Assembly: GCF_001428665.1 (NCBI RefSeq) | Contig: NZ_LMIJ01000011.1 | Coordinates: 664,251-728,250 of the forward strand | Length of the DNA stretch: 64,000 bases | Source of the DNA: Acidovorax sp. Root219 | Lineage (GTDB): Bacteria; Pseudomonadota; Gammaproteobacteria; Burkholderiales; Burkholderiaceae_C | Reading direction: 5' to 3' | Shown here: one piece after another, positions 1 to 64,000 of the stretch | Numbering within the stretch: the stretch's first letter is position 1 | Layout of the letters: the number at the start of each line of letters is the position of its first letter | The notes under the pieces: generated by a model | The model's input: only the letters and a program-made list of their open reading frames with translations | Databases searched by the model: none | Told to the model about the DNA's origin: nothing | Translations under genes and position numbers: made by a program

Positions 1-1
1 G

Positions 2-343
2 CTGGACAACCTTGCGGCCCTCAAGCCCGAGAAGCTGGTGCCCGGACGCGGCGCTGCGCTGCAGACGCCCGAGCAGGTGCAGGCCGGCCTGGCCGGCACG
101 CGCGCCTTCATCAGTGACCTGTACGAGAGCGTCAAGGCCAGCGCCGCCCAAGGCGAAGACCTGCGCAAGGTCTACGAAGCCACCTTCGCCAAACTGCAAC
201 CCAAGTACGGCAACTGGGTGATCTTCAACCACTGCATGCCGTTTGACGTGACGCGGGCGTATGACGAAGCCACGCAGTACCCGGACCCGCGCATCTGGAC
301 GGCGGAGCGCGACGTGCAGATGTGGAAGTCGCTGGAAGGCTGA
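2..343 (+). CDS. C-terminal part of a probable MBL-fold metallo-hydrolase (truncated by window edge)
   Basis: The reading frame is open from the window edge and ends at a TGA at 341-343, so only the last 113 or so residues are present. The fragment begins with a stretch of the type LVPGRGA, at the place where many metallo-beta-lactamase-fold hydrolases carry their C-terminal PGHG-type motif. A helical region and a conserved-looking FNHCMPFDV segment follow. The zinc ligands HxHxDH would lie upstream of the window. The assignment rests on the resemblance of this tail to MBL-fold hydrolases; substrate is unknown. The gene ends 104 bp before the DMT transporter on the same strand. Confidence 0.55.
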   Translation: MDNLAALKPEKLVPGRGAALQTPEQVQAGLAGTRAFISDLYESVKASAAQGEDLRKVYEATFAKLQPKYGNWVIFNHCMPFDVTRAYDEATQYPDPRIWTAERDVQMWKSLEG

Positions 344-447
344 GCGCCCCACCCTGACCGCGCGGCAACCGTGCGGTCGCAATCCATGGCCCGCCCGTCG
401 GTCGCACGGGTGATGCCGCCCTGTTGGCGCTTGCAGGAGCTCTGGAC

Positions 448-1362
448 ATGAATGACCGCCAAACGCTGGCCGTGCAGGCCGTCCTGATCGGTGCGATGGC
501 TGTGTGGGGCCTGAACCTCACGTCCGTGAAGTGGCTGACCGCCTGGTTCGAGCCGACCATGCTGGCCTGTGTGCGCATGCTGGTGGCCTGCATCGCGCTC
601 ACCGCCATCGTCGTGGCCAAGCGCTGCGCGCGCATGCGCTTCACCGGGCGCCAGTGGGCGGCGATGGGGCTGTGCGCGGTGTTCATGGTGTACGCCAACC
701 AGGTGCTGTTCGCCCAGGGCCTGCAGCGCTCCACGGCGACCAATGCGGCGCTGGTGATGGCGCTGAGTCCCTTGGCATCGGCCCTGCTGGCGGCGCTGGC
801 GTTCCGCGAGCCGCTCACGCTACAGCGCGGCTGCGGCGTGCTGCTGGGCTTTGCCGGCGTGGCGGCGGTGGTGCTCAGCTACCCGGGCTCGGGGCTGTCC
901 AGCGCGGGCGTGGGCGACCTGCTCATCATCTGCTCGGTGGTGAGCTTCGCCGCCGGCGGTGCCATGGTGCAGCGCCTCGCGCGCCAGATCCACCCGCTCA
1001 CCCTGTGCTGGCTCACCTACTGCATCGGCACCGCATTGCTGGTGGTGCACCTGGCGCTGGGGCCATCGGCCGTGACGGTGGCCACGCTGTTCCCGGGTTG
1101 GTGGCCATGGGCGCTGGTGCTGTTCTCGGGCATTTTCGCCACGGCGCTGTGCAACGTGGTGTGGAACCAGGCCATCGCCTCCATCGGCGTGGCGCGCACC
1201 GCCGTCTTCCTCTACTGGGTGCCGGTGTTCGGCGTGCTTTTTGCCGCCCTGCTGCTGGGCGAGCAGCTCACGCTGTGGCATCTCGTGGGATTTGCCGCCG
1301 TGATGGGTGGTACCTGGCTGGGCACGCGCCGGCACGTGGCCGTGGCGCCTGCCGTGCCCTGA
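448..1362 (+). CDS. EamA/DMT-superfamily transporter, 10 TM
   Basis: A 304-residue inner-membrane protein with about ten hydrophobic helices arranged as two EamA repeats, the usual size for a DMT-family metabolite exporter. Early residues MAVWGLNLTSVKW match the first helix typical of EamA proteins, and the second half repeats the pattern with FSGIFATALCNVVWN. I chose the ATG at 448 because AGGAG lies at 435-439, eight bases upstream; an upstream TTG at 424 is in frame but has no such site. The substrate cannot be read from sequence. It is followed 15 bp later by an old-yellow-enzyme gene on the same strand, so the two may be co-transcribed. Confidence 0.85.
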   Translation: MNDRQTLAVQAVLIGAMAVWGLNLTSVKWLTAWFEPTMLACVRMLVACIALTAIVVAKRCARMRFTGRQWAAMGLCAVFMVYANQVLFAQGLQRSTATNAALVMALSPLASALLAALAFREPLTLQRGCGVLLGFAGVAAVVLSYPGSGLSSAGVGDLLIICSVVSFAAGGAMVQRLARQIHPLTLCWLTYCIGTALLVVHLALGPSAVTVATLFPGWWPWALVLFSGIFATALCNVVWNQAIASIGVARTAVFLYWVPVFGVLFAALLLGEQLTLWHLVGFAAVMGGTWLGTRRHVAVAPAVP

Positions 1363-1377
1363 ATCTTCTCTCTGACC

Positions 1378-2577
1378 ATGACCTATTCACAACCGCCCCT
1401 GCTGTTCCAGCCCCTGGCCCTGCGCGGGCTCACCCTGCGCAACCGCACCGTCATCTCGCCCATGTGCCAGCACGCCGCAGAAGGCGGGCACGCGACGCCC
1501 TGGCACCTGGTGCACCTGGGCAAGTTCGCCCTGGGCGGCGCGGGCCTCATCCTCACGGAAAGCACGGCCGTGGACCCGCGTGGGCGCATCGGCACCGCTG
1601 ACCTCGGGCTGTGGAAAGACAGCCACATTGACGCGCTCAAGCCCGTGGTGGATTTCGTGCACGCCAACGGCAGTGCCATCGGCGTGCAGCTGGCGCACGC
1701 CGGCCGCAAATCCGGGAGCCAGCCGCTGTGGGAGGGCGGCGCCGCACTGGGCGACGCGCAGATGGCCGCCGATGCGGAGCCCTGGCAGCGCCTGGGCCCG
1801 AGCGCCTTGCCTGCCGGGCCCGGCTGGTCTGCACCCATGGTGCTCGATGCGGCTGGCATAGAAGACATCGTGCAGCGTTTTGCCGATGCTGCGCTGCGTG
1901 CCGACCAGGCCGGGATGGACGTGGTCGAACTGCACTTCGGCCATGGCTACCTGGTGGCCAGCTTTCTCTCGCCCCATTCCAACCACCGCGGCGACGAATG
2001 GGGCGGCAGTTTGCAGGGGCGCATGCGCCTGGCCCTCACCATCGCGCGCCGGGTGCGTGCCGTGTGGCCTGCCCACAAGCCGCTGTTCGCCCGCCTCTCG
2101 GTCGTGGACGGCAGCCGCGAGGGCGGCTGGGACGTGGAGGATTCGATCGTGCTGGCGCGTGAACTCGCGCAGTGCGGCGTCGATGTGATCGACTGCTCCT
2201 CCGGCGGCCTGACCGAGGAGACGCGCGCCCTGCCCGTGCCACGCGGCCTGGGCTTCCAGGTGCCGTTTTCCGCCCGCATCCGGGCCGAGGCCCAGGTCAA
2301 GACCCAGGCCGTGGGCATGATCGTCGATGCCGCGCAGGCCGAGGACATCCTCCACCGCGGCCAGGCCGATCTCATTGCCCTGGGCCGCGAGGCGTTGCTC
2401 GACCCCTACTGGCCCCACCACGCCGCAGCCGCCCTGGGGGCCGACCCAGGCTACGAGCGCTGGCCCGTGCGCCACGGTGTCTGGCTGGCCAAGCGGGCTC
2501 CGGGCCTGGCGCGTGCGCGTGCCGATCAGGCGGACGGTACGTCCTTCACCAGTGACAACCACAAGGAGACACGATGA
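1378..2577 (+). CDS. NADH:flavin oxidoreductase, old yellow enzyme family (YqjM/XenA-like)
   Basis: A 399-residue TIM-barrel FMN oxidoreductase that would reduce activated C=C bonds with NAD(P)H. Visible family motifs are RNRTVISPMCQ near the N terminus, with the active-site-type Cys of the YqjM/XenA branch, QLAHAGRK for the substrate/FMN pocket, and HGYLVASFLSP followed by NHR and WGG, the classical OYE segment. The C-terminal IALGREALLDPYWP is the usual phosphate-binding end. Its stop overlaps the next start as ATGA at 2574-2577, so it is translationally coupled to the EthD-domain gene. Physiological substrate unknown; aromatic or enone detoxification is typical of the family. Confidence 0.9.
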   Translation: MTYSQPPLLFQPLALRGLTLRNRTVISPMCQHAAEGGHATPWHLVHLGKFALGGAGLILTESTAVDPRGRIGTADLGLWKDSHIDALKPVVDFVHANGSAIGVQLAHAGRKSGSQPLWEGGAALGDAQMAADAEPWQRLGPSALPAGPGWSAPMVLDAAGIEDIVQRFADAALRADQAGMDVVELHFGHGYLVASFLSPHSNHRGDEWGGSLQGRMRLALTIARRVRAVWPAHKPLFARLSVVDGSREGGWDVEDSIVLARELAQCGVDVIDCSSGGLTEETRALPVPRGLGFQVPFSARIRAEAQVKTQAVGMIVDAAQAEDILHRGQADLIALGREALLDPYWPHHAAAALGADPGYERWPVRHGVWLAKRAPGLARARADQADGTSFTSDNHKETR

Positions 2578-3293
2578 GCAGCCACCACATCCCGAGCCGT
2601 GTGAGGATGGGCCTGATCAGGAAGCAGCCCGACTGGAGCACCGAGCGCTTCGATGCCTACTGGCGTGACCACCACGGCGCACTGGCGGCGCGCGCCCCCG
2701 GCTTGCAGGCCTACTGGCAAAACCTGGTGACCGACCGGCTACAGCGCGGCATCGACTACGCGCGCGGTCCGTGGGATTTCGACGGCTTCTCGCAGCTGTG
2801 GCTCGACGGGGAGCAGCGCGCAGAGGCTGCCTTCGGGCAAGGCAACCTGGCCGCCGAGCTGGTAGCGGACGAACAGCACTTCCTCTCGGGCCTGCACATT
2901 GTGACCACCGAGCAGACCGAGGTCATCGCCCTGCTCGCCGACCCGGCGGCCCGCGCGCGGCTGCTCAAGCGCATCTCCACCCTGCGCCGCCGCGCCGATA
3001 TCTCCGAGGACGATTTCAGGCGCGAATGGCGCGTGCACGCCGACCTGGTGCGCACCATGCCCGGCGTGAATGGCTACCGCCAGAACGTGGTGACCGAACG
3101 CGAGCGCGTGAAGGGTCAGCCCTGCGGCTATGGCGATCTGCCCATCGACGGCATTGTGGAGCTGTGGTTCGAAAGTCCAGAGGTACTGACCGCTGCGTTT
3201 GCGTCACCTGAGGGCCAGCGCACCATGGCCCATGCCAGGACCTTCCTGGCGGAGATCACGGCCTTTCTGGTGACCGAACGCCGCGTGGTCTGA
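2574..3293 (+). CDS. EthD domain-containing protein (two tandem EthD-like repeats)
   Basis: A 239-residue soluble protein. The N-terminal half (about residues 10-100) has the EthD-type ferredoxin-like pattern VRMGLIRKQPDWSTERF followed by YWRDHHG. A second, more divergent copy occupies about residues 125-230 (KRISTLRRRADISEDDFRREW and a histidine-containing HADLVRTMPG). EthD proteins accompany oxidative degradation systems and bind or protect intermediates, but their chemistry is poorly defined. The start overlaps the stop of the upstream old-yellow-enzyme gene by four bases, supporting a shared pathway. It ends 11 bp from the convergent DUF4124-like gene. Confidence 0.8.
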   Translation: MSSHHIPSRVRMGLIRKQPDWSTERFDAYWRDHHGALAARAPGLQAYWQNLVTDRLQRGIDYARGPWDFDGFSQLWLDGEQRAEAAFGQGNLAAELVADEQHFLSGLHIVTTEQTEVIALLADPAARARLLKRISTLRRRADISEDDFRREWRVHADLVRTMPGVNGYRQNVVTERERVKGQPCGYGDLPIDGIVELWFESPEVLTAAFASPEGQRTMAHARTFLAEITAFLVTERRVV

Positions 3294-3304
3294 CGGGCCG
3301 GTCC

Positions 3305-3652
3305 TCACGGTGAGCGTGGGAAGGATGTGACTTCGCCATTCACCTTGTGCTCCTGGCCGCCGGGCGCGCAAGGCTGGTCGGTGTAGACCGTGCGCCCCTC
3401 TTGGACGCACTTGCGTAGCTGGGGTGCGGGCGCCGATGCGGCGCCTCGCGCGCCCGCGGCAGCGCCTTGCGCGTTCTTCTTCTCCGGCGGCAGGGAGTCT
3501 TCTCCGGGGCGCATCAGCCTGCCCCACGTCTTTTCGACCCACGGCCCGGCCTGGGGCAGCCATTGGTCGGCTTTCCACCAGGCCACGGCGGCGCCAGCCA
3601 CCAGCAGCACCACGGCGATGGTCCAGGCGGTACGTTCGCGGGCGCTGCGCAT
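3305..3652 (-). CDS. DUF4124-like membrane-anchored protein
   Basis: A 115-residue protein with a single N-terminal hydrophobic helix (about residues 10-24), then a variable Pro/Ala-rich linker and a short C-terminal module RKCVQEGRTVYTDQPCAPGG. The spacing of two cysteines around VYTDQPC is the signature of DUF4124, a small module common in periplasmic proteins of Burkholderiales. The likely topology is N-in with the DUF4124 module in the periplasm. It lies nine bases downstream of topB on the same strand and may be read through from it. Function unknown. Confidence 0.7.
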   Translation of the reverse strand: MRSARERTAWTIAVVLLVAGAAVAWWKADQWLPQAGPWVEKTWGRLMRPGEDSLPPEKKNAQGAAAGARGAASAPAPQLRKCVQEGRTVYTDQPCAPGGQEHKVNGEVTSFPRSP

Positions 3653-3661
3653 GCTGCTGCG

Positions 3662-6580
3662 TCAGCCCAGGTGCTGGCCCAGAATGCCGGCCAGCTCGAA
3701 CATGCCTGCACTGTCCTTGCCGAACACCGCCCGCAGCTTGTCGTCGGCGACGATGGTGCGCTTGTCCTTGGGGTCCTGCAGGTTGTTCGCCTTGATGTAC
3801 TCCCACAGCTTTTTCACGGCCTCTGGGCGGGCCACCGGCTCGCTGCCGATCACGGCGGCCAGCGCGGCGCTGGGGGCGGCGCCGGCCGCGGCCTTGCGCG
3901 GCGCCTTGGCGGTGGCGGTCTTGGTGGCCGCCGCCTTCTTGGTGGGCGCCTTCTTCGCGGCCGCCGCCTTGGCCGGTGCCTTGGCTGCGGCTGTCTTGCC
4001 GGCAAAGGCACCGGCAGCCGGCTTGCGCGGCGGGAACTTGCTCGGCGCGAACTCGAAGTTCACCTTTCCGGCCTCCTTGTCCCAGGCCAGGAAGGCCTTG
4101 AACGCGCGGCGCGTGCGCATCGAGACGAACTTGTCGAGCAGGTCGGTCTTGCCGGTCTCCAGCAGCTTGTGCATCTGCTCTCGCTCCACGGGCTGCTGCA
4201 GGATGATCTTGCCGCTCTTGAAGGTGCAGCTCGGCGTGGGCTGGGCAGCGGTGGGTACGGCCTTGCTGCACACGTAGTTGGCGCCGTGCTCGTGCACGCC
4301 GGCGCTGCAGATCGGGCAGGGGCCCAGGGACGCATCGGCAAACTCCACCAGCTCGCCCGATTCCTCGGCGTTCTTGTCGTCGCCGAAGTCGAACTCGAGC
4401 TTGTAGTTGTGCGCCTCGTCGTCGTACTTGATGACGATCTCGGACGTGAAGGGCCAGCCGGCCTTGGAGCGGAATCCTTCCAGCGGCCCGATCTTCTTGT
4501 CGCGCAGCAGGGCCTCGGCCTCAGCGGTCTCGAAGGTGCGGCCCGCAGGCGACTTGCCGAAGCTGAAACCACAGGGCTCGGTGCCGGGCTTGCCCACGCA
4601 GGCAAAGCGGCGGTAGTTTTCCTTCACCACGCCGCCGCAGTTGGGACAGGGCGTGGTCAGCGTGGCGTAGTCACCGGGAATGGTGTCGCGGTCGTACTCC
4701 TTGGCCTTCTTGACCATGCGCTCGGTCATGGCGGCGATGTCGGCCATGAAGGACTCGCGGCTCAGTTGCCCCTTTTCCATTTGCGAGAGCTTGAACTCCC
4801 ACTCGCCGGTCAGGTCGGCGCGGCACAGCTCCTCCACCTCCAGCCCGCGCAGCAGCGTCATGAGCTGGAAGGCCTTGGCCGTGGGGATCATCTCGCGGCC
4901 TTCGCGCAGCATGTACTTTTCGGTCAGCAGGCCTTCGATGATGGCCGCGCGCGTGGCTGGCGTGCCCAGCCCCTTCTCCTGCATGGCCTCGCGCAGTTCC
5001 TCGTCGTCGATCTGCTTGCCGGCGCTCTCCATGGCGCCCAGCAGGGTGGCTTCGGAGTAACGTGCAGGCGGCTTGGTCTTGAGGCCCTTGGGGTCCACCT
5101 GCTGGGTCTGCACCGTTTCGCCGGGCTTCACGGGCACCAGGTTCTGGCCCTTGTCGCCGTCCTTGCCACCCTCCACTTCGTCGGCGGCTTCCTTGCCGTA
5201 GATGGCCAGCCAGCCGGGGCGCACCAGCACCTTGCCCTCGGTCTTGAAGCTGTGGCCCACGGCCGTGCTGATGCGGGTCGTCACCGTGTACTCGGCACTC
5301 GGGAAGAACACCGCCATGAAGCGCCGCACCACCAGGTCGTACAGCTTCTGCTCGGCCTCGGACAGGCCGCTCGGCGCCTGCAACGTGGGGATGATGGCAA
5401 AGTGATCGCTCACCTTGCTGTTGTCGAAGATGCGCTTGGAAGGGCGCACGTAGTTGTTGGTCAGCGCCGTGCGCGCATGCGGTGCCAGGTGGCGCATGCT
5501 GCTGTCGGCCAGCATCTCGAAGGTCTGGCGTGCCACGGGCACATAGTCCTCGGGCAGCGCGCGCGAGTCGGTACGCGGGTAGGTCAGGGCCTTGTGGCGT
5601 TCGTACAGGCTTTGCGCCAGTGCCAGCGTGGTCTTGGCCGAGTAGCCGAATTTGCCGTTGGCCTCGCGCTGCAGGCTGGTCAGGTCGAACAGCAGGGGCG
5701 ATGCCTGGGTGGTGGGCTTGCTCTCCTCGGTGACGCTGGCCTTCTGGCCGCGCACGGCGTCGGCAATGGCCTGGGCTTCGCGCTGCGACCAGACGCGGTC
5801 GGCGCGCATCTCCACGTCCTCGTTTTTCTTCCACTTGGGGTCGAACCACTTGGCGGGGTACTCGCCGGCCTCGGCCTGGAAGGCGGCATGGATTTCCCAG
5901 TAGTCGCGGCTCACGAACTTGCGGATCTTTTCCTCGCGCTCCACCACCAGCGACAGCGTGGGCGTCTGCACCCGGCCCACGGTGGTCAGGAAGAAGCCGC
6001 CATCGCGCGAGTTGAAGGCCGTCATGGCCCGCGTGCCGTTGATGCCCACCAGCCAGTCGGCCTCGCTGCGGCTGCGCGCCGCATGCGCCAGGCCCGCCAT
6101 CTGCTGCTCGCTGCGCAGGGCGTCGAAGCCATCGCGGATCGCCTGGGGCGTCATGGACTGCAGCCACAGCCGCTTGACCGGCTTGCCCAGGGGCTTGGCG
6201 CCGCCGGCGTACTGCTCGATCAGGCGAAAGATCAGCTCCCCCTCGCGACCCGCGTCACAGGCGTTGATGAGTTGCGTCACGTCCTTGCGCTTGGCCTGCT
6301 TGACCACCGCGTTCAGGCGGGTCTTGGTCTTGTCCACCGGCTTGAGGTCGAAATACGGGGGGATCACCGGCAGGTGGGCAAAGCTCCACTTGCCGCGTTT
6401 CACGTCGAATTCCTCGGGTGCCTGGATCTCCACCAGGTGGCCCACGGCGCTGGTGACTACATAGCGGTCGTTCTCGAAGTGGTCATCGTGCTTTTCGAAC
6501 TTGCCCGCCACGGGCGTCAGTGCGCGCACGATGTCCTGCGCCACTGAGGGTTTTTCTGCAATTACCAGGGTCTTGGTCAT
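3662..6580 (-). CDS. topB: DNA topoisomerase III with zinc ribbons, H1-like Lys/Ala tail and C-terminal SWIB domain
   Basis: A 972-residue type IA topoisomerase, far longer than the roughly 650 residues of Escherichia coli TopB. The TOPRIM domain is complete (IAEKPS with Glu9, DAGREGE at 109-115), and the catalytic tyrosine is Tyr334 in YPRTDSR. Two cysteine-rich ribbons follow the core (CPNCGG..., CPICSAG...). Residues about 848-903 are a low-complexity stretch of AAKAPAK/KKAPTKK type resembling bacterial histone H1-like proteins. The last 69 residues (about 904-972) read as a SWIB/MDM2 domain: KKLWEYIKANNLQ, DDKLRAVFG and MFELAGILGQHL. It should decatenate DNA by passing a single strand through a break. 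It is divergent from the SET-domain gene. Confidence 0.95.
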   Translation of the reverse strand: MTKTLVIAEKPSVAQDIVRALTPVAGKFEKHDDHFENDRYVVTSAVGHLVEIQAPEEFDVKRGKWSFAHLPVIPPYFDLKPVDKTKTRLNAVVKQAKRKDVTQLINACDAGREGELIFRLIEQYAGGAKPLGKPVKRLWLQSMTPQAIRDGFDALRSEQQMAGLAHAARSRSEADWLVGINGTRAMTAFNSRDGGFFLTTVGRVQTPTLSLVVEREEKIRKFVSRDYWEIHAAFQAEAGEYPAKWFDPKWKKNEDVEMRADRVWSQREAQAIADAVRGQKASVTEESKPTTQASPLLFDLTSLQREANGKFGYSAKTTLALAQSLYERHKALTYPRTDSRALPEDYVPVARQTFEMLADSSMRHLAPHARTALTNNYVRPSKRIFDNSKVSDHFAIIPTLQAPSGLSEAEQKLYDLVVRRFMAVFFPSAEYTVTTRISTAVGHSFKTEGKVLVRPGWLAIYGKEAADEVEGGKDGDKGQNLVPVKPGETVQTQQVDPKGLKTKPPARYSEATLLGAMESAGKQIDDEELREAMQEKGLGTPATRAAIIEGLLTEKYMLREGREMIPTAKAFQLMTLLRGLEVEELCRADLTGEWEFKLSQMEKGQLSRESFMADIAAMTERMVKKAKEYDRDTIPGDYATLTTPCPNCGGVVKENYRRFACVGKPGTEPCGFSFGKSPAGRTFETAEAEALLRDKKIGPLEGFRSKAGWPFTSEIVIKYDDEAHNYKLEFDFGDDKNAEESGELVEFADASLGPCPICSAGVHEHGANYVCSKAVPTAAQPTPSCTFKSGKIILQQPVEREQMHKLLETGKTDLLDKFVSMRTRRAFKAFLAWDKEAGKVNFEFAPSKFPPRKPAAGAFAGKTAAAKAPAKAAAAKKAPTKKAAATKTATAKAPRKAAAGAAPSAALAAVIGSEPVARPEAVKKLWEYIKANNLQDPKDKRTIVADDKLRAVFGKDSAGMFELAGILGQHLG

Positions 6581-6644
6581 TTTTTGGTTTCTCGCCAGTC
6601 TGGCTGTCCGGCATCCGGCCGGTCGCTTCTACAATTCGTTGCCT

Positions 6645-6677
6645 CACGCGTACACGCGCACGCGCATGTGTGCATAT
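6645..6677. other. 33-bp strictly alternating pyrimidine-purine tract (Z-DNA candidate)
   Basis: Every base from 6645 to 6677 alternates pyrimidine/purine without a break, mostly CG and CA/TG steps (it opens CACGCGTACACGCGCACG). Such tracts are the classical substrate for left-handed Z-DNA under negative supercoiling. It lies in the 119-bp space between topB-SWIB and the SET gene, ending 23 bp before the SET start codon, so it sits where the promoter or leader of that gene must be. Confidence 0.7.
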
Positions 6678-6699
6678 TCAAGTTAACAGAGTTTTTGCC

Positions 6700-7305
6700 A
6701 TGCCCCGCACCGCATTGCCCGCCGCCCCTTCCAACCCACCGGGCCGCCGCATCCAGACGCGGCGCTCGGGCGTGCACGGCAACGGCGTGTTTGCCGTGCA
6801 GGATATTGCAGAGGGCGAAGTCCTTGTCGAGTACACGGGCGAGGTCATCGGCTGGGAGGAAGCCCAGGATCGGCACCCCCACGATCCCCTGCAGCCCAAC
6901 CATACCTTCTACTTCCATGTGGATGAAGACCGCGTGATCGACGCCAAGTTCGGCGGCAACTCCTCGCGCTGGATCAACCACAGCTGCAACCCCAACTGCT
7001 ATGCCGACGAGCGGGACGGCCGGATCTTCATCACCGCCCTGCGCAACATCCACGCTGGTGAGGAACTCAACTACGACTACGGCCTGATCATCGACGAACC
7101 CTACACCAAGAAGCTCAAGGCCGAGTATCCCTGCTGGTGCGGCAGCGACAACTGCCGGGGCACCCTGCTTGCGCCCAAGCGGGGCTGGCGCCCTCCCATG
7201 CCGGCTGAGCCTGTAGCGCCCCCGCGTAAAAAGAGTAACAAAAAAAGCGGCGACGATGCCACGGGCAACAAGGCCTCCCAGCCCGGGCGGCGCGCAAAGC
7301 CATGA
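6700..7305 (+). CDS. SET-domain protein-lysine N-methyltransferase
   Basis: A 201-residue protein consisting almost entirely of one SET domain. Visible motifs are GVHGNGVFA (residues 24-32), NHSCNPNC (93-100, the S-adenosylmethionine pseudo-knot), GEELNYDYG (120-128, catalytic tyrosines) and a post-SET zinc cluster CWCGSDNC (145-152). The last 40 residues are basic and disordered-looking (PPRKKSNKKSGDD), a possible nucleic-acid or substrate tail. I start at the ATG at 6700 because the family sequence begins there; upstream in-frame codons lie in the intergenic tract. The product should methylate lysines on a protein substrate, which is not known. Its stop overlaps the birA start as ATGA. Confidence 0.9.
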   Translation: MPRTALPAAPSNPPGRRIQTRRSGVHGNGVFAVQDIAEGEVLVEYTGEVIGWEEAQDRHPHDPLQPNHTFYFHVDEDRVIDAKFGGNSSRWINHSCNPNCYADERDGRIFITALRNIHAGEELNYDYGLIIDEPYTKKLKAEYPCWCGSDNCRGTLLAPKRGWRPPMPAEPVAPPRKKSNKKSGDDATGNKASQPGRRAKP

Positions 7306-8150
7306 CCCCGCTTTCCATCCGCTGGCCTGCCGAAGCCCTCTGGGAAGCCGTGGTGCCCCAGTTGCCGGGCTTTTCCGTCGAGGTGCTGCCCAGCATCGAC
7401 TCCACCAACACCGAACTCATGCGTCGCGCGCGCGCAGGCCTGTGCGACCCCACCCTGCTCGTGGCCGAGCAGCAGACGGCGGGGCGCGGGCGCCTGGGCC
7501 GGGTCTGGCAGAGCGATGTGGGCGCCTCGCTCATGATGTCGCTCGGCCTGCCCCTGGCACCGGCCGACTGGTCGGGCCTGTCGCTGGCCGTGGGGGTGAG
7601 CGTGGCCGAGAGCCTGCAGCCGGTGCTGCCGCCGGAGGGCGAGGGCCAGCCCCCCCGCGTCGGCCTCAAGTGGCCCAACGACCTGTGGACCACCGGCGAC
7701 CGCAAGCTCGGCGGCATCCTGGTCGAAACGGCCAGCTTTGTGGCGGCGCAGGGCAGCAGTGCCATGCCGGCGGGCAGCGCGGCCCGCTACGTGGTGGTGG
7801 GCATCGGCATCAACGTGCTGCCGCGGGGCGGCGATGGCATGAGCATGCCCCCGGCCAGCCTGCAGGAGGTGGAACGCGGCCTCACTGCCCCCGAGGCGCT
7901 GCGGCGCATCGTGCCGCCCCTGGTGGCCATGCTGCAGTCGTTCGAGGGCTATGGCTTTTCCCCCATGCAGGCGCGCTTTGCGCAGCGCGACATCCTGCAG
8001 GGCCGCGCCGTCACCATGAGCGACGGGCAGGCCGGCACCGCCCACGGCGTGGGCGAGGATGGTGCGCTGCTGGTGCAGACGGCCAACGGGATGCAGGCCA
8101 TCACGAGTTCGGAAATCAGCGTGCGGCCCAGCCCCGCGCTGCCGTCATGA
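7302..8150 (+). CDS. birA: Biotin--[acetyl-CoA-carboxylase] ligase
   Basis: A 282-residue biotin protein ligase that activates biotin as biotinyl-AMP and attaches it to the carboxyl carrier protein. Motifs are STN (34-36), the biotin-binding GRGRLGR (61-67), KWPNDL (123-128) with the catalytic lysine, and KLGGILVE (135-142). The C-terminal beta-barrel is present. There is no N-terminal helix-turn-helix, so it is the monofunctional class and should not act as a repressor. It overlaps the SET gene by four bases, and the SPOR-protein gene follows 13 bp later. In many Burkholderiales coaX lies between birA and the SPOR gene; here it does not. Confidence 0.95.
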   Translation: MTPLSIRWPAEALWEAVVPQLPGFSVEVLPSIDSTNTELMRRARAGLCDPTLLVAEQQTAGRGRLGRVWQSDVGASLMMSLGLPLAPADWSGLSLAVGVSVAESLQPVLPPEGEGQPPRVGLKWPNDLWTTGDRKLGGILVETASFVAAQGSSAMPAGSAARYVVVGIGINVLPRGGDGMSMPPASLQEVERGLTAPEALRRIVPPLVAMLQSFEGYGFSPMQARFAQRDILQGRAVTMSDGQAGTAHGVGEDGALLVQTANGMQAITSSEISVRPSPALPS

Positions 8151-8163
8151 AAGAAGGATCTGC

Positions 8164-8832
8164 ATGCTGCGCCTTCTCATCCTGATCCTGCTGTTGGCCA
8201 ATGGCGGCTACTACGCCTGGTCGCAGGGGCATCTGCGCGAATGGGGCTTTGCGCCAGTGCAGGAGGGCGAGCCCCAGCGCATGGGCCAGCAGCTGCGCCC
8301 TGACACCTTGCAGATCCTGCGGGCCAGGCCGACCAACCCCGCCCCGCCAGTTCCCGTGTCCGAGGCCACGCCACCCGCGGGCACCGCGGCCGAATGCCTG
8401 CAGGCCGGCGTGCTCGACGAACGGCAGGCCGAAGCCGTGCGCACGGCGGCAGCCGCTCTGCCCCAGGGCAGCTGGGTGCTCGAATCGACACCCACGCCGG
8501 CCCGCTGGATGGTCTACATGGGCCGTTTCGAAGACCAGGAGACCCTGGACAAGAAGCGCGCGGAGTTGCGTGCCCGCAAGGTCGACTTCGACCGCCCCGG
8601 CGGCACGCTGGAGATCGGCCTGTCACTGGGCCGTTTCACCACGGAGGACGCGGCCAAGCGCGAGCTGGCGTCACTGGGCGAAAAAGGCGTGCGCACCGCC
8701 CGGGTGATCCAGGAGCGCACCGAAACCCCCGGCTTCACGCTGCGCCTGCCCGCCGTGACCGATGCGCTGCGCTCGCAACTCGACACGCTGCGCAGCGCAC
8801 TGGCCGGCAAGGCGCTGCGCAGTTGCAGCTGA
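8164..8832 (+). CDS. SPOR domain-containing membrane protein
   Basis: A 222-residue protein with an N-terminal membrane helix (MLRLLILILLLANGGYYAW), a proline-rich periplasmic linker, and a C-terminal region (about 115-185) with two alpha/beta repeats of the SPOR type: WMVYMGRFEDQETLDKK and IGLSLGRFTTEDAAKRE. SPOR domains bind denuded peptidoglycan at the division site. I chose the ATG at 8164, preceded by GAAGGAT, over longer in-frame starts inside birA. Co-directional with birA, 13 bp downstream, so probably one transcript. Confidence 0.8.
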   Translation: MLRLLILILLLANGGYYAWSQGHLREWGFAPVQEGEPQRMGQQLRPDTLQILRARPTNPAPPVPVSEATPPAGTAAECLQAGVLDERQAEAVRTAAAALPQGSWVLESTPTPARWMVYMGRFEDQETLDKKRAELRARKVDFDRPGGTLEIGLSLGRFTTEDAAKRELASLGEKGVRTARVIQERTETPGFTLRLPAVTDALRSQLDTLRSALAGKALRSCS

Positions 8833-8911
8833 GCTGAGCTGCCGGCGCCTGCAGGCTCTGCACGCGGTGGCGCTCGATGCCGTTCCCTTTTTCCTTTGCG
8901 AACCTGATCCC

Positions 8912-9655
8912 ATGACCGAAGAAGCCTCTTCCATCCAATGTGGCGAGCACGGAGAAGCCACGCCCACCTATGTCTGCGGGCACCTGCACCGCCACCCCGC
9001 GCAGCGCTGGTTCTGCGACGCCCCCGAGGCCGACTACCCCTTCCCCGACGCCTGGTGCGCCACTTGCAATGCCGAGTTGGTGAAGGAAGGCGGCGAGTGG
9101 AACGACCGCAACGAGGGCTGTCTGGACCTCAAGATCCTGTGCCACCACTGCTACCAGGGCTCCATGGCCCAGAGCATTGGCGCCATGCCCGAGCCGCAAC
9201 TGCACGCCTGGGAAGACGCGGTGGTCGATGCCCACCATGCGCTGGTGCACAAGCAGCAGGCGCTCGAATCCGACCACGGCATCTCGCGCTTCGAGCGCTG
9301 GGACTACGACCAGGCGCAAGGCACGCTGACCTTCTCGCACGAGGGGGCTCCCCGGGTCGTGGCGGACATCGAGTTCATCGGCTCGGTCTCCAAGGCCAGC
9401 GGCACCTGGCTCTGGGCCTGGGCGAACTTCAGCCACCATGCCAAGGTGAGCACCCGCATCCCTGCGGTGCGCGAGTGGGGCGAGGTCCAAGGCTTTCTGC
9501 CGCTGACCGTGCCCCGCTGGGATGCGGACGTGACGGACGGCTGGGAGCTTTCGGGCGTGGCCGCGCAGGTGCTCGGTGCGCGCGGGGTGTACCGGGCGCC
9601 CACGGACAATGGCTACCTCTTCATGGCGTTGATGTCGGTGCGGGCGGTAGGGTAG
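8912..9655 (+). CDS. DUF6882-like protein with Cys/His-rich N-terminal half
   Basis: A 247-residue cytoplasmic protein. The N-terminal 75 residues hold several Cys/His pairs (CGEHGE, CGHLHRH, CATCNAE, CHHCYQG), which could bind zinc. The C-terminal half has the pattern RFERWDYDQAQGTLTF followed by WLWAWAN and ends YLFMALMS, resembling DUF6882, a family reported in bacterial toxin/immunity contexts. I cannot assign a function. The ATG at 8912 is taken as the start, since the 79-bp gap after the SPOR gene holds no better one. A terminator-like hairpin follows directly. Confidence 0.6.
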   Translation: MTEEASSIQCGEHGEATPTYVCGHLHRHPAQRWFCDAPEADYPFPDAWCATCNAELVKEGGEWNDRNEGCLDLKILCHHCYQGSMAQSIGAMPEPQLHAWEDAVVDAHHALVHKQQALESDHGISRFERWDYDQAQGTLTFSHEGAPRVVADIEFIGSVSKASGTWLWAWANFSHHAKVSTRIPAVREWGEVQGFLPLTVPRWDADVTDGWELSGVAAQVLGARGVYRAPTDNGYLFMALMSVRAVG

Positions 9656-9658
9656 CTT

Positions 9659-9682
9659 TGGGATGGCGCCTGTGCCATCCCA
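9659..9682. terminator. Hairpin between convergent genes, probable bidirectional terminator
   Basis: TGGGATGGC at 9659-9667 pairs perfectly with GCCATCCCA at 9674-9682 over a six-base loop. It occupies the 33-bp gap between the stop of the DUF6882-like gene and the stop of the convergent Bug receptor gene. There is no long T-run on either side. Confidence 0.6.
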
Positions 9683-9688
9683 GGGCCT

Positions 9689-10657
9689 TCAGTCCAGCAC
9701 GATGCGCGCGAAACGGCTCACGCGCCGCATCTTGTCGACTTCCTTGCGGATCTGCGCGCCGAACTCCTCGGGCAGGCTGCCGGAGCCGAAGAGACCCTGG
9801 TCCGCCAGCTGGGTCTTGACGCTGGGTTCCTGCAGCACGGCGGCCACGGCATCGCGCCACTGCCTGGCCATGGCGGCTGGCATGCCCGCTGGCGCCACCA
9901 GGCCGAACCACGACGGGTCGTTGCTGGAAAACAGGCTCAGCTCGGCATAGGTGGGCACCGTGGGCAGCACCGCCAGCCGCTCCTTCCACGACACGGCCAG
10001 TGCCCTCAGCCGGCCGGCCTGGATGTGCGGCAGGGAGGAGGCCACCTGGTCGAAATAAACGGGTACCTTGCCGCTCACCACGTCGGCCAGCGCCGGTGAC
10101 GCGCCCCGGTAGGGCACATGGGTCATGAAGGTGTTGGTGGTGCTCTTGAGCAGCTCGCCCCACATGTGGCCGATGGTGCCATTGCCGGGCGAGGCATAGG
10201 CCACCTTGCCGGGTTGCGCCTTCACGTAGCGGATGAACTGCGCGAAATCCCGCGCCGGCAGGTCGGGGTGCACCACCAGCACGCCGGGGGCCTTCACGAT
10301 TTCGGTGATGGGCGTGAAGGCGTCGATGTTGTAGGGCAGGTGGCGGTAGACCGCAGGGTTGACACCGTGCGTGGACAGCGTGGCGATGCCCAGTGTCAGC
10401 CCATCGGGCGCGGCGGCCGCGACCTCGGTCATGCAGGTGGCGCCCCCCGCGCCGGGGCGATTCTCCACGGTGATGGGCCGCTGCATCCGCTGCGACAGCG
10501 GGCCGGCGATGGCGCGTGCCGTGATGTCGGTGGCACCGCCCGCTGCAAACGGAACCAGCAGCCGCACCGGGCGCGTATCGGCCGTGGATTGGGCCCATGC
10601 GTGGCCTGCAGCCCATGGAATGGGGAATGCCCCGGCCAACAGAGTGCGTCGTTTCAT
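9689..10657 (-). CDS. Bug-family (TctC) tripartite tricarboxylate transporter substrate-binding protein
   Basis: A 322-residue periplasmic receptor. The N terminus MKRRTLLAGAFPIPWAAG with AWAQ is a signal peptide. Mature motifs are RLLVPFAAGGATDITAR, the Bug ligand-carboxylate loop, then NRPGAGG, HVPYRGASPAL and YFDQVASSLP. Upstream in-frame codons (to 10768) lack a signal-peptide-compatible start, so I use the ATG at 10657. No membrane components (TctA/TctB) are nearby, as is usual for the expanded orphan Bug genes of Comamonadaceae and Bordetella. It is a close paralogue of the Bug gene at 18524-19489. Ligand unknown. Confidence 0.9.
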   Translation of the reverse strand: MKRRTLLAGAFPIPWAAGHAWAQSTADTRPVRLLVPFAAGGATDITARAIAGPLSQRMQRPITVENRPGAGGATCMTEVAAAAPDGLTLGIATLSTHGVNPAVYRHLPYNIDAFTPITEIVKAPGVLVVHPDLPARDFAQFIRYVKAQPGKVAYASPGNGTIGHMWGELLKSTTNTFMTHVPYRGASPALADVVSGKVPVYFDQVASSLPHIQAGRLRALAVSWKERLAVLPTVPTYAELSLFSSNDPSWFGLVAPAGMPAAMARQWRDAVAAVLQEPSVKTQLADQGLFGSGSLPEEFGAQIRKEVDKMRRVSRFARIVLD

Positions 10658-10768
10658 CGGGGGCCTTGTCGGTAGTGAAAGGCCCATTCTGGAGAGTTGG
10701 TGCCGCCGTGGATAACGACGTTTGGCACTCAGCATAGTCCTGGCAGGAATGTCCCGGTCGTGCCGCAC

Positions 10769-11809
10769 CTACAGCGGGATGGCCCGCGTCTCGCCGTGCC
10801 GCATCAGCCACACGCGCTCCGCGGGCACGCCGCGCTCGGCCAGGGCAGTGGCCAGGTCGCGCGGCGGGTGGTCGAAGGCCTCCTGGGTGAGTGCAAAGGT
10901 GCCCCAGTGCACGCCCATGGCCTGGCGCGCCTGCACGTCCAGCATCAGCTGCACGGCGTCGGCCGGGTTCACGTGCATGGGCTTCATGAAGTCGCGCGGC
11001 AGGTAGGCGCCGATCGGCAGGGCCAGAAAATCGACGGCACCGATGCGCTGGCGGATGGCCTTGAAGTCGTCGCTGTAGCCCGTGTCGCCCGGAAACAGGA
11101 AGCGCCAGGGCCCTGCCGCATCGGGCCGGCTCCACTCGAGCAGGTAGCCGCCCCAGAGCGAGGCATTGGTGTCGTTCAGGCTGCGGCGGCTCCAGTGCTG
11201 GGCGGGAGTGAAGTGCACGCGCACGCCAGGCGCCAGCTCCACGGACTCCCACCAGCCGAGTTCGGTGGTGCTGTCCATTCCGCGCTGCACGAACCAGTCC
11301 TTGAGCCCCATGGGCACTATGAAGCGCGGGTTCTGCCCCGCTGCCCTCAGGCGCTTCAAGGTGGCGCTGCACAGGTGGTCGTAGTGGTTGTGCGAGACCA
11401 GCACCGCATCGATGCGTGGCAACTGTTCGGGCGTGAGCGGCGGCGGCACGCGCCGCGGGGCGCCAAAGCGCCCCAGCGGACCGGCATGGCTGGCCAGCGT
11501 GGGGTCGATCAGCACGTTCAGCCCCGCCACCTGCAGCAGCATGGAGACATGGCCCAGCCAGGTGACCAGCGGCGCCTCGTGCCTTTGCGCCAGCAGTGCA
11601 TGGTCCACGGGCTGCGTCCAGTCGCGCACGAAGCGCGCGTAGCCCCCCGCGGGCTCGGAGCGGGGCTTGAAGTCGCCGCGCAGCGAGCGCCAGGCCATCT
11701 CGTACCAGGGGAAGTTGCCGATCACGACCCCCGCATCGGTGTTGCGAAAGCGGCGCGGTGGCGAAGCGGGAGAAGCAGGCATGGGGTATCCGGCAGAACG
11801 GGATTTCAT
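10769..11809 (-). CDS. MBL-fold hydrolase, UlaG / NAPE-PLD-like
   Basis: A 346-residue metallo-beta-lactamase-fold protein. It begins with WLGHVSMLLQVAGLNVLIDPT, then the zinc motif SHNHYDHL (HxHxDH), GDTGYSDDF, and a late HWGTF histidine, the arrangement seen in UlaG-like lactonases and NAPE-type phospholipase D. An N-terminal FPWYEMAWRSLRGDF segment is typical of the larger bacterial NAPE-PLD-like branch. An alternative start is the ATG at 11782 (MPASPASPP), giving 337 residues; neither start has a clear ribosome-binding site. It lies 52 bp downstream of the histidine kinase on the same strand. Substrate unknown. Confidence 0.8.
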   Translation of the reverse strand: MKSRSAGYPMPASPASPPRRFRNTDAGVVIGNFPWYEMAWRSLRGDFKPRSEPAGGYARFVRDWTQPVDHALLAQRHEAPLVTWLGHVSMLLQVAGLNVLIDPTLASHAGPLGRFGAPRRVPPPLTPEQLPRIDAVLVSHNHYDHLCSATLKRLRAAGQNPRFIVPMGLKDWFVQRGMDSTTELGWWESVELAPGVRVHFTPAQHWSRRSLNDTNASLWGGYLLEWSRPDAAGPWRFLFPGDTGYSDDFKAIRQRIGAVDFLALPIGAYLPRDFMKPMHVNPADAVQLMLDVQARQAMGVHWGTFALTQEAFDHPPRDLATALAERGVPAERVWLMRHGETRAIPL

Positions 11810-11861
11810 GATGCCTGAAACCGGTCCTTCCGGCTGCTGCCTCGGGCCGATGGCCCTGGTT

Positions 11862-13310
11862 TCAGGCGGGCGCGTGCTCGCTGGCCGCAAAGCGCACGCT
11901 GAAGCGCGCCCCCGGCGGCTGCATGCCGGGGTGGGCATCTTCGAGCACCACCTCGGCCCCGTGCTTGCGCGCGATCTCCAGCACGATGGGCAGGCCCAGG
12001 CCCGATCCGTCCGCATCGCTGCCCAGCGCGCGGTAGAAGGGCTGGAACACCAGGTCGCGCTCGGACTCGGGCACGCCCGGCCCCGAGTCCTCCACCTGCA
12101 GCAGCAGCACGCGGCCGAAGGTGTCGGCCAGCACGCGCGCGGTGACCACGCCGGGCCTGTCGGGGGTCGACGGGGTGTAGTTGAGCGCGTTGTCCACCAG
12201 GTTGCGCACCAGCTCCTTGAGCAGAGTCGGGTTGCCGTCCACCCAGACACCGGGCGAGCCCGGTTCGGCGCCGTCGTAGCCCAGGTCGATGTGCTTTTCG
12301 AGCGCGCGCGGCACGGAGTCGCGCACCACCTCGATGGCCAGGCGCGCCAGGTCGCAGGGCTGGCGCGCAAAACCCACGCCGCTGCCTTCGGCGCGTGCCA
12401 GGGCCAGCAGCTGGTTGACGGTGTGCGTAGCGCGGATGCTGGAGCGGCCGATCTGCTGCAGCGAGCGCTTGAGTTCTTCGGTGCTGGTGCCCTCGCGTTG
12501 CGCCAGGTCGGCCTGCATGCGCAGGCCCGCCAGAGGCGTCTTGAGCTGGTGGGCGGCATCGGCCAAAAAGCGTTTTTGCGTGGCCAGCGAGTCGTGCAGG
12601 CGCGTGAGCAGGTCGTTCACCGAGGCGACCAGCGGCGCCACTTCCAGCGGCACGGTGCGGTCGTCCAGCGGCGAGAGGTCGTCCGGGTTGCGCGCGCGGA
12701 TGCGCTGCTCCAGCTGGTTCAGCGGCTGAATGCCGCGCGCCAGCGCCAGCCAGACCAGCAGCACGGCCAGCGGCAGGATCACGAACTGCGGCAGCATCAC
12801 GCCCTTGATGATCTCGGTGGCCAGCACGCTGCGCTTCTCACGGGTCTCGGCCACCTGCACCAGGGCCAGCGGGCTGTCCTTGAGGGCCAGGCGCACCCAG
12901 ATGTAGGCCACGCGGATGTCGATGCCGCGCAGCTCGGCATCGCGCAGGCGCACCTCGCCGGGCATGGGCACTTCGTCGGAAGGGGGCGCTGGCAGTTCGC
13001 GCTCGCCCGAGAGGAATTCGCCGCCCACGCCCTTGACCTGGTAGTACACCACGTCGGAATCGTCGGCGCGCAGGATCTCGCTGGCGGGCTGGGGCAGGTT
13101 GAACTGCACCGTGCCCTTCTGTATGCCCACGAGCTGCGCCAGCGCGTGGGCGTTGTACTCCAGCGCGCGGTCGAAGGGCTTGTTGGCCAGGCCCTGGGCC
13201 ACCAGCCAGGTCAGCGCCAGGCTAACCGGCCACAGCAGCAGCAGCGGGGTGAGCATCCAGTCCAGGATCTCGCCAAACAGGGAGCGCTGCTCGCGCTGGA
13301 AGATTTTCAA
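11862..13310 (-). CDS. Sensor histidine kinase, TctE-like
   Basis: A 482-residue membrane kinase. There are two membrane helices (about residues 19-41 and 172-192) flanking a roughly 130-residue periplasmic sensor of the 2CSK/TctE type, then a HAMP-like linker. The HisKA box FLADAAHQLKTPLAG places the phospho-accepting histidine at 254, and the ATPase motifs NLVDNALNYT, VEDSGPGVP and GSGLGLPIV are intact. I take the TTG at 13310 as the start because it lies just past the end of the response regulator and precedes the first helix; the longer frame would run into that gene. It forms a pair with the upstream regulator and may sense tricarboxylate-like ligands, by family analogy only. Confidence 0.88.
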   Translation of the reverse strand: MKIFQREQRSLFGEILDWMLTPLLLLWPVSLALTWLVAQGLANKPFDRALEYNAHALAQLVGIQKGTVQFNLPQPASEILRADDSDVVYYQVKGVGGEFLSGERELPAPPSDEVPMPGEVRLRDAELRGIDIRVAYIWVRLALKDSPLALVQVAETREKRSVLATEIIKGVMLPQFVILPLAVLLVWLALARGIQPLNQLEQRIRARNPDDLSPLDDRTVPLEVAPLVASVNDLLTRLHDSLATQKRFLADAAHQLKTPLAGLRMQADLAQREGTSTEELKRSLQQIGRSSIRATHTVNQLLALARAEGSGVGFARQPCDLARLAIEVVRDSVPRALEKHIDLGYDGAEPGSPGVWVDGNPTLLKELVRNLVDNALNYTPSTPDRPGVVTARVLADTFGRVLLLQVEDSGPGVPESERDLVFQPFYRALGSDADGSGLGLPIVLEIARKHGAEVVLEDAHPGMQPPGARFSVRFAASEHAPA

Positions 13311-13347
13311 GGTGTGGGGTGAAGAGCTGCAAGTGCCGGGGGAAGGG

Positions 13348-14022
13348 TCAGCCTGGGATTTTTTCCAGACAGTAGCCCAGACCGCGCACCGTGGCAATGC
13401 GGATCGGGCCGCGCTCGATCTTCTTGCGCAGGCGGTGGATATACACCTCGATGGCGTTGTTGCTCACTTCCTCGCCCCACTCGCACAGGCGCTCGACCAA
13501 CTGCTCCTTGCTCACCAGGCGCCCGGCGCGCTGCAGCAGCACCTCCAGCAGGCCGAGCTCGCGCGCCGACAGCTCCACCATCTTGCCGTCGATGGTGGCC
13601 ACCCGGCCCGCCTGGTCGTACACCAGCGGGCCGTGCTTGATGGCGCTGCTGGTGCCACCCATGCCGCGGCGTGTGAGGGCGCGCACGCGGGCTTCGAGCT
13701 CCTGCAGGCTGAAGGGCTTGGCCATGTAGTCGTCGGCCCCGAAATCCAGGCCCTTGACGCGCTCCTCCACGCTGTCGGCCGCAGTAAGAATCAGCACCGG
13801 CAGCGCCGAGCCGCGGCTGCGCAGCTTCTTGAGCACTTCCAGCCCATGCATGCGCGGCAGGCCCAGGTCCAGGATCAGCAGGTCGAACTCGTTGTTGGTC
13901 AGCAGCGCGGCATCGGCCTCGCTGCCGCTGGCCACATGGTCCACCACGGCGCCGGAGCTGCGCAGGGTGCGCAGCAGGCCATCGGCCAGCACCTGGTCGT
14001 CTTCGGCGATGAGAATGCGCAT
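13348..14022 (-). CDS. OmpR-family response regulator, TctD-like
   Basis: A 224-residue two-domain regulator. The receiver has acidic residues at 8-9, the phospho-acceptor Asp52 in LDLGLPRMHG, and the lysine in DDYMAKPF. The C-terminal winged helix ends NNAIEVYIHRLRKKI and IATVRGLGYCL, typical of OmpR/PhoB DNA-binding domains. AGGAG lies just upstream of the ATG at 14022. The cognate kinase follows on the same strand. The promoter region (123 bp) is shared with an unrelated, divergent two-component pair. Confidence 0.92.
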   Translation of the reverse strand: MRILIAEDDQVLADGLLRTLRSSGAVVDHVASGSEADAALLTNNEFDLLILDLGLPRMHGLEVLKKLRSRGSALPVLILTAADSVEERVKGLDFGADDYMAKPFSLQELEARVRALTRRGMGGTSSAIKHGPLVYDQAGRVATIDGKMVELSARELGLLEVLLQRAGRLVSKEQLVERLCEWGEEVSNNAIEVYIHRLRKKIERGPIRIATVRGLGYCLEKIPG

Positions 14023-14144
14023 GCGGGTGTCTCCTGGTGGGTGGCCCGTGGGCAGGCCTTGTCGTGTGTTGGATTCTAGGGCGTGCCATCGGTTCACCCT
14101 GGCCTTTGGCTGGTTGCAAGCCTGGCGCATGGACAATGCGCGCC

Positions 14145-14801
14145 ATGCACATCCTGCTCATCGAAGACGACCTGGACCTGGGACAGGCGCTGCTGCAGGC
14201 CCTGCAGCTCGATGGCTTCACCGTGCAGTGGCTGCGCAGCGCGGCGGCGACGCCGCCCGTGCCCGATGCCGACGAGGTGGACGCCGTGCTGCTCGACCTG
14301 ACCCTGCCCGATGGCCATGGCATGGTGCTGCTGCGCCGCTGGCGCCGCGCCGGCATGGCGCTGCCCGTGATCGTGATCACGGCCCGCACGGCGCTGCAGG
14401 ACCGGATCGATGGCCTGGACGGCGGGGCCGACGACTACGTGCTCAAGCCCTTCCACGTGCCCGAGCTGCTGTCGCGGCTGCATGCGCTGCTGCGCCGCAG
14501 CGCCCGGCAGACCCATGGCGAATGGACGCTGGGCGCTCTGAGGATTGCGCCGCGCCGGCACGAGGCCTGGCTGCAGGAGGTGCCGCTGGCCCTGTCGCCG
14601 CGCGAGTTCCGGCTGCTGCTGGAGCTGGCGCGGGAGCCCGGTACGGTGATCGCCAAGAACGTGCTGGCCCAGCGCCTGGAACCGCTGGGCGACGCCCTGG
14701 ACGCCGCCACGCTGGAGGTGCACGTCTCCAACCTGCGCAAGAAGATCGGTGGGGAGCGCATCGCGACCGTGCGCGGCGTGGGTTACCGGCTGCAGCCATG
14801 A
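14145..14801 (+). CDS. OmpR-family response regulator, QseB/PmrA-like
   Basis: A 218-residue regulator with receiver residues EDD (8-10 region), Asp51 in LLDLTLPDGHG, and DDYVLKPF. The winged-helix output domain ends LEVHVSNLRKKIG and RIATVRGVGYRL. The receiver loop near residues 33-44 is unusually short and proline-rich (AAATPPVPDADEVD). I choose the ATG at 14145, where homologues begin (MHILLIEDD). It overlaps the kinase gene by four bases (ATGA at 14798-14801), so the two are translationally coupled. Confidence 0.92.
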   Translation: MHILLIEDDLDLGQALLQALQLDGFTVQWLRSAAATPPVPDADEVDAVLLDLTLPDGHGMVLLRRWRRAGMALPVIVITARTALQDRIDGLDGGADDYVLKPFHVPELLSRLHALLRRSARQTHGEWTLGALRIAPRRHEAWLQEVPLALSPREFRLLLELAREPGTVIAKNVLAQRLEPLGDALDAATLEVHVSNLRKKIGGERIATVRGVGYRLQP

Positions 14802-16198
14802 CGAGGCCTGTGCTGCAGCAACGCTGGTGGGGCCCCAGCCTCACGCGCCGGACACTGCTGGCCTTGCTGGCGGCCATGGCCCTGGTGTGGCTGGTGCTGC
14901 TGGCCCAGGAGGCCCACCGACACTATGCAGCGATGGACGCCAACCCCGGGGTGCACCAGCTGGCACAAGGCCTGGCGTCCCCGCTGCGTGCCATGCCCGA
15001 TGGCGCCGAGGCGCGTGCCCTCGTGAGCGGCATGGCCCAGACCCTCAACGCCATGCGCAGCGGCACGGCGCTGCTACAGGGCGACGTGCTGCTCATGCAA
15101 CTGCAGGACACGCATGGGCAACTGCTGCACAGCAGCTCGGCCGAGGTTGCGGCGGTGCCCCTGGCAGGACCTTCGGGCCATGCGCAGATGGAGATTGCCG
15201 GGCGGCCGCACTGGGCGGCCTGGGAATCGGCTGGCGATTGGCGCGTGCTGGTGGCCGAGCCGCGGCTGCCGGATGCGCGCCTGCTGGGCTTCATCGGGGA
15301 AGATCTGGCCATGTCGGTGCTGCTGGCGTTTCCGCTGGTGTGCCTTCCGCTGTGGCTGGCCGTGCGCACCGGCCTGCGCCCGCTGGAGCGGCTCGGGGCC
15401 CAGATCGCTGCACGCTCGGCACAGGACCTGAGGCCCTTGCAGGGCCTGCCCCGCGAGCGGGAGTTGCAGGGGCTGGCCCAATCGTTCGACGCCTTGCTCG
15501 AGCGGTTGCGTGCGCACCTGGCGCGCGAGAAGGCCCTGGTGCATGACGCGGCCCACGAACTGCGCACACCCATGGCGGTGATCGCCGCCCAGGCCCACGT
15601 TTTGCTGCAAGCGCCAGAGGGGCCGGTGCGGGACCAGGCCGCCGAGGCGTTGGTGCGCGCCCTGCAGCGCGCTGCACACCTGAGTGAGCAGTTGCTCACT
15701 CTGGCTGCGCTGGAGGAATCCCCCCTCCCGCAGACCACTCCGCTGGACCTCGTGGCTTTGCTTCAGGACGGTGTAGCCGAGCGCAGCCGCTGTGCGGACG
15801 ACCTGGGGGTGGAGCTGTCGCTGGAGGGGCCGGACCGCTGGGTTCTGCCGCTTGACCGCCAGTTGCTGTGGTCGGCGCTGGGCAATGTGCTGGACAACGC
15901 CTTGCGGCATGGATGCGGGCCTGGGGCGGGGCGCGAAGTGCTGGTGCGGGTCATGCAGCAGGGCCAGGAGGTGGTGGTGTGGATCGCCGACGACGGGCCG
16001 GGCATCGGTGTGGACGAGCAGGCACAGGTGTTCGAGCGCTTCTGGCGCTCGCCGCATGCGGGCAGAAGTGGCTCGGGCCTGGGGCTCACCATTGCGCGCC
16101 AGGCGCTGGGGCAACTGGGTGGCAGCGTCACCCTGGGGCCAGGCCTGCATGGGCGCGGCGCGGGCTTCACGCTGCGCTGGCCCATGGCCTTTGGCTGA
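14798..16198 (+). CDS. Sensor histidine kinase, QseC/PmrB-like
   Basis: A 466-residue inner-membrane kinase with helices at about residues 18-36 and 170-189 bracketing a periplasmic region of about 130 residues, then a HAMP domain. The H-box VHDAAHELRTPMAVI puts the phospho-accepting histidine at 253; NVLDNALRHG, IADDGPGIG and GSGLGLTIA complete the ATPase. The periplasmic sensor carries no recognisable ligand motif. Partner of the upstream QseB-like regulator; the head-to-head placement against the TctD/TctE-like pair puts two signalling systems on one intergenic region. Confidence 0.9.
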   Translation: MTRPVLQQRWWGPSLTRRTLLALLAAMALVWLVLLAQEAHRHYAAMDANPGVHQLAQGLASPLRAMPDGAEARALVSGMAQTLNAMRSGTALLQGDVLLMQLQDTHGQLLHSSSAEVAAVPLAGPSGHAQMEIAGRPHWAAWESAGDWRVLVAEPRLPDARLLGFIGEDLAMSVLLAFPLVCLPLWLAVRTGLRPLERLGAQIAARSAQDLRPLQGLPRERELQGLAQSFDALLERLRAHLAREKALVHDAAHELRTPMAVIAAQAHVLLQAPEGPVRDQAAEALVRALQRAAHLSEQLLTLAALEESPLPQTTPLDLVALLQDGVAERSRCADDLGVELSLEGPDRWVLPLDRQLLWSALGNVLDNALRHGCGPGAGREVLVRVMQQGQEVVVWIADDGPGIGVDEQAQVFERFWRSPHAGRSGSGLGLTIARQALGQLGGSVTLGPGLHGRGAGFTLRWPMAFG

Positions 16199-16251
16199 GC
16201 CAAAGGTTCGGCTTCCAACAATCGGGCATCTTCTTTTTTGCACGAGATGCC

Positions 16252-17445
16252 ATGAACCTTAAGACCCCTTCCGCTGCGCCAAGTGCCGCTCTCCATCGCC
16301 GCCAGTGGCTGGCCACCGTGGGGCTGGGCGCCCTGCTTAGCGCCTGCGGCGGCGGCGGTAGTGGTGACCCGCTCGATCCGGAGCAGGTGCGCCTGCAGTC
16401 CCGCGCCAGTGATCTGGTGTCGGAGGGCCTGGTCGGCGTGGCCATGGGCTGGGCCGATGCCCGCGAGATCCGCACGGCAGTGGCCGGGTTGCGCCGCCTG
16501 GGGGACAGCGCTCTGCTGGAACCGGGCGACTTGATGGCCATCGGCTCCAACACCAAGGCCATGACGGCCTGCGTGGCCGCCAGTGTGGTCGACCAGGGGC
16601 TGCTGCGCTGGGACAGCACGCTGGCGCAGGTGCTGCCCGAGCTGGCCCGCGAGGCCCTACCGGTGTACCGCAGCGTTACCCTGAGGGACCTGCTGGGCCA
16701 CCGGGCAGGTGTCATGGCCTTCACGGACCAGGCGGATATCGATGCCTTCGAACAGCATGCCGGCGACGAGGCACTGGCCGGTCTGCAGCAGCCAGCCGAT
16801 ATGCAGGCTTTCTTCCTGCGCTGGTTGCTGCAGCAGCCGCCTGTGCGTGCTACCGGGGAGATTCCAGGCTATGTCTATTCCAACGCCGGTTATATCCTGG
16901 TGTCCCGCATGCTGGCCAGCGCGACGGGGCAGGACTGGAGCACCTTGCTGGAACTGCGCTTGGCGAAGCCCTTGGGCCTGTCTCTTTTCGTGGGCGCCCC
17001 GCTGCGCCAGGGCCCCAACCAGCCAGCGGGCCATGCGGGGCAGGGGCGGCGTTTGCAGCCCCTGGCGCTGCGCGAGGGAATGGAGCAGGCCTGGCTGGGG
17101 CTGCTGGACCCCGCCGGTGGCGTGAGCCTGCGGGTCCGGGACGATGCCGTGTGGCTGCAATGGCACCTCCGGGCCCTGCGCGGTGAAGCGACGCCCCTGC
17201 CGCCGGGCTATGTGCGGGAGCTGCTGGAGATGGCGCACGCCACGACTGGCAACTATTCCCTCGGATGGGTCGTGCAAGCCCGACACGGGGCCAACTGGCT
17301 GTTGCATTCGGGCGCGATCGGTGGGTTCGAGGCACTTTCGATCGTGGCGCTGGACGGATCAGGTGCGGGCCTGGCCCATTCCAACACCACCACGCCGGAC
17401 AGCATGGCACTGCTGTTCGACAGCGTTGCGGCGCTGATGGCCTGA
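16252..17445 (+). CDS. Serine hydrolase, beta-lactamase class C-like lipoprotein
   Basis: A 397-residue protein with a lipoprotein signal: hydrophobic ATVGLGALLSAC with the lipobox cysteine at 32, then GGGGSGD, which lacks an Asp at +2 and so suggests outer-membrane sorting. The catalytic SxxK is SNTK at 99-102, the second motif YSN at 209-211, and a third-box candidate HSGAIGG lies near the C terminus. This is the class C beta-lactamase/esterase/DD-peptidase fold. Whether it acts on peptidoglycan, esters or small peptides cannot be told. It begins 53 bp after the kinase gene and ends seven bases from the convergent amidohydrolase gene. Confidence 0.85.
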   Translation: MNLKTPSAAPSAALHRRQWLATVGLGALLSACGGGGSGDPLDPEQVRLQSRASDLVSEGLVGVAMGWADAREIRTAVAGLRRLGDSALLEPGDLMAIGSNTKAMTACVAASVVDQGLLRWDSTLAQVLPELAREALPVYRSVTLRDLLGHRAGVMAFTDQADIDAFEQHAGDEALAGLQQPADMQAFFLRWLLQQPPVRATGEIPGYVYSNAGYILVSRMLASATGQDWSTLLELRLAKPLGLSLFVGAPLRQGPNQPAGHAGQGRRLQPLALREGMEQAWLGLLDPAGGVSLRVRDDAVWLQWHLRALRGEATPLPPGYVRELLEMAHATTGNYSLGWVVQARHGANWLLHSGAIGGFEALSIVALDGSGAGLAHSNTTTPDSMALLFDSVAALMA

Positions 17446-17452
17446 GCCGCTG

Positions 17453-18382
17453 TCAGCGCGGATCGGTGGTCAGTAGCCGGTCCACCAGCGCGCGCAGGTC
17501 GGCGCGCAGCCGCGCCATGCCCTCGGGGTGCTGGGCCAGGGTGGTCTCGTCCATGTACAGCCTGCGGTTGATCTCCAGCTGGATGCTGTGGCGCTGGCCA
17601 GCAGGGTTGCTGTAGCGGCGCACCAGTTCCACGCCCTTGTAAGGGTGGTTGTGCTCCACGCTGTAGCCGCGCTCGCGCAGGTGCTCGCACACCAGGGCCG
17701 AGAGGGCGGGGCTGGCGGTGCTGCCGTCGCGGTCGCCGACCACGAAGTCGGCATGCACCAGGCCCGGGAAATCGGTGGCATGGCTGGCGGCCACGGCGGG
17801 CATGGAGTGGCAGTTGATGTGGATGCTGTAGCCGTGGCGTGCATGCGCGGCCTCGATGGCCTGCTGCACGGCGCCGTGGTAGGGCCGCCAGCAGCGGTCG
17901 ATGCGGGCCCGCACCTCGTCAACGCCCAGCAGCCGGTTGTAGATGGGCTCGCCCTCGTCCGTGAACTTCCAGATCAGGCCCTTGCCCAGGCGCACCTTGG
18001 AGAGCACGCGGGGGTCGGTGGAGATGGGTTCCGTCCACTCACCGTCGAGCAGCGTGGTGTCGAGTTCGGTGGTGTCGCGGTTGGCATCGAGGTAGATGCG
18101 CGGGAAATGGGCTTCCACCCAGGCCACGCCCAGCGCAGGGGCGAAGTCGTAGATCTTCTCGACATGGGTGTCTTCGGCGCGGCGCAGCGTGGGCAGGTCG
18201 CAGGCAGATCCGAAGTCGTCGGGGTAGCGGGTGCCGCTGTGCGGCGAGTCGAGCACCAGGGCGGTAGTGCCGGGCAGGTAGGTGAAGGTTGCCGCAGGCG
18301 CCAGCGGAGTGCCGGGGGAACCGGTGGCACCGGGCTGGGCCTGCTGGAATCGTCGATTGATCAGTTTCAAAGCGGCATGCAT
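17453..18382 (-). CDS. N-formylglutamate amidohydrolase family protein
   Basis: A 309-residue zinc amidohydrolase that would release formate from N-formylglutamate or a related formyl-amino acid. Family motifs are LDSPHSGTRYPDD (metal-binding His), DTHVEKIYD, DANRD, and IHINCHSMP with a further histidine, followed by LEINRRLYMDE near the C terminus. No histidine-utilisation genes are adjacent, so the gene may serve another N-formyl compound. The start at 18382 is the first ATG of the frame; the first 30 residues are poorly conserved. Confidence 0.85.
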   Translation of the reverse strand: MHAALKLINRRFQQAQPGATGSPGTPLAPAATFTYLPGTTALVLDSPHSGTRYPDDFGSACDLPTLRRAEDTHVEKIYDFAPALGVAWVEAHFPRIYLDANRDTTELDTTLLDGEWTEPISTDPRVLSKVRLGKGLIWKFTDEGEPIYNRLLGVDEVRARIDRCWRPYHGAVQQAIEAAHARHGYSIHINCHSMPAVAASHATDFPGLVHADFVVGDRDGSTASPALSALVCEHLRERGYSVEHNHPYKGVELVRRYSNPAGQRHSIQLEINRRLYMDETTLAQHPEGMARLRADLRALVDRLLTTDPR

Positions 18383-18403
18383 AGGCAGAGTGTGCGCAAT
18401 AAG

Positions 18404-18424
18404 GGGCGGCTGGCCTAGCCGCCC
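18404..18424. other. Small perfect hairpin upstream of the amidohydrolase gene
   Basis: GGGCGGCT (18404-18411) pairs with AGCCGCCC (18417-18424) over a five-base loop, 22 bp upstream of the amidohydrolase start codon. It could be a leader hairpin or an operator; sequence alone does not decide. Confidence 0.35.
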
Positions 18425-18489
18425 GGACCGGTTGGAGACTATGGTTATCCCTGAAAGGATTTCGCAGTCCCGCCGGCTGTGGCCTTGGT

Positions 18490-18512
18490 CGGCCCCCTTT
18501 GTCCAGGGGCCG
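18490..18512 (-). terminator. Terminator-like hairpin after the second Bug gene
   Basis: CGGCCCC (18490-18496) pairs with GGGGCCG (18506-18512) over a nine-base loop. It lies 12 bp past the stop of the minus-strand Bug gene. No T-run follows, so it may be factor-assisted or only an mRNA 3'-end stabiliser. Confidence 0.45.
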
Positions 18513-18523
18513 GTGGGGTGTTC

Positions 18524-19489
18524 TCAGTCGAGCGCGATCTTGGCGTAGGCGGCCACGCGCTTCATCTTGTCGATCTCGCGCACCAGCTGGGCCGAGAACT
18601 CCTTGGGCGTGGTGCCCGAGGGGTACAGGCCCTGGCCGGCCAGGCGCTCACGCACGGCGGGCTCCTGCAGTGCCTGTGCCACGGCCTGCTGGATGCGGTC
18701 CACGGCAGCGGCGGGCGTGCCTGCGGGGGCCACCAGGCCGAACCACGAGGGATCGTTGTTGTTGGCCAAGCCCAGTTGGGCGTAGGTGGGGACGTCCGGC
18801 AGCACGTCCAGCCGCGTGGGCCACGAGACCGCCAGCGCCTTGAGCTTGCCCGACTTGATGTGCGGCAGCGACGAGGCCACCTGGTCGAAATACACGGCCA
18901 CCTGGCCGGCCAGCACGTCGTTGATGGCCGGGCCTGCACCACGGTAGGGGATGTGCACCATGGAGGTGCCCGTGCTGCTCTTGAACAGCTCGCCCCACAT
19001 GTGGCCGATGGTCCCGTTGCCGGGCGTTGCGAACGACACCTTGCCGGGGTTGGCCTTGAGGTACTTCACCAGGTCGGCGAAGTCCTTCACGGGCAGTGCG
19101 GCGGGGTTCACCACGACCACGCCGGGGGCCTTGACGATCTCGGTCACGCCCACGAAGTCCTTGAGCGGGTTGTAGGGCAGCTTGCTGTAGACGGCAGGGT
19201 TCACACCGTGGGTGGACAGGGTGGCCACGCCCAGCGTGAGACCGTCGGCCGGGGCGCGCGCCACTTCGGCCATGCCGATCGAGCCGCCTGCGCCGGCACG
19301 GTTGTCCAGCACCACAGGCTGCTTGAGGATGCGGGTGAGCGACTCCTGCAGGGCGCGCACGGTGATGTCGGTGGCGCCGCCGGGCGGAAAGGGCACGACG
19401 ATGCGCAGGGGCTTGCCTTCTTGGGCAAAGGACATTCCAGGAATGAAAGATGCAGCAGCCAGGGTGGTGAGCAGGTGACGGCGTTTCAT
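18524..19489 (-). CDS. Bug-family (TctC) tripartite tricarboxylate transporter substrate-binding protein
   Basis: A 321-residue periplasmic receptor with signal peptide MKRRHLLTTLAAASFIPG and the junction FAQEG. Mature motifs are RIVVPFPPGGATDITVR, NRAGAGGSIG, HIPYRGAGPAINDV and YFDQVASSLPH. It is a clear paralogue of the Bug protein at 9689-10657, sharing long identical blocks (for example ATLSTHGVNPAVY and NDPSWFGLVAPAG). It is divergent from a LysR-type regulator, the usual arrangement for a regulated Bug gene, and the 108-bp gap contains a palindromic candidate operator. Ligand unknown; dicarboxylates, aromatic acids and nicotinate are known for other members. Confidence 0.92.
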   Translation of the reverse strand: MKRRHLLTTLAAASFIPGMSFAQEGKPLRIVVPFPPGGATDITVRALQESLTRILKQPVVLDNRAGAGGSIGMAEVARAPADGLTLGVATLSTHGVNPAVYSKLPYNPLKDFVGVTEIVKAPGVVVVNPAALPVKDFADLVKYLKANPGKVSFATPGNGTIGHMWGELFKSSTGTSMVHIPYRGAGPAINDVLAGQVAVYFDQVASSLPHIKSGKLKALAVSWPTRLDVLPDVPTYAQLGLANNNDPSWFGLVAPAGTPAAAVDRIQQAVAQALQEPAVRERLAGQGLYPSGTTPKEFSAQLVREIDKMKRVAAYAKIALD

Positions 19490-19565
19490 GTGCGGTTTTC
19501 CTATGAAGGGGGTTTGAGATTACATGATCCGGTGTCCACTACCAAGCAATGGATGTGCCTGATAA

Positions 19566-19582
19566 CATTCCGATATGGAATG
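19566..19582. promoter_or_regulatory. Perfect palindrome, candidate LysR-type regulator operator
   Basis: CATTCC-GATAT-GGAATG is a perfect 6-5-6 inverted repeat containing the T-N11-A core expected for LysR-type regulators. It lies 15 bp upstream of the LysR start codon and about 77 bp upstream of the divergent Bug gene, so it could mediate autorepression together with Bug activation. Confidence 0.6.
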
Positions 19583-19597
19583 ATTTGAGAACTTACG

Positions 19598-20521
19598 ATG
19601 TCTTCTCTCCGACGCCTTTCACCGCCCCTGCATCTGCTGCGGGCCTTTTCCACCGTGACCCGGTTCGGTGGCGTCTCGCGCGCGGCCGAAGCGCTGCACC
19701 TGACGCAGAGCGCAGTGAGCAAGCAGGTCAAGGAACTGGAGGGCTGGGTGGGTGTGCCGCTGTTCGAGCGCAGCCGCAAGCGCCTGGCGCTCACGCCTGC
19801 CGGGGAGCGCTACGAAAAGGCCGTGCGGGCCGTGCTGGCCCAGCTCGAAGCCGCAACGCTGGAGCTGATCACCAGCGACGACGGCGGCGGCGCGCTGCAC
19901 CTGTCGAGCCTGCCCACCTTCGCTGCCAAGTGGCTCATTCCTCGGCTGCCGCAGTTCCAGCAGCAGCACCCGCAGGTCACGCTGCACTTCGTGCCCTATG
20001 TGCACAGCTACAACTTCGAGCGGCCCGAGCTCGACTGCGCCATCCTCTTCGGCGATGGCCACTGGCCTGGCGCGCATGCCCACTACCTGACGGGGCAGGA
20101 CGTGGCGCTGATCGCGCCGCGCACCCGCGTGGCGGACTGGGCCATCGACAGTCCGCGCGACGTGGCGCGCCACACCTTGCTGCGCCACGTTACGGTGCCC
20201 GAGGCCTGGCTGCGCTGGAGCGAAACGCATGGCGTGCAGGGGCTCAATCCGCTGGCCGGTCCGCAGTTCGACCAGTTCCAGTCCATGATCCGCGCGGTGA
20301 TGGCCGGCATGGGCCTGGCGCTGGTGCCGCGTTGCCTGGTGCAGGACGAGATCACCAGCGGCCTGGTGCGCGAACCGCTGCCCGGCTGCGGCTACCAAAG
20401 CGAAGTCGGTTATTGGTTCTGCTACCCCGAGGGGCGCAACCAGCTGCAGACCCTGCAGCAGTTCCGCCAATGGCTGCTGGCCTGTGCCGAACCTTCGGGC
20501 ATGCCCACGCCACCTGCCTGA
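19598..20521 (+). CDS. LysR-family transcriptional regulator (GcvA-like)
   Basis: A 307-residue regulator. The N-terminal winged helix-turn-helix reads LRAFSTVTRFGGVSRAAEALHL followed by TQSAVSKQVKELE and LFERSRKRLALTPAGE. The C-terminal co-inducer domain has the GcvA-type signature SSLPTFAAKWLIPRLPQF. It is divergent from the Bug receptor gene and probably controls it in response to the ligand or a metabolite. It ends 14 bp from the convergent MarR-type gene. Confidence 0.92.
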   Translation: MSSLRRLSPPLHLLRAFSTVTRFGGVSRAAEALHLTQSAVSKQVKELEGWVGVPLFERSRKRLALTPAGERYEKAVRAVLAQLEAATLELITSDDGGGALHLSSLPTFAAKWLIPRLPQFQQQHPQVTLHFVPYVHSYNFERPELDCAILFGDGHWPGAHAHYLTGQDVALIAPRTRVADWAIDSPRDVARHTLLRHVTVPEAWLRWSETHGVQGLNPLAGPQFDQFQSMIRAVMAGMGLALVPRCLVQDEITSGLVREPLPGCGYQSEVGYWFCYPEGRNQLQTLQQFRQWLLACAEPSGMPTPPA

Positions 20522-20535
20522 ACAGGTTCCTGTCC

Positions 20536-21078
20536 TCAGCCCCTGGCGCTGTCCCTGCGGCTGGCGCCGTCACCCGTCGTGTCGCCACTGGCGTAGGCTT
20601 CCAGCCCGATGGCCACCACCGTGGCCACGTCCCTGCCCACCTCGGCCCGGAACTCGGCTTCGGCCTGGGCCACCGCATCGCGAAAGGCCTGCAGCCAGGC
20701 CAGGCCGGTGGGCGTGAAGCACACGCGCCGCGCGCGTGCATCCAGCGGGTCCGCCTCGCGCGTGACCAGGCCCCAGGCCTCGCACTGGTCCACCAGGGTG
20801 GCCATGGCCTGCTTGGTCATGCCGGCACGCTGGGCCAGGTCGGTCAGGCGGTCGCCCTGCAGCGCCAGGTGGCGCGTGATGTGCACGTGCGCCGCGCTCA
20901 CCTGGTCGCGCGCCGCCAGGTTGGACAGGGCCAGCGGCACCTCCACATTGCGCGCCATGAGCTGCAGCACCTGGGCATCGAAGCGGCGCATGGCGTGGCC
21001 GAGCAGGCGGCCCAGGTGGGTCTGGCGCCAGCCGTCTTCCATCGGAGTGGATGCGGCAAGGGACGAAGAATCAGGCAT
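20536..21078 (-). CDS. MarR-family transcriptional regulator
   Basis: A 180-residue winged-helix regulator. The DNA-binding core is ITRHLALQGDRLTDLAQRAG, then MTKQAMATLVDQCEAWGLV, and the wing TREADPLDARARRVCFTPTG. N- and C-terminal helices would form the dimer interface. There is no obvious effector site. It is divergent from recA; a GTCAG/CTGAC palindrome nine bases upstream of its start is a plausible autoregulatory site. No target gene other than itself is apparent. Confidence 0.88.
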   Translation of the reverse strand: MPDSSSLAASTPMEDGWRQTHLGRLLGHAMRRFDAQVLQLMARNVEVPLALSNLAARDQVSAAHVHITRHLALQGDRLTDLAQRAGMTKQAMATLVDQCEAWGLVTREADPLDARARRVCFTPTGLAWLQAFRDAVAQAEAEFRAEVGRDVATVVAIGLEAYASGDTTGDGASRRDSARG

Positions 21079-21086
21079 GCAGTATT

Positions 21087-21101
21087 GTCAGGCAAACTGA
21101 C
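21087..21101. promoter_or_regulatory. Palindrome upstream of marR, candidate MarR operator
   Basis: GTCAG-GCAAA-CTGAC is a perfect inverted repeat (5-5-5) nine bases upstream of the MarR-family start codon and 12 bases from the proposed recA -35 element. Size and position fit autoregulation by a MarR dimer. Confidence 0.45.
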
Positions 21102-21112
21102 TAAATAGTGCA

Positions 21113-21141
21113 TTGATGGGATTCAATGGCTCGCATAAACT
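21113..21141 (+). promoter_or_regulatory. Candidate sigma-70 promoter of recA
   Basis: TTGATG (21113-21118) and TAAACT (21136-21141) are separated by exactly 17 bp and each match the consensus at four of six positions. The LexA-box-like elements begin directly downstream, where repressor binding would block the start site. Confidence 0.45.
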
Positions 21142-21142
21142 A

Positions 21143-21175
21143 CTGTTCAAGCATCCAGCCTGTAGTTAATTGCAG
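21143..21175 (+). promoter_or_regulatory. Two tandem imperfect LexA (SOS) boxes upstream of recA
   Basis: CTGT-TCAAGCAT-CCAG (21143-21158) and CTGT-AGTTAATT-GCAG (21160-21175) both fit the CTGT-N8-ACAG SOS consensus with a single mismatch in the right half. The second has the more A/T-rich core expected of a real site. They are centred 17 bp apart, about 45-80 bp before the recA start codon. Confidence 0.5.
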
Positions 21176-21220
21176 ACGAAGTGCAAACACCCAACCCGTT
21201 GTTTCTCAAGGAGTTTTCTC

Positions 21221-22300
21221 ATGGACGTCGCAGTCAAAGGCACCAACCCCGCCCTCCCCGTCAACACCGAAAAGGCCAAGGCGCTGGCGGCTGCGCTCGC
21301 CCAGATCGAGAAGCAGTTCGGCAAGGGCACCATCATGCGCCTAGGCGAAGGCGAGGTGATCGAGGACATCCAGGTCGTCTCCACCGGATCGCTGGGCCTG
21401 GACATCGCGCTGGGCGTGGGCGGCCTGCCACGTGGCCGGGTGGTCGAGATCTACGGCCCGGAATCCTCGGGCAAGACCACGCTCACGCTGCAGGTGATTG
21501 CCGAGATGCAAAAGCAAGGCGGCACCTGCGCCTTCGTGGACGCCGAGCACGCCCTGGACGTGCAGTACGCCCAGAAGCTGGGTGTGCAGTTGTCCGACCT
21601 GCTGATCAGCCAGCCCGACACCGGTGAGCAAGCGCTCGAGATCGTGGACAGCCTGGTGCGCTCGGGCGCCGTGGACCTGATCGTCATCGACTCGGTCGCC
21701 GCACTCACGCCCAAGGCCGAAATCGAAGGCGAAATGGGCGATGCCCTGCCCGGCCTGCAGGCCCGCCTGATGAGCCAGGCGCTGCGCAAACTGACGGCCA
21801 CGATCAAGAAGACCAATTGCATGGTCATCTTCATCAACCAGATCCGCATGAAGATCGGCGTGATGTTCGGTAGCCCCGAAACCACCACCGGCGGCAATGC
21901 GCTCAAGTTCTACGCCTCGGTGCGCCTGGACATCCGCCGCACCGGCACCATCAAGAAGGGCGACGAAGCCATTGGCAACGAAACCAAGGTCAAGGTGGTC
22001 AAGAACAAGGTGAGCCCGCCTTTCAAGACGGCCGAGTTCGACATCCTCTTCGGCGAGGGCATCAGCCGTGAGGGCGAGATCATCGACATGGGCGTGACCG
22101 CCAAGATCGTCGAGAAGTCGGGCGCCTGGTATGCCTACAACGGCGAGAAGATCGGCCAGGGCCGTGACAACGCGCGCGAGTTCTTGCGCGAGAACCCCGA
22201 CCTCGCCCGCGAGATCGAGAACAAGGTGCGTGAAGGCCTGGGCATTGCGCTCCTGCCCGACGCACTGCAGGCGGCGGCCCCGGCTGCATCCGAAGAGTGA
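21221..22300 (+). CDS. recA: Recombinase RecA
   Basis: A 359-residue RecA, which polymerises on single-stranded DNA, drives strand exchange and promotes LexA self-cleavage. The Walker A motif is GPESSGKTT (79-87), Walker B is [10 protein letters not shown], loop 1 includes EGEMGD and loop 2 includes [21 protein letters not shown]-type core residues are intact. Start at the ATG at 21221, with AAGGAG at 21208-21213; a longer in-frame reading back to 21170 has no support. It is followed by recX after a strong hairpin, as in many proteobacteria. Confidence 0.99.
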
Positions 22301-22317
22301 TGCATTGAGCATCGCCA

Positions 22318-22346
22318 GGCAAAGGCTGTCATCGGCAGCCTTTGCC
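22318..22346 (+). terminator. Strong hairpin between recA and recX (attenuator)
   Basis: GGCAAAGGCTG (22318-22328) pairs perfectly with CAGCCTTTGCC (22336-22346) over a seven-base loop, starting 18 bp after the recA stop. No T-run follows, so partial readthrough into recX is likely, as known for the recA-recX intergenic hairpin in Escherichia coli. Confidence 0.7.
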
Positions 22347-22446
22347 GCAGACGATGGCGGCCATCGCTCCTGCACGGAGCGGTGGCCGTTGTCGTTTGCG
22401 ACTTCGCCGTCCCATCCACCTGTCGTTCACCTGCGGATCGAAACCC

Positions 22447-22905
22447 ATGGGCTTTGCCACCCTTTCCCTCAAAGGCCGCGCACTGCGGCTGCTGGGCCAG
22501 CGCGAGCATTCACGCGCCGAACTGCTGCGCAAGCTGCGCCCGCATGTGCAGGAGGGCGAGGACCTGGATGCGGTGCTGGCCGAACTGGAGGAGAAGGACT
22601 TCATCAGCGAGGAGCGCGTGGTGGCCTCGGTCGTGAACCTGCGTGCCGGCCGCATGGGTGCTGCGCGCATCCGCCAGGAGCTGCAGGCCAAGGGCGTGGG
22701 CGGCGAGGTGGTGCAGCAGGCCCTGGCGCAGTTGCAGGACACGGAACTGGCGCGCGCCCGCGAGGTGTGGCGCCGCCGTTTTGGCGAGCCCGCTGCCGAC
22801 CCTCAGGCGCGGGCAAAGCAGGTGCGCTTCCTGATGGCGCGGGGCTTTTCGGGCGACGTCGTGCACCGGGTGGTGCGCGGTGTCGGGGACGACGAAGAGG
22901 TCTGA
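22447..22905 (+). CDS. recX: Regulatory protein RecX
   Basis: A 152-residue helical-repeat protein that inhibits RecA filament extension and ATPase. The three-helix repeats are visible: KGRALRLLGQREHSRAELLRKL, then LEEKDFISEERVVASVVNLR and GAARIRQELQAKGV, ending with VRFLMARGFSGDVVHRVVRG. Start chosen at the ATG at 22447, where homologues begin. Lies 146 bp downstream of recA, probably expressed by readthrough of the intervening hairpin. Confidence 0.95.
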   Translation: MGFATLSLKGRALRLLGQREHSRAELLRKLRPHVQEGEDLDAVLAELEEKDFISEERVVASVVNLRAGRMGAARIRQELQAKGVGGEVVQQALAQLQDTELARAREVWRRRFGEPAADPQARAKQVRFLMARGFSGDVVHRVVRGVGDDEEV

Positions 22906-22941
22906 AGTCGGGCGCGAGCCCTGGGGCGCAAAGTGGATGCG

Positions 22942-23979
22942 CTACTGGAGAACCAGCTCCACGCGCCGGTTCCTGGCGCGCCCTGCGTCGGACCCGTTGG
23001 AAGCCACGGGTGCCAGGCTGGCCACCCCGTTGGCGGTGAGCCGGTCGCGGGCAATGCCGTAGTCCCTGGCCAGCGCTGCGGCCACGGCATCGGCGCGGCG
23101 GCGGCTCAGGTCGATATTGGCAGGCAGGTTGCCGGCGTTGTCGGTGTGGCCCACCACATGGAGCTTCAGGCCGGCCTGCTGCTTGAGCAACGTGCCGATC
23201 TGGTCCAGCGATGCCTTGCTGTCAGGCTTGATGTCCGCCTTGCCGGTGTCGAACAGGATGCCGTAGATGGCGACCTTGCCGTTGGCATCGAGCCCCTTGG
23301 CGATCTCGCTCGACGACAGCGTTTCCATCTGCTGTTCGCGCGCCTTGGGTTCCACGCGCACCACGGTGATGGTGGTGCGCTTCTGGAACTCTTTCTCGTC
23401 GCAGTAGGCCGAGGTGATGTCGGGGTTCCAGGTCATCACTGCCATGCCCACTCCGGTGGCCTTGTTGTCGAGCAGGGCGTAGCGCAGGTCGGCCAGGGTA
23501 CCCGAGGCGCAGGCGGCGGGGCTGTTGTCGCCCACCTTGCCGGCCCAGCCGCCGGGCAGCAGGGAGCGCGGCAGGCTGTAGGCAAAGATGTTGGAGCCGC
23601 CGCAGGCATCGCCTGCGCATTCGAAGGCGGTCTCGAAGCCGGCGGCCTTGAGCTCCTGCTGGTAACCGCGCAACACTTCGAGCGAGGAGCGGCCGGCGGG
23701 CGCCACGTACTGCAGCGCGGTGCGCTGGCCGGCGCGGTCCAGGCTGCGCGGCGCCACCAGCTTGTCGTCGCTCTGGCTGACCACCTTGGCGGCGGGGAAA
23801 CGCAGTTCATCGTAGGCGGCATCATCGCGGTACAGCAGCACCGCGCCGGCGTAGCGCTTGAGTCCGGCAGGGTCCGTCAGGCCCTTGAGGTCCTGAGCCG
23901 GTACCCGGGTCTGGGCCGCTACGGGCCCGGCCAGGGCTGCCAGCGGGGCCGCAGCCACCCACCATGGAGATGTCTTCAT
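22942..23979 (-). CDS. OmpA-family protein with DUF4892-like N-terminal domain
   Basis: A 345-residue exported protein. Signal peptide MKTSPWWVAAAPLAALAG with the AQT junction; an N-terminal domain of about 190 residues similar to DUF4892 (LLYRDDAAYDELRFPAA, GYQQELKAAGFETAF, two cysteine pairs); then a C-terminal OmpA/MotB peptidoglycan-binding domain (about 235-345) with IYGILFDTGKADIKPDS, LHVVGHTDNAG and the terminal RARNRRVELVL. Probably a periplasmic or outer-membrane protein tethered to peptidoglycan. It is 112 bp downstream of argC on the same strand but functionally unrelated. Start at 23979 gives the intact signal peptide. Confidence 0.85.
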   Translation of the reverse strand: MKTSPWWVAAAPLAALAGPVAAQTRVPAQDLKGLTDPAGLKRYAGAVLLYRDDAAYDELRFPAAKVVSQSDDKLVAPRSLDRAGQRTALQYVAPAGRSSLEVLRGYQQELKAAGFETAFECAGDACGGSNIFAYSLPRSLLPGGWAGKVGDNSPAACASGTLADLRYALLDNKATGVGMAVMTWNPDITSAYCDEKEFQKRTTITVVRVEPKAREQQMETLSSSEIAKGLDANGKVAIYGILFDTGKADIKPDSKASLDQIGTLLKQQAGLKLHVVGHTDNAGNLPANIDLSRRRADAVAAALARDYGIARDRLTANGVASLAPVASNGSDAGRARNRRVELVLQ

Positions 23980-24091
23980 GCCAGCCCTTTCGCTCACCGG
24001 GGCAAGTGCCCGGTGTGGCGAGATTATGGGTGGCTGGTTGTCATGCACGCCATGGCGCGGGCCGTGCCTGGCCCGCCCGGCGTGCAGAAAA

Positions 24092-25024
24092 TCACAGACC
24101 CAGCATCAGCTTGAGGTTTTGCACTGCGGCGCCGCTGGCACCCTTGCCCAGGTTATCGAGGCGCGCCACCAGCACCGCGTGGCGGTAGGTTTCGTTGGCG
24201 AACACGCGCAGCTCCAGCTTGTTGCTGTTGTTGAGCGCCAGGGCGTCGAGCTTGCCGTCGGCCGTGGCGGGCAGCACGCTGACCCACTGCTCGGGGGTGT
24301 TGCTCTTGGCGTAGTGCGCGGCCAGGGCGTCGTGCAGGTCGCTCGCCTTGGGCGCGCCGGGAAGCGTGTCCAGGTGCAGGGGCAGTTGCACCAGCATGCC
24401 TTGCTCGAAGTTGCCGACCGAGGGCACGAAGATGGGCCGGCGGGTGATGCCGGTGTAGTGCATGATCTCCGGCAGGTGCTTGTGCGCCAGGCCCAGGGCG
24501 TACAGCTCGAACAGCGGCGCTTCGCCCTTCTGGTAGGCCTCGATCATGGTGCGCCCGCCACCCGAATAGCCGCTGACAGAGGGGAGTGCCAGGGGAAAGT
24601 CGGCAGGAATCAGCCCGGCATCGACCAGGGGGCGCAGCAGCGCGATGGCGCCGGTGGCATAGCAGCCGGGATTGGCCACGCGGGTCGCGGCGGCCACGGC
24701 CTCGGGTTGGCCGGCGGCCAGCTCGGGGAAACCGAAGACCCAGCCGGGCGCGGTGCGGTGCGCGGTGCTCGCGTCGATGATCTTGATCTTGCGGCCGGTG
24801 GATTGCTCGATGCCGTCCACCATGGCCACGGTGTCGCGCGCGGCGTCGTCGTGCAGGCACAGCACGACCAAGTCCACGCCCGCGATCAGATCGCGCTTGG
24901 CGGCCGGGTCCTTGCGCAATTCGGGTGCAATGCTGACCAGCTCGACCTCGGGCATGGCCTGCAGGCGTTCACGGATCTGCAGGCCCGTGGTGCCGGCTTC
25001 GCCATCGATAAAGACTCTGGACAT
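24092..25024 (-). CDS. argC: N-acetyl-gamma-glutamyl-phosphate reductase (short type)
   Basis: A 310-residue enzyme reducing N-acetylglutamyl phosphate to the semialdehyde with NADPH in arginine synthesis. The N-terminal Rossmann start [18 protein letters not shown] lacks the longer GASGYTG form, placing it in the short type-2 ArgC group. The catalytic cysteine is Cys121 in [19 protein letters not shown] and HKHLPEI belong to the catalytic domain. The ATG at 25024 is used because the frame upstream covers the sucC promoter region. No other arg genes are adjacent. Confidence 0.95.
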
Positions 25025-25217
25025 GGGGTGCTCCTGCTGGTCTGGCAGCGTGGACTGCCGGGGGTAAGAATGGATGGACGCCAATGCTGTACGTGTTAGG
25101 CACAGGGGATGGTGCGTCGCAGCATGATACAGTCGTCGGTTGCCATGTCCCAAGCCCGCGGCCAGACAACTGTTCATGGTAAACGGGTAACTACCACCCT
25201 TCCCTGAGAGAGACCTC

Positions 25218-26378
<1,161 letters not shown>

Positions 26379-26393
26379 GCCCGGAGAACACAC

Positions 26394-27290
26394 ATGTCGA
26401 TCTACATCAACAAAGACACCAAGGTCATCACCCAGGGCATCACGGGCAAGACCGGCCAGTTCCACACTGAAAAGTGCCAGGAATACGCGAACGGCAAGAA
26501 CGCCTTCGTGGCGGGCGTGAACCCCAAGAAGGCCGGCGAGTCGATCTTCAACATCCCGATCTACGCCTCCGTCAAGGAAGCCGCATCGCAGACCGGCGCC
26601 ACCGTGTCGGTGATCTACGTGCCGCCCGCAGGCGCTGCTGCCGCCATCTGGGAAGCCGTCGAGGCCGACCTGGACCTGGCCATCTGCATCACCGAAGGCA
26701 TCCCGGTGCGCGACATGCTCGAAGTGCGCAACAAGATGAAGGCCAAGGAAGCCGCCGGCGGCAAGCGCACGCTGCTGCTGGGCCCCAACTGCCCCGGCCT
26801 GATCACGCCCGACGAAATCAAGATCGGCATCATGCCCGGCCACATCCACCGCAAGGGCCGCATCGGCGTCGTGAGCCGCTCCGGCACGCTGACGTACGAA
26901 GCCGTGGCCATGCTGACCGAAGTGGGCCTGGGCCAATCGAGCGCCGTGGGCATTGGTGGCGACCCCATCAATGGCCTGAAGCACATCGACGTGATGAAGG
27001 CTTTCAACGACGATCCGGACACCGATGCCGTGATCATGATCGGCGAAATCGGCGGACCCGATGAAGCCGAAGCCGCCCAGTGGTGCAAGGCCAACATGAA
27101 AAAGCCTATCGTGGGCTTCATCGCTGGCGTGACCGCGCCTCCCGGCAAGCGCATGGGCCACGCCGGCGCCCTGATCTCCGGTGGTGCCGACACGGCCGAT
27201 GCCAAGCTGGCCATCATGGAAGAGTCCGGCTTCATCATCACGCGCAACCCCTCGGAACTGGGCAAGCTGCTCAAGGCCCAGCTGAAGTAA
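26394..27290 (+). CDS. sucD: Succinyl-CoA synthetase, alpha subunit
   Basis: A 298-residue subunit with the N-terminal CoA-binding fold ([18 protein letters not shown]) and the C-terminal ligase domain carrying the phosphorylated histidine near residue 256 in [10 protein letters not shown]. It completes the SucCD heterodimer/tetramer. CGGAG precedes the ATG. Downstream are three consecutive hairpins that probably end the transcript. Confidence 0.98.
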
Positions 27291-27297
27291 GCACACC

Positions 27298-27321
27298 CGT
27301 CCGTAAGCACAATTACGGACG
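27298..27321 (+). terminator. First hairpin after sucD
   Basis: CGTCCGTAA (27298-27306) pairs perfectly with TTACGGACG (27313-27321) over a six-base loop, beginning seven bases after the sucD stop codon. No T-run follows; likely an mRNA 3'-end structure or weak terminator. Confidence 0.55.
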
Positions 27322-27322
27322 C

Positions 27323-27342
27323 ATCGGGCGCAAGCGCCCGAT
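27323..27342 (+). terminator. Second hairpin after sucD
   Basis: ATCGGGCGC (27323-27331) faces GCGCCCGAT (27334-27342), giving an eight- or nine-base-pair stem with a very tight loop, one base after the first hairpin. Confidence 0.5.
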
Positions 27343-27364
27343 ACACTGGCCGCTCCAAAAAAGA

Positions 27365-27396
27365 GAAGCGCCCGGAACCCCGGTTCCGGGCGCTTC
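27365..27396. terminator. 15-bp stem terminator between sucCD and terC
   Basis: GAAGCGCCCGGAACC (27365-27379) pairs perfectly with GGTTCCGGGCGCTTC (27382-27396). An A-run (27357-27362) precedes it and TT follows, so it could act in either direction. It lies 30 bp before the terC start. Confidence 0.7.
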
Positions 27397-27425
27397 TTGC
27401 ATTCATAACAGTGGAGTCATCGACA

Positions 27426-28109
27426 ATGGAATTTCTGCAAGGTGCCGACTTCTGGATCGGCCTGATCAAGATCGTCTGGATCAACATCATCCTCTCGGGT
27501 GACAACGCAGTGGTGATCGCCCTGGCGGCACGCTCGCTGCCACCCGAGCAGCAACGCAAGGCAGTGTTCTGGGGCTCCGGCGCAGCGGTGGTGCTGCGCG
27601 TGCTGCTCACAGTGGTGGCAGCCAAGCTGCTGGCCCTGTCCTTCCTGCAGATCGTGGGCGGCTGCCTGCTGCTGTGGATCGGCTTCCAGCTGCTCAGCGA
27701 TGGTGACGAGGACGAAGGCGAATCCAAGACCTATGGGAGCCTGATGGCCGCAGTCCGTACCATTCTGGTGGCCGATCTGGTCATGAGCCTGGACAACGTG
27801 ATCGCCGTGGCTGCTGCCGCACAGGGCAGCACCCTGTTGCTGGTCCTGGGCCTGGCCATCAGCATTCCGCTGGTGGTGTTCGGCAGCACGATGATGATCA
27901 AGCTGATGGAGCGTTTCCCGGTGATCGTGGTGCTGGGCGCGGCCCTCATCGGCTGGGTGGCGGGCGAGACCATTGCTGGCGATACGGCTTTGCAGGGCCT
28001 GGTGGCGGCGCATCCTTCGCTGCACTATGTGGCTGCGGCATTGGGCGCCATTCTGGTGGTGGGTGGCGGCAAGCTCTGGCAGCGCCGTGCCAGCCGCGCG
28101 ACCGCCTAG
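27426..28109 (+). CDS. TerC-family membrane protein (no riboswitch)
   Basis: A 227-residue protein with about seven helices and the two TerC signatures: ILSGDNAVVIALAARSLP (residues about 21-38) and DLVMSLDNVIAVAAAA, whose acidic residues are thought to bind metal. SIPLVVFGSTMMIKLMERFP completes the family pattern. TerC proteins include manganese exporters and proteins that load metal onto secreted enzymes. Start at the ATG at 27426, with GGAG upstream. The strong hairpins between it and sucD suggest an independent promoter. It is a paralogue of the riboswitch-controlled TerC gene at 55842-56576. Confidence 0.9.
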   Translation: MEFLQGADFWIGLIKIVWINIILSGDNAVVIALAARSLPPEQQRKAVFWGSGAAVVLRVLLTVVAAKLLALSFLQIVGGCLLLWIGFQLLSDGDEDEGESKTYGSLMAAVRTILVADLVMSLDNVIAVAAAAQGSTLLLVLGLAISIPLVVFGSTMMIKLMERFPVIVVLGAALIGWVAGETIAGDTALQGLVAAHPSLHYVAAALGAILVVGGGKLWQRRASRATA

Positions 28110-28259
28110 ACCTGACAAAAATGGCACTTGCAGCGCCGGGCGTTGCGTGCCAACGACAAGAACGGCAGGCAAGGGCTGCGACCAGGGGGTCTGGGGCGCG
28201 CCAAGGGCCGCCCCGGGGCCGGGCTTGGAAATTGCTTCTAAAGGTATCTCATTACCTCC

Positions 28260-30926
<2,667 letters not shown>

Positions 30927-30945
30927 GGCCTGTGCCGCTTTATCC

Positions 30946-31734
30946 ATGAATTACGATTTTTTTGCGCGCACCGATCGGGGGCGGGTGCGCAGCAACAACG
31001 AAGACGCCGTCGCGATCGACCGGGATGCCCAGCTGGCCATCCTGGCCGATGGCATGGGGGGCTACAACGCAGGCGAAGTCGCCAGCGGCATGGCCACGAC
31101 CTTCATCCGCACGGAAATGGCCCGCTGGCTGTCCCAGGCCGGCAGTACCCCCCAGGCGACGGATGTGCGCCGGGCGCTCGAAATCTGCGTGGAAAACGCC
31201 AACCATGCCATTCTGGGGGCGTCGCTTTCGAACCCCCAGTACGCCGGCATGGGGACCACGCTGGTGGCGGGCATCTTCCAGGGATCCCGGCTGATTCTTG
31301 GGCACATCGGCGATTCGCGCTGCTACCGCCTGCGCGGCGGGGTGCTGCAGCAGATCACGCGCGACCATTCGTGGCTGCAGGAGCAGGTGGATGCCGGTAT
31401 CCTCACGCCGCACCAGGCGGCGATCTCCTCGAACCGCAACCTGGTCACCCGCGCCCTGGGCGTGGAGCCCAATGTGCTCATGGAAGTCAATGAATTCCAG
31501 GTAGCGCCGCACGATCTGTTCCTGATGTGCTCGGACGGGCTCACGGACATGGTGTCCGATGCCGATCTGGCGGAGATGGTGCGTGCATCCCTCCCGCTGG
31601 AGGAAAAAACCACATTGCTTATTGATACCGCCAATGCACACGGCGGTCGTGATAACGTTAGCGTACTGCTGGTACAGGCCGGCGCGGGGGGCAAGAAGCG
31701 CAGCCTGATGTCCCGCCTGCTGGGTGCTGCATGA
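30946..31734 (+). CDS. PP2C-family serine/threonine protein phosphatase
   Basis: A 262-residue soluble PPM phosphatase. Metal-binding and catalytic motifs are intact: NNED (17-20), ADGMGGYNAG (Asp35), GHIGDSRCYRL, SDGLTDMV and GGRDNVSVLL. It should reverse phosphorylation by the kinase encoded just upstream. It begins 20 bp after the kinase stop, and the FHA gene follows within 41 bp, the classical kinase-phosphatase-FHA grouping. Confidence 0.95.
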   Translation: MNYDFFARTDRGRVRSNNEDAVAIDRDAQLAILADGMGGYNAGEVASGMATTFIRTEMARWLSQAGSTPQATDVRRALEICVENANHAILGASLSNPQYAGMGTTLVAGIFQGSRLILGHIGDSRCYRLRGGVLQQITRDHSWLQEQVDAGILTPHQAAISSNRNLVTRALGVEPNVLMEVNEFQVAPHDLFLMCSDGLTDMVSDADLAEMVRASLPLEEKTTLLIDTANAHGGRDNVSVLLVQAGAGGKKRSLMSRLLGAA

Positions 31735-31774
31735 CGGTGCCGGCCCATAACAAATCTCAAATCAGGAGTGGATC

Positions 31775-32431
31775 ATGCCCAGAATGATCGTTTCGATCGA
31801 CGGCGTCGTCATCAAGGAAGTTCAGTTGACCAAGGACCGCACCACCCTTGGACGCAGGCCATACAACGATATCGTGATCGACAACCTGGCGGTGAGCGGC
31901 GAGCACGCGATCTTCCACATGGTCGGGAATGACGTCGAGATCGAGGACCTGGGCAGCACCAACGGCACCTACGTGAATGCCAAGGCCGTCAAACGCCAGG
32001 AGCTGCGCAATGGCGATACGGTGGAAGTGGGCAAGTACAAGATCCGCTTCCTGCACGAGGCCGAAGGCGAGAATTTCGAGAAGACCATGATCTTCAAGCC
32101 GGGCATGGTGCCGCCGCTGGGTGCCGTATCGCGCCCGGCCGGTCTGCCGGGTGCCCCGCCCCCTGCACCGATCACGGCGGTGATCAAGGTCATGTCCGGC
32201 GCAGCCGCAGGGCGCGAGGTCTCGCTGCTCAAGGTGGTGACCACCATCGGCAAGCCGGGCGTTGCCGTGGCCTCCATCACCAAGCGCCACCACGGCTTCG
32301 TGCTGGCGCATGTGGAAGGCCCGGACATGCCGCTGCTCAACGGCTCGGCCATCGGGCTGTCGCCGGTGCCGCTCAAGCACGGCGACAAGCTGGAGCTGGC
32401 AGGCACCGAGATGCAGTTCGAGCAGACCTGA
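31775..32431 (+). CDS. FHA-domain protein
   Basis: A 218-residue cytoplasmic protein. Residues about 3-92 form a canonical FHA phosphothreonine-binding domain (TLGRRPYNDIVIDN, SGEHAIF, STNGTYVNAKAV). A second half (about 128-218) looks like a divergent FHA fold (VSLLKVVTTIGKPGVAVASI, HHGFVLAHVEG, GDKLELAGTEMQF) lacking the full phosphopeptide signature. It probably binds the autophosphorylated kinase or its substrates. AGGAG lies at 31764-31768 before the ATG. Confidence 0.9.
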   Translation: MPRMIVSIDGVVIKEVQLTKDRTTLGRRPYNDIVIDNLAVSGEHAIFHMVGNDVEIEDLGSTNGTYVNAKAVKRQELRNGDTVEVGKYKIRFLHEAEGENFEKTMIFKPGMVPPLGAVSRPAGLPGAPPPAPITAVIKVMSGAAAGREVSLLKVVTTIGKPGVAVASITKRHHGFVLAHVEGPDMPLLNGSAIGLSPVPLKHGDKLELAGTEMQFEQT

Positions 32432-32507
32432 CGGGCGCGCTGTGCCGCTTGCCTGGCTCGGCCCCTTGTCCGCAAAGCGCCGGGCGCCACCGAGCTGAGC
32501 CATTCTG

Positions 32508-34769
32508 ATGCGCCCCCGGACTGGCTCCTGGTTGGCGCGCCGCTGGCGCCGCATCGCCGTCACGCTGTTGCCACTGCTGTTCGCCCTGCTTCACGTGGGT
32601 GGGGTCCTGCACCTTCAGGTGCTCGAGCGGTTGGAAAACATCATTTACGACACCCGCCTGCGCGCCACCATGCCGGGCACGATGGACGAGCGCATCACCA
32701 TCGTCGACATCGACGAGCGGAGCCTGGAACGCATCGGGCAGTGGCCCTGGGGCCGGGACAAGATGGCCCGCTTCGCACGCGAGCTGCTGGAGCGCCAACA
32801 GGTTTCCGTGCTCGGCTTTGACGTGGTCTTTGCCGAGCCTGACGGCAGTTCAGGACTGGCCAGCCTGCAGCGGCTGGCGCAGGGGCCGTTGCAAGGGAAT
32901 TCCGGGTTTGCCGAACAATTGGCGCAGCTGTCGCCGCAGCTGGACTACGACGCCTTGTTTGCACAGTCGCTGCAGGGCCGGCCCGTGGTGCTGGGCTACT
33001 ATTTCACGAGCGATCGGGACGGACAGGCCCGTGGAGTCCTGCCCGAACCTGCCCTGCCCCTGGAGCGGCTGCGCGGCAAGCCCCTGAGAGCCACGTCCTG
33101 GCAGGGCCATGGCAGCAATATCGGAGCGCTGGCACGGGCGGCGCCTGCAGCGGGCTTTTTCAATTCCATCACCGACCCCGACGGGGTTGTGCGCTCCCTG
33201 CCTCTGCTGGCTGAGTTCCAGGGCCGTTATTACGAATCGCTGGCCTTGGCGATGCTGCGTGTGGCGACGGGCGTGAGGGACTTGGACCCAGTCTATGCGT
33301 CGTCGGAATTCGATCACGACGTGTTGCAGTGCATCCTGCTGCGCCAAGGCCAGAGCTTGATCCGGTTGCCGGTCGATCCCAATCTGGCGACGCTGGTGCC
33401 CTACCGCGGCCCTGGTGACGTTACCGGTGGCTCGTTTCGCTATATCTCCGCCAGTGATGTGCTGGAGGGGCGCTTGCCGCAAGGCAGCCTGAAGGGCCAG
33501 TTGGTGCTGGTAGGGTCAACGGCGCCAGGCTTGGTCGATCTGCGTGTGACGCCCGTGGGGCGAACTTATCCCGGTGTGGAGACGCATGCCAATCTGCTGT
33601 CCGCCTTCCTGGACGGCGCGAATGTGCTCCAGCCAGACTACGCCACCGATTTCGATGTTCTGCAGCTCGTGGCAACGGGCCTGTTGCTGGCATTCTCATT
33701 GCCCTTGCTGACGGCAGGCTGGGCCGTTCTGCTCAGCGCGGGGGTGTTTGCTGGGCTGGTGGGGCTGAATCTCTGGCTGTACCAGTCGCATGGCCTGGTG
33801 ATGCCTCTGGCGACCGCCCTGGTACTGGCACTGTCCGCTTTCACGCTGAACATGGTCTATGGTTACTTTGTGGAGAGCCGCTCCAAGCGGGAGCTCGCTG
33901 CCCTGTTCGGCACCTACGTGCCTCCAGAACTGGTGGACGAGATGCTCAAGGAGCCCGAACGCTACACCATGGATGCCGCCAACCAGGAACTGACGGTGAT
34001 GTTCTGCGACATGCGTGGCTTCACTGCGCTGTCTGAACGCATGGAGCCCCTTCAACTGCAGGCCCTGCTTAACGGCGTGTTCAGCCGCCTGACCCAGATC
34101 ATCCGTGGCCGCCGCCAGGGAACCATCGACAAGTACATGGGAGATTGCGTGATGGCCTTCTGGGGCGCACCCGTGGCCACCCCCGGGCACGCCGAATCGG
34201 CCGTGGCAGCGGCGCTGGACATGACCCGGGCGATCACCCAGCTCAACGAAGAGCACCGCAGCAAGGGCCTGCCGGAGATCGGCGTGGGCATCGGCCTGAA
34301 CACCGGCACCATGTGCGTGGGGGACATGGGTTCAGACATCCGGCGCAGCTACACGGTGATCGGCGACGCCGTCAACCTGGGCTCCCGTCTGGAAGGGCTG
34401 TCCAAGACCTACGGCGTGACCATGGTGGTCAGCGACACCACCCGTGCCATGGCCCCGGGATTCATCTGGCAGGAGCTGGACCGCGTGCGCGTCAAGGGCA
34501 AAGCCCAGGCCGTCACCATCTACACGCCCGTGGGCACGGCGGCCGAGCCGCTGGCGCCCGAGCGGGAGCAGCAACTGGCCCTGTGGCACCAGTTCCTCGC
34601 CACTTACCGGGCCCAGGATTGGGATGCATGTGCCCTTCTTTTGCAGAATTTGAAGGCGTTACAACCTGCGAGCATCCTGTATTCGCTGTATGCCGGTCGC
34701 ATGGAGGCCCTGCGGGTGTTACCCTTCCAGCCGGACTGGGATGGTGCCACCCAATTCGATGCCAAGTAG
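32508..34769 (+). CDS. CHASE2-domain adenylate/guanylate cyclase
   Basis: A 753-residue membrane cyclase. One N-terminal helix (about 16-34), a CHASE2 sensor (about 40-340; IVDIDERSLERIGQWPWGR), three helices (about 378-455), then a class III catalytic domain. Motifs are intact: MFCDMRGFTALSE with metal-binding Asp501, KYMGDCVMAFWGAP with the second metal site, and VIGDAVNLGSRLE. The product should be cyclic AMP or cyclic GMP. The CHASE2 architecture matches that of the kinase encoded upstream, so both may respond to one envelope signal. The next gene encodes a likely phosphodiesterase. Confidence 0.93.
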   Translation: MRPRTGSWLARRWRRIAVTLLPLLFALLHVGGVLHLQVLERLENIIYDTRLRATMPGTMDERITIVDIDERSLERIGQWPWGRDKMARFARELLERQQVSVLGFDVVFAEPDGSSGLASLQRLAQGPLQGNSGFAEQLAQLSPQLDYDALFAQSLQGRPVVLGYYFTSDRDGQARGVLPEPALPLERLRGKPLRATSWQGHGSNIGALARAAPAAGFFNSITDPDGVVRSLPLLAEFQGRYYESLALAMLRVATGVRDLDPVYASSEFDHDVLQCILLRQGQSLIRLPVDPNLATLVPYRGPGDVTGGSFRYISASDVLEGRLPQGSLKGQLVLVGSTAPGLVDLRVTPVGRTYPGVETHANLLSAFLDGANVLQPDYATDFDVLQLVATGLLLAFSLPLLTAGWAVLLSAGVFAGLVGLNLWLYQSHGLVMPLATALVLALSAFTLNMVYGYFVESRSKRELAALFGTYVPPELVDEMLKEPERYTMDAANQELTVMFCDMRGFTALSERMEPLQLQALLNGVFSRLTQIIRGRRQGTIDKYMGDCVMAFWGAPVATPGHAESAVAAALDMTRAITQLNEEHRSKGLPEIGVGIGLNTGTMCVGDMGSDIRRSYTVIGDAVNLGSRLEGLSKTYGVTMVVSDTTRAMAPGFIWQELDRVRVKGKAQAVTIYTPVGTAAEPLAPEREQQLALWHQFLATYRAQDWDACALLLQNLKALQPASILYSLYAGRMEALRVLPFQPDWDGATQFDAK

Positions 34770-34834
34770 CCGGCGGACGCAGACGAACAACAGACAGCCA
34801 GAAGCGACAGACGGAACAAACAGGACTGCATGAC

Positions 34835-35626
34835 ATGAAGGTTCGCGTACTGGGGTGCTCCGGGGCCATCGCCAAAGATTGCCGGACCACCTCCTTCCTG
34901 GTCAACGACAACATCCTCATCGATGCAGGGACAGGGGTGGGCGACCTGGCACTGGACGAAATGCGGCGCATCGATCATGTGTTCCTCACGCATTCCCACC
35001 TGGACCACATCGCGGCACTGCCGTTGATGCTGGATGCGGTGTCATCGCTGCGCAGCAGCCCGGTGCAGGTGCACGCGCTGCCCGGCACCATCGCCGCCCT
35101 GCAGGCGCATGTCTTCAACAACGTCATCTGGCCGGACTTCAGCAGCATTCCTACGTCCGACCAGCCGTTTCTGCAGTACCAGGCGATCTCGGTAGGGGAG
35201 CGACTGCACGTCGAAGGCGTGCACCTGGAGGTTCTGCCTGCCGTGCATACGGTGCCCGCCGTGGGCTATGCGGTGGCCGGAAGCTCCGGCTGGTGGGTGT
35301 TCAGCGGCGACACGGGCCGCAACCCGGACTTCTGGCAACGCGTCAATGCCCTGCCCGTCACCATGCTGGTCATCGAGACCGCCTTCAGCAACCGCGAAAC
35401 CGCCCTTGCACAGCGCAGCCTGCACCTGTCACCCCACACCCTGGCCCAGGAACTGGCGCAACTGACCCCCGGCAAGCGCTGTCCCATCTACATCACCCAT
35501 ACCAAACCCTCGGAGACCGAGCTGATCATGGAGGAGATCCGTCGCTTCGACCAGAACGCGGGGCTGCGGGGGGCCGCTCCGCATGACATTTATTGGCTCA
35601 AGGCAGGGGACGAGTTCGAGTTCTGA
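34835..35626 (+). CDS. MBL-fold protein, probable class II cyclic-nucleotide phosphodiesterase
   Basis: A 263-residue metallo-beta-lactamase-fold protein with LTHSHLDHIAALPLM (His53, His55, Asp57, His58), then HTVPAVGYAV, FSGDTGRNPDFW and ITHTKPSE. This pattern fits the class II cAMP phosphodiesterases (yeast PDE1 and bacterial CpdP). It lies 65 bp downstream of the cyclase gene, which makes removal of the cyclase product its likely role. Start at the ATG at 34835; an earlier overlapping frame inside the cyclase gene is spurious. It is the last gene before the pilin. Confidence 0.85.
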   Translation: MKVRVLGCSGAIAKDCRTTSFLVNDNILIDAGTGVGDLALDEMRRIDHVFLTHSHLDHIAALPLMLDAVSSLRSSPVQVHALPGTIAALQAHVFNNVIWPDFSSIPTSDQPFLQYQAISVGERLHVEGVHLEVLPAVHTVPAVGYAVAGSSGWWVFSGDTGRNPDFWQRVNALPVTMLVIETAFSNRETALAQRSLHLSPHTLAQELAQLTPGKRCPIYITHTKPSETELIMEEIRRFDQNAGLRGAAPHDIYWLKAGDEFEF

Positions 35627-35766
35627 CGAGTGTGTTGCAGGTGGTGACGTTTGTGGTGTGACGAAAATGTCGCAGCAAGGCCCTTGGGAGGGGCTAGGAA
35701 ACACTTCGAGGACAATTGACCCATTTGGGGGAGGGGCTCAGACGGGGTGTAGCCAGCTTGGTGGGG

Positions 35767-35781
35767 TGGCACGGAACCTGC
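35767..35781 (+). promoter_or_regulatory. Sigma-54 (RpoN) promoter of the first pilin gene
   Basis: TGGCAC (35767-35772) and CTGC (35778-35781) match the -24/-12 consensus TGGCAC-N5-TTGC with one mismatch and keep the required GG-N10-GC spacing. The predicted start is near 35793, giving a leader of about 55 bases with GAGGAG at 35837-35842. RpoN-dependent pilA transcription, usually with PilR, is the known pattern in type IV pilus systems. The rest of 35627-35766 is noncoding and could hold the activator site. Confidence 0.75.
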
Positions 35782-35848
35782 TGATAGATCAGTAGCCTGG
35801 AGAATTTTCTGCAGGTTTCAATTGCAATTGACCTCCGAGGAGTGATTT

Positions 35849-36376
35849 ATGAAGCGTTTCATGCAAAAGGGTTTTACCCTGATCGAATTGATGATCGTTG
35901 TGGCGATCATCGGTATTCTGGCTGCTGTGGCTTTGCCTGCTTACCAAGACTACACCGTGCGTGCCAAGGTGACTGAAGCCGTGATCGCTGCCAGCTCGCC
36001 TAAGAGCGCGATGTCCGAAGCCTTCCAGACCGACGGTATTGGTGGCCTGACGGCAGCAGCCGGTGCACTGAACACCGCCGCGGTCGCTACCAAGCAATCG
36101 AAGTACGTGAAAGACTACGCAGTCGGCACCGCTACACCTTGGTCCATCACTGTGACTGTGTCTGCCAACGCTGGCAACGGTATCCCGACCGGCCTGGACG
36201 GCAATACTTTGGTCTTCACACCCAATGTGAACCAGATCGCGCCTACGTCTACTTCCCAAGGCGCTATTGACTGGGCATGTGCTTCGATCACCAACAAGAG
36301 TGCAGAGAACCGCGGCCTGGGTAGCCGTCCGGTGGGCACCCTGCCTTCCAAGTACGCGCCTTCCGAGTGCCGTTAA
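35849..36376 (+). CDS. pilA: Type IV pilin (major pilin candidate, first copy)
   Basis: A 175-residue prepilin. A short eight-residue leader MKRFMQKG precedes the cleavage site G8/F9, then [20 protein letters not shown] with Glu at mature position 5, the class IVa pilin hallmark. The C-terminal half has a disulfide-loop pair, Cys in DWACAS and in the terminal SECR. The mature protein is rich in Ser/Thr, compatible with O-glycosylation. It is expressed from a sigma-54-type promoter and closed by a strong terminator. The pilin at 39559 shares the N-terminal helix and the C-terminal KYAPSECR but diverges in between. Confidence 0.95.
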
Positions 36377-36407
36377 TTTTTGGTCCAGCCTAAGCGGACC
36401 ATTTTCT

Positions 36408-36440
36408 AAAAAGCGAGGCTTTGCCTCGCTTTTTTTATTT
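36408..36440 (+). terminator. Rho-independent terminator after pilA
   Basis: AAAAAGCGAGGC (36408-36419) pairs with GCCTCGCTTTTT (36423-36434) over a TTT loop, followed by a T-rich tail to 36442. It separates the abundant pilin transcript from the glycosyltransferase gene, whose start codon lies only about ten bases further on. Confidence 0.9.
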
Positions 36441-36449
36441 TTGATTACC

Positions 36450-38327
36450 GTGCGTATATTTACTCCTGCCCCTCGCGCCTTGTGGCCTTTTGGTTTGCTG
36501 CTTGCTGTAGTTGCCAGTCTCTATGGTCAAAGTCTCGGCTTTGGCTATATCTGGGACGACAATTCTTTGTTTGTGGACAATACCATGTTACGAGAGGGCG
36601 TCTGGAGTTGGGCAGCTGTTGCTCGCCCCATCTTACCGGATACTTCTTATTTTCGTCCACTGGTACTCACCACCTGGATGGCGGAGATGCAGCTTTTCAA
36701 GCTGACGCCTCTATACTCCCATTTGATCAACGTGATACTCCATGGCATCAATACATGTCTGGTTTATGTCATTGCATGCGCAATATATGGATCTCGGGAT
36801 AAGACGCGAATTGCAGCTTTAGTCGCCGCATTGATTTTCAGCGCTCATCCATGTCTGGCAGAGGGCGTGGCCTGGATTTCCGGACGCTTTGACCTGCTGG
36901 CAACGACCATGCTGTTGGCGGGCTTTGCCACTGCTATGGCTCCCGCCACTGTATTTCGTTGTATGGCAGTCGGTATTTTTGCGCTAGGCGCATTATTTTC
37001 GAAGGAAACGGGTATATTGTTTGCCCCCTTACTGGTACTTCTCGCCATCGCTCGTAGTCCGGGCCGACCGCTTCGAGTTACGCTTGCTGATCTCTGGCCT
37101 TACCTGTTGGTATCTGCAGCTACAACGATTATTTATTTCATTCTGAGACGGCAGGCTCTGGGAGTTGTATCATATTCAGAATTCGGTTTGATGCAGTTGG
37201 CAAGCGGTTTCGCAAACTATGAATTCTGGATGCGAGCGCTTTCGTTCTATACGTTCATGGGCTTTATGCCCTTCAGCTCCATCAGCCCTCAGCATGATAT
37301 TTTGTTGGAGCTGGCTTCGGCTCGGCAGCATATAGCTGCTCTTGCGGTAGCTTTGGCAATTTTGGCGGTGGTAGTTTACTTTGCAATAAAACGTCAAACT
37401 TGGGCCATTCTATGGATTGGATTTTATGCAGGAATTTTCCCGGTTTTAGGTATTTTGTCTATTCGGCTTGCAGATACTATCGGCGCTGAACGGTTCATGT
37501 ATCTGCCGCTGGTCATGCTCGCACTTGCCTCTGTGGCATTATTTCTTGAAATCCGTGACAAATACCCGCTGCAGCGAATAATCTCTTTGATGGGCGCGGC
37601 TGTGGCTGGGGGCTGGCTCGTGTTGTCGCTTTTGGTAACTTACACAGTCACATCCATGTGGGAGAGCGGAGTAAAATTGTGGAGTTGGCAGTACCAATCT
37701 CGCCCGGAAAATCAGATGGTGCTGATGAACTACCTCGTCCATCTGTCGAGTTCCCGAGAGCCCGAGCTGGAAAAAAAGTTTGAGATCGAGATTGAAAAGA
37801 TCCAATCCAGGAACAGGGGGCGTCTGCCGATGGAAGTGCAGGGTATCTATGCTATTTACTTGTTGACTAAACAGAATCCTGAGGCAATTCCTTACTTGCA
37901 AGGGTTGGTAGACAACTCTGTGGGTATTTGGGATCAACCCAGGGAGCAATTGGGGTTGATGAAAAGCCTGAAATACTCAAGCATTTTGGCTAATTATGCG
38001 CAGGCCCTTATGATATTCAATGGTGATCTAAAACTCGCTCGTGAAACTTTAAATCGATCCAAAGCTCTTACAGGGCGAGGAGGGGAATTCCAATTTGTTC
38101 ATTCCATGATTGCGTTGGAATACCTGGCTGGCAATAAGGCTGACGCATTGAATTTGTACCGTGAAAACTTGGAGATGCTTCATGCTTATGACATCCATAA
38201 AATGCACGCGTCCATTCGGACCCTGATTCAATTCACGTGCCTGCAATTGAAGGGTGAAAATTGTAAGCCTCAGGCTTTGGAATTTATAGAAGAACTAAAG
38301 AAAGAAAGCCTAGTGCCGTCTCGGTAG
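36450..38327 (+). CDS. Polytopic GT-C-type glycosyltransferase, candidate pilin glycosyltransferase (TfpW-like)
   Basis: A 625-residue membrane protein with about ten to twelve helices in the first 430 residues and a soluble helical, TPR-like C-terminal part. The first loop contains YIWDDNSLFVDN with paired acids (Asp36-Asp37), the place of the catalytic acidic motif in GT-C enzymes. Next come RPLVLTTWMAEMQ and NVILHGINTCLVY, as in the DUF1736/PMT-like group. The start is taken as GTG 36450 (TTG 36441 is the alternative), because the terminator covers anything earlier. Position next to pilA, with pilin accessory and D-arabinose genes following, suggests transfer of a lipid-linked sugar to the pilin. 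That function is inference. Confidence 0.65.
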   Translation: MRIFTPAPRALWPFGLLLAVVASLYGQSLGFGYIWDDNSLFVDNTMLREGVWSWAAVARPILPDTSYFRPLVLTTWMAEMQLFKLTPLYSHLINVILHGINTCLVYVIACAIYGSRDKTRIAALVAALIFSAHPCLAEGVAWISGRFDLLATTMLLAGFATAMAPATVFRCMAVGIFALGALFSKETGILFAPLLVLLAIARSPGRPLRVTLADLWPYLLVSAATTIIYFILRRQALGVVSYSEFGLMQLASGFANYEFWMRALSFYTFMGFMPFSSISPQHDILLELASARQHIAALAVALAILAVVVYFAIKRQTWAILWIGFYAGIFPVLGILSIRLADTIGAERFMYLPLVMLALASVALFLEIRDKYPLQRIISLMGAAVAGGWLVLSLLVTYTVTSMWESGVKLWSWQYQSRPENQMVLMNYLVHLSSSREPELEKKFEIEIEKIQSRNRGRLPMEVQGIYAIYLLTKQNPEAIPYLQGLVDNSVGIWDQPREQLGLMKSLKYSSILANYAQALMIFNGDLKLARETLNRSKALTGRGGEFQFVHSMIALEYLAGNKADALNLYRENLEMLHAYDIHKMHASIRTLIQFTCLQLKGENCKPQALEFIEELKKESLVPSR

Positions 38328-38604
38328 AGGTGCGAGGGCCGCCGGAGTGCTTCTAAGCGTGTGTCGACGGCATTCCGCGCGATCCCCACTCGACTGGATA
38401 CACATACATGACTTGCGCTTTGGGTACTTCCGATGCGAAACTTCTACACGGTTGTCTTGGGGTGCTCTGCGAATCAGTTCTGGCCTGCAGAGTTCGGATC
38501 GAAGTTTGCACCAGTCCGCATGGCCCCAAAGGGACCATGGGTGGTAGGGACAGCAGACATATCGACCGCTGGGATGTACCTTTGTGGAATTTTATGACTC
38601 ATGC

Positions 38605-39429
38605 ATGAATATGAATTTCGTCAGTTCTAAATTAATTTTCAGATTTCGATCTTCCGCGCCTTGGGCTTTGCGACACCTCATTGTTTCTGCTGCAATTGCC
38701 GGTTTTATAGCATTGCTGATTATGGGTGTATGGTTTCCACAGCCCTATCTGGATATTTCAGGCGCATGGAAGCTTTTTTTCTTGATCATGCTTGTTGACG
38801 TGGTGTGTGGGCCTACCCTTACTCTTCTATTGATTCATCCTGAAAAGACGCCCAAGGCTATATGGATAGACATTGCTCTTATTTTTTTTGTGCAAATGGC
38901 AGCCTTGGGTTATGGTGTGCACAGCCTTAGCGAAGCGCGGCCAGTTGCTTTGCTGTTCGAAGTAGATCGCTTCCGGGTTGTGAGCTACGCCGACATCGAT
39001 ACATCGCAACCTGAAACCATTCCAGAGTGGGTTGGTGCTTTGCGTTTTGAACCGCCCCGTATTCTTGGGATTCGCAGCGCAAGAACCCCGCAGGAGAAGG
39101 CGGAAAGTGTGGATGCGTCGCTGCAAGGTGTGGAGCCTGGTCAGCGCCCAGACTGGTGGCAGGCTTATGAGCTCAGCATTCCCCAAGTGAAGTCTCGGGC
39201 AATGCCATTGGACGCCCTGCTTGCATTGAACCCACAACTGACGGAACGCATTCAGCGCCATGCGGCGAAGGCCGCCGAAAAAGGCGATGGGCGGCAAGAT
39301 GCGCTGAGGCCTGAAGAACTCTTGTGGCTACCCGTCGTGAGCCGGATGTCAATGGGTTGGGTCGCATTTGTCGACCCGCTCAGTGGGCGTATCCGCGGTT
39401 ATGTTGAAGCAGATGGCTTTGGTTCATAA
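38605..39429 (+). CDS. TfpX/TfpZ-family type IV pilin accessory protein
   Basis: A 274-residue protein with three to four N-terminal helices (about 22-115) and a C-terminal extracytoplasmic domain. RHLIVSAAIAGFIALLIMGVW and WYPQPY-like WFPQPYLDISG, then LVDVVCGPTLTLLLIHPEK and DIALIFFVQMAALGYGV, match the TfpX/TfpZ pilin accessory family known beside divergent pilins in Pseudomonas and Moraxella/Eikenella-type loci, where it promotes pilin assembly. Start at ATG 38605 (38611 also possible). The preceding 277 bp (38328-38604) contain no gene I can support. It immediately precedes the second pilin. Confidence 0.8.
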   Translation: MNMNFVSSKLIFRFRSSAPWALRHLIVSAAIAGFIALLIMGVWFPQPYLDISGAWKLFFLIMLVDVVCGPTLTLLLIHPEKTPKAIWIDIALIFFVQMAALGYGVHSLSEARPVALLFEVDRFRVVSYADIDTSQPETIPEWVGALRFEPPRILGIRSARTPQEKAESVDASLQGVEPGQRPDWWQAYELSIPQVKSRAMPLDALLALNPQLTERIQRHAAKAAEKGDGRQDALRPEELLWLPVVSRMSMGWVAFVDPLSGRIRGYVEADGFGS

Positions 39430-39508
39430 ATTTGCTGTTTATGCGCCATTCGCATCTTTTGGGCTATGTTGTGACCACCAGCCTGTTGTACGCGCCCGCA
39501 GTTGATCT

Positions 39509-39523
39509 TGGAATGCTCCTTGC
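39509..39523 (+). promoter_or_regulatory. Candidate sigma-54 promoter of the second pilin gene
   Basis: TGGAAT (39509-39514) and TTGC (39520-39523) give the GG-N10-GC spacing with a perfect -12 element and two mismatches in the -24 element. The predicted start is near 39535, about 24 bases before the pilin ATG. It is weaker than the promoter of the first pilin. Confidence 0.55.
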
Positions 39524-39558
39524 ATACACCAGCAACATTGACCAGATTGGAGCCACAT

Positions 39559-40095
39559 ATGTCACATCTTACTCATCCTTACAAAGGTTTTACCCTGATT
39601 GAGTTGATGATTGTGGTGGCCATCATTGGGATCCTGGCTGCTGTGGCGCTGCCGGCCTATCAGGATTACACGGTCCGCGCCAAAGTGGCGGAAGCGTTGG
39701 TTGCAACTGCTCCAGGCAAGGAATTGCTCAACGAGTCGTTTCAGGCCGGAGGAATCACTGGCATGGATGCTGCAGCTGCCGCCTTCAATTCTGCGACTGC
39801 CAGCTTTCGCGCCAGCAAGTATGTCAAAGACGTCACCATTGTTGGTGCCGCAAGTCCTTGGCCATTGGTAGTCTCCATTGCAGCAAGTGCGGGCAACGGC
39901 ATTCCAGCAGGCCTGGATGGCAACACCATTGTGCTATCCCCCAACATCAATGGCGCGGTTCCGTCGGACTCATCCCAAGGTGCAATGGATTGGGCATGCA
40001 CGAGCACGACAGACAAGCAAGCCTCGATCAGAAACTTGACAAACAGGACGCTTGGCTCCCTCCCCGCAAAGTACGCTCCTTCGGAATGTCGTTGA
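39559..40095 (+). CDS. Type IV pilin (second copy)
   Basis: A 178-residue prepilin with leader [10 protein letters not shown] (cleavage G10/F11), then [20 protein letters not shown]. The disulfide-loop cysteines lie in DWACTS and the terminal SECR. It shares the N-terminal helix, the [12 protein letters not shown] block and the C-terminal KYAPSECR with the first pilin but differs in the surface regions ([22 protein letters not shown]). It could be an alternative major pilin or a second pilin used with its own glycan. A T-run at about 40107-40115 after the stop could help terminate it. Confidence 0.93.
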
Positions 40096-40564
40096 CAAAG
40101 CGCTTGACTTTTTTTTGGGTAGCATTTTCGTCGCGAGCGGACTGCCGGGTGACCATATTTAGCACCTACGTTCCGTATAGATATGTCCTGTCAACCTGAA
40201 CGAGTGACGGAGTGCAATGCAGGCGCCGTGTGGAGTTCATCAAAATTGGCGCGGTGTTACGAGCCAGATAGTCAGCCATAGCCATAGCTTGAGGTGCGGC
40301 GAGCAACTCTCACCTCTCGATTCAGCCGGGTCGGCTGGACATCAGTCTTGAAGTCTGATCGGTTGATCATCGCTCAGCGCGGGCCTACTTTTGGCACACC
40401 CAGCGCTCAAGCCTCTGGATCTTCAGCTTGACTCTCTAGGCGGGGTGAACTTGCTGAGGTCTAGAATGCGGTAGGTCCGGGTTGTCTGCACAATTCAGAA
40501 ATCGCACGCCACACTCAGTCCATGCACTGATTCTAAACCTTCCCAATATTGCAAAGCCTCCAAA
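40096..40564. other. 469-bp noncoding gap after the second pilin
   Basis: No reading frame with family resemblance was found on either strand. The stretch begins with a T-rich segment (40107-40115) that may terminate the pilin transcript. The middle and end are mixed-composition sequence with scattered short inverted repeats, for example TCAGTC/GACTTC-like arms near 40349-40365. It could hold the remnant of a decayed gene and must contain the promoter of the downstream operon, but I see no convincing -35/-10 or -24/-12 pair. Confidence 0.5.
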
Positions 40565-42031
40565 ATGAAATTTAGCCAGGATAGGATTTTCCTGCTTGCA
40601 TGTGTGCTGTGTGGGCTTCCCGTCATGTTACCGTTCTATCCAGCCATGGTGGATGTGCCTCAGCATGCTGCGCAAATTACCGCCCTGAAGGCGTTGCTGG
40701 GTGGAAGCCCATGGGCTTTCACTGACATGTTTGAATTGCGGCTGTTTACCCCCTACTGGTTGGGATATGGGCTGGTCATGATTCTTTCCATCCCGTTCGA
40801 TGTGGTGATAGCCATCAAGATAATTATCGCGAGCGCTCAATGCCTATTTGTGTGGGCTGCGGCGAGATTCTGCATAAAAATGAAAATGCCCGCCGAATGG
40901 CGCTGGATTTTTATTATACTTCCCTTTGGATTTGCTTATCAATGGGGGTTTCTCAATTTTATCGTCGCTGCGCCCTTCGGGTTTATTTTTCTTAGTGAAA
41001 TTTCTGATTTCAAGAATAAAGATAAGCGCGATGGCTGGGTGAGGGTCGCTTTATGGGTGCATTTTCTATTCTTCGCTCATTTTTTGATAGCCGCGTTTTT
41101 CTGCGCTGCCGCTATTTTTATATTGGCCGAGCCTTGGAGCGGCATTAAAAAATGGTTTTATAAAATTCTTCCCATATTTTCAGTGCTTCCCATCACGGTT
41201 GCTTGGTTGGTGATTGGCTTCAACTCTGCTCCAGAGGCCAGGGGAAATGTAATGTGGATGGTAGGTCTTAATCGAGTGATTGAATTTTTGCCATCACTTG
41301 TCTCGGCACCCACGCCCGGTATTGGCCAGCTGATTGGGTTGACCTGCTTGATACTGCCGTTCATATGGGGGGCCCAACCCAAGCGGTCTGTTTTTTCTTG
41401 GGCGCCGTTTGGTTTGTATATTATTTGGATGATGTTTGTTCCTCATCTTTTGGGGGGTAATTATTTCACATACCAGAGATTCGGGCTGTTTGGCCTGCCA
41501 CTGTATTTTTTATGTTTTGAAATTTCCAATAAACATCCCATTCCAAGCCATTCTGCATTGGCTGGTGTGGGGTTGGCGTTGATCGCATCCTCCATCGTGG
41601 GTTGGCATTCGGTTCGGGCATTGATCTTCGAAGGTGAAGCATCTGGCTATCGGGCTGTTATGGAGAAGGCTGATCCAGGAAAAAGAATTCTGATGTTTGC
41701 ATTCAAACCGACAAGTCAGGCGTCGAGTGCCCCTCTGCATCTGCATTTTGCCGGGTGGTATCAAGCCGAGCATGGTGGTTTGGCTGAATTTAACTTTGCC
41801 CGATTCTGGGGTCTGCCTGTGAAGTACAAAATCGACGCGCCATCGGGTATTTTTTCAGGATTTGAATGGTATCCGGCAAATTTCGACTGGACTCGGAATC
41901 ACGGCGAGCTTTTTGATTATTTCTTGGTTCGTCATCCGCAGGATGCTTCCGAATGGATCAAAGAAAAATCTAACGGCGCAATGAGGCCGATTGCGAGAAA
42001 TGGCGAATGGCAGTTGTATGAAAAAAAATGA
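40565..42031 (+). CDS. Polytopic membrane protein, possible GT-C-like / GtrC-type glycosyltransferase
   Basis: A 488-residue protein with about ten to eleven membrane helices and a soluble C-terminal region. No named family is certain. The N-terminal loop FYPAMVDVPQHAAQITALK holds an Asp and a His near the first helix, where GT-C enzymes place their catalytic acid, and FTPYWLGYGLVM follows. AT-rich codon use marks it off from flanking housekeeping genes. It overlaps the GtrB-like gene by 14 bases and precedes acyltransferase and GtrA genes, the composition of a three-component Gtr system in which the third protein is a strain-specific polytopic transferase. Confidence 0.5.
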   Translation: MKFSQDRIFLLACVLCGLPVMLPFYPAMVDVPQHAAQITALKALLGGSPWAFTDMFELRLFTPYWLGYGLVMILSIPFDVVIAIKIIIASAQCLFVWAAARFCIKMKMPAEWRWIFIILPFGFAYQWGFLNFIVAAPFGFIFLSEISDFKNKDKRDGWVRVALWVHFLFFAHFLIAAFFCAAAIFILAEPWSGIKKWFYKILPIFSVLPITVAWLVIGFNSAPEARGNVMWMVGLNRVIEFLPSLVSAPTPGIGQLIGLTCLILPFIWGAQPKRSVFSWAPFGLYIIWMMFVPHLLGGNYFTYQRFGLFGLPLYFLCFEISNKHPIPSHSALAGVGLALIASSIVGWHSVRALIFEGEASGYRAVMEKADPGKRILMFAFKPTSQASSAPLHLHFAGWYQAEHGGLAEFNFARFWGLPVKYKIDAPSGIFSGFEWYPANFDWTRNHGELFDYFLVRHPQDASEWIKEKSNGAMRPIARNGEWQLYEKK

Positions 42032-42983
42032 ATTATCGGTCGTCATCCCCTGTTACAGATCTGGGGGGAATTTAAGACCGCTCTATGAACGGCTTATGCC
42101 AATTCTGGACGCTCTTGCTGTTGATTATGAAATAATCTTTGTCGAAGATGGCGGAGGTGATTCAACTTGGGAGGAAATATGTTTATTGGCGCTGAGGGAT
42201 GGCAGAATACGAGGAATTAAGCTGGCCCGAAACTATGGGCAGCACAACGCGTTGCTGTGCGGTATAAGGGCCGCCACTGGTGAAATAATAATTACTATGG
42301 ATGATGACCTGCAAAATCCTCCCGAGGAAATTCACAAGCTTCTTGCGAAAATTCGGGAGGGTTACGATGTCGTCTACGGAACGCCAGAAGAAGAAAATCA
42401 TGGATTCCTTCGAAATGCGGCATCCCGGATAACCAAGATCGCCTTGCAAAGTGCCATGGGCGTAGCTTCAGCGAGCAAGGTCAGCGCCTTTAGAGCTTTT
42501 AAAAGAAAGTTGTGCGCCGCTTTTGACGCATATCGTAGTCCTACGGTAAATATCGAAGTATTGCTGAGTTGGGCCACTACCAGTTTCTCCTCCGTCAGTG
42601 TACGCCAAGACAAGAGGATTTCGGGAGAGTCGGGATATACGCTAAGAAAATTGATGGCGCATGCAATCAATATGATGACTGGATTTTCCACTCTTCCTTT
42701 GAGAGTTGCCAGCATGATTGGATTGGTCTTTGCCTGCGGGGGAGGGGTCGTCCTTGCCTACGTCATCGCTCGCTATCTGATTTCTGGAAGTGCAGTGCCT
42801 GGATTCAGTTTTCTGGCATCTATAGTCTCCATTTTTTCCGGAGTGCAATTGTTTGCACTTGGAATTATTGGCGAATATCTTTCGCGAATGCATTTCAGAA
42901 TGATGGAGCGCCCGCCCTATGCTGTTGATGTTATTTTTGAAGTGAGCAAATCAGCACTTGCTCCCGAAATTAGGAGTGAATGA
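42018..42983 (+). CDS. GtrB/ArnC-like polyprenyl-phosphate glycosyltransferase (GT2)
   Basis: A 321-residue GT-A glycosyltransferase with two C-terminal helices. LSVVIPCYRSGGNL opens the fold; IIFVEDGGGDSTW and ITMDDDLQNPPEEI are the nucleotide-sugar and DxD metal motifs. The helices (about 232-255 and 265-295) are typical of GtrB/DPM1-type enzymes, which load a sugar from a nucleotide donor onto undecaprenyl phosphate at the cytoplasmic face. It overlaps its upstream neighbour by 14 bases and the acyltransferase gene by four. The sugar is not known; the nearby WecE-type aminotransferase gene makes a 4-amino-dideoxyhexose possible. Confidence 0.85.
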   Translation: MKKNELSVVIPCYRSGGNLRPLYERLMPILDALAVDYEIIFVEDGGGDSTWEEICLLALRDGRIRGIKLARNYGQHNALLCGIRAATGEIIITMDDDLQNPPEEIHKLLAKIREGYDVVYGTPEEENHGFLRNAASRITKIALQSAMGVASASKVSAFRAFKRKLCAAFDAYRSPTVNIEVLLSWATTSFSSVSVRQDKRISGESGYTLRKLMAHAINMMTGFSTLPLRVASMIGLVFACGGGVVLAYVIARYLISGSAVPGFSFLASIVSIFSGVQLFALGIIGEYLSRMHFRMMERPPYAVDVIFEVSKSALAPEIRSE

Positions 42984-43549
42984 TGCCATTTTTGAGTCAA
43001 GATCAATTGAATGCTTTATCCTTCAAGTATCTCGGGAAAAATGTACGCATCAGCGATAAAGCTTCAATATACGACCCGGATCGCATAGAGATTGGCGATA
43101 ATTCGAGAATTGATGACTTTTGCGTAATTTCTGGCAAGGTGGTAATAGGAAGAAATGTTCACATTGCAGTCTATAATAACGTGGCAGGCGGAGAATTAGG
43201 TGTCTTCTTGGAAGACTTTTCTGGCCTTGCCTATGGATGTCATGTTTTTTCCCAGTCAGATGACTATTCTGGGCGATCATTGACCAATCCAACGATGCCA
43301 GATGAGTTTAAAAATGAAACCAAGGCTACTATTCGTATATGCCGTCATGTGATTATTGGTGCTTGTACCATAGTGCTTCCAGGAGTAACTATCAATGAGG
43401 GCAGTGCTGTAGGGGCGATGTCGATGGTGACCAAGAGTACGGATCCATGGGCGATTTATTTTGGCATTCCCGCTAAAAAGATAAAAAATCGCCATAAAGA
43501 TCTTTTGAAGCTTGAAGCCATTTATTTGCAAAATGAGCGGTTGGTATGA
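42980..43549 (+). CDS. Left-handed beta-helix acyltransferase (WbbJ-like)
   Basis: A 189-residue hexapeptide-repeat acyltransferase. Repeats such as VRISDKASIYDPDRIEIGDNS and IRICRHVIIGACTIVLPGVTINEGSAVGAMSMVTK are clear, and the loop HVFSQSDDYSG with its His is placed like the catalytic region of galactoside/maltose O-acetyltransferases. IYFGIPAKKI is the usual C-terminal motif. It probably acetylates a hydroxyl or amino group of the cluster sugar. Coupled by four-base overlaps to both neighbours (alternative start 42983). Confidence 0.85.
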   Translation: MMPFLSQDQLNALSFKYLGKNVRISDKASIYDPDRIEIGDNSRIDDFCVISGKVVIGRNVHIAVYNNVAGGELGVFLEDFSGLAYGCHVFSQSDDYSGRSLTNPTMPDEFKNETKATIRICRHVIIGACTIVLPGVTINEGSAVGAMSMVTKSTDPWAIYFGIPAKKIKNRHKDLLKLEAIYLQNERLV

Positions 43550-43932
43550 TGCCGCGCCCTGTCTTCACCCAAATTTTGCGTTACGGAGGAGTTGGAGTTT
43601 TGTCCAATTTCCTCGGCTACATGGCTTACATAGCCATCGTGGCCGTGGGTGTGGGGCATAAGCTTGCCATGAGCTTCGTATACGCAACAGTTTTTATTAT
43701 TAGTTTCTACGGAAACAGAAAATTTACCTTCGACCACAGTGGAGCAATTGCCGCCGTGGGCATAAAGTTTGTTGCGGTGTATGCGTTAGGGTACTTGATA
43801 AATCTTTGTCTGCTATTCTTCTTGGTGGATAAACTGGGTTATAAGCATGAAATTGTGCAGTTGATTGCTATTGGCGTAATTGCAATACTGAGTTTCATTT
43901 TGTTGAAATTTGTTGTTTTTTCAAAAAAGTGA
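43546..43932 (+). CDS. GtrA-family membrane protein (first copy)
   Basis: A 128-residue protein with four helices and the GtrA pattern: ILRYGGVGVLSNFLGYMAY at the N terminus and FYGNRKFTFDH in the middle loop. GtrA proteins are thought to flip or escort polyprenyl-phosphate-linked sugars across the inner membrane. It overlaps the acyltransferase gene by four bases and follows the GtrB-like gene, completing a likely GtrA/GtrB pair. A second GtrA gene lies at 47417-47818 with the dprE genes. Confidence 0.9.
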   Translation: MMPRPVFTQILRYGGVGVLSNFLGYMAYIAIVAVGVGHKLAMSFVYATVFIISFYGNRKFTFDHSGAIAAVGIKFVAVYALGYLINLCLLFFLVDKLGYKHEIVQLIAIGVIAILSFILLKFVVFSKK

Positions 43933-44166
43933 TTTTTTGTAGAAAATATGGCTGATTGACTTTCATGCCAATGCATTGAGGAGGTGCTGATCCTGCCTGG
44001 AAAAATTGGGGTTTCCGTCCCCAAAAATAAGTCACTCGGTCCTCTGCGAGTGGTAGGCTCACCGCTCTGGTTGACTTACATTCAGCAGATCCATGTGTTT
44101 GATGCACGAGCTCGACAGCGTGACTTAGATATCCACGGGGCCTGCGTAAGCTATCGCGAAAAGATT

Positions 44167-45297
44167 ATGAAAAAAATACCATTCAATAAGCCGTACATGA
44201 CGGGCAAGGAGCTCTGGTACATAGCGCAGGCCCATGCCCAAGGCCATTTGGCAGGAGACGGCAACTTCACCAAGCTGTGCTCAAGGTGGCTGGAGCAGCG
44301 CACGGGTGCCACGAAAGCGCTGTTGACCCATTCGTGCACAGCAGCGCTCGAAATGGCAGCCATGCTCGCCAATCTGGGGCCGGGTGACGAGGTGATCATG
44401 CCCTCCTACACCTTCGTTTCCACAGCCAATGCGTTCGTGCTGCGCGGTGCGATCCCTGTGTTCGTGGACATCCGGTCCGATACGCTCAATATTGACGAAA
44501 CCTTGATCGAAGCAGCTATCACCCCCCGTACAAAAGCGATTGTGGTAGTGCACTATGCAGGGGTGAGTTGCGAGATGGACGAGATCATGGAGATCGCCAA
44601 GCGCCACGAACTGATCGTGATCGAGGATGCTGCGCAAGGCATCATGTCGACCTACAAAGGGCGTCCCTTGGGGTCGATCGGGCACATGGGGTGCCTGAGC
44701 TTCCATGAAACCAAGAACATCATTTCCGGCGAGGGGGGGGCACTGCTCATCAACAATCCAGAGTTTGTTGACCGGGCGGAGATCATCCGCGAGAAGGGAA
44801 CCAACCGCAGCCTGTTCTTTCGTGGGCAGGTGGACAAGTACACCTGGTGTGATCTGGGATCGAGCTTTCTTCCTGGAGAACTGATCACTGCCTTTCTATG
44901 GGCGCAGATGGAGGCCGCAGACTCCATCACCGCACAGCGACTCAGCCTGTGGAGTCAGTACCACCATTCTCTGGAGGCGCTTGAAAGCACGGGGCGGATA
45001 CGTCGCCCCATCGTGCCGGACCATTGCCAGCAGAATGCGCACATGTACTATGTGCTGCTACCGGATCTCGATTCCCGCACGATGTTCATCGAGCGATTGA
45101 AAACGCTTGGGATCGGTGCGGTATTCCACTATGTTCCCTTGCACTCGGCACCCGCGGGCCGCAAATTTGGCCGCCCGCATGGATCAATGGACGTGACCGA
45201 CAGCCACTCTGCGCGGCTTGTCCGCCTTCCCTTGTGGATGGGACTGGAAGAGCATTTCGATGAAGTTATCGCGGCGGTGGGCGAGTCCCTGGCATAG
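44167..45297 (+). CDS. dTDP-4-amino-4,6-dideoxygalactose transaminase (WecE/RffA-like)
   Basis: A 376-residue PLP aminotransferase of the DegT/DnrJ/EryC1 family. IPFNKPYMTGKELWYI is the characteristic WecE N terminus; THSCTAALEMAA binds the cofactor phosphate, and the PLP lysine is Lys183 in FHETKNI, followed by EGGALLI. It would make dTDP-Fuc4N from a 4-keto sugar and glutamate. Start at ATG 44167; the frame is open back to 43984 but that extension has no family similarity. The preceding 234 bp (43933-44166) are otherwise empty. dTDP-glucose synthesis genes are not in the window and must be elsewhere. Confidence 0.9.
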   Translation: MKKIPFNKPYMTGKELWYIAQAHAQGHLAGDGNFTKLCSRWLEQRTGATKALLTHSCTAALEMAAMLANLGPGDEVIMPSYTFVSTANAFVLRGAIPVFVDIRSDTLNIDETLIEAAITPRTKAIVVVHYAGVSCEMDEIMEIAKRHELIVIEDAAQGIMSTYKGRPLGSIGHMGCLSFHETKNIISGEGGALLINNPEFVDRAEIIREKGTNRSLFFRGQVDKYTWCDLGSSFLPGELITAFLWAQMEAADSITAQRLSLWSQYHHSLEALESTGRIRRPIVPDHCQQNAHMYYVLLPDLDSRTMFIERLKTLGIGAVFHYVPLHSAPAGRKFGRPHGSMDVTDSHSARLVRLPLWMGLEEHFDEVIAAVGESLA

Positions 45298-45343
45298 TCC
45301 CTGCCCCGCGCTAGGACGAGTTCGTTGCGCTCGGACGCGTGGC

Positions 45344-46120
45344 TCAGATCCGCAGCCGGTTGAAGACAAAGCGCGGAAGGTGGCGTATCACCAGCATGAT
45401 CAACCACCATTTGCCGGGGGCGTAGATCTCGGCCTTTCCTTTGTCCGCTGCATCGACGATAGCCCGCGCTACGTCTTCCACGGTAGCCAAGGCCACGCCC
45501 TGTTCTGTCAGATGGGCCGTCATGGGGGTCGCGGTGGGCCCCGGCTTGACCAGCAGCACGTTCAGATTGCGGCAACTGCTTGCCACACGGTGCTGGAGGC
45601 CCTGAGCGTACAAGCTGAGCATGCCCTTGGCTGCTCCATAGACATAGTTGGATTGGCGGCCACGTTCGCCCGCGACCGAGCTGATAAGGATGATCGTTCC
45701 TTGGTCGGCGGGAACCATGCGTGCCGCAAAGGCTTCTGCAAACAAGGCTGGTGATACGCCGTTGATTTCGAGTTCGTCGCGGCACGCGTGAAGGTTAGTC
45801 TGGCATGCAGTCTGGTCTGGCAGTGACCCGTGGGCGATCAAAACGATATCAGGCAAGCCCGCCTCGCAAATTGCCAAGGCCGTTCCATCGATGGACGTTG
45901 CGTCGAGAAAATCGATTGTGAGCGACGTGAAGGTTGATGTTGGCGATCGTACGGCCAGATCGGCAATGGTCCTTTGGAGCTTGGCCTCATTGCGTCCGAC
46001 CAGAACCATGTCCGCAGACCCCTTGGTTATCCACAGGCGGGCACAGTGCTCGGCCATGGCGGAAGTCGCTCCAATGATCACGATGCGCTGTCGTGGTTGT
46101 GTGTGCGGTGAATGTGTCAC
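45344..46120 (-). CDS. dprE2: SDR oxidoreductase, DprE2-like (decaprenylphosphoryl-2-keto-pentofuranose reductase)
   Basis: A 258-residue short-chain dehydrogenase. The NAD(P) loop is IVIIGATSAMAEHCARLW, then LVGRNEAKL; the catalytic residues are Ser in ISSVAGERG and the YGAAKG tyrosine/lysine pair. The segment LLVKPGPTATPMT and the hydrophobic C-terminal tail match the DprE2 group. With DprE1 it would epimerise the 2-position of polyprenyl-phosphoryl ribose to give polyprenyl-phosphoryl-D-arabinose. The start is a GTG at 46120, one base after the dprE1 stop, with GGGAG upstream. Symbol assigned by homology and operon context. Confidence 0.85.
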   Translation of the reverse strand: MTHSPHTQPRQRIVIIGATSAMAEHCARLWITKGSADMVLVGRNEAKLQRTIADLAVRSPTSTFTSLTIDFLDATSIDGTALAICEAGLPDIVLIAHGSLPDQTACQTNLHACRDELEINGVSPALFAEAFAARMVPADQGTIILISSVAGERGRQSNYVYGAAKGMLSLYAQGLQHRVASSCRNLNVLLVKPGPTATPMTAHLTEQGVALATVEDVARAIVDAADKGKAEIYAPGKWWLIMLVIRHLPRFVFNRLRI

Positions 46121-46121
46121 A

Positions 46122-47420
46122 TCAGCTCCCTAGAAGGCGGCGCGACATCGACGAGGTGATGCCGGGGTCGCGAAATGGCAAAAACTCCGCTAGGCGCGGA
46201 TACCCGGATTCAAACATCCGGCGGGACATGCGTGCGTCCTTGGCGGGGTAAAGGGTGCCGCCAGCAGCGAGCACGATCTCATCCAGTCGCGAAAACAGGC
46301 GCAGGGTGCTGTCCCGGCGATTCGGAAAGTCCAGTGCCAGCGTGACACCGGGACGTGGGAAGCTGAGCATACCGGGGCCTGCTCGGCTGCCAAATGTCTT
46401 GAGCACGGCCAAGAACGAGCCCTCCCCGCTACGTCCGATCTCACGCAGCATTTCCCGGGTAGCGTCGGGCCCTGCAGCGCGAGGCACGACGCTTTGGTAC
46501 TGGTAAAATCCCTTGGGACCGTACATGCGGTTCCATTCAAGCAGTCCGTCTAGCGGATAGAAAAAGGGCTCGTAATGCGCCACGGCCTGCCCCGCCTTCC
46601 AGCGCTGGAGACGGTGGTAGGCGATATTGAAGGGCCGCAAGGTCATATGGTTGACGAGCGACACGGGTGGCGTGACGGGCATGCGCCGGGTACCGGACTT
46701 GGGCAAGGGCCCGATTGTCGCGGCAGAGGGCTTGGCGCGCATGAAGATTCCGCGTGTGCGTTCACCGGAAAGACAATCTATCCAGGAAACGGTGTGCTCC
46801 CATGCAGCCTCGCTGGCATCCGACAAGCCGAAGAATTCGTCCAGGCTCCCGTACGGAATAGTCTCTGTGTCCAGCCAGGGGCCGGATATGCGGCGCAACT
46901 TCAGTTCCACCCGAACGATGACACCCGTCAGGCCCATCCCTCCGATGGTGGCGAAAAACCATTCACTCGCTTGGCCCCTTGTGCATTCGATGATTTGGCC
47001 ATCGCTGCGTGCCAGCCACAGGCGCAGGATCTGATCACCGAAGCTGCCCATCGCGTGGTGATTCTTTCCATGCACATCGTTGGCCACTGCTCCGCCCACG
47101 GTGACAAACTGGGTGCCTGGCGTCACGGGTAGCATCCAGCCTTTGGGAACAAACGTCTGCTGTATATCCCGCAGAAGCACCCCTGATTCGCAAACCAACA
47201 TACCTGTCTCGGCGTTCCAGCTGCACAAGCGATCCAATCCTCTCGTATGCCAGAGCACTCCGCCTGGATTGAGGCACATGTCCCCATAGCTGCGGCCGTT
47301 GCCGTAGGCGATCCCGGGGGCATGGGTCTGCATCGCCTCTGCGACGCGAGAAGGGTCAACCAGTGGGATAACGTGGTGCGGGCCGGCGCTCAGCCTTCCC
47401 CATGATTGCATGGACCTCAT
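46122..47420 (-). CDS. dprE1: FAD-binding oxidoreductase, DprE1-like (decaprenylphosphoryl-beta-D-ribose 2-oxidase)
   Basis: A 432-residue VAO-type flavoprotein. GNGRSYGDMCLN (41-51) and HGKNHHAMGSFG (117-128) are the FAD-binding motifs diagnostic of DprE1. GPKGFYQYQ, FLAVLKTFG and the YPAKDAR lysine (394) line the active site as in the mycobacterial enzyme. At the position of the Mycobacterium tuberculosis cysteine targeted by benzothiazinones (Cys387) this protein has Ala362 in TLALDFP. It oxidises C2 of polyprenyl-phosphoryl ribose. It overlaps the upstream gtrA as ATGA, and dprE2 follows with one base between. Confidence 0.9.
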   Translation of the reverse strand: MRSMQSWGRLSAGPHHVIPLVDPSRVAEAMQTHAPGIAYGNGRSYGDMCLNPGGVLWHTRGLDRLCSWNAETGMLVCESGVLLRDIQQTFVPKGWMLPVTPGTQFVTVGGAVANDVHGKNHHAMGSFGDQILRLWLARSDGQIIECTRGQASEWFFATIGGMGLTGVIVRVELKLRRISGPWLDTETIPYGSLDEFFGLSDASEAAWEHTVSWIDCLSGERTRGIFMRAKPSAATIGPLPKSGTRRMPVTPPVSLVNHMTLRPFNIAYHRLQRWKAGQAVAHYEPFFYPLDGLLEWNRMYGPKGFYQYQSVVPRAAGPDATREMLREIGRSGEGSFLAVLKTFGSRAGPGMLSFPRPGVTLALDFPNRRDSTLRLFSRLDEIVLAAGGTLYPAKDARMSRRMFESGYPRLAEFLPFRDPGITSSMSRRLLGS

Positions 47421-47818
47421 CCCGCTGCCTTGAACACGTAGCGCTGGTCCAGGTGGTACTTGACCGCATAGCCCATGGCCAACCCCAACGCGCCACCCAG
47501 GTAGCGCATCTCACGCGAGCCTTCGAACAAGGCGTGAAAGCCAAATTCGAAGCACCAAAAGACCAGTGTGGTCAGCAATCCCATCACCGTGTATAGCGCG
47601 AAGGTTCGGGTACTGTGGGCCGCGTCTCGCGCCCGGAACTTGAAGATGTAGCGCTTGTCGAGCAGGTACTTGACGATCAAGCCTGCGGCCGTACCTACGA
47701 TGACCGACGCCAGGACGTGCAACGGCCCGCCGTACATGCGCAAAAAGGCATCCTGGGCGCCAATGTTGACAGCTGTGGCAACCGCTGCCAGCAATGCATA
47801 GAGCAATGCAATCCTCAT
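47417..47818 (-). CDS. GtrA-family membrane protein of the D-arabinose operon
   Basis: A 133-residue, four-helix protein. The loops VKYLLDKRYIFKF and VKYHLDQRYVFKA are GtrA-type positive patches, and TLVFWCFEFGFHALF is a helix of the same family. It is the first gene of the gtrA-dprE1-dprE2 operon, overlapping dprE1 by four bases. In Mycobacterium tuberculosis the GtrA-type gene Rv3789 sits in front of dprE1-dprE2 (Rv3790-Rv3791) in the same order. Likely role: presentation or flipping of polyprenyl-phosphoryl-arabinose. Start at ATG 47818; only 41 bp separate it from the divergent ubiA-type gene. Confidence 0.88.
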   Translation of the reverse strand: MRIALLYALLAAVATAVNIGAQDAFLRMYGGPLHVLASVIVGTAAGLIVKYLLDKRYIFKFRARDAAHSTRTFALYTVMGLLTTLVFWCFEFGFHALFEGSREMRYLGGALGLAMGYAVKYHLDQRYVFKAAG

Positions 47819-47859
47819 GGTGCAGAATCCATGCTTTGTCGCACAGGTATATAAACGGC

Positions 47860-48744
47860 ATGCATGATACCCCGCCATCCGTCACGTCTATGAAGAGGTG
47901 GTCGGGCCTTTTGAGGCTGATGAGGCCGCAGCAGTGGATCAAGAACAGCTTTGTGCTGGCGCCCTTGGTGTTTGCCGGCGCGTTCAAAGATCCACATGCC
48001 ATCGCGCAGGCCCTGCTCGCCATGGCACTGTTCTGTGTCGCATCTTCCGCAGCGTACATCGTCAATGACATCAAGGATGTCGAGCGTGATCGTATGCATC
48101 CCAAGAAATCCAAAACGCGGCCATTGGCTGCGGGCATCGTGAGGAGGTCAGAAGCTCTGGCGTTGGTGGCTCTGCTCTATGGCGTGCTTGTATGGGGATG
48201 GTTTCTCCAACCTGCCGTGGTACTGGTGATTTGTGGCTATTTGGCACTAAACTGGGCATACAGCTTTGGGCTCAAGCACCAGCCCGTGTTAGACATTTTC
48301 ACCGTGGCCTTTGGATTTGTGTTGCGGGTCTATGCGGGCGCTCAGGCATTGTCAGTGCCTGTCTCGTCCTGGATGTTTATCACGACACTGTGCCTCGCTC
48401 TGTATTTGGCTGCGGTCAAGCGGCGCCAGGAACTGAGCCACCGCGGCAGCGAGAGCCGAGAAGTGCTTGAGCAGTACACCGTGGCCCTGGTTGATCGCTA
48501 TGCAGAGATGGCTGCGACAGGTGCTCTGGTGTTTTACAGCATGTTTGTCATGTCGGCACAGCCTGAACTGGTCATTACCGTGCCAGTGGTGTTGTTCGGC
48601 CTCTTTCGCTACTGGTTTGTGGTTGAAAGGCTGGAGGGAGGGGAGTCTCCGACTGATGCTCTGCTGTTCGACCTGCCGTTGCTTGCCACGGTACTGGTGT
48701 GGATTGGCGCGTGCCTCTGGGTTCTTTGGCCCGCTTCCCATTGA
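47860..48744 (+). CDS. UbiA-family prenyltransferase, probable polyprenyl-phosphate phosphoribosyltransferase (Rv3806c-like)
   Basis: A 294-residue protein with about eight to nine helices. RLMRPQQWIKNSFVLAPL opens the fold; the first aspartate-rich motif is YIVNDIKDVERDRMHPKK with TRPLAAGIV, and the second region is YSFGLKHQPVLDIFTVAFGF. These match the decaprenyl-phosphate 5-phosphoribosyltransferase branch of UbiA rather than quinone prenyltransferases. It would transfer 5-phosphoribose from PRPP to a polyprenyl phosphate, the first committed step of D-arabinose donor synthesis. ATG 47860 is used; 47890 is an alternative. Divergent from gtrA-dprE1-dprE2. Confidence 0.85.
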   Translation: MHDTPPSVTSMKRWSGLLRLMRPQQWIKNSFVLAPLVFAGAFKDPHAIAQALLAMALFCVASSAAYIVNDIKDVERDRMHPKKSKTRPLAAGIVRRSEALALVALLYGVLVWGWFLQPAVVLVICGYLALNWAYSFGLKHQPVLDIFTVAFGFVLRVYAGAQALSVPVSSWMFITTLCLALYLAAVKRRQELSHRGSESREVLEQYTVALVDRYAEMAATGALVFYSMFVMSAQPELVITVPVVLFGLFRYWFVVERLEGGESPTDALLFDLPLLATVLVWIGACLWVLWPASH

Positions 48745-48752
48745 CGACATCC

Positions 48753-49175
48753 ATGGACCTTTCATACGCCTTAACCCCCTTTCTCGCCTGGCTGGCGGCG
48801 GGTACGTTGAAGTTCATCATCAATAGCGTCAAATCAGGCCAATGGGCGTTTGGCCTGATTGGATACGGTGGACTACCCAGTACGCACAGCGCCATCGTCA
48901 GCAGTACCGTCACACTGGTTGCCTTGCGGGAAGGCATTGACCATCCGGCATTTGCAGTGGCAGTCACGTTCGCCTTTGTGGTCATGCTGGATGCCAACAG
49001 CCTCCGTCGCCAAGTGGGAAAGCATGCAGAAGCAATCAATCGGCTGGCTGACAAATTGAAGTGCTATGAAAAAAAACGCCTGCGCGAACGTATGGGACAT
49101 ACGAAATTGGAAATAAGCATTGGCGTTCTTGTCGGAATTGGTGTCGCGGCCTTAGTCTACCTATGGCGGGTATGA
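48753..49175 (+). CDS. Divergent PAP2-family (DUF212) membrane phosphatase
   Basis: A 140-residue membrane protein of the divergent PAP2 family. GGLPSTHSAIVSSTV holds the PSTHS motif of the acid-phosphatase fold, and VMLDANSLRRQVGKHAEAIN is the second conserved block. Eight bases downstream of the UbiA-type gene, so one transcript. The expected role is removal of the 5-phosphate from polyprenyl-phosphoryl-phosphoribose, giving the DprE1 substrate, in place of the PAP2 enzyme Rv3807c of mycobacteria. This role is inferred from context. Confidence 0.8.
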   Translation: MDLSYALTPFLAWLAAGTLKFIINSVKSGQWAFGLIGYGGLPSTHSAIVSSTVTLVALREGIDHPAFAVAVTFAFVVMLDANSLRRQVGKHAEAINRLADKLKCYEKKRLRERMGHTKLEISIGVLVGIGVAALVYLWRV

Positions 49176-49326
49176 GCCTATTGGTGCGATAACCATACAG
49201 GACTTTCCAGCTCACAGCTTTTGCGGTAAAACGCAGAAAAGACTCTGCCCCGGAGGCGGGAAGTCGCCTGACGAATATTTTCAGACGGTATCCGCTCGGC
49301 ATATAAAGGAAATTCTCGGGTGCAAA

Positions 49327-52300
49327 TTACTTTTGAGTCATACTTGCTGCCATGGCATTCAAAAGTCGTCGTTGCTTTTGGTAGTCTCCAATGGAAATTA
49401 TATTTTTACCTATTGTAGATTCTGCTTCCATGATTTTTTCCCATTGTCCACTATGGGCATGGCTAAGATATACGGCTGACAAGGCAATATCATTGAATTC
49501 TCTACGTGTCACTTTGCCGTCAGTTGATTTTTCCAGCCATTCTCTTCCTCTTCGGTTCATTTCAGTGTAGCTTCTATCTGAAATGGCGGCCAACAGCCCG
49601 ATCGCTTCCGAAATGTCGTTAGGTATATTCGTGCACTTCTGCCATGCAGGATTGGTCCAGGCACCTTTCATCGTATCTTCCGACAGATAGGGGATTGTGG
49701 ATTCATGGAATTCCCTCAAGAGAGCGGAGAACCGCTGTGTGTAATTATCCGTACGGTTGTTGCATTGGGCGGCAGCTTCCCGCAGCAAGGTCGCTGGCGT
49801 AAGCGATCGTCTATCAACTATGTGAGGGGCCATAGCGGTTCCATCTCCACCATTCAGCTCGGTCAGCAAAGCGCGCGCGCGCCATGTATTGAGTTCCGCA
49901 GGAAAATGTTCCACCTTACTGGGCTCCATGGACTGCGGGAAGGGCTGTCGTACACCCAAAGCCTCGAGGAACGGAGTGGATTGGTAAGGAATCGACAATA
50001 GACCTTCAGCAAAAATGCCTTTGAAACGGGTTTTGGGAGCCACAAGACCCAGAATGGGGTGATAGTCAGAATTGGCCGGAAAATTAGCATAGGCGTGCGT
50101 AAAGCCTCTGAGCATTGGAGCATCCGCAATCTTTCTAAAGCGCACATGCTCGGATCGAGTCAGTCCCTGTCGCGCCAGTTCGGCGGTCAAGGCACCGTCA
50201 CTTAGAATGTTTGCCAAATCCTCTTTCGGCAGCGGCCCTTTTGGACTGGCGACAATAATGAGATCTGTACTGTTGGATATCCAAGCACTATAGTCCTCGA
50301 AGGCGGGTGTCATGGCTTTCAGAATGGATCCGATAAGAGCATCGTCTATTTCATATAGTTGAATCCATTGTACGAACAGTCCTCCTTCAGCTATGTGCCG
50401 CGGAATAAATTTGTAGAACTCCGAAGAAAATAGTGCTCCGACTCCGCTGATCCACGGATTGGAGGGTTCGGAGATGATGACGTCATATTTAAGGCTTTGT
50501 CCTGAGAAATAAGTTTTTGCATCATCAACAATAATGTGGGAGCGAGGGTCGGTGAATGCCCGCTCCACCCTGGGACCGAAAAGTCTTGCGCCTTGAATCA
50601 TTGCTTCTTCTATCTCAATGGTGTCAACGCGCTTGACCCGCTGGTCACCAAGAAGGGTGTGAGTTGTCAGGCCAGAGCCAAAGCCGATCACGCCTATTTT
50701 TTGAGGGGACGCATGCATGGTCAATGGCAATGCTGCCAACAATGCCATGGTGGGCTCGTCTGCTGTCGGGCCAATGCCGGGGGCCATCATGATCGCTGCA
50801 TCGGGCTTGCCATTAGTTGCAATGGCCAACGCACCTGGCTTCGTATTGATAACCGATACACTCGCCGTTTTCCCGTCTTTGTAATAGACAACCTCACTGT
50901 CTTTGGATACGCTGCTTTTTCCATGACGGAACACTCCGGACGCCAGCTGCATTGGGTCGAAAGGAACTCGGAATGCCAAGACAATAGCCAGCAGGGAGCT
51001 GGCAGCAGCGAGTGCAAAGGGAAACAGTTTTCCACTGCTTTTGGCATGCATGCGAATGAGGACCAGACCCACCGCAAGATCAATGACTGCAGCAACGCAT
51101 AGTGATAGTTTCAAGCCAATATTGGGGATAAGAAAGTGAATAGCGAAAAATACCCCAAAAATTGCCCCAAAAGTATTCCAGGCATACACCCTTCCGATAG
51201 ATCGCTCGCCGTAACTATTTTGAAGTAGCGCGATGGTAAAAAGCGGGAGCGTTGTGCCAGCAAAAAAGGCAGCTGGTAGCATGACGATTATTGCTATGGC
51301 TGCTGTTCCGGCGTTGAATAGGGCATATCCAGCATCTGTTCTCGCGAGGGCCTCCATGATCCAGCCAACCCAGGAGAAGGAATTGGCATAGACAGCAAGA
51401 GAACCAAGAGCCGCAATGCCCATAAAAATCTGCATCCAGCCAGCCAAGCGCAGGGGCTGTTGAGTTTTGCTTGCGTGGTTGCGAACCCAGAGGCCGCCGA
51501 ACGCGATGCCTGCGATAAAAGCTGCAAGCATGAGTTCAAATGAATGCATGGTGCTTCCGACGGCCATGCTCAGCATTCGAATCCAGACTATCTCGTAAAT
51601 AAAGGAGGCTGCACCAGAGAGTGCAGTTCCAAAAAGCACCGTCCGGAGTAGTGGACTGTGACCTAATCGCTGCTCTGTCTGCACGTTGAAGTCTGAGGGC
51701 TTCACCGGTTCAGGCTCGCGAGCCAGCCACCAGGCCAACGCAGCAACGGCGAAATTAAGCATCGCGGCTGCGACCATGGCCCCCGGTAATCCAACTCGCG
51801 GGAGGAGTATAAAAACGGCGACCAAAGCACCAATGGCGGCGCCAATGCTGTTGGTGAAGTAAAGTCCACCGAGGACATTGCCATCATTTCCGGGAAATCT
51901 TCTTATAATTCCCCCGCTCATCAGTGGAAAAGTCATTCCAAGAAGGATGGTCTGGGGAAGAATAAGTAGCGCTGCGACAAGCCATCGTGCGATATTGATT
52001 GCCGATGTGTCACCTAGTGCTGGAAAGAGGTGGTCATAACTGATTTCTGCCACGCCTGTGAAAAGATGATGGAACAATAGGCCAAATATTCCGATTACCA
52101 CTTCGATAATTGCATAGCCCCGGATAAGATTGCGCCATTTTTGGCCCGCTTTGGCAATCCATGCGGCGCCGGCCGCCATGCCGCCCATGAAAATCGCAAG
52201 GACCAGAGCCTGTGCGTAGGCTGCATGGCCAAGAAATAGCCCCAAATAGTGGGTCCAGATGGATTGATAGATCAGTCCGGCAAAGCCTGAGAGAACGAAG

Positions 52301-52365
52301 ATGGCCAGTAGCCAGAATCGGGCACGATGGGGCGAGGGGGTCATCAACAACTGCTCCAGTTTCAT
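49327..52365 (-). CDS. Fused MFS-like transporter / spermidine synthase-like protein
   Basis: A 1012-residue protein. The first part holds about 14 to 16 helices in two segments (residues about 15-220 and 240-480). Next comes a soluble spermidine-synthase-like Rossmann domain (about 500-760) with IGVIGFGSGLTTHTLL, VDTIEIEEAMIQGA and VIISEPSNPWISGVGALFSSEFY. The putrescine-binding residues of true spermidine synthases are not obvious, so methyltransferase or aminopropyltransferase activity is unproven. A C-terminal region of about 250 residues is unrelated. A second start, ATG 52344, has GGAG at a good distance and may be the real one. It lies downstream of the glycan island. Confidence 0.8.
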   Translation of the reverse strand: MKLEQLLMTPSPHRARFWLLAIFVLSGFAGLIYQSIWTHYLGLFLGHAAYAQALVLAIFMGGMAAGAAWIAKAGQKWRNLIRGYAIIEVVIGIFGLLFHHLFTGVAEISYDHLFPALGDTSAINIARWLVAALLILPQTILLGMTFPLMSGGIIRRFPGNDGNVLGGLYFTNSIGAAIGALVAVFILLPRVGLPGAMVAAAMLNFAVAALAWWLAREPEPVKPSDFNVQTEQRLGHSPLLRTVLFGTALSGAASFIYEIVWIRMLSMAVGSTMHSFELMLAAFIAGIAFGGLWVRNHASKTQQPLRLAGWMQIFMGIAALGSLAVYANSFSWVGWIMEALARTDAGYALFNAGTAAIAIIVMLPAAFFAGTTLPLFTIALLQNSYGERSIGRVYAWNTFGAIFGVFFAIHFLIPNIGLKLSLCVAAVIDLAVGLVLIRMHAKSSGKLFPFALAAASSLLAIVLAFRVPFDPMQLASGVFRHGKSSVSKDSEVVYYKDGKTASVSVINTKPGALAIATNGKPDAAIMMAPGIGPTADEPTMALLAALPLTMHASPQKIGVIGFGSGLTTHTLLGDQRVKRVDTIEIEEAMIQGARLFGPRVERAFTDPRSHIIVDDAKTYFSGQSLKYDVIISEPSNPWISGVGALFSSEFYKFIPRHIAEGGLFVQWIQLYEIDDALIGSILKAMTPAFEDYSAWISNSTDLIIVASPKGPLPKEDLANILSDGALTAELARQGLTRSEHVRFRKIADAPMLRGFTHAYANFPANSDYHPILGLVAPKTRFKGIFAEGLLSIPYQSTPFLEALGVRQPFPQSMEPSKVEHFPAELNTWRARALLTELNGGDGTAMAPHIVDRRSLTPATLLREAAAQCNNRTDNYTQRFSALLREFHESTIPYLSEDTMKGAWTNPAWQKCTNIPNDISEAIGLLAAISDRSYTEMNRRGREWLEKSTDGKVTRREFNDIALSAVYLSHAHSGQWEKIMEAESTIGKNIISIGDYQKQRRLLNAMAASMTQK

Positions 52366-52594
52366 TCAAAAATTCAAATCCATTCAGCAAGAAGGGTGCC
52401 CTGGATCAACGCGCCGACTAGGCTTTGTTTCGCCAGCTTTTGAGATTGCATGGGTGTCTCGGTCCTGCGAAATGGAAAGGTAGCACTTTGGCACGACAAC
52501 TTTGTTAAATGCAGCGCGAATCCTTGTATTGTCAAACTATGGAAACCAGGATCAGATGCTTTCGTTTTTCATGAGATCTCCCCTGATCGCGCGG

Positions 52595-53110
52595 CTAGGA
52601 TCGAGCTGCTTCTCCAAAGTTTCCTGACTTTCCGCCTTGCTTTTCCACCACCCGTACGTTATTGACCACCATCCCCCGATCCACCGCCTTGCACATGTCA
52701 TAAATCGTCAGCAAGGCAATCTGCACCGCAGTCAGCGCCTCCATCTCGACCCCCGTCTGGCCCACGGTTTCCACGGTGGCCGTGCAGGCAATTCCTGTAG
52801 TTCCGGGATGCTTCACGCTGGCCACCTCAAACTCCACAGCCACCCGCGTCAATGCCAGCGGATGGCACAACGGAATCAGATCACTCGTCCTCTTCGCCGC
52901 CTGGATGCCGGCAATCCGTGCAATACCCAGCACGTCGCCCTTCTTGGCGGTGCCGGCTTCGATTATGGCCAGCGTGGCCGGCTGCATCTCGATCCGGCCC
53001 GTGGCAACCGCGATGCGGTGGGTCGCGGGCTTGGCGCCCACGTCCACCATGTGGACTTGGCCCTGGGCGTCGAAATGGGTGAGCGTTGGCGTTGTGGTCG
53101 GGATGGACAT
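52595..53110 (-). CDS. moaC: Cyclic pyranopterin monophosphate synthase
   Basis: A 171-residue MoaC acting in molybdopterin synthesis on the GTP-derived 3',8-cyclo intermediate made by Moa[36 protein letters not shown] and [14 protein letters not shown] carry the catalytic lysines and His, and [23 protein letters not shown] is the family signature. The E. coli protein has 161 residues. Start at ATG 53110. It marks the return to ordinary GC-rich chromosomal genes after the glycan region; the 229 bp upstream of the fused synthase gene (52366-52594) are noncoding. Confidence 0.96.
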
Positions 53111-53212
53111 GGAGGGGTCGCTGGAGTCGGGCTGTCGGCAGGGGGCTGCAATTTCTTGGTAACCAGTTGAATCGCCGGGGAAACACTGGAGCGTCAGGGC
53201 ATCATACGGTCC

Positions 53213-54880
53213 ATGCGGAAAATCCCAAGCGTGGCGACCCTCCCCACCCTGCCTATTCAACCTGTTTGTGCCCCGGCAGCGGGCAACCATATTGGTGTGG
53301 CCCACACGCTGGCTTCAAGCGACATCCGCGTGCGGGCCGGGCGCCAGGTCCCCCGGGCGCACCGCCTCTGGCGTGCGCGAGCGGTAGTGACATCCCTGGC
53401 ACTCGCCCTGGCCAGTACGGCCATTCTTCCCGTGCGTCTTGCCCACGCCCAACTCCCCACCCTGGGCGATGGCAGCGAGCTCACCACCAGCGGCGAGCGG
53501 CGCCTGGGCGACCGCATCATCCGCGAGCTGTACCGCGACCCGGACTATATCGACGATGCCGTGCTGTCCGAGTATGTCCAGAGCCTGTGGCTGCCCCTGA
53601 TGGATGCGGCGCGCAAGCGCGGTGAACTCTCGCCGGAGCTGGACGAGCGCTTTGCGTGGGAGATTCTGCTCGGGCGCGACCGCTCGGTGAACGCCTTTGC
53701 GTTGCCGGGCGGCTACCTGGGTGTACACCTGGGCCTGATCGGCGTGGTGACTTCGCGCGATGAACTGGCCTCGGTGCTGGCGCATGAGCTCAGCCACGTC
53801 ACCCAGCGCCATATCTCTCGCCTGATTGCCCAGCAGAGCAAGCAGACGCCCCTGCTGCTGGGTGCCATGATCCTCGGCGCCCTGGCCGCCAGCAAGAACC
53901 CGGGTGCCGCGCAGGCCATGGTGGTCGGGGGGCAGGCGTTGGCCATGCAGACGCAGCTCAATTTCTCGCGCGACATGGAGCGCGAGGCCGACCGTGTCGG
54001 CTACGGGCTCATGGAGCCTGCGGGGTTTGCTCCCCAGGGCTTCGTGAGCATGTTCGACAAGCTGCAGCAGGCCAACCGCATCAACGACAACGGCTCCTGG
54101 CCCTACCTGCGCAGCCACCCGCTGACCACGCAGCGCATGGCCGACATGCAGTCGCGTCTGCCGCCGGGCAAGGCACAACAGCCCGCCCCCGTGTCCACGC
54201 AGGAGCACGCCATGGCCTCCGCGCGGGCGCGGGTGCTCTCCAATCCCGGGGTGGACACCCAGCGCCAGTGGATCGCCGAACCGGGCAGCACCGGCTTTGC
54301 CAGCCAGAGCGCGGCGCGCAAGGCCGCCATCCTGTATGCCTCGGCCCTGGGGAGCAGCCAGCTGCGCGATGCCAAGGCGGCACGCACGACCTGGGCGCTG
54401 CTGGAGGCGCAGGTCCGTGGCGACCTGCCAGCCCAGCGGCTGGCGCAACTGCTCAAGGCAGAAATCGAACTGGCCGCCGGCGATGCAGACGCGGCCCTCG
54501 CTGCGCTGCCTGCTGGGGCCGCCAACGACCACCGGCCGGAGCTGCTGCTGCGCACCCGCGCGCTGGTCAAGCTCGGCCGCTCGGGCGAGGTCACCGGGGC
54601 GCTGCAGACTTGGATCGCCAACCACCCGCGGGACGCCACCGTGTGGCAGTTGATGGCCACCGTGTGGCAGGCCAACGGCCAGCCCCTGCGCGCTGTCCGT
54701 GCCGAGGCCGAGGCCCATGCCACGCGCTATGACTATGCCGCAGCGGTAGACCGTTTCAAGGCGGGGCAAGACCTGGCCAAGCGCAGCGGTGCGTCGGTGG
54801 ACCACTTCGAGGCGTCCATCATCGACACCCGCCTCAAGGCCATGGAATCACTTCTTCGTGAACAGGCCGCCGAGCGCTGA
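53213..54880 (+). CDS. bepA: M48-family periplasmic metalloprotease with TPR tail (BepA-like)
   Basis: A 555-residue protein. The signal peptide hydrophobic stretch is at residues 59-74 with cleavage after AHA (79), so the annotated N terminus is unusually long and the true start may be internal. The M48 domain has the zinc motif HELSH (191-195) and the third ligand in [24 protein letters not shown] and [12 protein letters not shown] flank it. The C-terminal half (about 370-555) is helical and TPR-like. BepA-type proteases watch outer-membrane assembly and degrade stalled LptD/BAM substrates. Divergent from moaC. Its last 33 bases overlap the convergent holin-like gene. Confidence 0.88.
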
Positions 54881-55204
54881 TTCGATCACCACGCCGAGCA
54901 GCGAGTAGATCAGCGAGCCGATCAGCGCGGCAGCAAATCCGGTGACCTGGAAGCCATCGAGCACGCTGGCCGCAGCCCAGAACATGAGCGCGTTGATGAC
55001 AAAAAGGAACAGCCCGACCGTCACGATGGTCACGGGCAATGTCAGCACCACGAGGACGGGGCGCAAGATTACATTGAACAGGCCGATCACGAAGGCCGCG
55101 ATCAGCGCCGACGGAAAGCTCTGCACCACCACACCGCTGTAGACATAGGCCACAAACAGCAGCGATGCGGCGCTGAGCAGCCATTTCAGAAGAAGTCGGA
55201 TCAT
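54848..55204 (-). CDS. Small four-helix membrane protein, phage-holin-4 family (PF04020-type, YvlD-like)
   Basis: A 118-residue protein with four hydrophobic helices. GLFNVILRPVLVVLTLPVTIVTVG is the central signature of the family once named phage holin 4, which is widespread in chromosomes with no phage nearby; it is not a true holin by context. Start at ATG 55204. Its 3' end overlaps the 3' end of the bepA-like gene by 33 bases, so the two mRNAs are complementary there. Function unknown. Confidence 0.85.
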   Translation of the reverse strand: MIRLLLKWLLSAASLLFVAYVYSGVVVQSFPSALIAAFVIGLFNVILRPVLVVLTLPVTIVTVGLFLFVINALMFWAAASVLDGFQVTGFAAALIGSLIYSLLGVVIESALGGLFTKK

Positions 55205-55291
55205 GGGCCACAGGATAGCATTGGCCTGTGGCAAAAAGGGGCGCGCAGGCGGCCGGAACACTCCGACCACCTTCCCCTCGAAGCCTGCTGG

Positions 55292-55756
55292 TTACTCGGT
55301 GCCCAGCACCATCAGCAAACCCACGCTGGCAAACAGGCTGCCCAGCGTGCCGGGAAGTGCCCAGCGATTGCCGGTCGGCACGGTGGTTGCCGCGTCGGGT
55401 GCCATGGCGTCCAGCTTGGGGCGGCGCGCGTCCACCACCTGGGCCTTGGTGCTGCCCATGTCGGCCTGCAGCCGGTCCGTCAGCTCCGGCAGCGGGCCCT
55501 TGGCCAGCACCATGGTGACGTGGTCGGGGTGGGCCCTGAGGCCCGGCACCACCTGGGCGAACAGCTTGTCGGCCCACTTGGCGCGCCAGTTTTCGCGCGC
55601 GCTGTGGCTGACCCACTTGCTGATGCGATGGGTCATGCGTGGCGCGCACGCCACCAGCACCCAGTGCGTATTGCCCGCCGAACCGCGCGCAAACAGGGGC
55701 GCGAGGATCTGCAGTGCATGGGCTGCGTCGTCCACGTACACGATGACTTTGTCCAT
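55292..55756 (-). CDS. Uncharacterised protein, weakly UspA-like with C-terminal membrane helix
   Basis: A 154-residue protein. It opens with MDKVIVYVDDAAHALQIL, which resembles the first strand and loop of universal-stress-type alpha/beta domains, and THWVLVACAPRM is a second strand. The last 20 residues (GTLGSLFASVGLLMVLG) form a hydrophobic helix, unusual for UspA proteins. No nucleotide-binding glycine loop is visible. Start chosen at ATG 55756. It sits between the holin-like gene and the riboswitch-controlled TerC gene, all on the minus strand, and could be a distal member of the same transcript. Confidence 0.55.
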   Translation of the reverse strand: MDKVIVYVDDAAHALQILAPLFARGSAGNTHWVLVACAPRMTHRISKWVSHSARENWRAKWADKLFAQVVPGLRAHPDHVTMVLAKGPLPELTDRLQADMGSTKAQVVDARRPKLDAMAPDAATTVPTGNRWALPGTLGSLFASVGLLMVLGTE

Positions 55757-55841
55757 ATGCGTAAGCTCCCTGGTCGGGGGCTGCCGCCAAAGGCGCTCGG
55801 CGAGCGCCCCGCAGTCAGCCCATGGGGTCATTGAAGTCCGC

Positions 55842-56576
55842 TCAACCGTGTTCCACCGGGGCGGCAGTGGCAGTGCGGCGTGCCAGGATCATCTTGCCAA
55901 GCGCCAGCACCAGCAAGGCACCTGCCACGCTTGCACCATACCTGATCATGTCGGTCTGCGGGATCTTGATCATCCACTGCCACTTGTCAGGATTGGAGAA
56001 GACCGGGTCGGTCACCAGCATCCCGCCAGCGATCCAGCCCAGCAGCATCCCGCCCAGCGTGATGATGAACGGGAAGCGCTCCATCAGCTTGATCACCAGC
56101 TGGCTGCCCCAGACGATGATCGGGATCGAGATCAGGAGGCCCAGCACCACCAGCAGGAACTGGTGCTCGCCCGCGTTCTGTGCAGCGCCAGCGATGGCGA
56201 TCACGTTGTCCACGCTCATCACCAGGTCGGCGACGATGATGGTCTTGATGGCGGCCAGCAGCTTGTCGCTGCCCTGCACGTCACCGTGGCCATCTTCATC
56301 GGGGGCCAGCAGCTTGACGCCGATCCACACCAGCAGCACCGCGCCCACGAACTTGAGGAATGGCAGCGCCAGCAGCGTCATGGCGAAGGCGATCAGGATC
56401 ACGCGCAGAACGATGGCGCCTGCCGTGCCCCAGATGATGCCCTTGGTACGCTGAGCGGGGGGCAGCTTGCGGCAGGCCAGGGCAATGACCACCGCATTGT
56501 CGCCACCCAGCAGGATGTCGATGATGATGATCTGTCCCAGCGCGAGCCAGAATTCGGGCGAAGCCAAAAATTCCAT
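55842..56576 (-). CDS. TerC-family membrane protein, probable manganese exporter (riboswitch-controlled)
   Basis: A 244-residue protein with about seven helices. ILLGGDNAVVIALACRKLP and DLVMSVDNVIAIAGAAQ are the two TerC metal-binding signatures; SIPIIVWGSQLVIKLMERFP and LGGMLLGWIAGGM complete the family. It is a paralogue of the TerC gene at 27426-28109, with an extra hydrophilic loop (APDEDGHGDVQGSD). A yybP-ykoY-type manganese riboswitch lies about 160 bases upstream on the same strand, which argues for manganese export. Start at ATG 56576, with GAGGA upstream. Confidence 0.92.
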   Translation of the reverse strand: MEFLASPEFWLALGQIIIIDILLGGDNAVVIALACRKLPPAQRTKGIIWGTAGAIVLRVILIAFAMTLLALPFLKFVGAVLLVWIGVKLLAPDEDGHGDVQGSDKLLAAIKTIIVADLVMSVDNVIAIAGAAQNAGEHQFLLVVLGLLISIPIIVWGSQLVIKLMERFPFIITLGGMLLGWIAGGMLVTDPVFSNPDKWQWMIKIPQTDMIRYGASVAGALLVLALGKMILARRTATAAPVEHG

Positions 56577-56664
56577 AAATTCCTCAATATCGGTAGATAA
56601 AAGGAGGGCTTGGCGACAATGTAGCGCCAAGTCCATCCGGGGGATAGAGGGCCTGCGGTCGGAG

Positions 56665-56720
56665 GATCAAGGGCTCGCCCGCGTTGCGCGGGTCGTCGAA
56701 TCGGGAGGGCGGCCTTGATC
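56665..56720 (-). promoter_or_regulatory. Candidate expression platform of the terC riboswitch
   Basis: On the minus-strand RNA, GATCAAGG (56720-56713) can pair with CCTTGATC (56672-56665). Inside this, CCCGCG and CGCGGG (56792-like arms at 56678-56683 and 56687-56692 on the plus strand) form a six-base-pair hairpin with a three-base loop. The structure lies just after the aptamer and 90 bases before the terC start codon, where a switching hairpin is expected. Confidence 0.45.
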
Positions 56721-56737
56721 AGCCCACAGAGGGCCCA

Positions 56738-56893
56738 TCAAAGGTCTTGCTCGGCCCAGCGCCCTTCCTGCGCGCTGAACCCGGCCTGCCGGAAGCGGTG
56801 TTTCGCTTCGTATTGACGACAGGTCCGATGCCACGCGATGGCTGTGCCCTGTGGGCGCAGCGCGGGTGCGTGGCGGGAGCTACTCCCCTTCGA
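56738..56893 (-). ncRNA. yybP-ykoY (manganese) riboswitch aptamer
   Basis: Read on the minus strand, the segment contains GGGGAGTAGC (56888-56879), the hallmark loop-1 element of yybP-ykoY RNAs. It also has GTCGTCAATACG (56820-56809), matching the conserved loop-3 region, and ends GAGCAAGACC. The closing P1 helix is visible: TCGAAGG (56893-56887) pairs with CCTTTGA (56744-56738), with one G-U pair. This RNA family binds Mn2+ and switches on manganese efflux genes. It leads directly to a TerC-family gene, a known target class. Confidence 0.88.
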
Positions 56894-57113
56894 AGCCGCA
56901 ATTGGACCATCGCCCGGCCGTGAACGCAAGCCCCGCAGAGCGCGGCCGGCTGGCACCCAAGGGATAACGAGCACATGCCGCCACGCATTTTGATCGGCAC
57001 CTTTTTGCCTTTGCGGTGTGACAAAACCGTGACTATCATGTGTTTCGCCATGCATCTGCACCACCCGCAGGCTGCATCCCCGCCTTTCCCCACTGGATCG
57101 AGGACCGAGACCC

Positions 57114-58979
57114 ATGACCATCTCCACTACCGGGCGCCGCTGGCAGCTCGCCCTGCTCAGCGCAGCCGCCGTGGCCGCTCTGGCTGCCTGCGGAGGCAGC
57201 AACGACACCCCCATCGCCGAGCCCGTGGAGCAGTACGTGCCGCCCGAGCCGCCCTCGGGCTACACGCCCAAGACCATCGCCTATGCCAACAAGGACATGG
57301 TCGCTGCGGCCAACCCGCTGGCCGTGCAGACCGGCACCGCCATCTTGGCCAAGGGCGGCAGCGCCATCGATGCGGCCATCGCCGTGCAGATGGTGCTCAA
57401 CCTGGTGGAGCCGCAATCGTCGGGCATCGGCGGCGGCGCCTTCATGCTGCACTTCGACAAGGGCGCCAACCGGCTGCTGGCCTATGACGGCCGCGAGACC
57501 GCGCCCATGGCTGCCACGCCCAACCTGTTCATCGGTGCCGATGGCAACCCGCTGGCCTTCCTGACCGCGGTGGACGGTGGCCTCTCCGTGGGCACCCCAG
57601 GCGTGCTGCGCATGCTCGAAGCCGCGCACAAGGCGCACGGCAAGCTGCCGTGGAAGGACCTGTTCGATCCCGCCATCAAGCTCAGCGAAGATGGCTTTGC
57701 GATCTCCGAGCGCATGAGCGTCTCCATCGCCGGCTCGGCCGCGCGCATCAAGGCCCAGGGCGAGCCCGGCGCCAGCTACTTCCTCCGTGCCGACGGCACG
57801 GCCAAACCTACCGGCACCCTGCTCAAGAACCCCGAGCTGGCTGCGACGCTGCGCACCATTGCCGCTGGCGGTGCCGATGCCTTCTACAAGGGTGCCATCG
57901 CCGCCGACATCGTGGCCAAGGTCTCGGGCCACCCCACCAACCCGGGCAAGCTCGCGCTGTCCGACCTGAACAACTACACGCCCAAGGTGCGTGAACCCGT
58001 GTGCGGCGTGTACCGCACCAAGTACCGCGTCTGCGGCATGCCCGCGCCCAGTTCGGGCGGCATCGCCGTGCTGCAGACCCTGGGCATGCTCGAAAGCTTC
58101 GACCTGGCGGCGATGAAGCCCAACACGCTTGACTCGGTGCATGTGGTCTCCGAGGCTTACCGCCTGGCCTATGCCGACCGCGCCCTGTACGTGGCCGACC
58201 CCGACTTCGTGGCCGTGCCCCAGGCCGGCATGATCAATGCCGACTACCTCAAGGGCCGTGCGCGCCTGATCGACATGCAGCGCAGCATCGGCACGCCCGT
58301 GGCCGGCACGCCTCCCGGCGTGGTGGCATCCCGCGGTGCCGACAGCTCGCTGAACCTGCCTTCCACCACCCACCTGTCCATCGTCGATGCCTCGGGCAAT
58401 GCCGTATCGATGACCACCACCATCGAGAACGGCTTCGGCAGCCTGCAGATGGTGCGCGGTTTCCTGTTGAACAACCAGCTCACCGACTTCTCGTTCACCG
58501 CCACCGACTCCGCCGGCAAGGCCATCGCCAACAGCGTGCAGCCCGGCAAGCGGCCACGCAGCTCCATGGCGCCGACCATCATCTTCAACGCCGCCACCGG
58601 CGACTTCGAAGGGGCCATCGGCTCGCCCGGCGGCAGCGCCATCATCCAGTACACCGCCAAGAGCATTCTGGGCATGACCGACTGGGGGCTGAACGTGCAG
58701 CAGGCCATCAACCTGCCCAACTTCGGCGCGCAGACCAACGCCACCACCTCCATCGAGAAGGGCTCGGTCATCGACACGGCCGCCATCCGCGACGGCCTCA
58801 GGGCCCGTGGCCACACCGTGGCGCAGACCGACACCTTTGCCAGCGGCCTGCACGGCGTGGTGTTCAACGGCGTGCGCGCCAACGGCAATGCCGGCCTGCT
58901 CTCGCGCAACCCCGCAGCGGGTACTTACGCCGGCGGCGCTGATCCGCGGCGTGAGGGCATTGCGCTGGGCAACAACTGA
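57114..58979 (+). CDS. ggt: Gamma-glutamyltransferase, lipoprotein form
   Basis: A 621-residue Ntn-hydrolase that cleaves gamma-glutamyl bonds of glutathione in the periplasm. The N terminus ALLSAAAVAALAACGG carries a lipobox, so it is probably anchored in the outer membrane. QSSGIGGGAFMLHFD and YDGRETAP belong to the large subunit. Autocleavage should occur before Thr418 in TTHLSIVD, the nucleophile of the small subunit. SPGGSAIIQY and RPRSSMAPTI hold the oxyanion and lid regions. A gap of 537 bp separates it from the divergent TerC gene. A terminator follows the stop. Confidence 0.95.
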   Translation: MTISTTGRRWQLALLSAAAVAALAACGGSNDTPIAEPVEQYVPPEPPSGYTPKTIAYANKDMVAAANPLAVQTGTAILAKGGSAIDAAIAVQMVLNLVEPQSSGIGGGAFMLHFDKGANRLLAYDGRETAPMAATPNLFIGADGNPLAFLTAVDGGLSVGTPGVLRMLEAAHKAHGKLPWKDLFDPAIKLSEDGFAISERMSVSIAGSAARIKAQGEPGASYFLRADGTAKPTGTLLKNPELAATLRTIAAGGADAFYKGAIAADIVAKVSGHPTNPGKLALSDLNNYTPKVREPVCGVYRTKYRVCGMPAPSSGGIAVLQTLGMLESFDLAAMKPNTLDSVHVVSEAYRLAYADRALYVADPDFVAVPQAGMINADYLKGRARLIDMQRSIGTPVAGTPPGVVASRGADSSLNLPSTTHLSIVDASGNAVSMTTTIENGFGSLQMVRGFLLNNQLTDFSFTATDSAGKAIANSVQPGKRPRSSMAPTIIFNAATGDFEGAIGSPGGSAIIQYTAKSILGMTDWGLNVQQAINLPNFGAQTNATTSIEKGSVIDTAAIRDGLRARGHTVAQTDTFASGLHGVVFNGVRANGNAGLLSRNPAAGTYAGGADPRREGIALGNN

Positions 58980-59028
58980 GCCGATTAACCTCCTTGCCCG
59001 CATGCCGGGCAAGGCCGGTTATGCTCCG

Positions 59029-59067
59029 GGCCCCTGCTGGTTAGAACCTGGCGGGGGCTCTTTTTTT
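59029..59067 (+). terminator. Rho-independent terminator after ggt, abutting the next start codon
   Basis: GCCCCTGCTGGTT (about 59031-59043) pairs imperfectly with AACCTGGCGGGGGC (about 59046-59059), followed by a run of seven T at 59061-59067. The T-run ends at the base before the ATG of the DUF3717/DUF1289 gene, so terminator and translation start adjoin. Confidence 0.75.
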
Positions 59068-59559
59068 ATGCCCCCCTCGTCCATCCACATCACCGACATC
59101 GAAGCCGCCATCAACCACTGGCGCGAGCGCTCCCCCTCGCCCGATGGCATGACCCTGGCGCCGCAGATCCGGGCCCTGGCCGAGGTGTATGCGCTGATGG
59201 TCTACTGGCACGAGGACGAGGCGGACGAGGCCAGCTTTCCGCCAGAGGCCATGGCGGCATGGAAGGCCTGGTACGACACCACGCCCGACACCCCGTGCAT
59301 CGCCATCTGCTCCACCAGCCAGGGCGATGACCAATGCAAGGGCTGCGGCCGCAGCTTCGACGAGGTGCAGCACTGGCTCGCCTACACCGCAGCTGAAAAG
59401 CGCAGTGTGTGGCGCCGCATCACGCTGGAGCACTCGGCCTGGCGTTTCAACCGGTACTCGGAGCGCGCGGCAGAAGGGCCATCGGCGAAGGCCCCGGTGC
59501 CAGAGGCCGCTGTAGGCTTACCGGTGCCCCCGGCACGGAGCCGGCTCCGCCAGGCATAG
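59068..59559 (+). CDS. DUF3717-DUF1289 fusion protein
   Basis: A 163-residue protein of two small domains. Residues 5-60 match DUF3717 (ITDIEAAINHWRERSPS, then LAEVYALMVYW). Residues about 75-130 match DUF1289, with four cysteines in TPCIAICS and DDQCKGCGRSFDEV that probably bind zinc, then a final EKRSVWRRI. The function of neither is known; DUF1289 genes often stand alone next to housekeeping genes. The C-terminal 30 residues are disordered-looking. No normal ribosome-binding site is possible, because a terminator T-run directly precedes the ATG. Confidence 0.82.
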   Translation: MPPSSIHITDIEAAINHWRERSPSPDGMTLAPQIRALAEVYALMVYWHEDEADEASFPPEAMAAWKAWYDTTPDTPCIAICSTSQGDDQCKGCGRSFDEVQHWLAYTAAEKRSVWRRITLEHSAWRFNRYSERAAEGPSAKAPVPEAAVGLPVPPARSRLRQA

Positions 59560-59601
59560 CGGCCCCTGTACGCCGCGCCCCCAAACCGGTATGGTGGGGC
59601 C

Positions 59602-59907
59602 ATGCTGCGACTGACCCAGGCCCCCAACATCGCGATTGCCACGCTCTGGGCCGACATCCTGTGCGAGGCCGGCATGACCGCCTCGGTGCAGCGCCAGTAC
59701 CTGGGTGCCGCCGCCGGCCACCTGCCGCCCGACCAGTGCCTGCCCGAGATCTGGCTCGAATACGACGAGCACGCCAGCCGCGCACGCACCCTGCTCCATG
59801 ACCTGCAAAACCTGCCACAGCGCCACTGGGTGTGCCGTTGCGGTGAGACGGTGGAGGGTGGCTTCGAGCAGTGCTGGCACTGCGGCGTGTTGATGCCGCG
59901 CGACTGA
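59602..59907 (+). CDS. DUF2007-type protein with C-terminal zinc ribbon
   Basis: A 101-residue protein. The N-terminal part (LTQAPNIAIATLWADILCEAGM and YLGAAAGHLPPDQCLPEIWLEYDEHASRA) matches DUF2007, a small alpha/beta fold annotated as a putative signal-transducing protein. The C terminus holds CRCGE and CWHCG, two CxC/CxxC pairs of a zinc ribbon. It follows the DUF3717/DUF1289 gene by 42 bp and may share its transcript. Function unknown. Confidence 0.8.
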   Translation: MLRLTQAPNIAIATLWADILCEAGMTASVQRQYLGAAAGHLPPDQCLPEIWLEYDEHASRARTLLHDLQNLPQRHWVCRCGETVEGGFEQCWHCGVLMPRD

Positions 59908-59954
59908 GCTTCAGCCCCTGTGCCTGCCGCTGCTGCGCGGCCAGGATGCGGCGG

Positions 59955-60515
59955 TTACTTCCAGCGCACCGGCTCCACGACCACACTGCCCAGATTGCTG
60001 CTCAGCGTCAGGGCGCTTTCCTGCACCGTGGCCTGCAGTTGCATGCTGCGCTCGGCCAGGGCCGCCAGGGCCTGCGAAGCTTCGGTGGGAATGCGCCAGA
60101 CCTGCAGTTTTTCCAGGCGCGAGAGTTTGGTCTCGATACCCTTCCACCAGATCTCGGCCGCGTGGTTGAAGCAGTACACCACCACGCTGTCGGACTTGCT
60201 GCAGGCCTTGGTCAGCGGTTTGTCTTCGGGCTGGCCGACCTCGATCCAGACGCGCTTGCGGCCGGTGAAATCGGTCAGCGATGCGTCCGGATCGTCCGGG
60301 TCCGACAGCCCGGCGCCAAAGGCCAACGTGCCATCGCCATTGCAGATGTCGTTGAGGTCGTGCGCGTGGATGGCCAGCGCCGCCAGGCGCACCATCATGC
60401 GCTCGTCGGTCTCGCTCGGGTGCCGCGCCAGCGTCAGCGCATGGTCCGCGTAGTAGCCGTGGTCGATGTCGGCGATCTGCAGATTCGCCTTGAAGATGGT
60501 GGATTTGATGGCCAT
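59955..60515 (-). CDS. yaeQ: YaeQ family protein
   Basis: A 186-residue soluble protein of the YaeQ family, which has a nuclease-like (PD-(D/E)XK-related) fold but no established activity. MAIKSTIFKANLQIADIDHGYY is the family N terminus; HPSETDERMMVRLAALAI, TGRKRVWIEVGQPEDKPL and WWKGIETKLSRLEKL follow. Start at ATG 60515. Convergent with the zinc-ribbon gene, 47 bp apart. Confidence 0.93.
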   Translation of the reverse strand: MAIKSTIFKANLQIADIDHGYYADHALTLARHPSETDERMMVRLAALAIHAHDLNDICNGDGTLAFGAGLSDPDDPDASLTDFTGRKRVWIEVGQPEDKPLTKACSKSDSVVVYCFNHAAEIWWKGIETKLSRLEKLQVWRIPTEASQALAALAERSMQLQATVQESALTLSSNLGSVVVEPVRWK

Positions 60516-60675
60516 GCGGTCTCACTGAACAACAATTGACCGCTGCCCATGCCCGTGTGCAGGCAACAGAGGCCGTGAAAATAGGAAATCACCATGCGCC
60601 ACAGGGCACAGGCGATTTTCGTCGCGGGCATGCCGCGCCTGGGCCGCTGGGCTCCGGGCTTGCGGCAGAAACTGC

Positions 60676-62181
<1,506 letters not shown>

Positions 62182-62306
62182 CTACAGGCGCTCCTGCGCG
62201 TTCTGGTATCCCCCATGCGGGGGGCTTGCGGGACAGGCGCCAGGGGGCGCAGCCGATAGAATCGGTCGTGTAACGTCAGCTTATCCCGCGCACTGGAAAC
62301 CACCCC

Positions 62307-62921
62307 ATGAAATTGATCGGAGCCTCCGCCAGCCCTTATGTACGCAAGGTGCGCGTCGTCATGGCCGAAAAGAAGCTCGACTACCAGTTCGTGCAGGAAA
62401 ACGTCTGGGCCGACGACACGAGCATCGCCACCTCCAACCCGCTGGGCAAGGTGCCCTGCCTGGTGATGGAAGGCGGCGAGGCCGTCTTCGACTCGCGCGT
62501 GATCGTCGAGTACCTGGACACCCTCTCTCCTGTGGGCAAGCTCATCCCCAGCCAGGGCCGTGAGCGTGCCGAGGTCAAGACCTGGGAAGCCCTGGCCGAC
62601 GGTGTGGTGGACGCGGCCATCCTCGCCCGCCTGGAAGCCACCTGGGCCCACCGCAAGGACAGCGAGCGCAGCCAGGCCTGGATCGACCGCCAGATGCGCA
62701 AGGTCAACGACAGCCTCAAGTCCATGAGCCAGGGCCTGGGCGACAAACCCTACTGCAGTGGTATCCACCTGAGCCTGTCGGACATCGCCGTGGGCTGCGC
62801 CCTGGGCTGGCTCGAATTCCGCTTCCCGGACGTAGCCTGGCGCAGCGAGTACCCCAACCTGGGCAAGCTGCTGGACAAGCTCATGCAGCGCCCGAGCTTC
62901 GCAGACACCAAGCCCTCTTGA
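62307..62921 (+). CDS. Glutathione S-transferase family protein
   Basis: A 204-residue GST. The N-terminal thioredoxin-like domain begins KLIGASASPYVRKVRVVMAE, with NPLGKVPCL and FDSRVIVEYLD in the glutathione site. The C-terminal helical domain contains LSLSDIAVGCALGWLEFRFP, the N-capping motif. It resembles the stringent-starvation/YibF-type bacterial GSTs. Divergent from purB across 251 bp that contain no gene or clear promoter. Substrate unknown. Confidence 0.9.
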   Translation: MKLIGASASPYVRKVRVVMAEKKLDYQFVQENVWADDTSIATSNPLGKVPCLVMEGGEAVFDSRVIVEYLDTLSPVGKLIPSQGRERAEVKTWEALADGVVDAAILARLEATWAHRKDSERSQAWIDRQMRKVNDSLKSMSQGLGDKPYCSGIHLSLSDIAVGCALGWLEFRFPDVAWRSEYPNLGKLLDKLMQRPSFADTKPS

Positions 62922-62971
62922 TCGCACCGGAGGGGCCAGAGGGGCTGGCCCTTGCCGTATGCTTGGCGCAT

Positions 62972-63691
62972 ATGGACGAAACGGTTCAAAATCCCCAGCC
63001 ATCCGCCAGTGCCAGCCGCCCGGCGCGGCAACGCGCTGCGCGCGAGGCTGCGGCCACCCCCGGTGCCGAGCGTGTACGCGTGAACGACCCCGACCGCACG
63101 ATGGCCAACATCCTGCAGGTGGCCACGGCGGAGTTCGCGGACAAAGGCCTGGCCGGTGCCCGCATCGATGAGATCGCGGCGCTCACCAGCACCAGCAAGC
63201 GCATGATCTACTACTATTTCGGTAGCAAGGAAGGCTTGTACGTCAAGGTGTTGGAGGAAGCCTATCGCCGCATCCGGCAGATCGAGTCGGAGCTGCACCT
63301 GGAAGACCTGGCGCCCGAGCAGGCCCTGCGCACCCTGGTCGGCTTCACCTTCGACTACCAGTTGGCCAACCCCGACTTCATCCGCCTGGTGATGAACGAG
63401 AACATGCACCGCGGCGAGTACATCAGCCGCTCCACGACCATCCAGGAGCTCAACATCCCGGTCATTCATGCGGTGCACAAGGTCTACCAGCGCGGCGTGG
63501 GCGCAGGCGTCTTCCGGCCCGACGTGGACCCGGTTGATCTGCACATGTCGATCTCGGCGCTGTGCTTCTTCAACGTCTCCAACCGGCACACCTTCGGCGC
63601 CATCTTCAAGCGCACGCTCGACTCGCCGGCCGCCATGGCCGAGCGCCGCGAATCCATCGTCGAGATGATCGTGCGCTTCCTGCGCCCCTGA
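62972..63691 (+). CDS. TetR-family transcriptional regulator
   Basis: A 239-residue regulator. A disordered N-terminal tail of about 40 residues precedes the helix-turn-helix: ILQVATAEFADKGLAGARID, then EIAALTSTSKRMIYYYFGSKEGLY. The C-terminal domain (TLVGFTFDYQLANPDFIRLV) is of the type common in regulators of transport and aromatic catabolism. The start used is ATG 62972; a TTG at 62918 would add 18 residues and overlap the GST gene. The TRAP transporter gene lies 106 bp downstream behind an inverted repeat that may be its operator. Confidence 0.9.
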   Translation: MDETVQNPQPSASASRPARQRAAREAAATPGAERVRVNDPDRTMANILQVATAEFADKGLAGARIDEIAALTSTSKRMIYYYFGSKEGLYVKVLEEAYRRIRQIESELHLEDLAPEQALRTLVGFTFDYQLANPDFIRLVMNENMHRGEYISRSTTIQELNIPVIHAVHKVYQRGVGAGVFRPDVDPVDLHMSISALCFFNVSNRHTFGAIFKRTLDSPAAMAERRESIVEMIVRFLRP

Positions 63692-63731
63692 GCTTTCGCG
63701 GCAACCACGCCCCGGCTGCGGGGGATCAGGG

Positions 63732-63768
63732 TTTGTACCTGGATTAAATACTAACCAGTTCGTACAAA
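63732..63768. promoter_or_regulatory. Inverted repeat before the TRAP transporter, candidate TetR operator
   Basis: TTTGTAC (63732-63738) and GTACAAA (63762-63768) are perfect inverted arms, continued inward by CTGG and CCAG with a three-base asymmetry. The centre is AT-rich (ATTAAATACTAA). It lies in the 106-bp space between the TetR stop and the dctQ-type start, 30 bp before the latter. Confidence 0.45.
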
Positions 63769-63797
63769 ATCTCGATCACAACGACCGGAGACTGGCA

Positions 63798-64000
63798 ATG
63801 CTGGAATGGACCGACCGCCTGCTGGGGCGATACACCCGCCTGCTCGACATGCTCGGAGGCCTTTGCCTGGCCCTGATGGTGGTGCTGGTCTTCGGCAACG
63901 TGGTGGCGCGCTATGCGCTCAACTCGGGCATCACCATCTCCGAAGAGCTTTCGCGCTGGCTGTTCGTGTGGCTCACCTTCATGGGTTCCATCGTGGCACT
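63798..64000 (+). CDS. TRAP transporter small permease, DctQ-like (truncated by window edge)
   Basis: The first 67 residues are visible: WTDRLLGRYTRLLDMLGG, a helix LCLALMVVLVFGNVVARYAL, then ITISEELSRWLFVWLTFMGS. RWLFVWLTF with the preceding EEL is the DctQ-family signature. The protein forms the four-helix partner of the large DctM permease and, with a periplasmic DctP receptor, imports organic acids using a sodium gradient. The gene continues past the window. Regulated, by position, by the TetR protein just upstream. Confidence 0.88.
   Translation, partial: MLEWTDRLLGRYTRLLDMLGGLCLALMVVLVFGNVVARYALNSGITISEELSRWLFVWLTFMGSIVA

Follow-up and report, generated by a model that had tools for sequence, protein, structure and literature searches.

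The closest described relative of the locus considered here is the pilin glycosylation system of Pseudomonas paraeruginosa PA7 and Pa5196, in which the pilin carries D-arabinofuranose according to two reports (PMC12369383, PMC11841053). In the second, TfpW is reported to be the pilin arabinosyltransferase and a terminator between pilin and accessory gene is described as a trait of pilin-accessory cassettes. According to the first, the pilin modification makes cells resistant to phages specific for pili; this would account for an exchange of cassettes at the pilA site such as that described below. Literature searches on arabinofuranose pilins with DprE1 in proteobacteria, on decaprenylphosphoryl arabinose in Gram-negative pili and on arabinofuranose in Acidovorax pilin, whose scope took in little of the subscription literature, found no publication.

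The window, that is the whole stretch of 64,000 nucleotides of Acidovorax sp. Root219 that was analysed, contains an island running from the first pilin gene to the arabinose donor genes (35849-49175; Table 1); the genes that flank the region encode a metallo-hydrolase (34.8 kb) and MoaC (52.6 kb). We put the probability at roughly three in four that this island makes polyprenyl-phosphoryl-D-arabinofuranose, which a TfpW-type GT-C enzyme would then attach to type IV pilin. An earlier sequence-only reading named two pilins, a TfpX/TfpZ-type gene, a GT-C and the donor set of UbiA, DUF212, DprE1, DprE2 and GtrA. Open frames and Pfam matches bear this out with two pilins (PF00114), GtrA, UbiA, DUF212, an FAD-binding oxidase and a short-chain reductase. 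That reading had also placed the GT-C gene directly after pilA, with a start that coincides exactly with the frame start at 36450, and the donor set about 8 kb further on, close to the observed 7 kb past the GT-C gene and 9 kb past the first pilA. The order is PilA1, TfpW-type GT-C, TfpX/Z-type protein, PilA2, GTC488, GT2, acetyltransferase, GtrA1, WecE-type transaminase and then the donor cassette, in which minus-strand GtrA2-DprE1-DprE2 diverge from UbiA-DUF212; a gene for a 1012-residue spermidine-synthase-like protein comes last in the island's gene list, after UbiA-DUF212. The donor-cassette DNA is matched by one stretch of the host genome.

Table 1. Features of the island in window coordinates, with the evidence for each assignment
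Feature	Position	Strand	Evidence
PilA1, type IV pilin, likely acceptor	35849..36376	+	PF00114 1.2e-14, PF07963
Terminator-like hairpin between pilA1 and TfpW-type gene	36408..36434	+	12-pair stem and T run
TfpW-type GT-C, likely pilin D-arabinofuranosyltransferase	36450..38327	+	PA7 TfpW homology, tree, GT-C fold
TfpX/TfpZ-type pilin accessory protein	38605..39429	+	NF041437 5.1e-50, 170 bits (cut-off 200)
PilA2, second pilin	39559..40095	+	PF00114 6.5e-13
GTC488, second GT-C, predicted to add second sugar	40565..42031	+	Model pLDDT 93.0, GT-C fold; no Pfam match
ArnC-like GT2, predicted polyprenyl-phosphate sugar synthase	42018..42983	+	PF00535; PRK10714 8.7e-53, 179 bits (cut-off 529)
Hexapeptide acetyltransferase	42980..43549	+	PF00132 3.2e-13
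GtrA1, predicted lipid-sugar flippase	43546..43932	+	PF04138 3.6e-16
WecE-type transaminase	44167..45297	+	PRK11706 626 bits, TIGR02379 618 bits, both above cut-off
DprE2, 2-keto reductase	45344..46120	-	21gq_C 5.1e-25; NF053786 147.5 bits (cut-off 250)
DprE1, polyprenylphosphoryl-ribose oxidase	46122..47420	-	21gq_A 8.7e-72; NF053785 341 bits (cut-off 500)
GtrA2, predicted arabinose-lipid flippase	47417..47878	-	PF04138 1.4e-8; NF037976 above cut-off
UbiA-type phosphoribosyltransferase	47860..48744 (start 47860 or 47890)	+	8j8j_D 1.8e-37; NDIKDVERD motif
DUF212 phosphatase candidate	48753..49175	+	PF02681 2.6e-35

The pilA-adjacent GT-C protein (625 residues) is a homologue of PA7 TfpW, although identity is only 30% (612 columns, E 1e-70) to the protein taken as PA7 TfpW. 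The latter is encoded at locus L110, which we take to be Pseudomonas PA7, with gene order and TfpX length as further basis. In a quick tree with long branches, including that of L092, the two proteins share a supported branch, in line with the TfpW type proposed for this gene beforehand; the homologue alignments cover 36 of 98 in one set and 45 of 80 plus the window's own in another. The enzyme has no Pfam or NCBIfam match, and thus no Wzy_C or PglL domain by Pfam, and its structure is modelled confidently with a GT-C fold. The fold assignment of both GT-C enzymes comes mainly from VIA-align, Foldseek alone giving two matches for the TfpW-type model and five for GTC488 at E <= 0.001, and the rows for Emb, AftA and AftB structures indicate a common fold only.

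Between pilA1 and the TfpW-type gene, the fold of 36377-36449 has a z-score of -6.35, with none of 200 shuffles equally low, and a hairpin also follows pilA in two related loci, L090 (z -6.30) and L088 (z -4.78). The hairpin scan as a whole shows no excess, with 18 sites against 15.2 in shuffles. Enrichment in Ser/Thr was tried as a sign of pilin glycosylation and dropped, the content of the pilin being no different from that of same-genus pilins at the same site lacking a TfpW-type enzyme.

Comparison with solved structures shows the donor enzymes to be homologous to those of mycobacteria. DprE1 aligns to mycobacterial DprE1 over query residues 6-417; it has the FAD domain PF01565 and retains the HGKNHH and AKD motifs, while Ala362 aligns with a Cys of the mycobacterial chain. 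The best solved match of DprE2 is the reductase in the entry for the complex of DprE1 with DprE2, the next best reaching 1e-9, and both of the solved matches of UbiA at E <= 0.01 are named decaprenyl-phosphate phosphoribosyltransferase. DprE1, DprE2 and UbiA (216 bits against 234) all fall short of the thresholds that NCBIfam sets for these enzymes, and since the oxidase is among them (Table 1) we term it DprE1-type instead of filing it under the curated model. DprE1 is common across the genome collection, with at least 589 confirmed stretches, and in many of the best 80 DprE1 loci DUF212-UbiA is divergent from GtrA-DprE1-DprE2.

The island lies at a pilA-to-moaC site at which pilin-modification cassettes appear to be exchanged. 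In three genomes of the same genus, pilA again lies between the hydrolase gene and moaC, but the remaining gene content differs: G262 has a Wzy_C/PglL-type ligase and TfpZ, G085 has two pilins and TfpZ, and G187 has a 682-residue protein lacking a Pfam match along with two GT2 genes, an acetyltransferase and a DegT transaminase. In the window, GC content per kb is 0.42-0.61 at 36-53 kb against 0.60-0.71 in the rest. The acquisition that had been suggested from the AT-rich composition is supported both by the low GC and by the differing cassettes in same-genus genomes. One further genome, G289, contains at its locus L090 what looks like a complete minimal island, comprising pilA, a TfpW-type gene, DprE2, DprE1, GtrA, UbiA and DUF212 and ending just before moaC; it measures about 6.5 kb with pilA, and its GC is 0.41-0.56 against 0.61-0.71 around it.

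The assignment of a donor to the TfpW-type enzyme rests on co-occurrence with DprE1, which exceeds chance in two families. Among 299 genomes of the window's family, the TfpW-type enzyme (E 1e-10) is found in six and DprE1 (E 1e-60) in 34, and all six lie inside the 34. When the window's own genome is left out, the comparison is 5/5 against 33/298 (p 1.3e-5); two of these five share a genus, and taking one per genus gives p ~1.3e-4. For Pseudomonadaceae, a Pseudomonas homologue of the enzyme served as the query against 398 genomes. All eight that have the enzyme fall within the 54 with DprE1, and when G300, which had entered through DprE1, is left out, the comparison is 7/7 against 53/397 (p 5.3e-7). 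These p-values are too strong because the genomes are related. Enzyme and DprE1 lie no more than 8 kb apart in five of the six and four of the eight genomes, respectively, and among the DprE1 proteins of the Pseudomonas set some are close (60-65%) and others more distant (42-52%). In the reverse direction, only 5 of 32 genomes picked through DprE1 gave a TfpW-like match at 1e-6, and two of these five (G302, G319) had no pilin directly beside the TfpW-like gene within the sequence covered.

A side observation concerns the stretch between the pilins and the donor cassette, where the sequence-only reading missed a second GT-C gene (40565-42031) together with a second lipid-sugar module. The start of the GT2 at ATG 42018 was picked by eye, that of the WecE-type gene was set from alignment to the PRK11706 and TIGR02379 models, and the GT2 lies below the ArnC NCBIfam equivalog cut-off (Table 1). 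GTC488 was considered as a second TfpW and rejected, there being no similarity (E 0.23). The second module is also present in one Pseudomonas (L114). A WecE of Mitsuaria L008 was rejected as proof of the module there, because it lies about 6 kb past the GT2, beside LuxC/LuxE-type genes. Another kind of GT-C, which adjoins TfpW in Pseudomonas L112, was not found in the window's genome by a search run without a positive control. It is possible, though we offer it only tentatively, that the pilin bears a two-donor glycan, in which the TfpW-type enzyme builds a D-arabinofuranose chain and GTC488 adds a 4-acylamino-4,6-dideoxyhexose from a lipid carrier as a cap or branch. Mycobacterial arabinan decorated with amino sugars would then have a Gram-negative counterpart, one that spreads at the pilA site in the form of an exchangeable cassette.

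An unlikely alternative, and the one of most weight, is that the D-arabinofuranose lipid is used for a different surface polymer, for instance O-antigen or capsule, its proximity to pilA being coincidental, and that the TfpW-type enzyme transfers some other sugar, for example the GT2 product. The co-occurrence of enzyme and DprE1 in two families speaks against this, as does L090, which keeps the enzyme and the arabinose genes together with no second donor set beside pilA; the window, for its part, does hold such a set. Elsewhere the arabinose donor usually serves other ends, since most DprE1 genomes lack a TfpW-type enzyme (28 of 34 in the window's family and 46 of 54 in Pseudomonadaceae). Moreover, among the best 80 DprE1 loci, many of them on short contigs, only L003 and L008 have pilA, a GT-C and TfpZ beside dprE; L002 is a third case, with pilA-GT-C-TfpZ-pilA about 17 kb from the donor genes on one contig and a GT-C that is 55% identical.

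The two transferases might also have their donors reversed, so that GTC488 would use the arabinose lipid while the GT2 product would go to the TfpW-type enzyme. We regard this as quite improbable: the enzyme reported in PMC11841053 to arabinosylate pilin is the TfpW of P. paraeruginosa, of which the window's GT-C, unlike GTC488, is a homologue, and DprE1 accompanies TfpW-type genes in 14 of 14 sampled genomes but GTC488-like genes in only four of seven. A PglL- or TfpO-type ligase moving a whole O-antigen unit to pilin does occur at the same site in a genome of the same genus (L135), where a protein with Wzy_C and PglL_A adjoins pilA. For the window this is largely refuted by sequence and scarcely credible, its protein being a TfpW homologue of GT-C fold with neither a Wzy_C nor a PglL match.

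The favoured reading, arabinosylation of the pilin by the TfpW-type enzyme, can be set out as a pathway. UbiA would join phosphoribose to the polyprenyl carrier, DUF212 would remove the phosphate, and DprE1 and DprE2 would together turn ribose into arabinose by inversion at C2. The arabinose lipid would be flipped outward by GtrA2, and in the periplasm the TfpW-type enzyme would put the sugar on a Ser or Thr residue of PilA1, PilA2 or both. The hairpin may hold this enzyme at low levels compared with pilin, and assembly of the pilus may be aided by the TfpX/Z protein. More tentatively, a second sugar, of the 4-acylamino type, would be added through the action of WecE, the acetyltransferase, GT2, GtrA1 and GTC488.

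The island indicates that pilin arabinosylation, which has been documented from a single clade of Pseudomonas, is a portable cassette shared by Betaproteobacteria and Pseudomonadaceae. TfpW-like genes adjoining pilA may be usable as a genomic marker of D-arabinofuranosylation, and the L090 island offers a compact set for rebuilding protein D-arabinofuranosylation outside mycobacteria.

Compared with known systems, the island shares with the mycobacterial decaprenyl-phosphoryl-arabinose pathway homologous donor enzymes (UbiA phosphoribosyltransferase, DprE1 and DprE2), and its GT-C enzymes have a fold in common with the Emb/Aft acceptor enzymes. It differs in that the acceptor is cell-wall galactan there and predicted to be pilin here, in the missing Cys at the position of Ala362, and in that DUF212 and GtrA adjoin the donor genes; mycobacteria use other proteins in their place. 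The ArnC/ArnT lipid A pair is similar in that an ArnC-like GT2 adjoins a GT-C with an ArnT-like fold, followed in L088 by a small EamA/SMR-type protein, but the pilin context, the WecE-type transaminase and the acetyltransferase set the window apart, as does its GT2, which falls far short of the ArnC threshold.

The likeness is closest to the group IV system of PA7 and Pa5196 (pilA-tfpW-tfpX plus PSPA7_6245-6251). The window has a pilin directly 5' of a TfpW-type GT-C, with a terminator between them, a candidate TfpX/Z gene (below the NF041437 cut-off) and the five donor genes UbiA, DUF212, GtrA, DprE1 and DprE2, these five in the same divergent order as at loci L110 and L111. The interpretation of D-arabinofuranose glycosylation as in Pa5196 is supported by the TfpW homology and the DprE1 co-occurrence, and these, with the gene set and the pilA hairpin, are facts at the level of sequence; alpha-1,5 D-arabinofuranose on the pilin is a trait of group IV cassettes, and for the window this pilin sugar is predicted. 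The DprE1 proteins of the two systems are 43% identical. In PA7, pilin cassette and sugar cluster are about 1.15 Mb apart, whereas here they lie within 9 kb, and the window also has a pair of pilin genes and a second module with its own donor genes and GT-C. Judged by its parts, the core is of a known kind, one more example of the TfpW system, and what is new relative to Pseudomonas is the single island at an exchangeable pilA site, together with the second donor module.

At the site between pilA and moaC, a genome of the same genus as the window (G187, locus L137) carries a different cassette, comprising two pilins, a 682-aa protein without a match in Pfam, GT2 genes, an acetyltransferase and a DegT transaminase. 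The DprE1 of this genome lies elsewhere, and a genome search found no TfpW-type gene.

The window's own island closes with a gene for a fused MFS/spermidine-synthase-like protein. The Hydrogenophaga island (L003/L091) likewise has a relative of this protein (26%), at its DUF212 end. In Mitsuaria (L008), LuxC-type and LuxE-type genes together with a WecE relative are found downstream of the island. On a deltaproteobacterial contig (L041), DprE2 is followed by a weak match to GT-C645, the window's TfpW-type enzyme (24% over 253 residues).

Locations of the features discussed
Feature	Location	Strand	Remark
DprE1	window 46122-47420	-	
MFS/spermidine-synthase-like protein, 1012 aa	window 49327-52365	-	NF037959 over cut-off
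pilA-moaC cassette	L137 2739-15235		
LuxC/LuxE-type genes	L008 15948-21300		
GT-C645-like match	L041 4899-6500		
LPG_synthase_TM protein	L117 10859-11863		

In one Pseudomonas TfpW locus (L117), an LPG_synthase_TM protein sits between UbiA and DprE1. Residue 362 of the window DprE1 is Ala, aligned with the Cys of 'NICVDF' in mycobacterial DprE1, the residue to which benzothiazinones bind.
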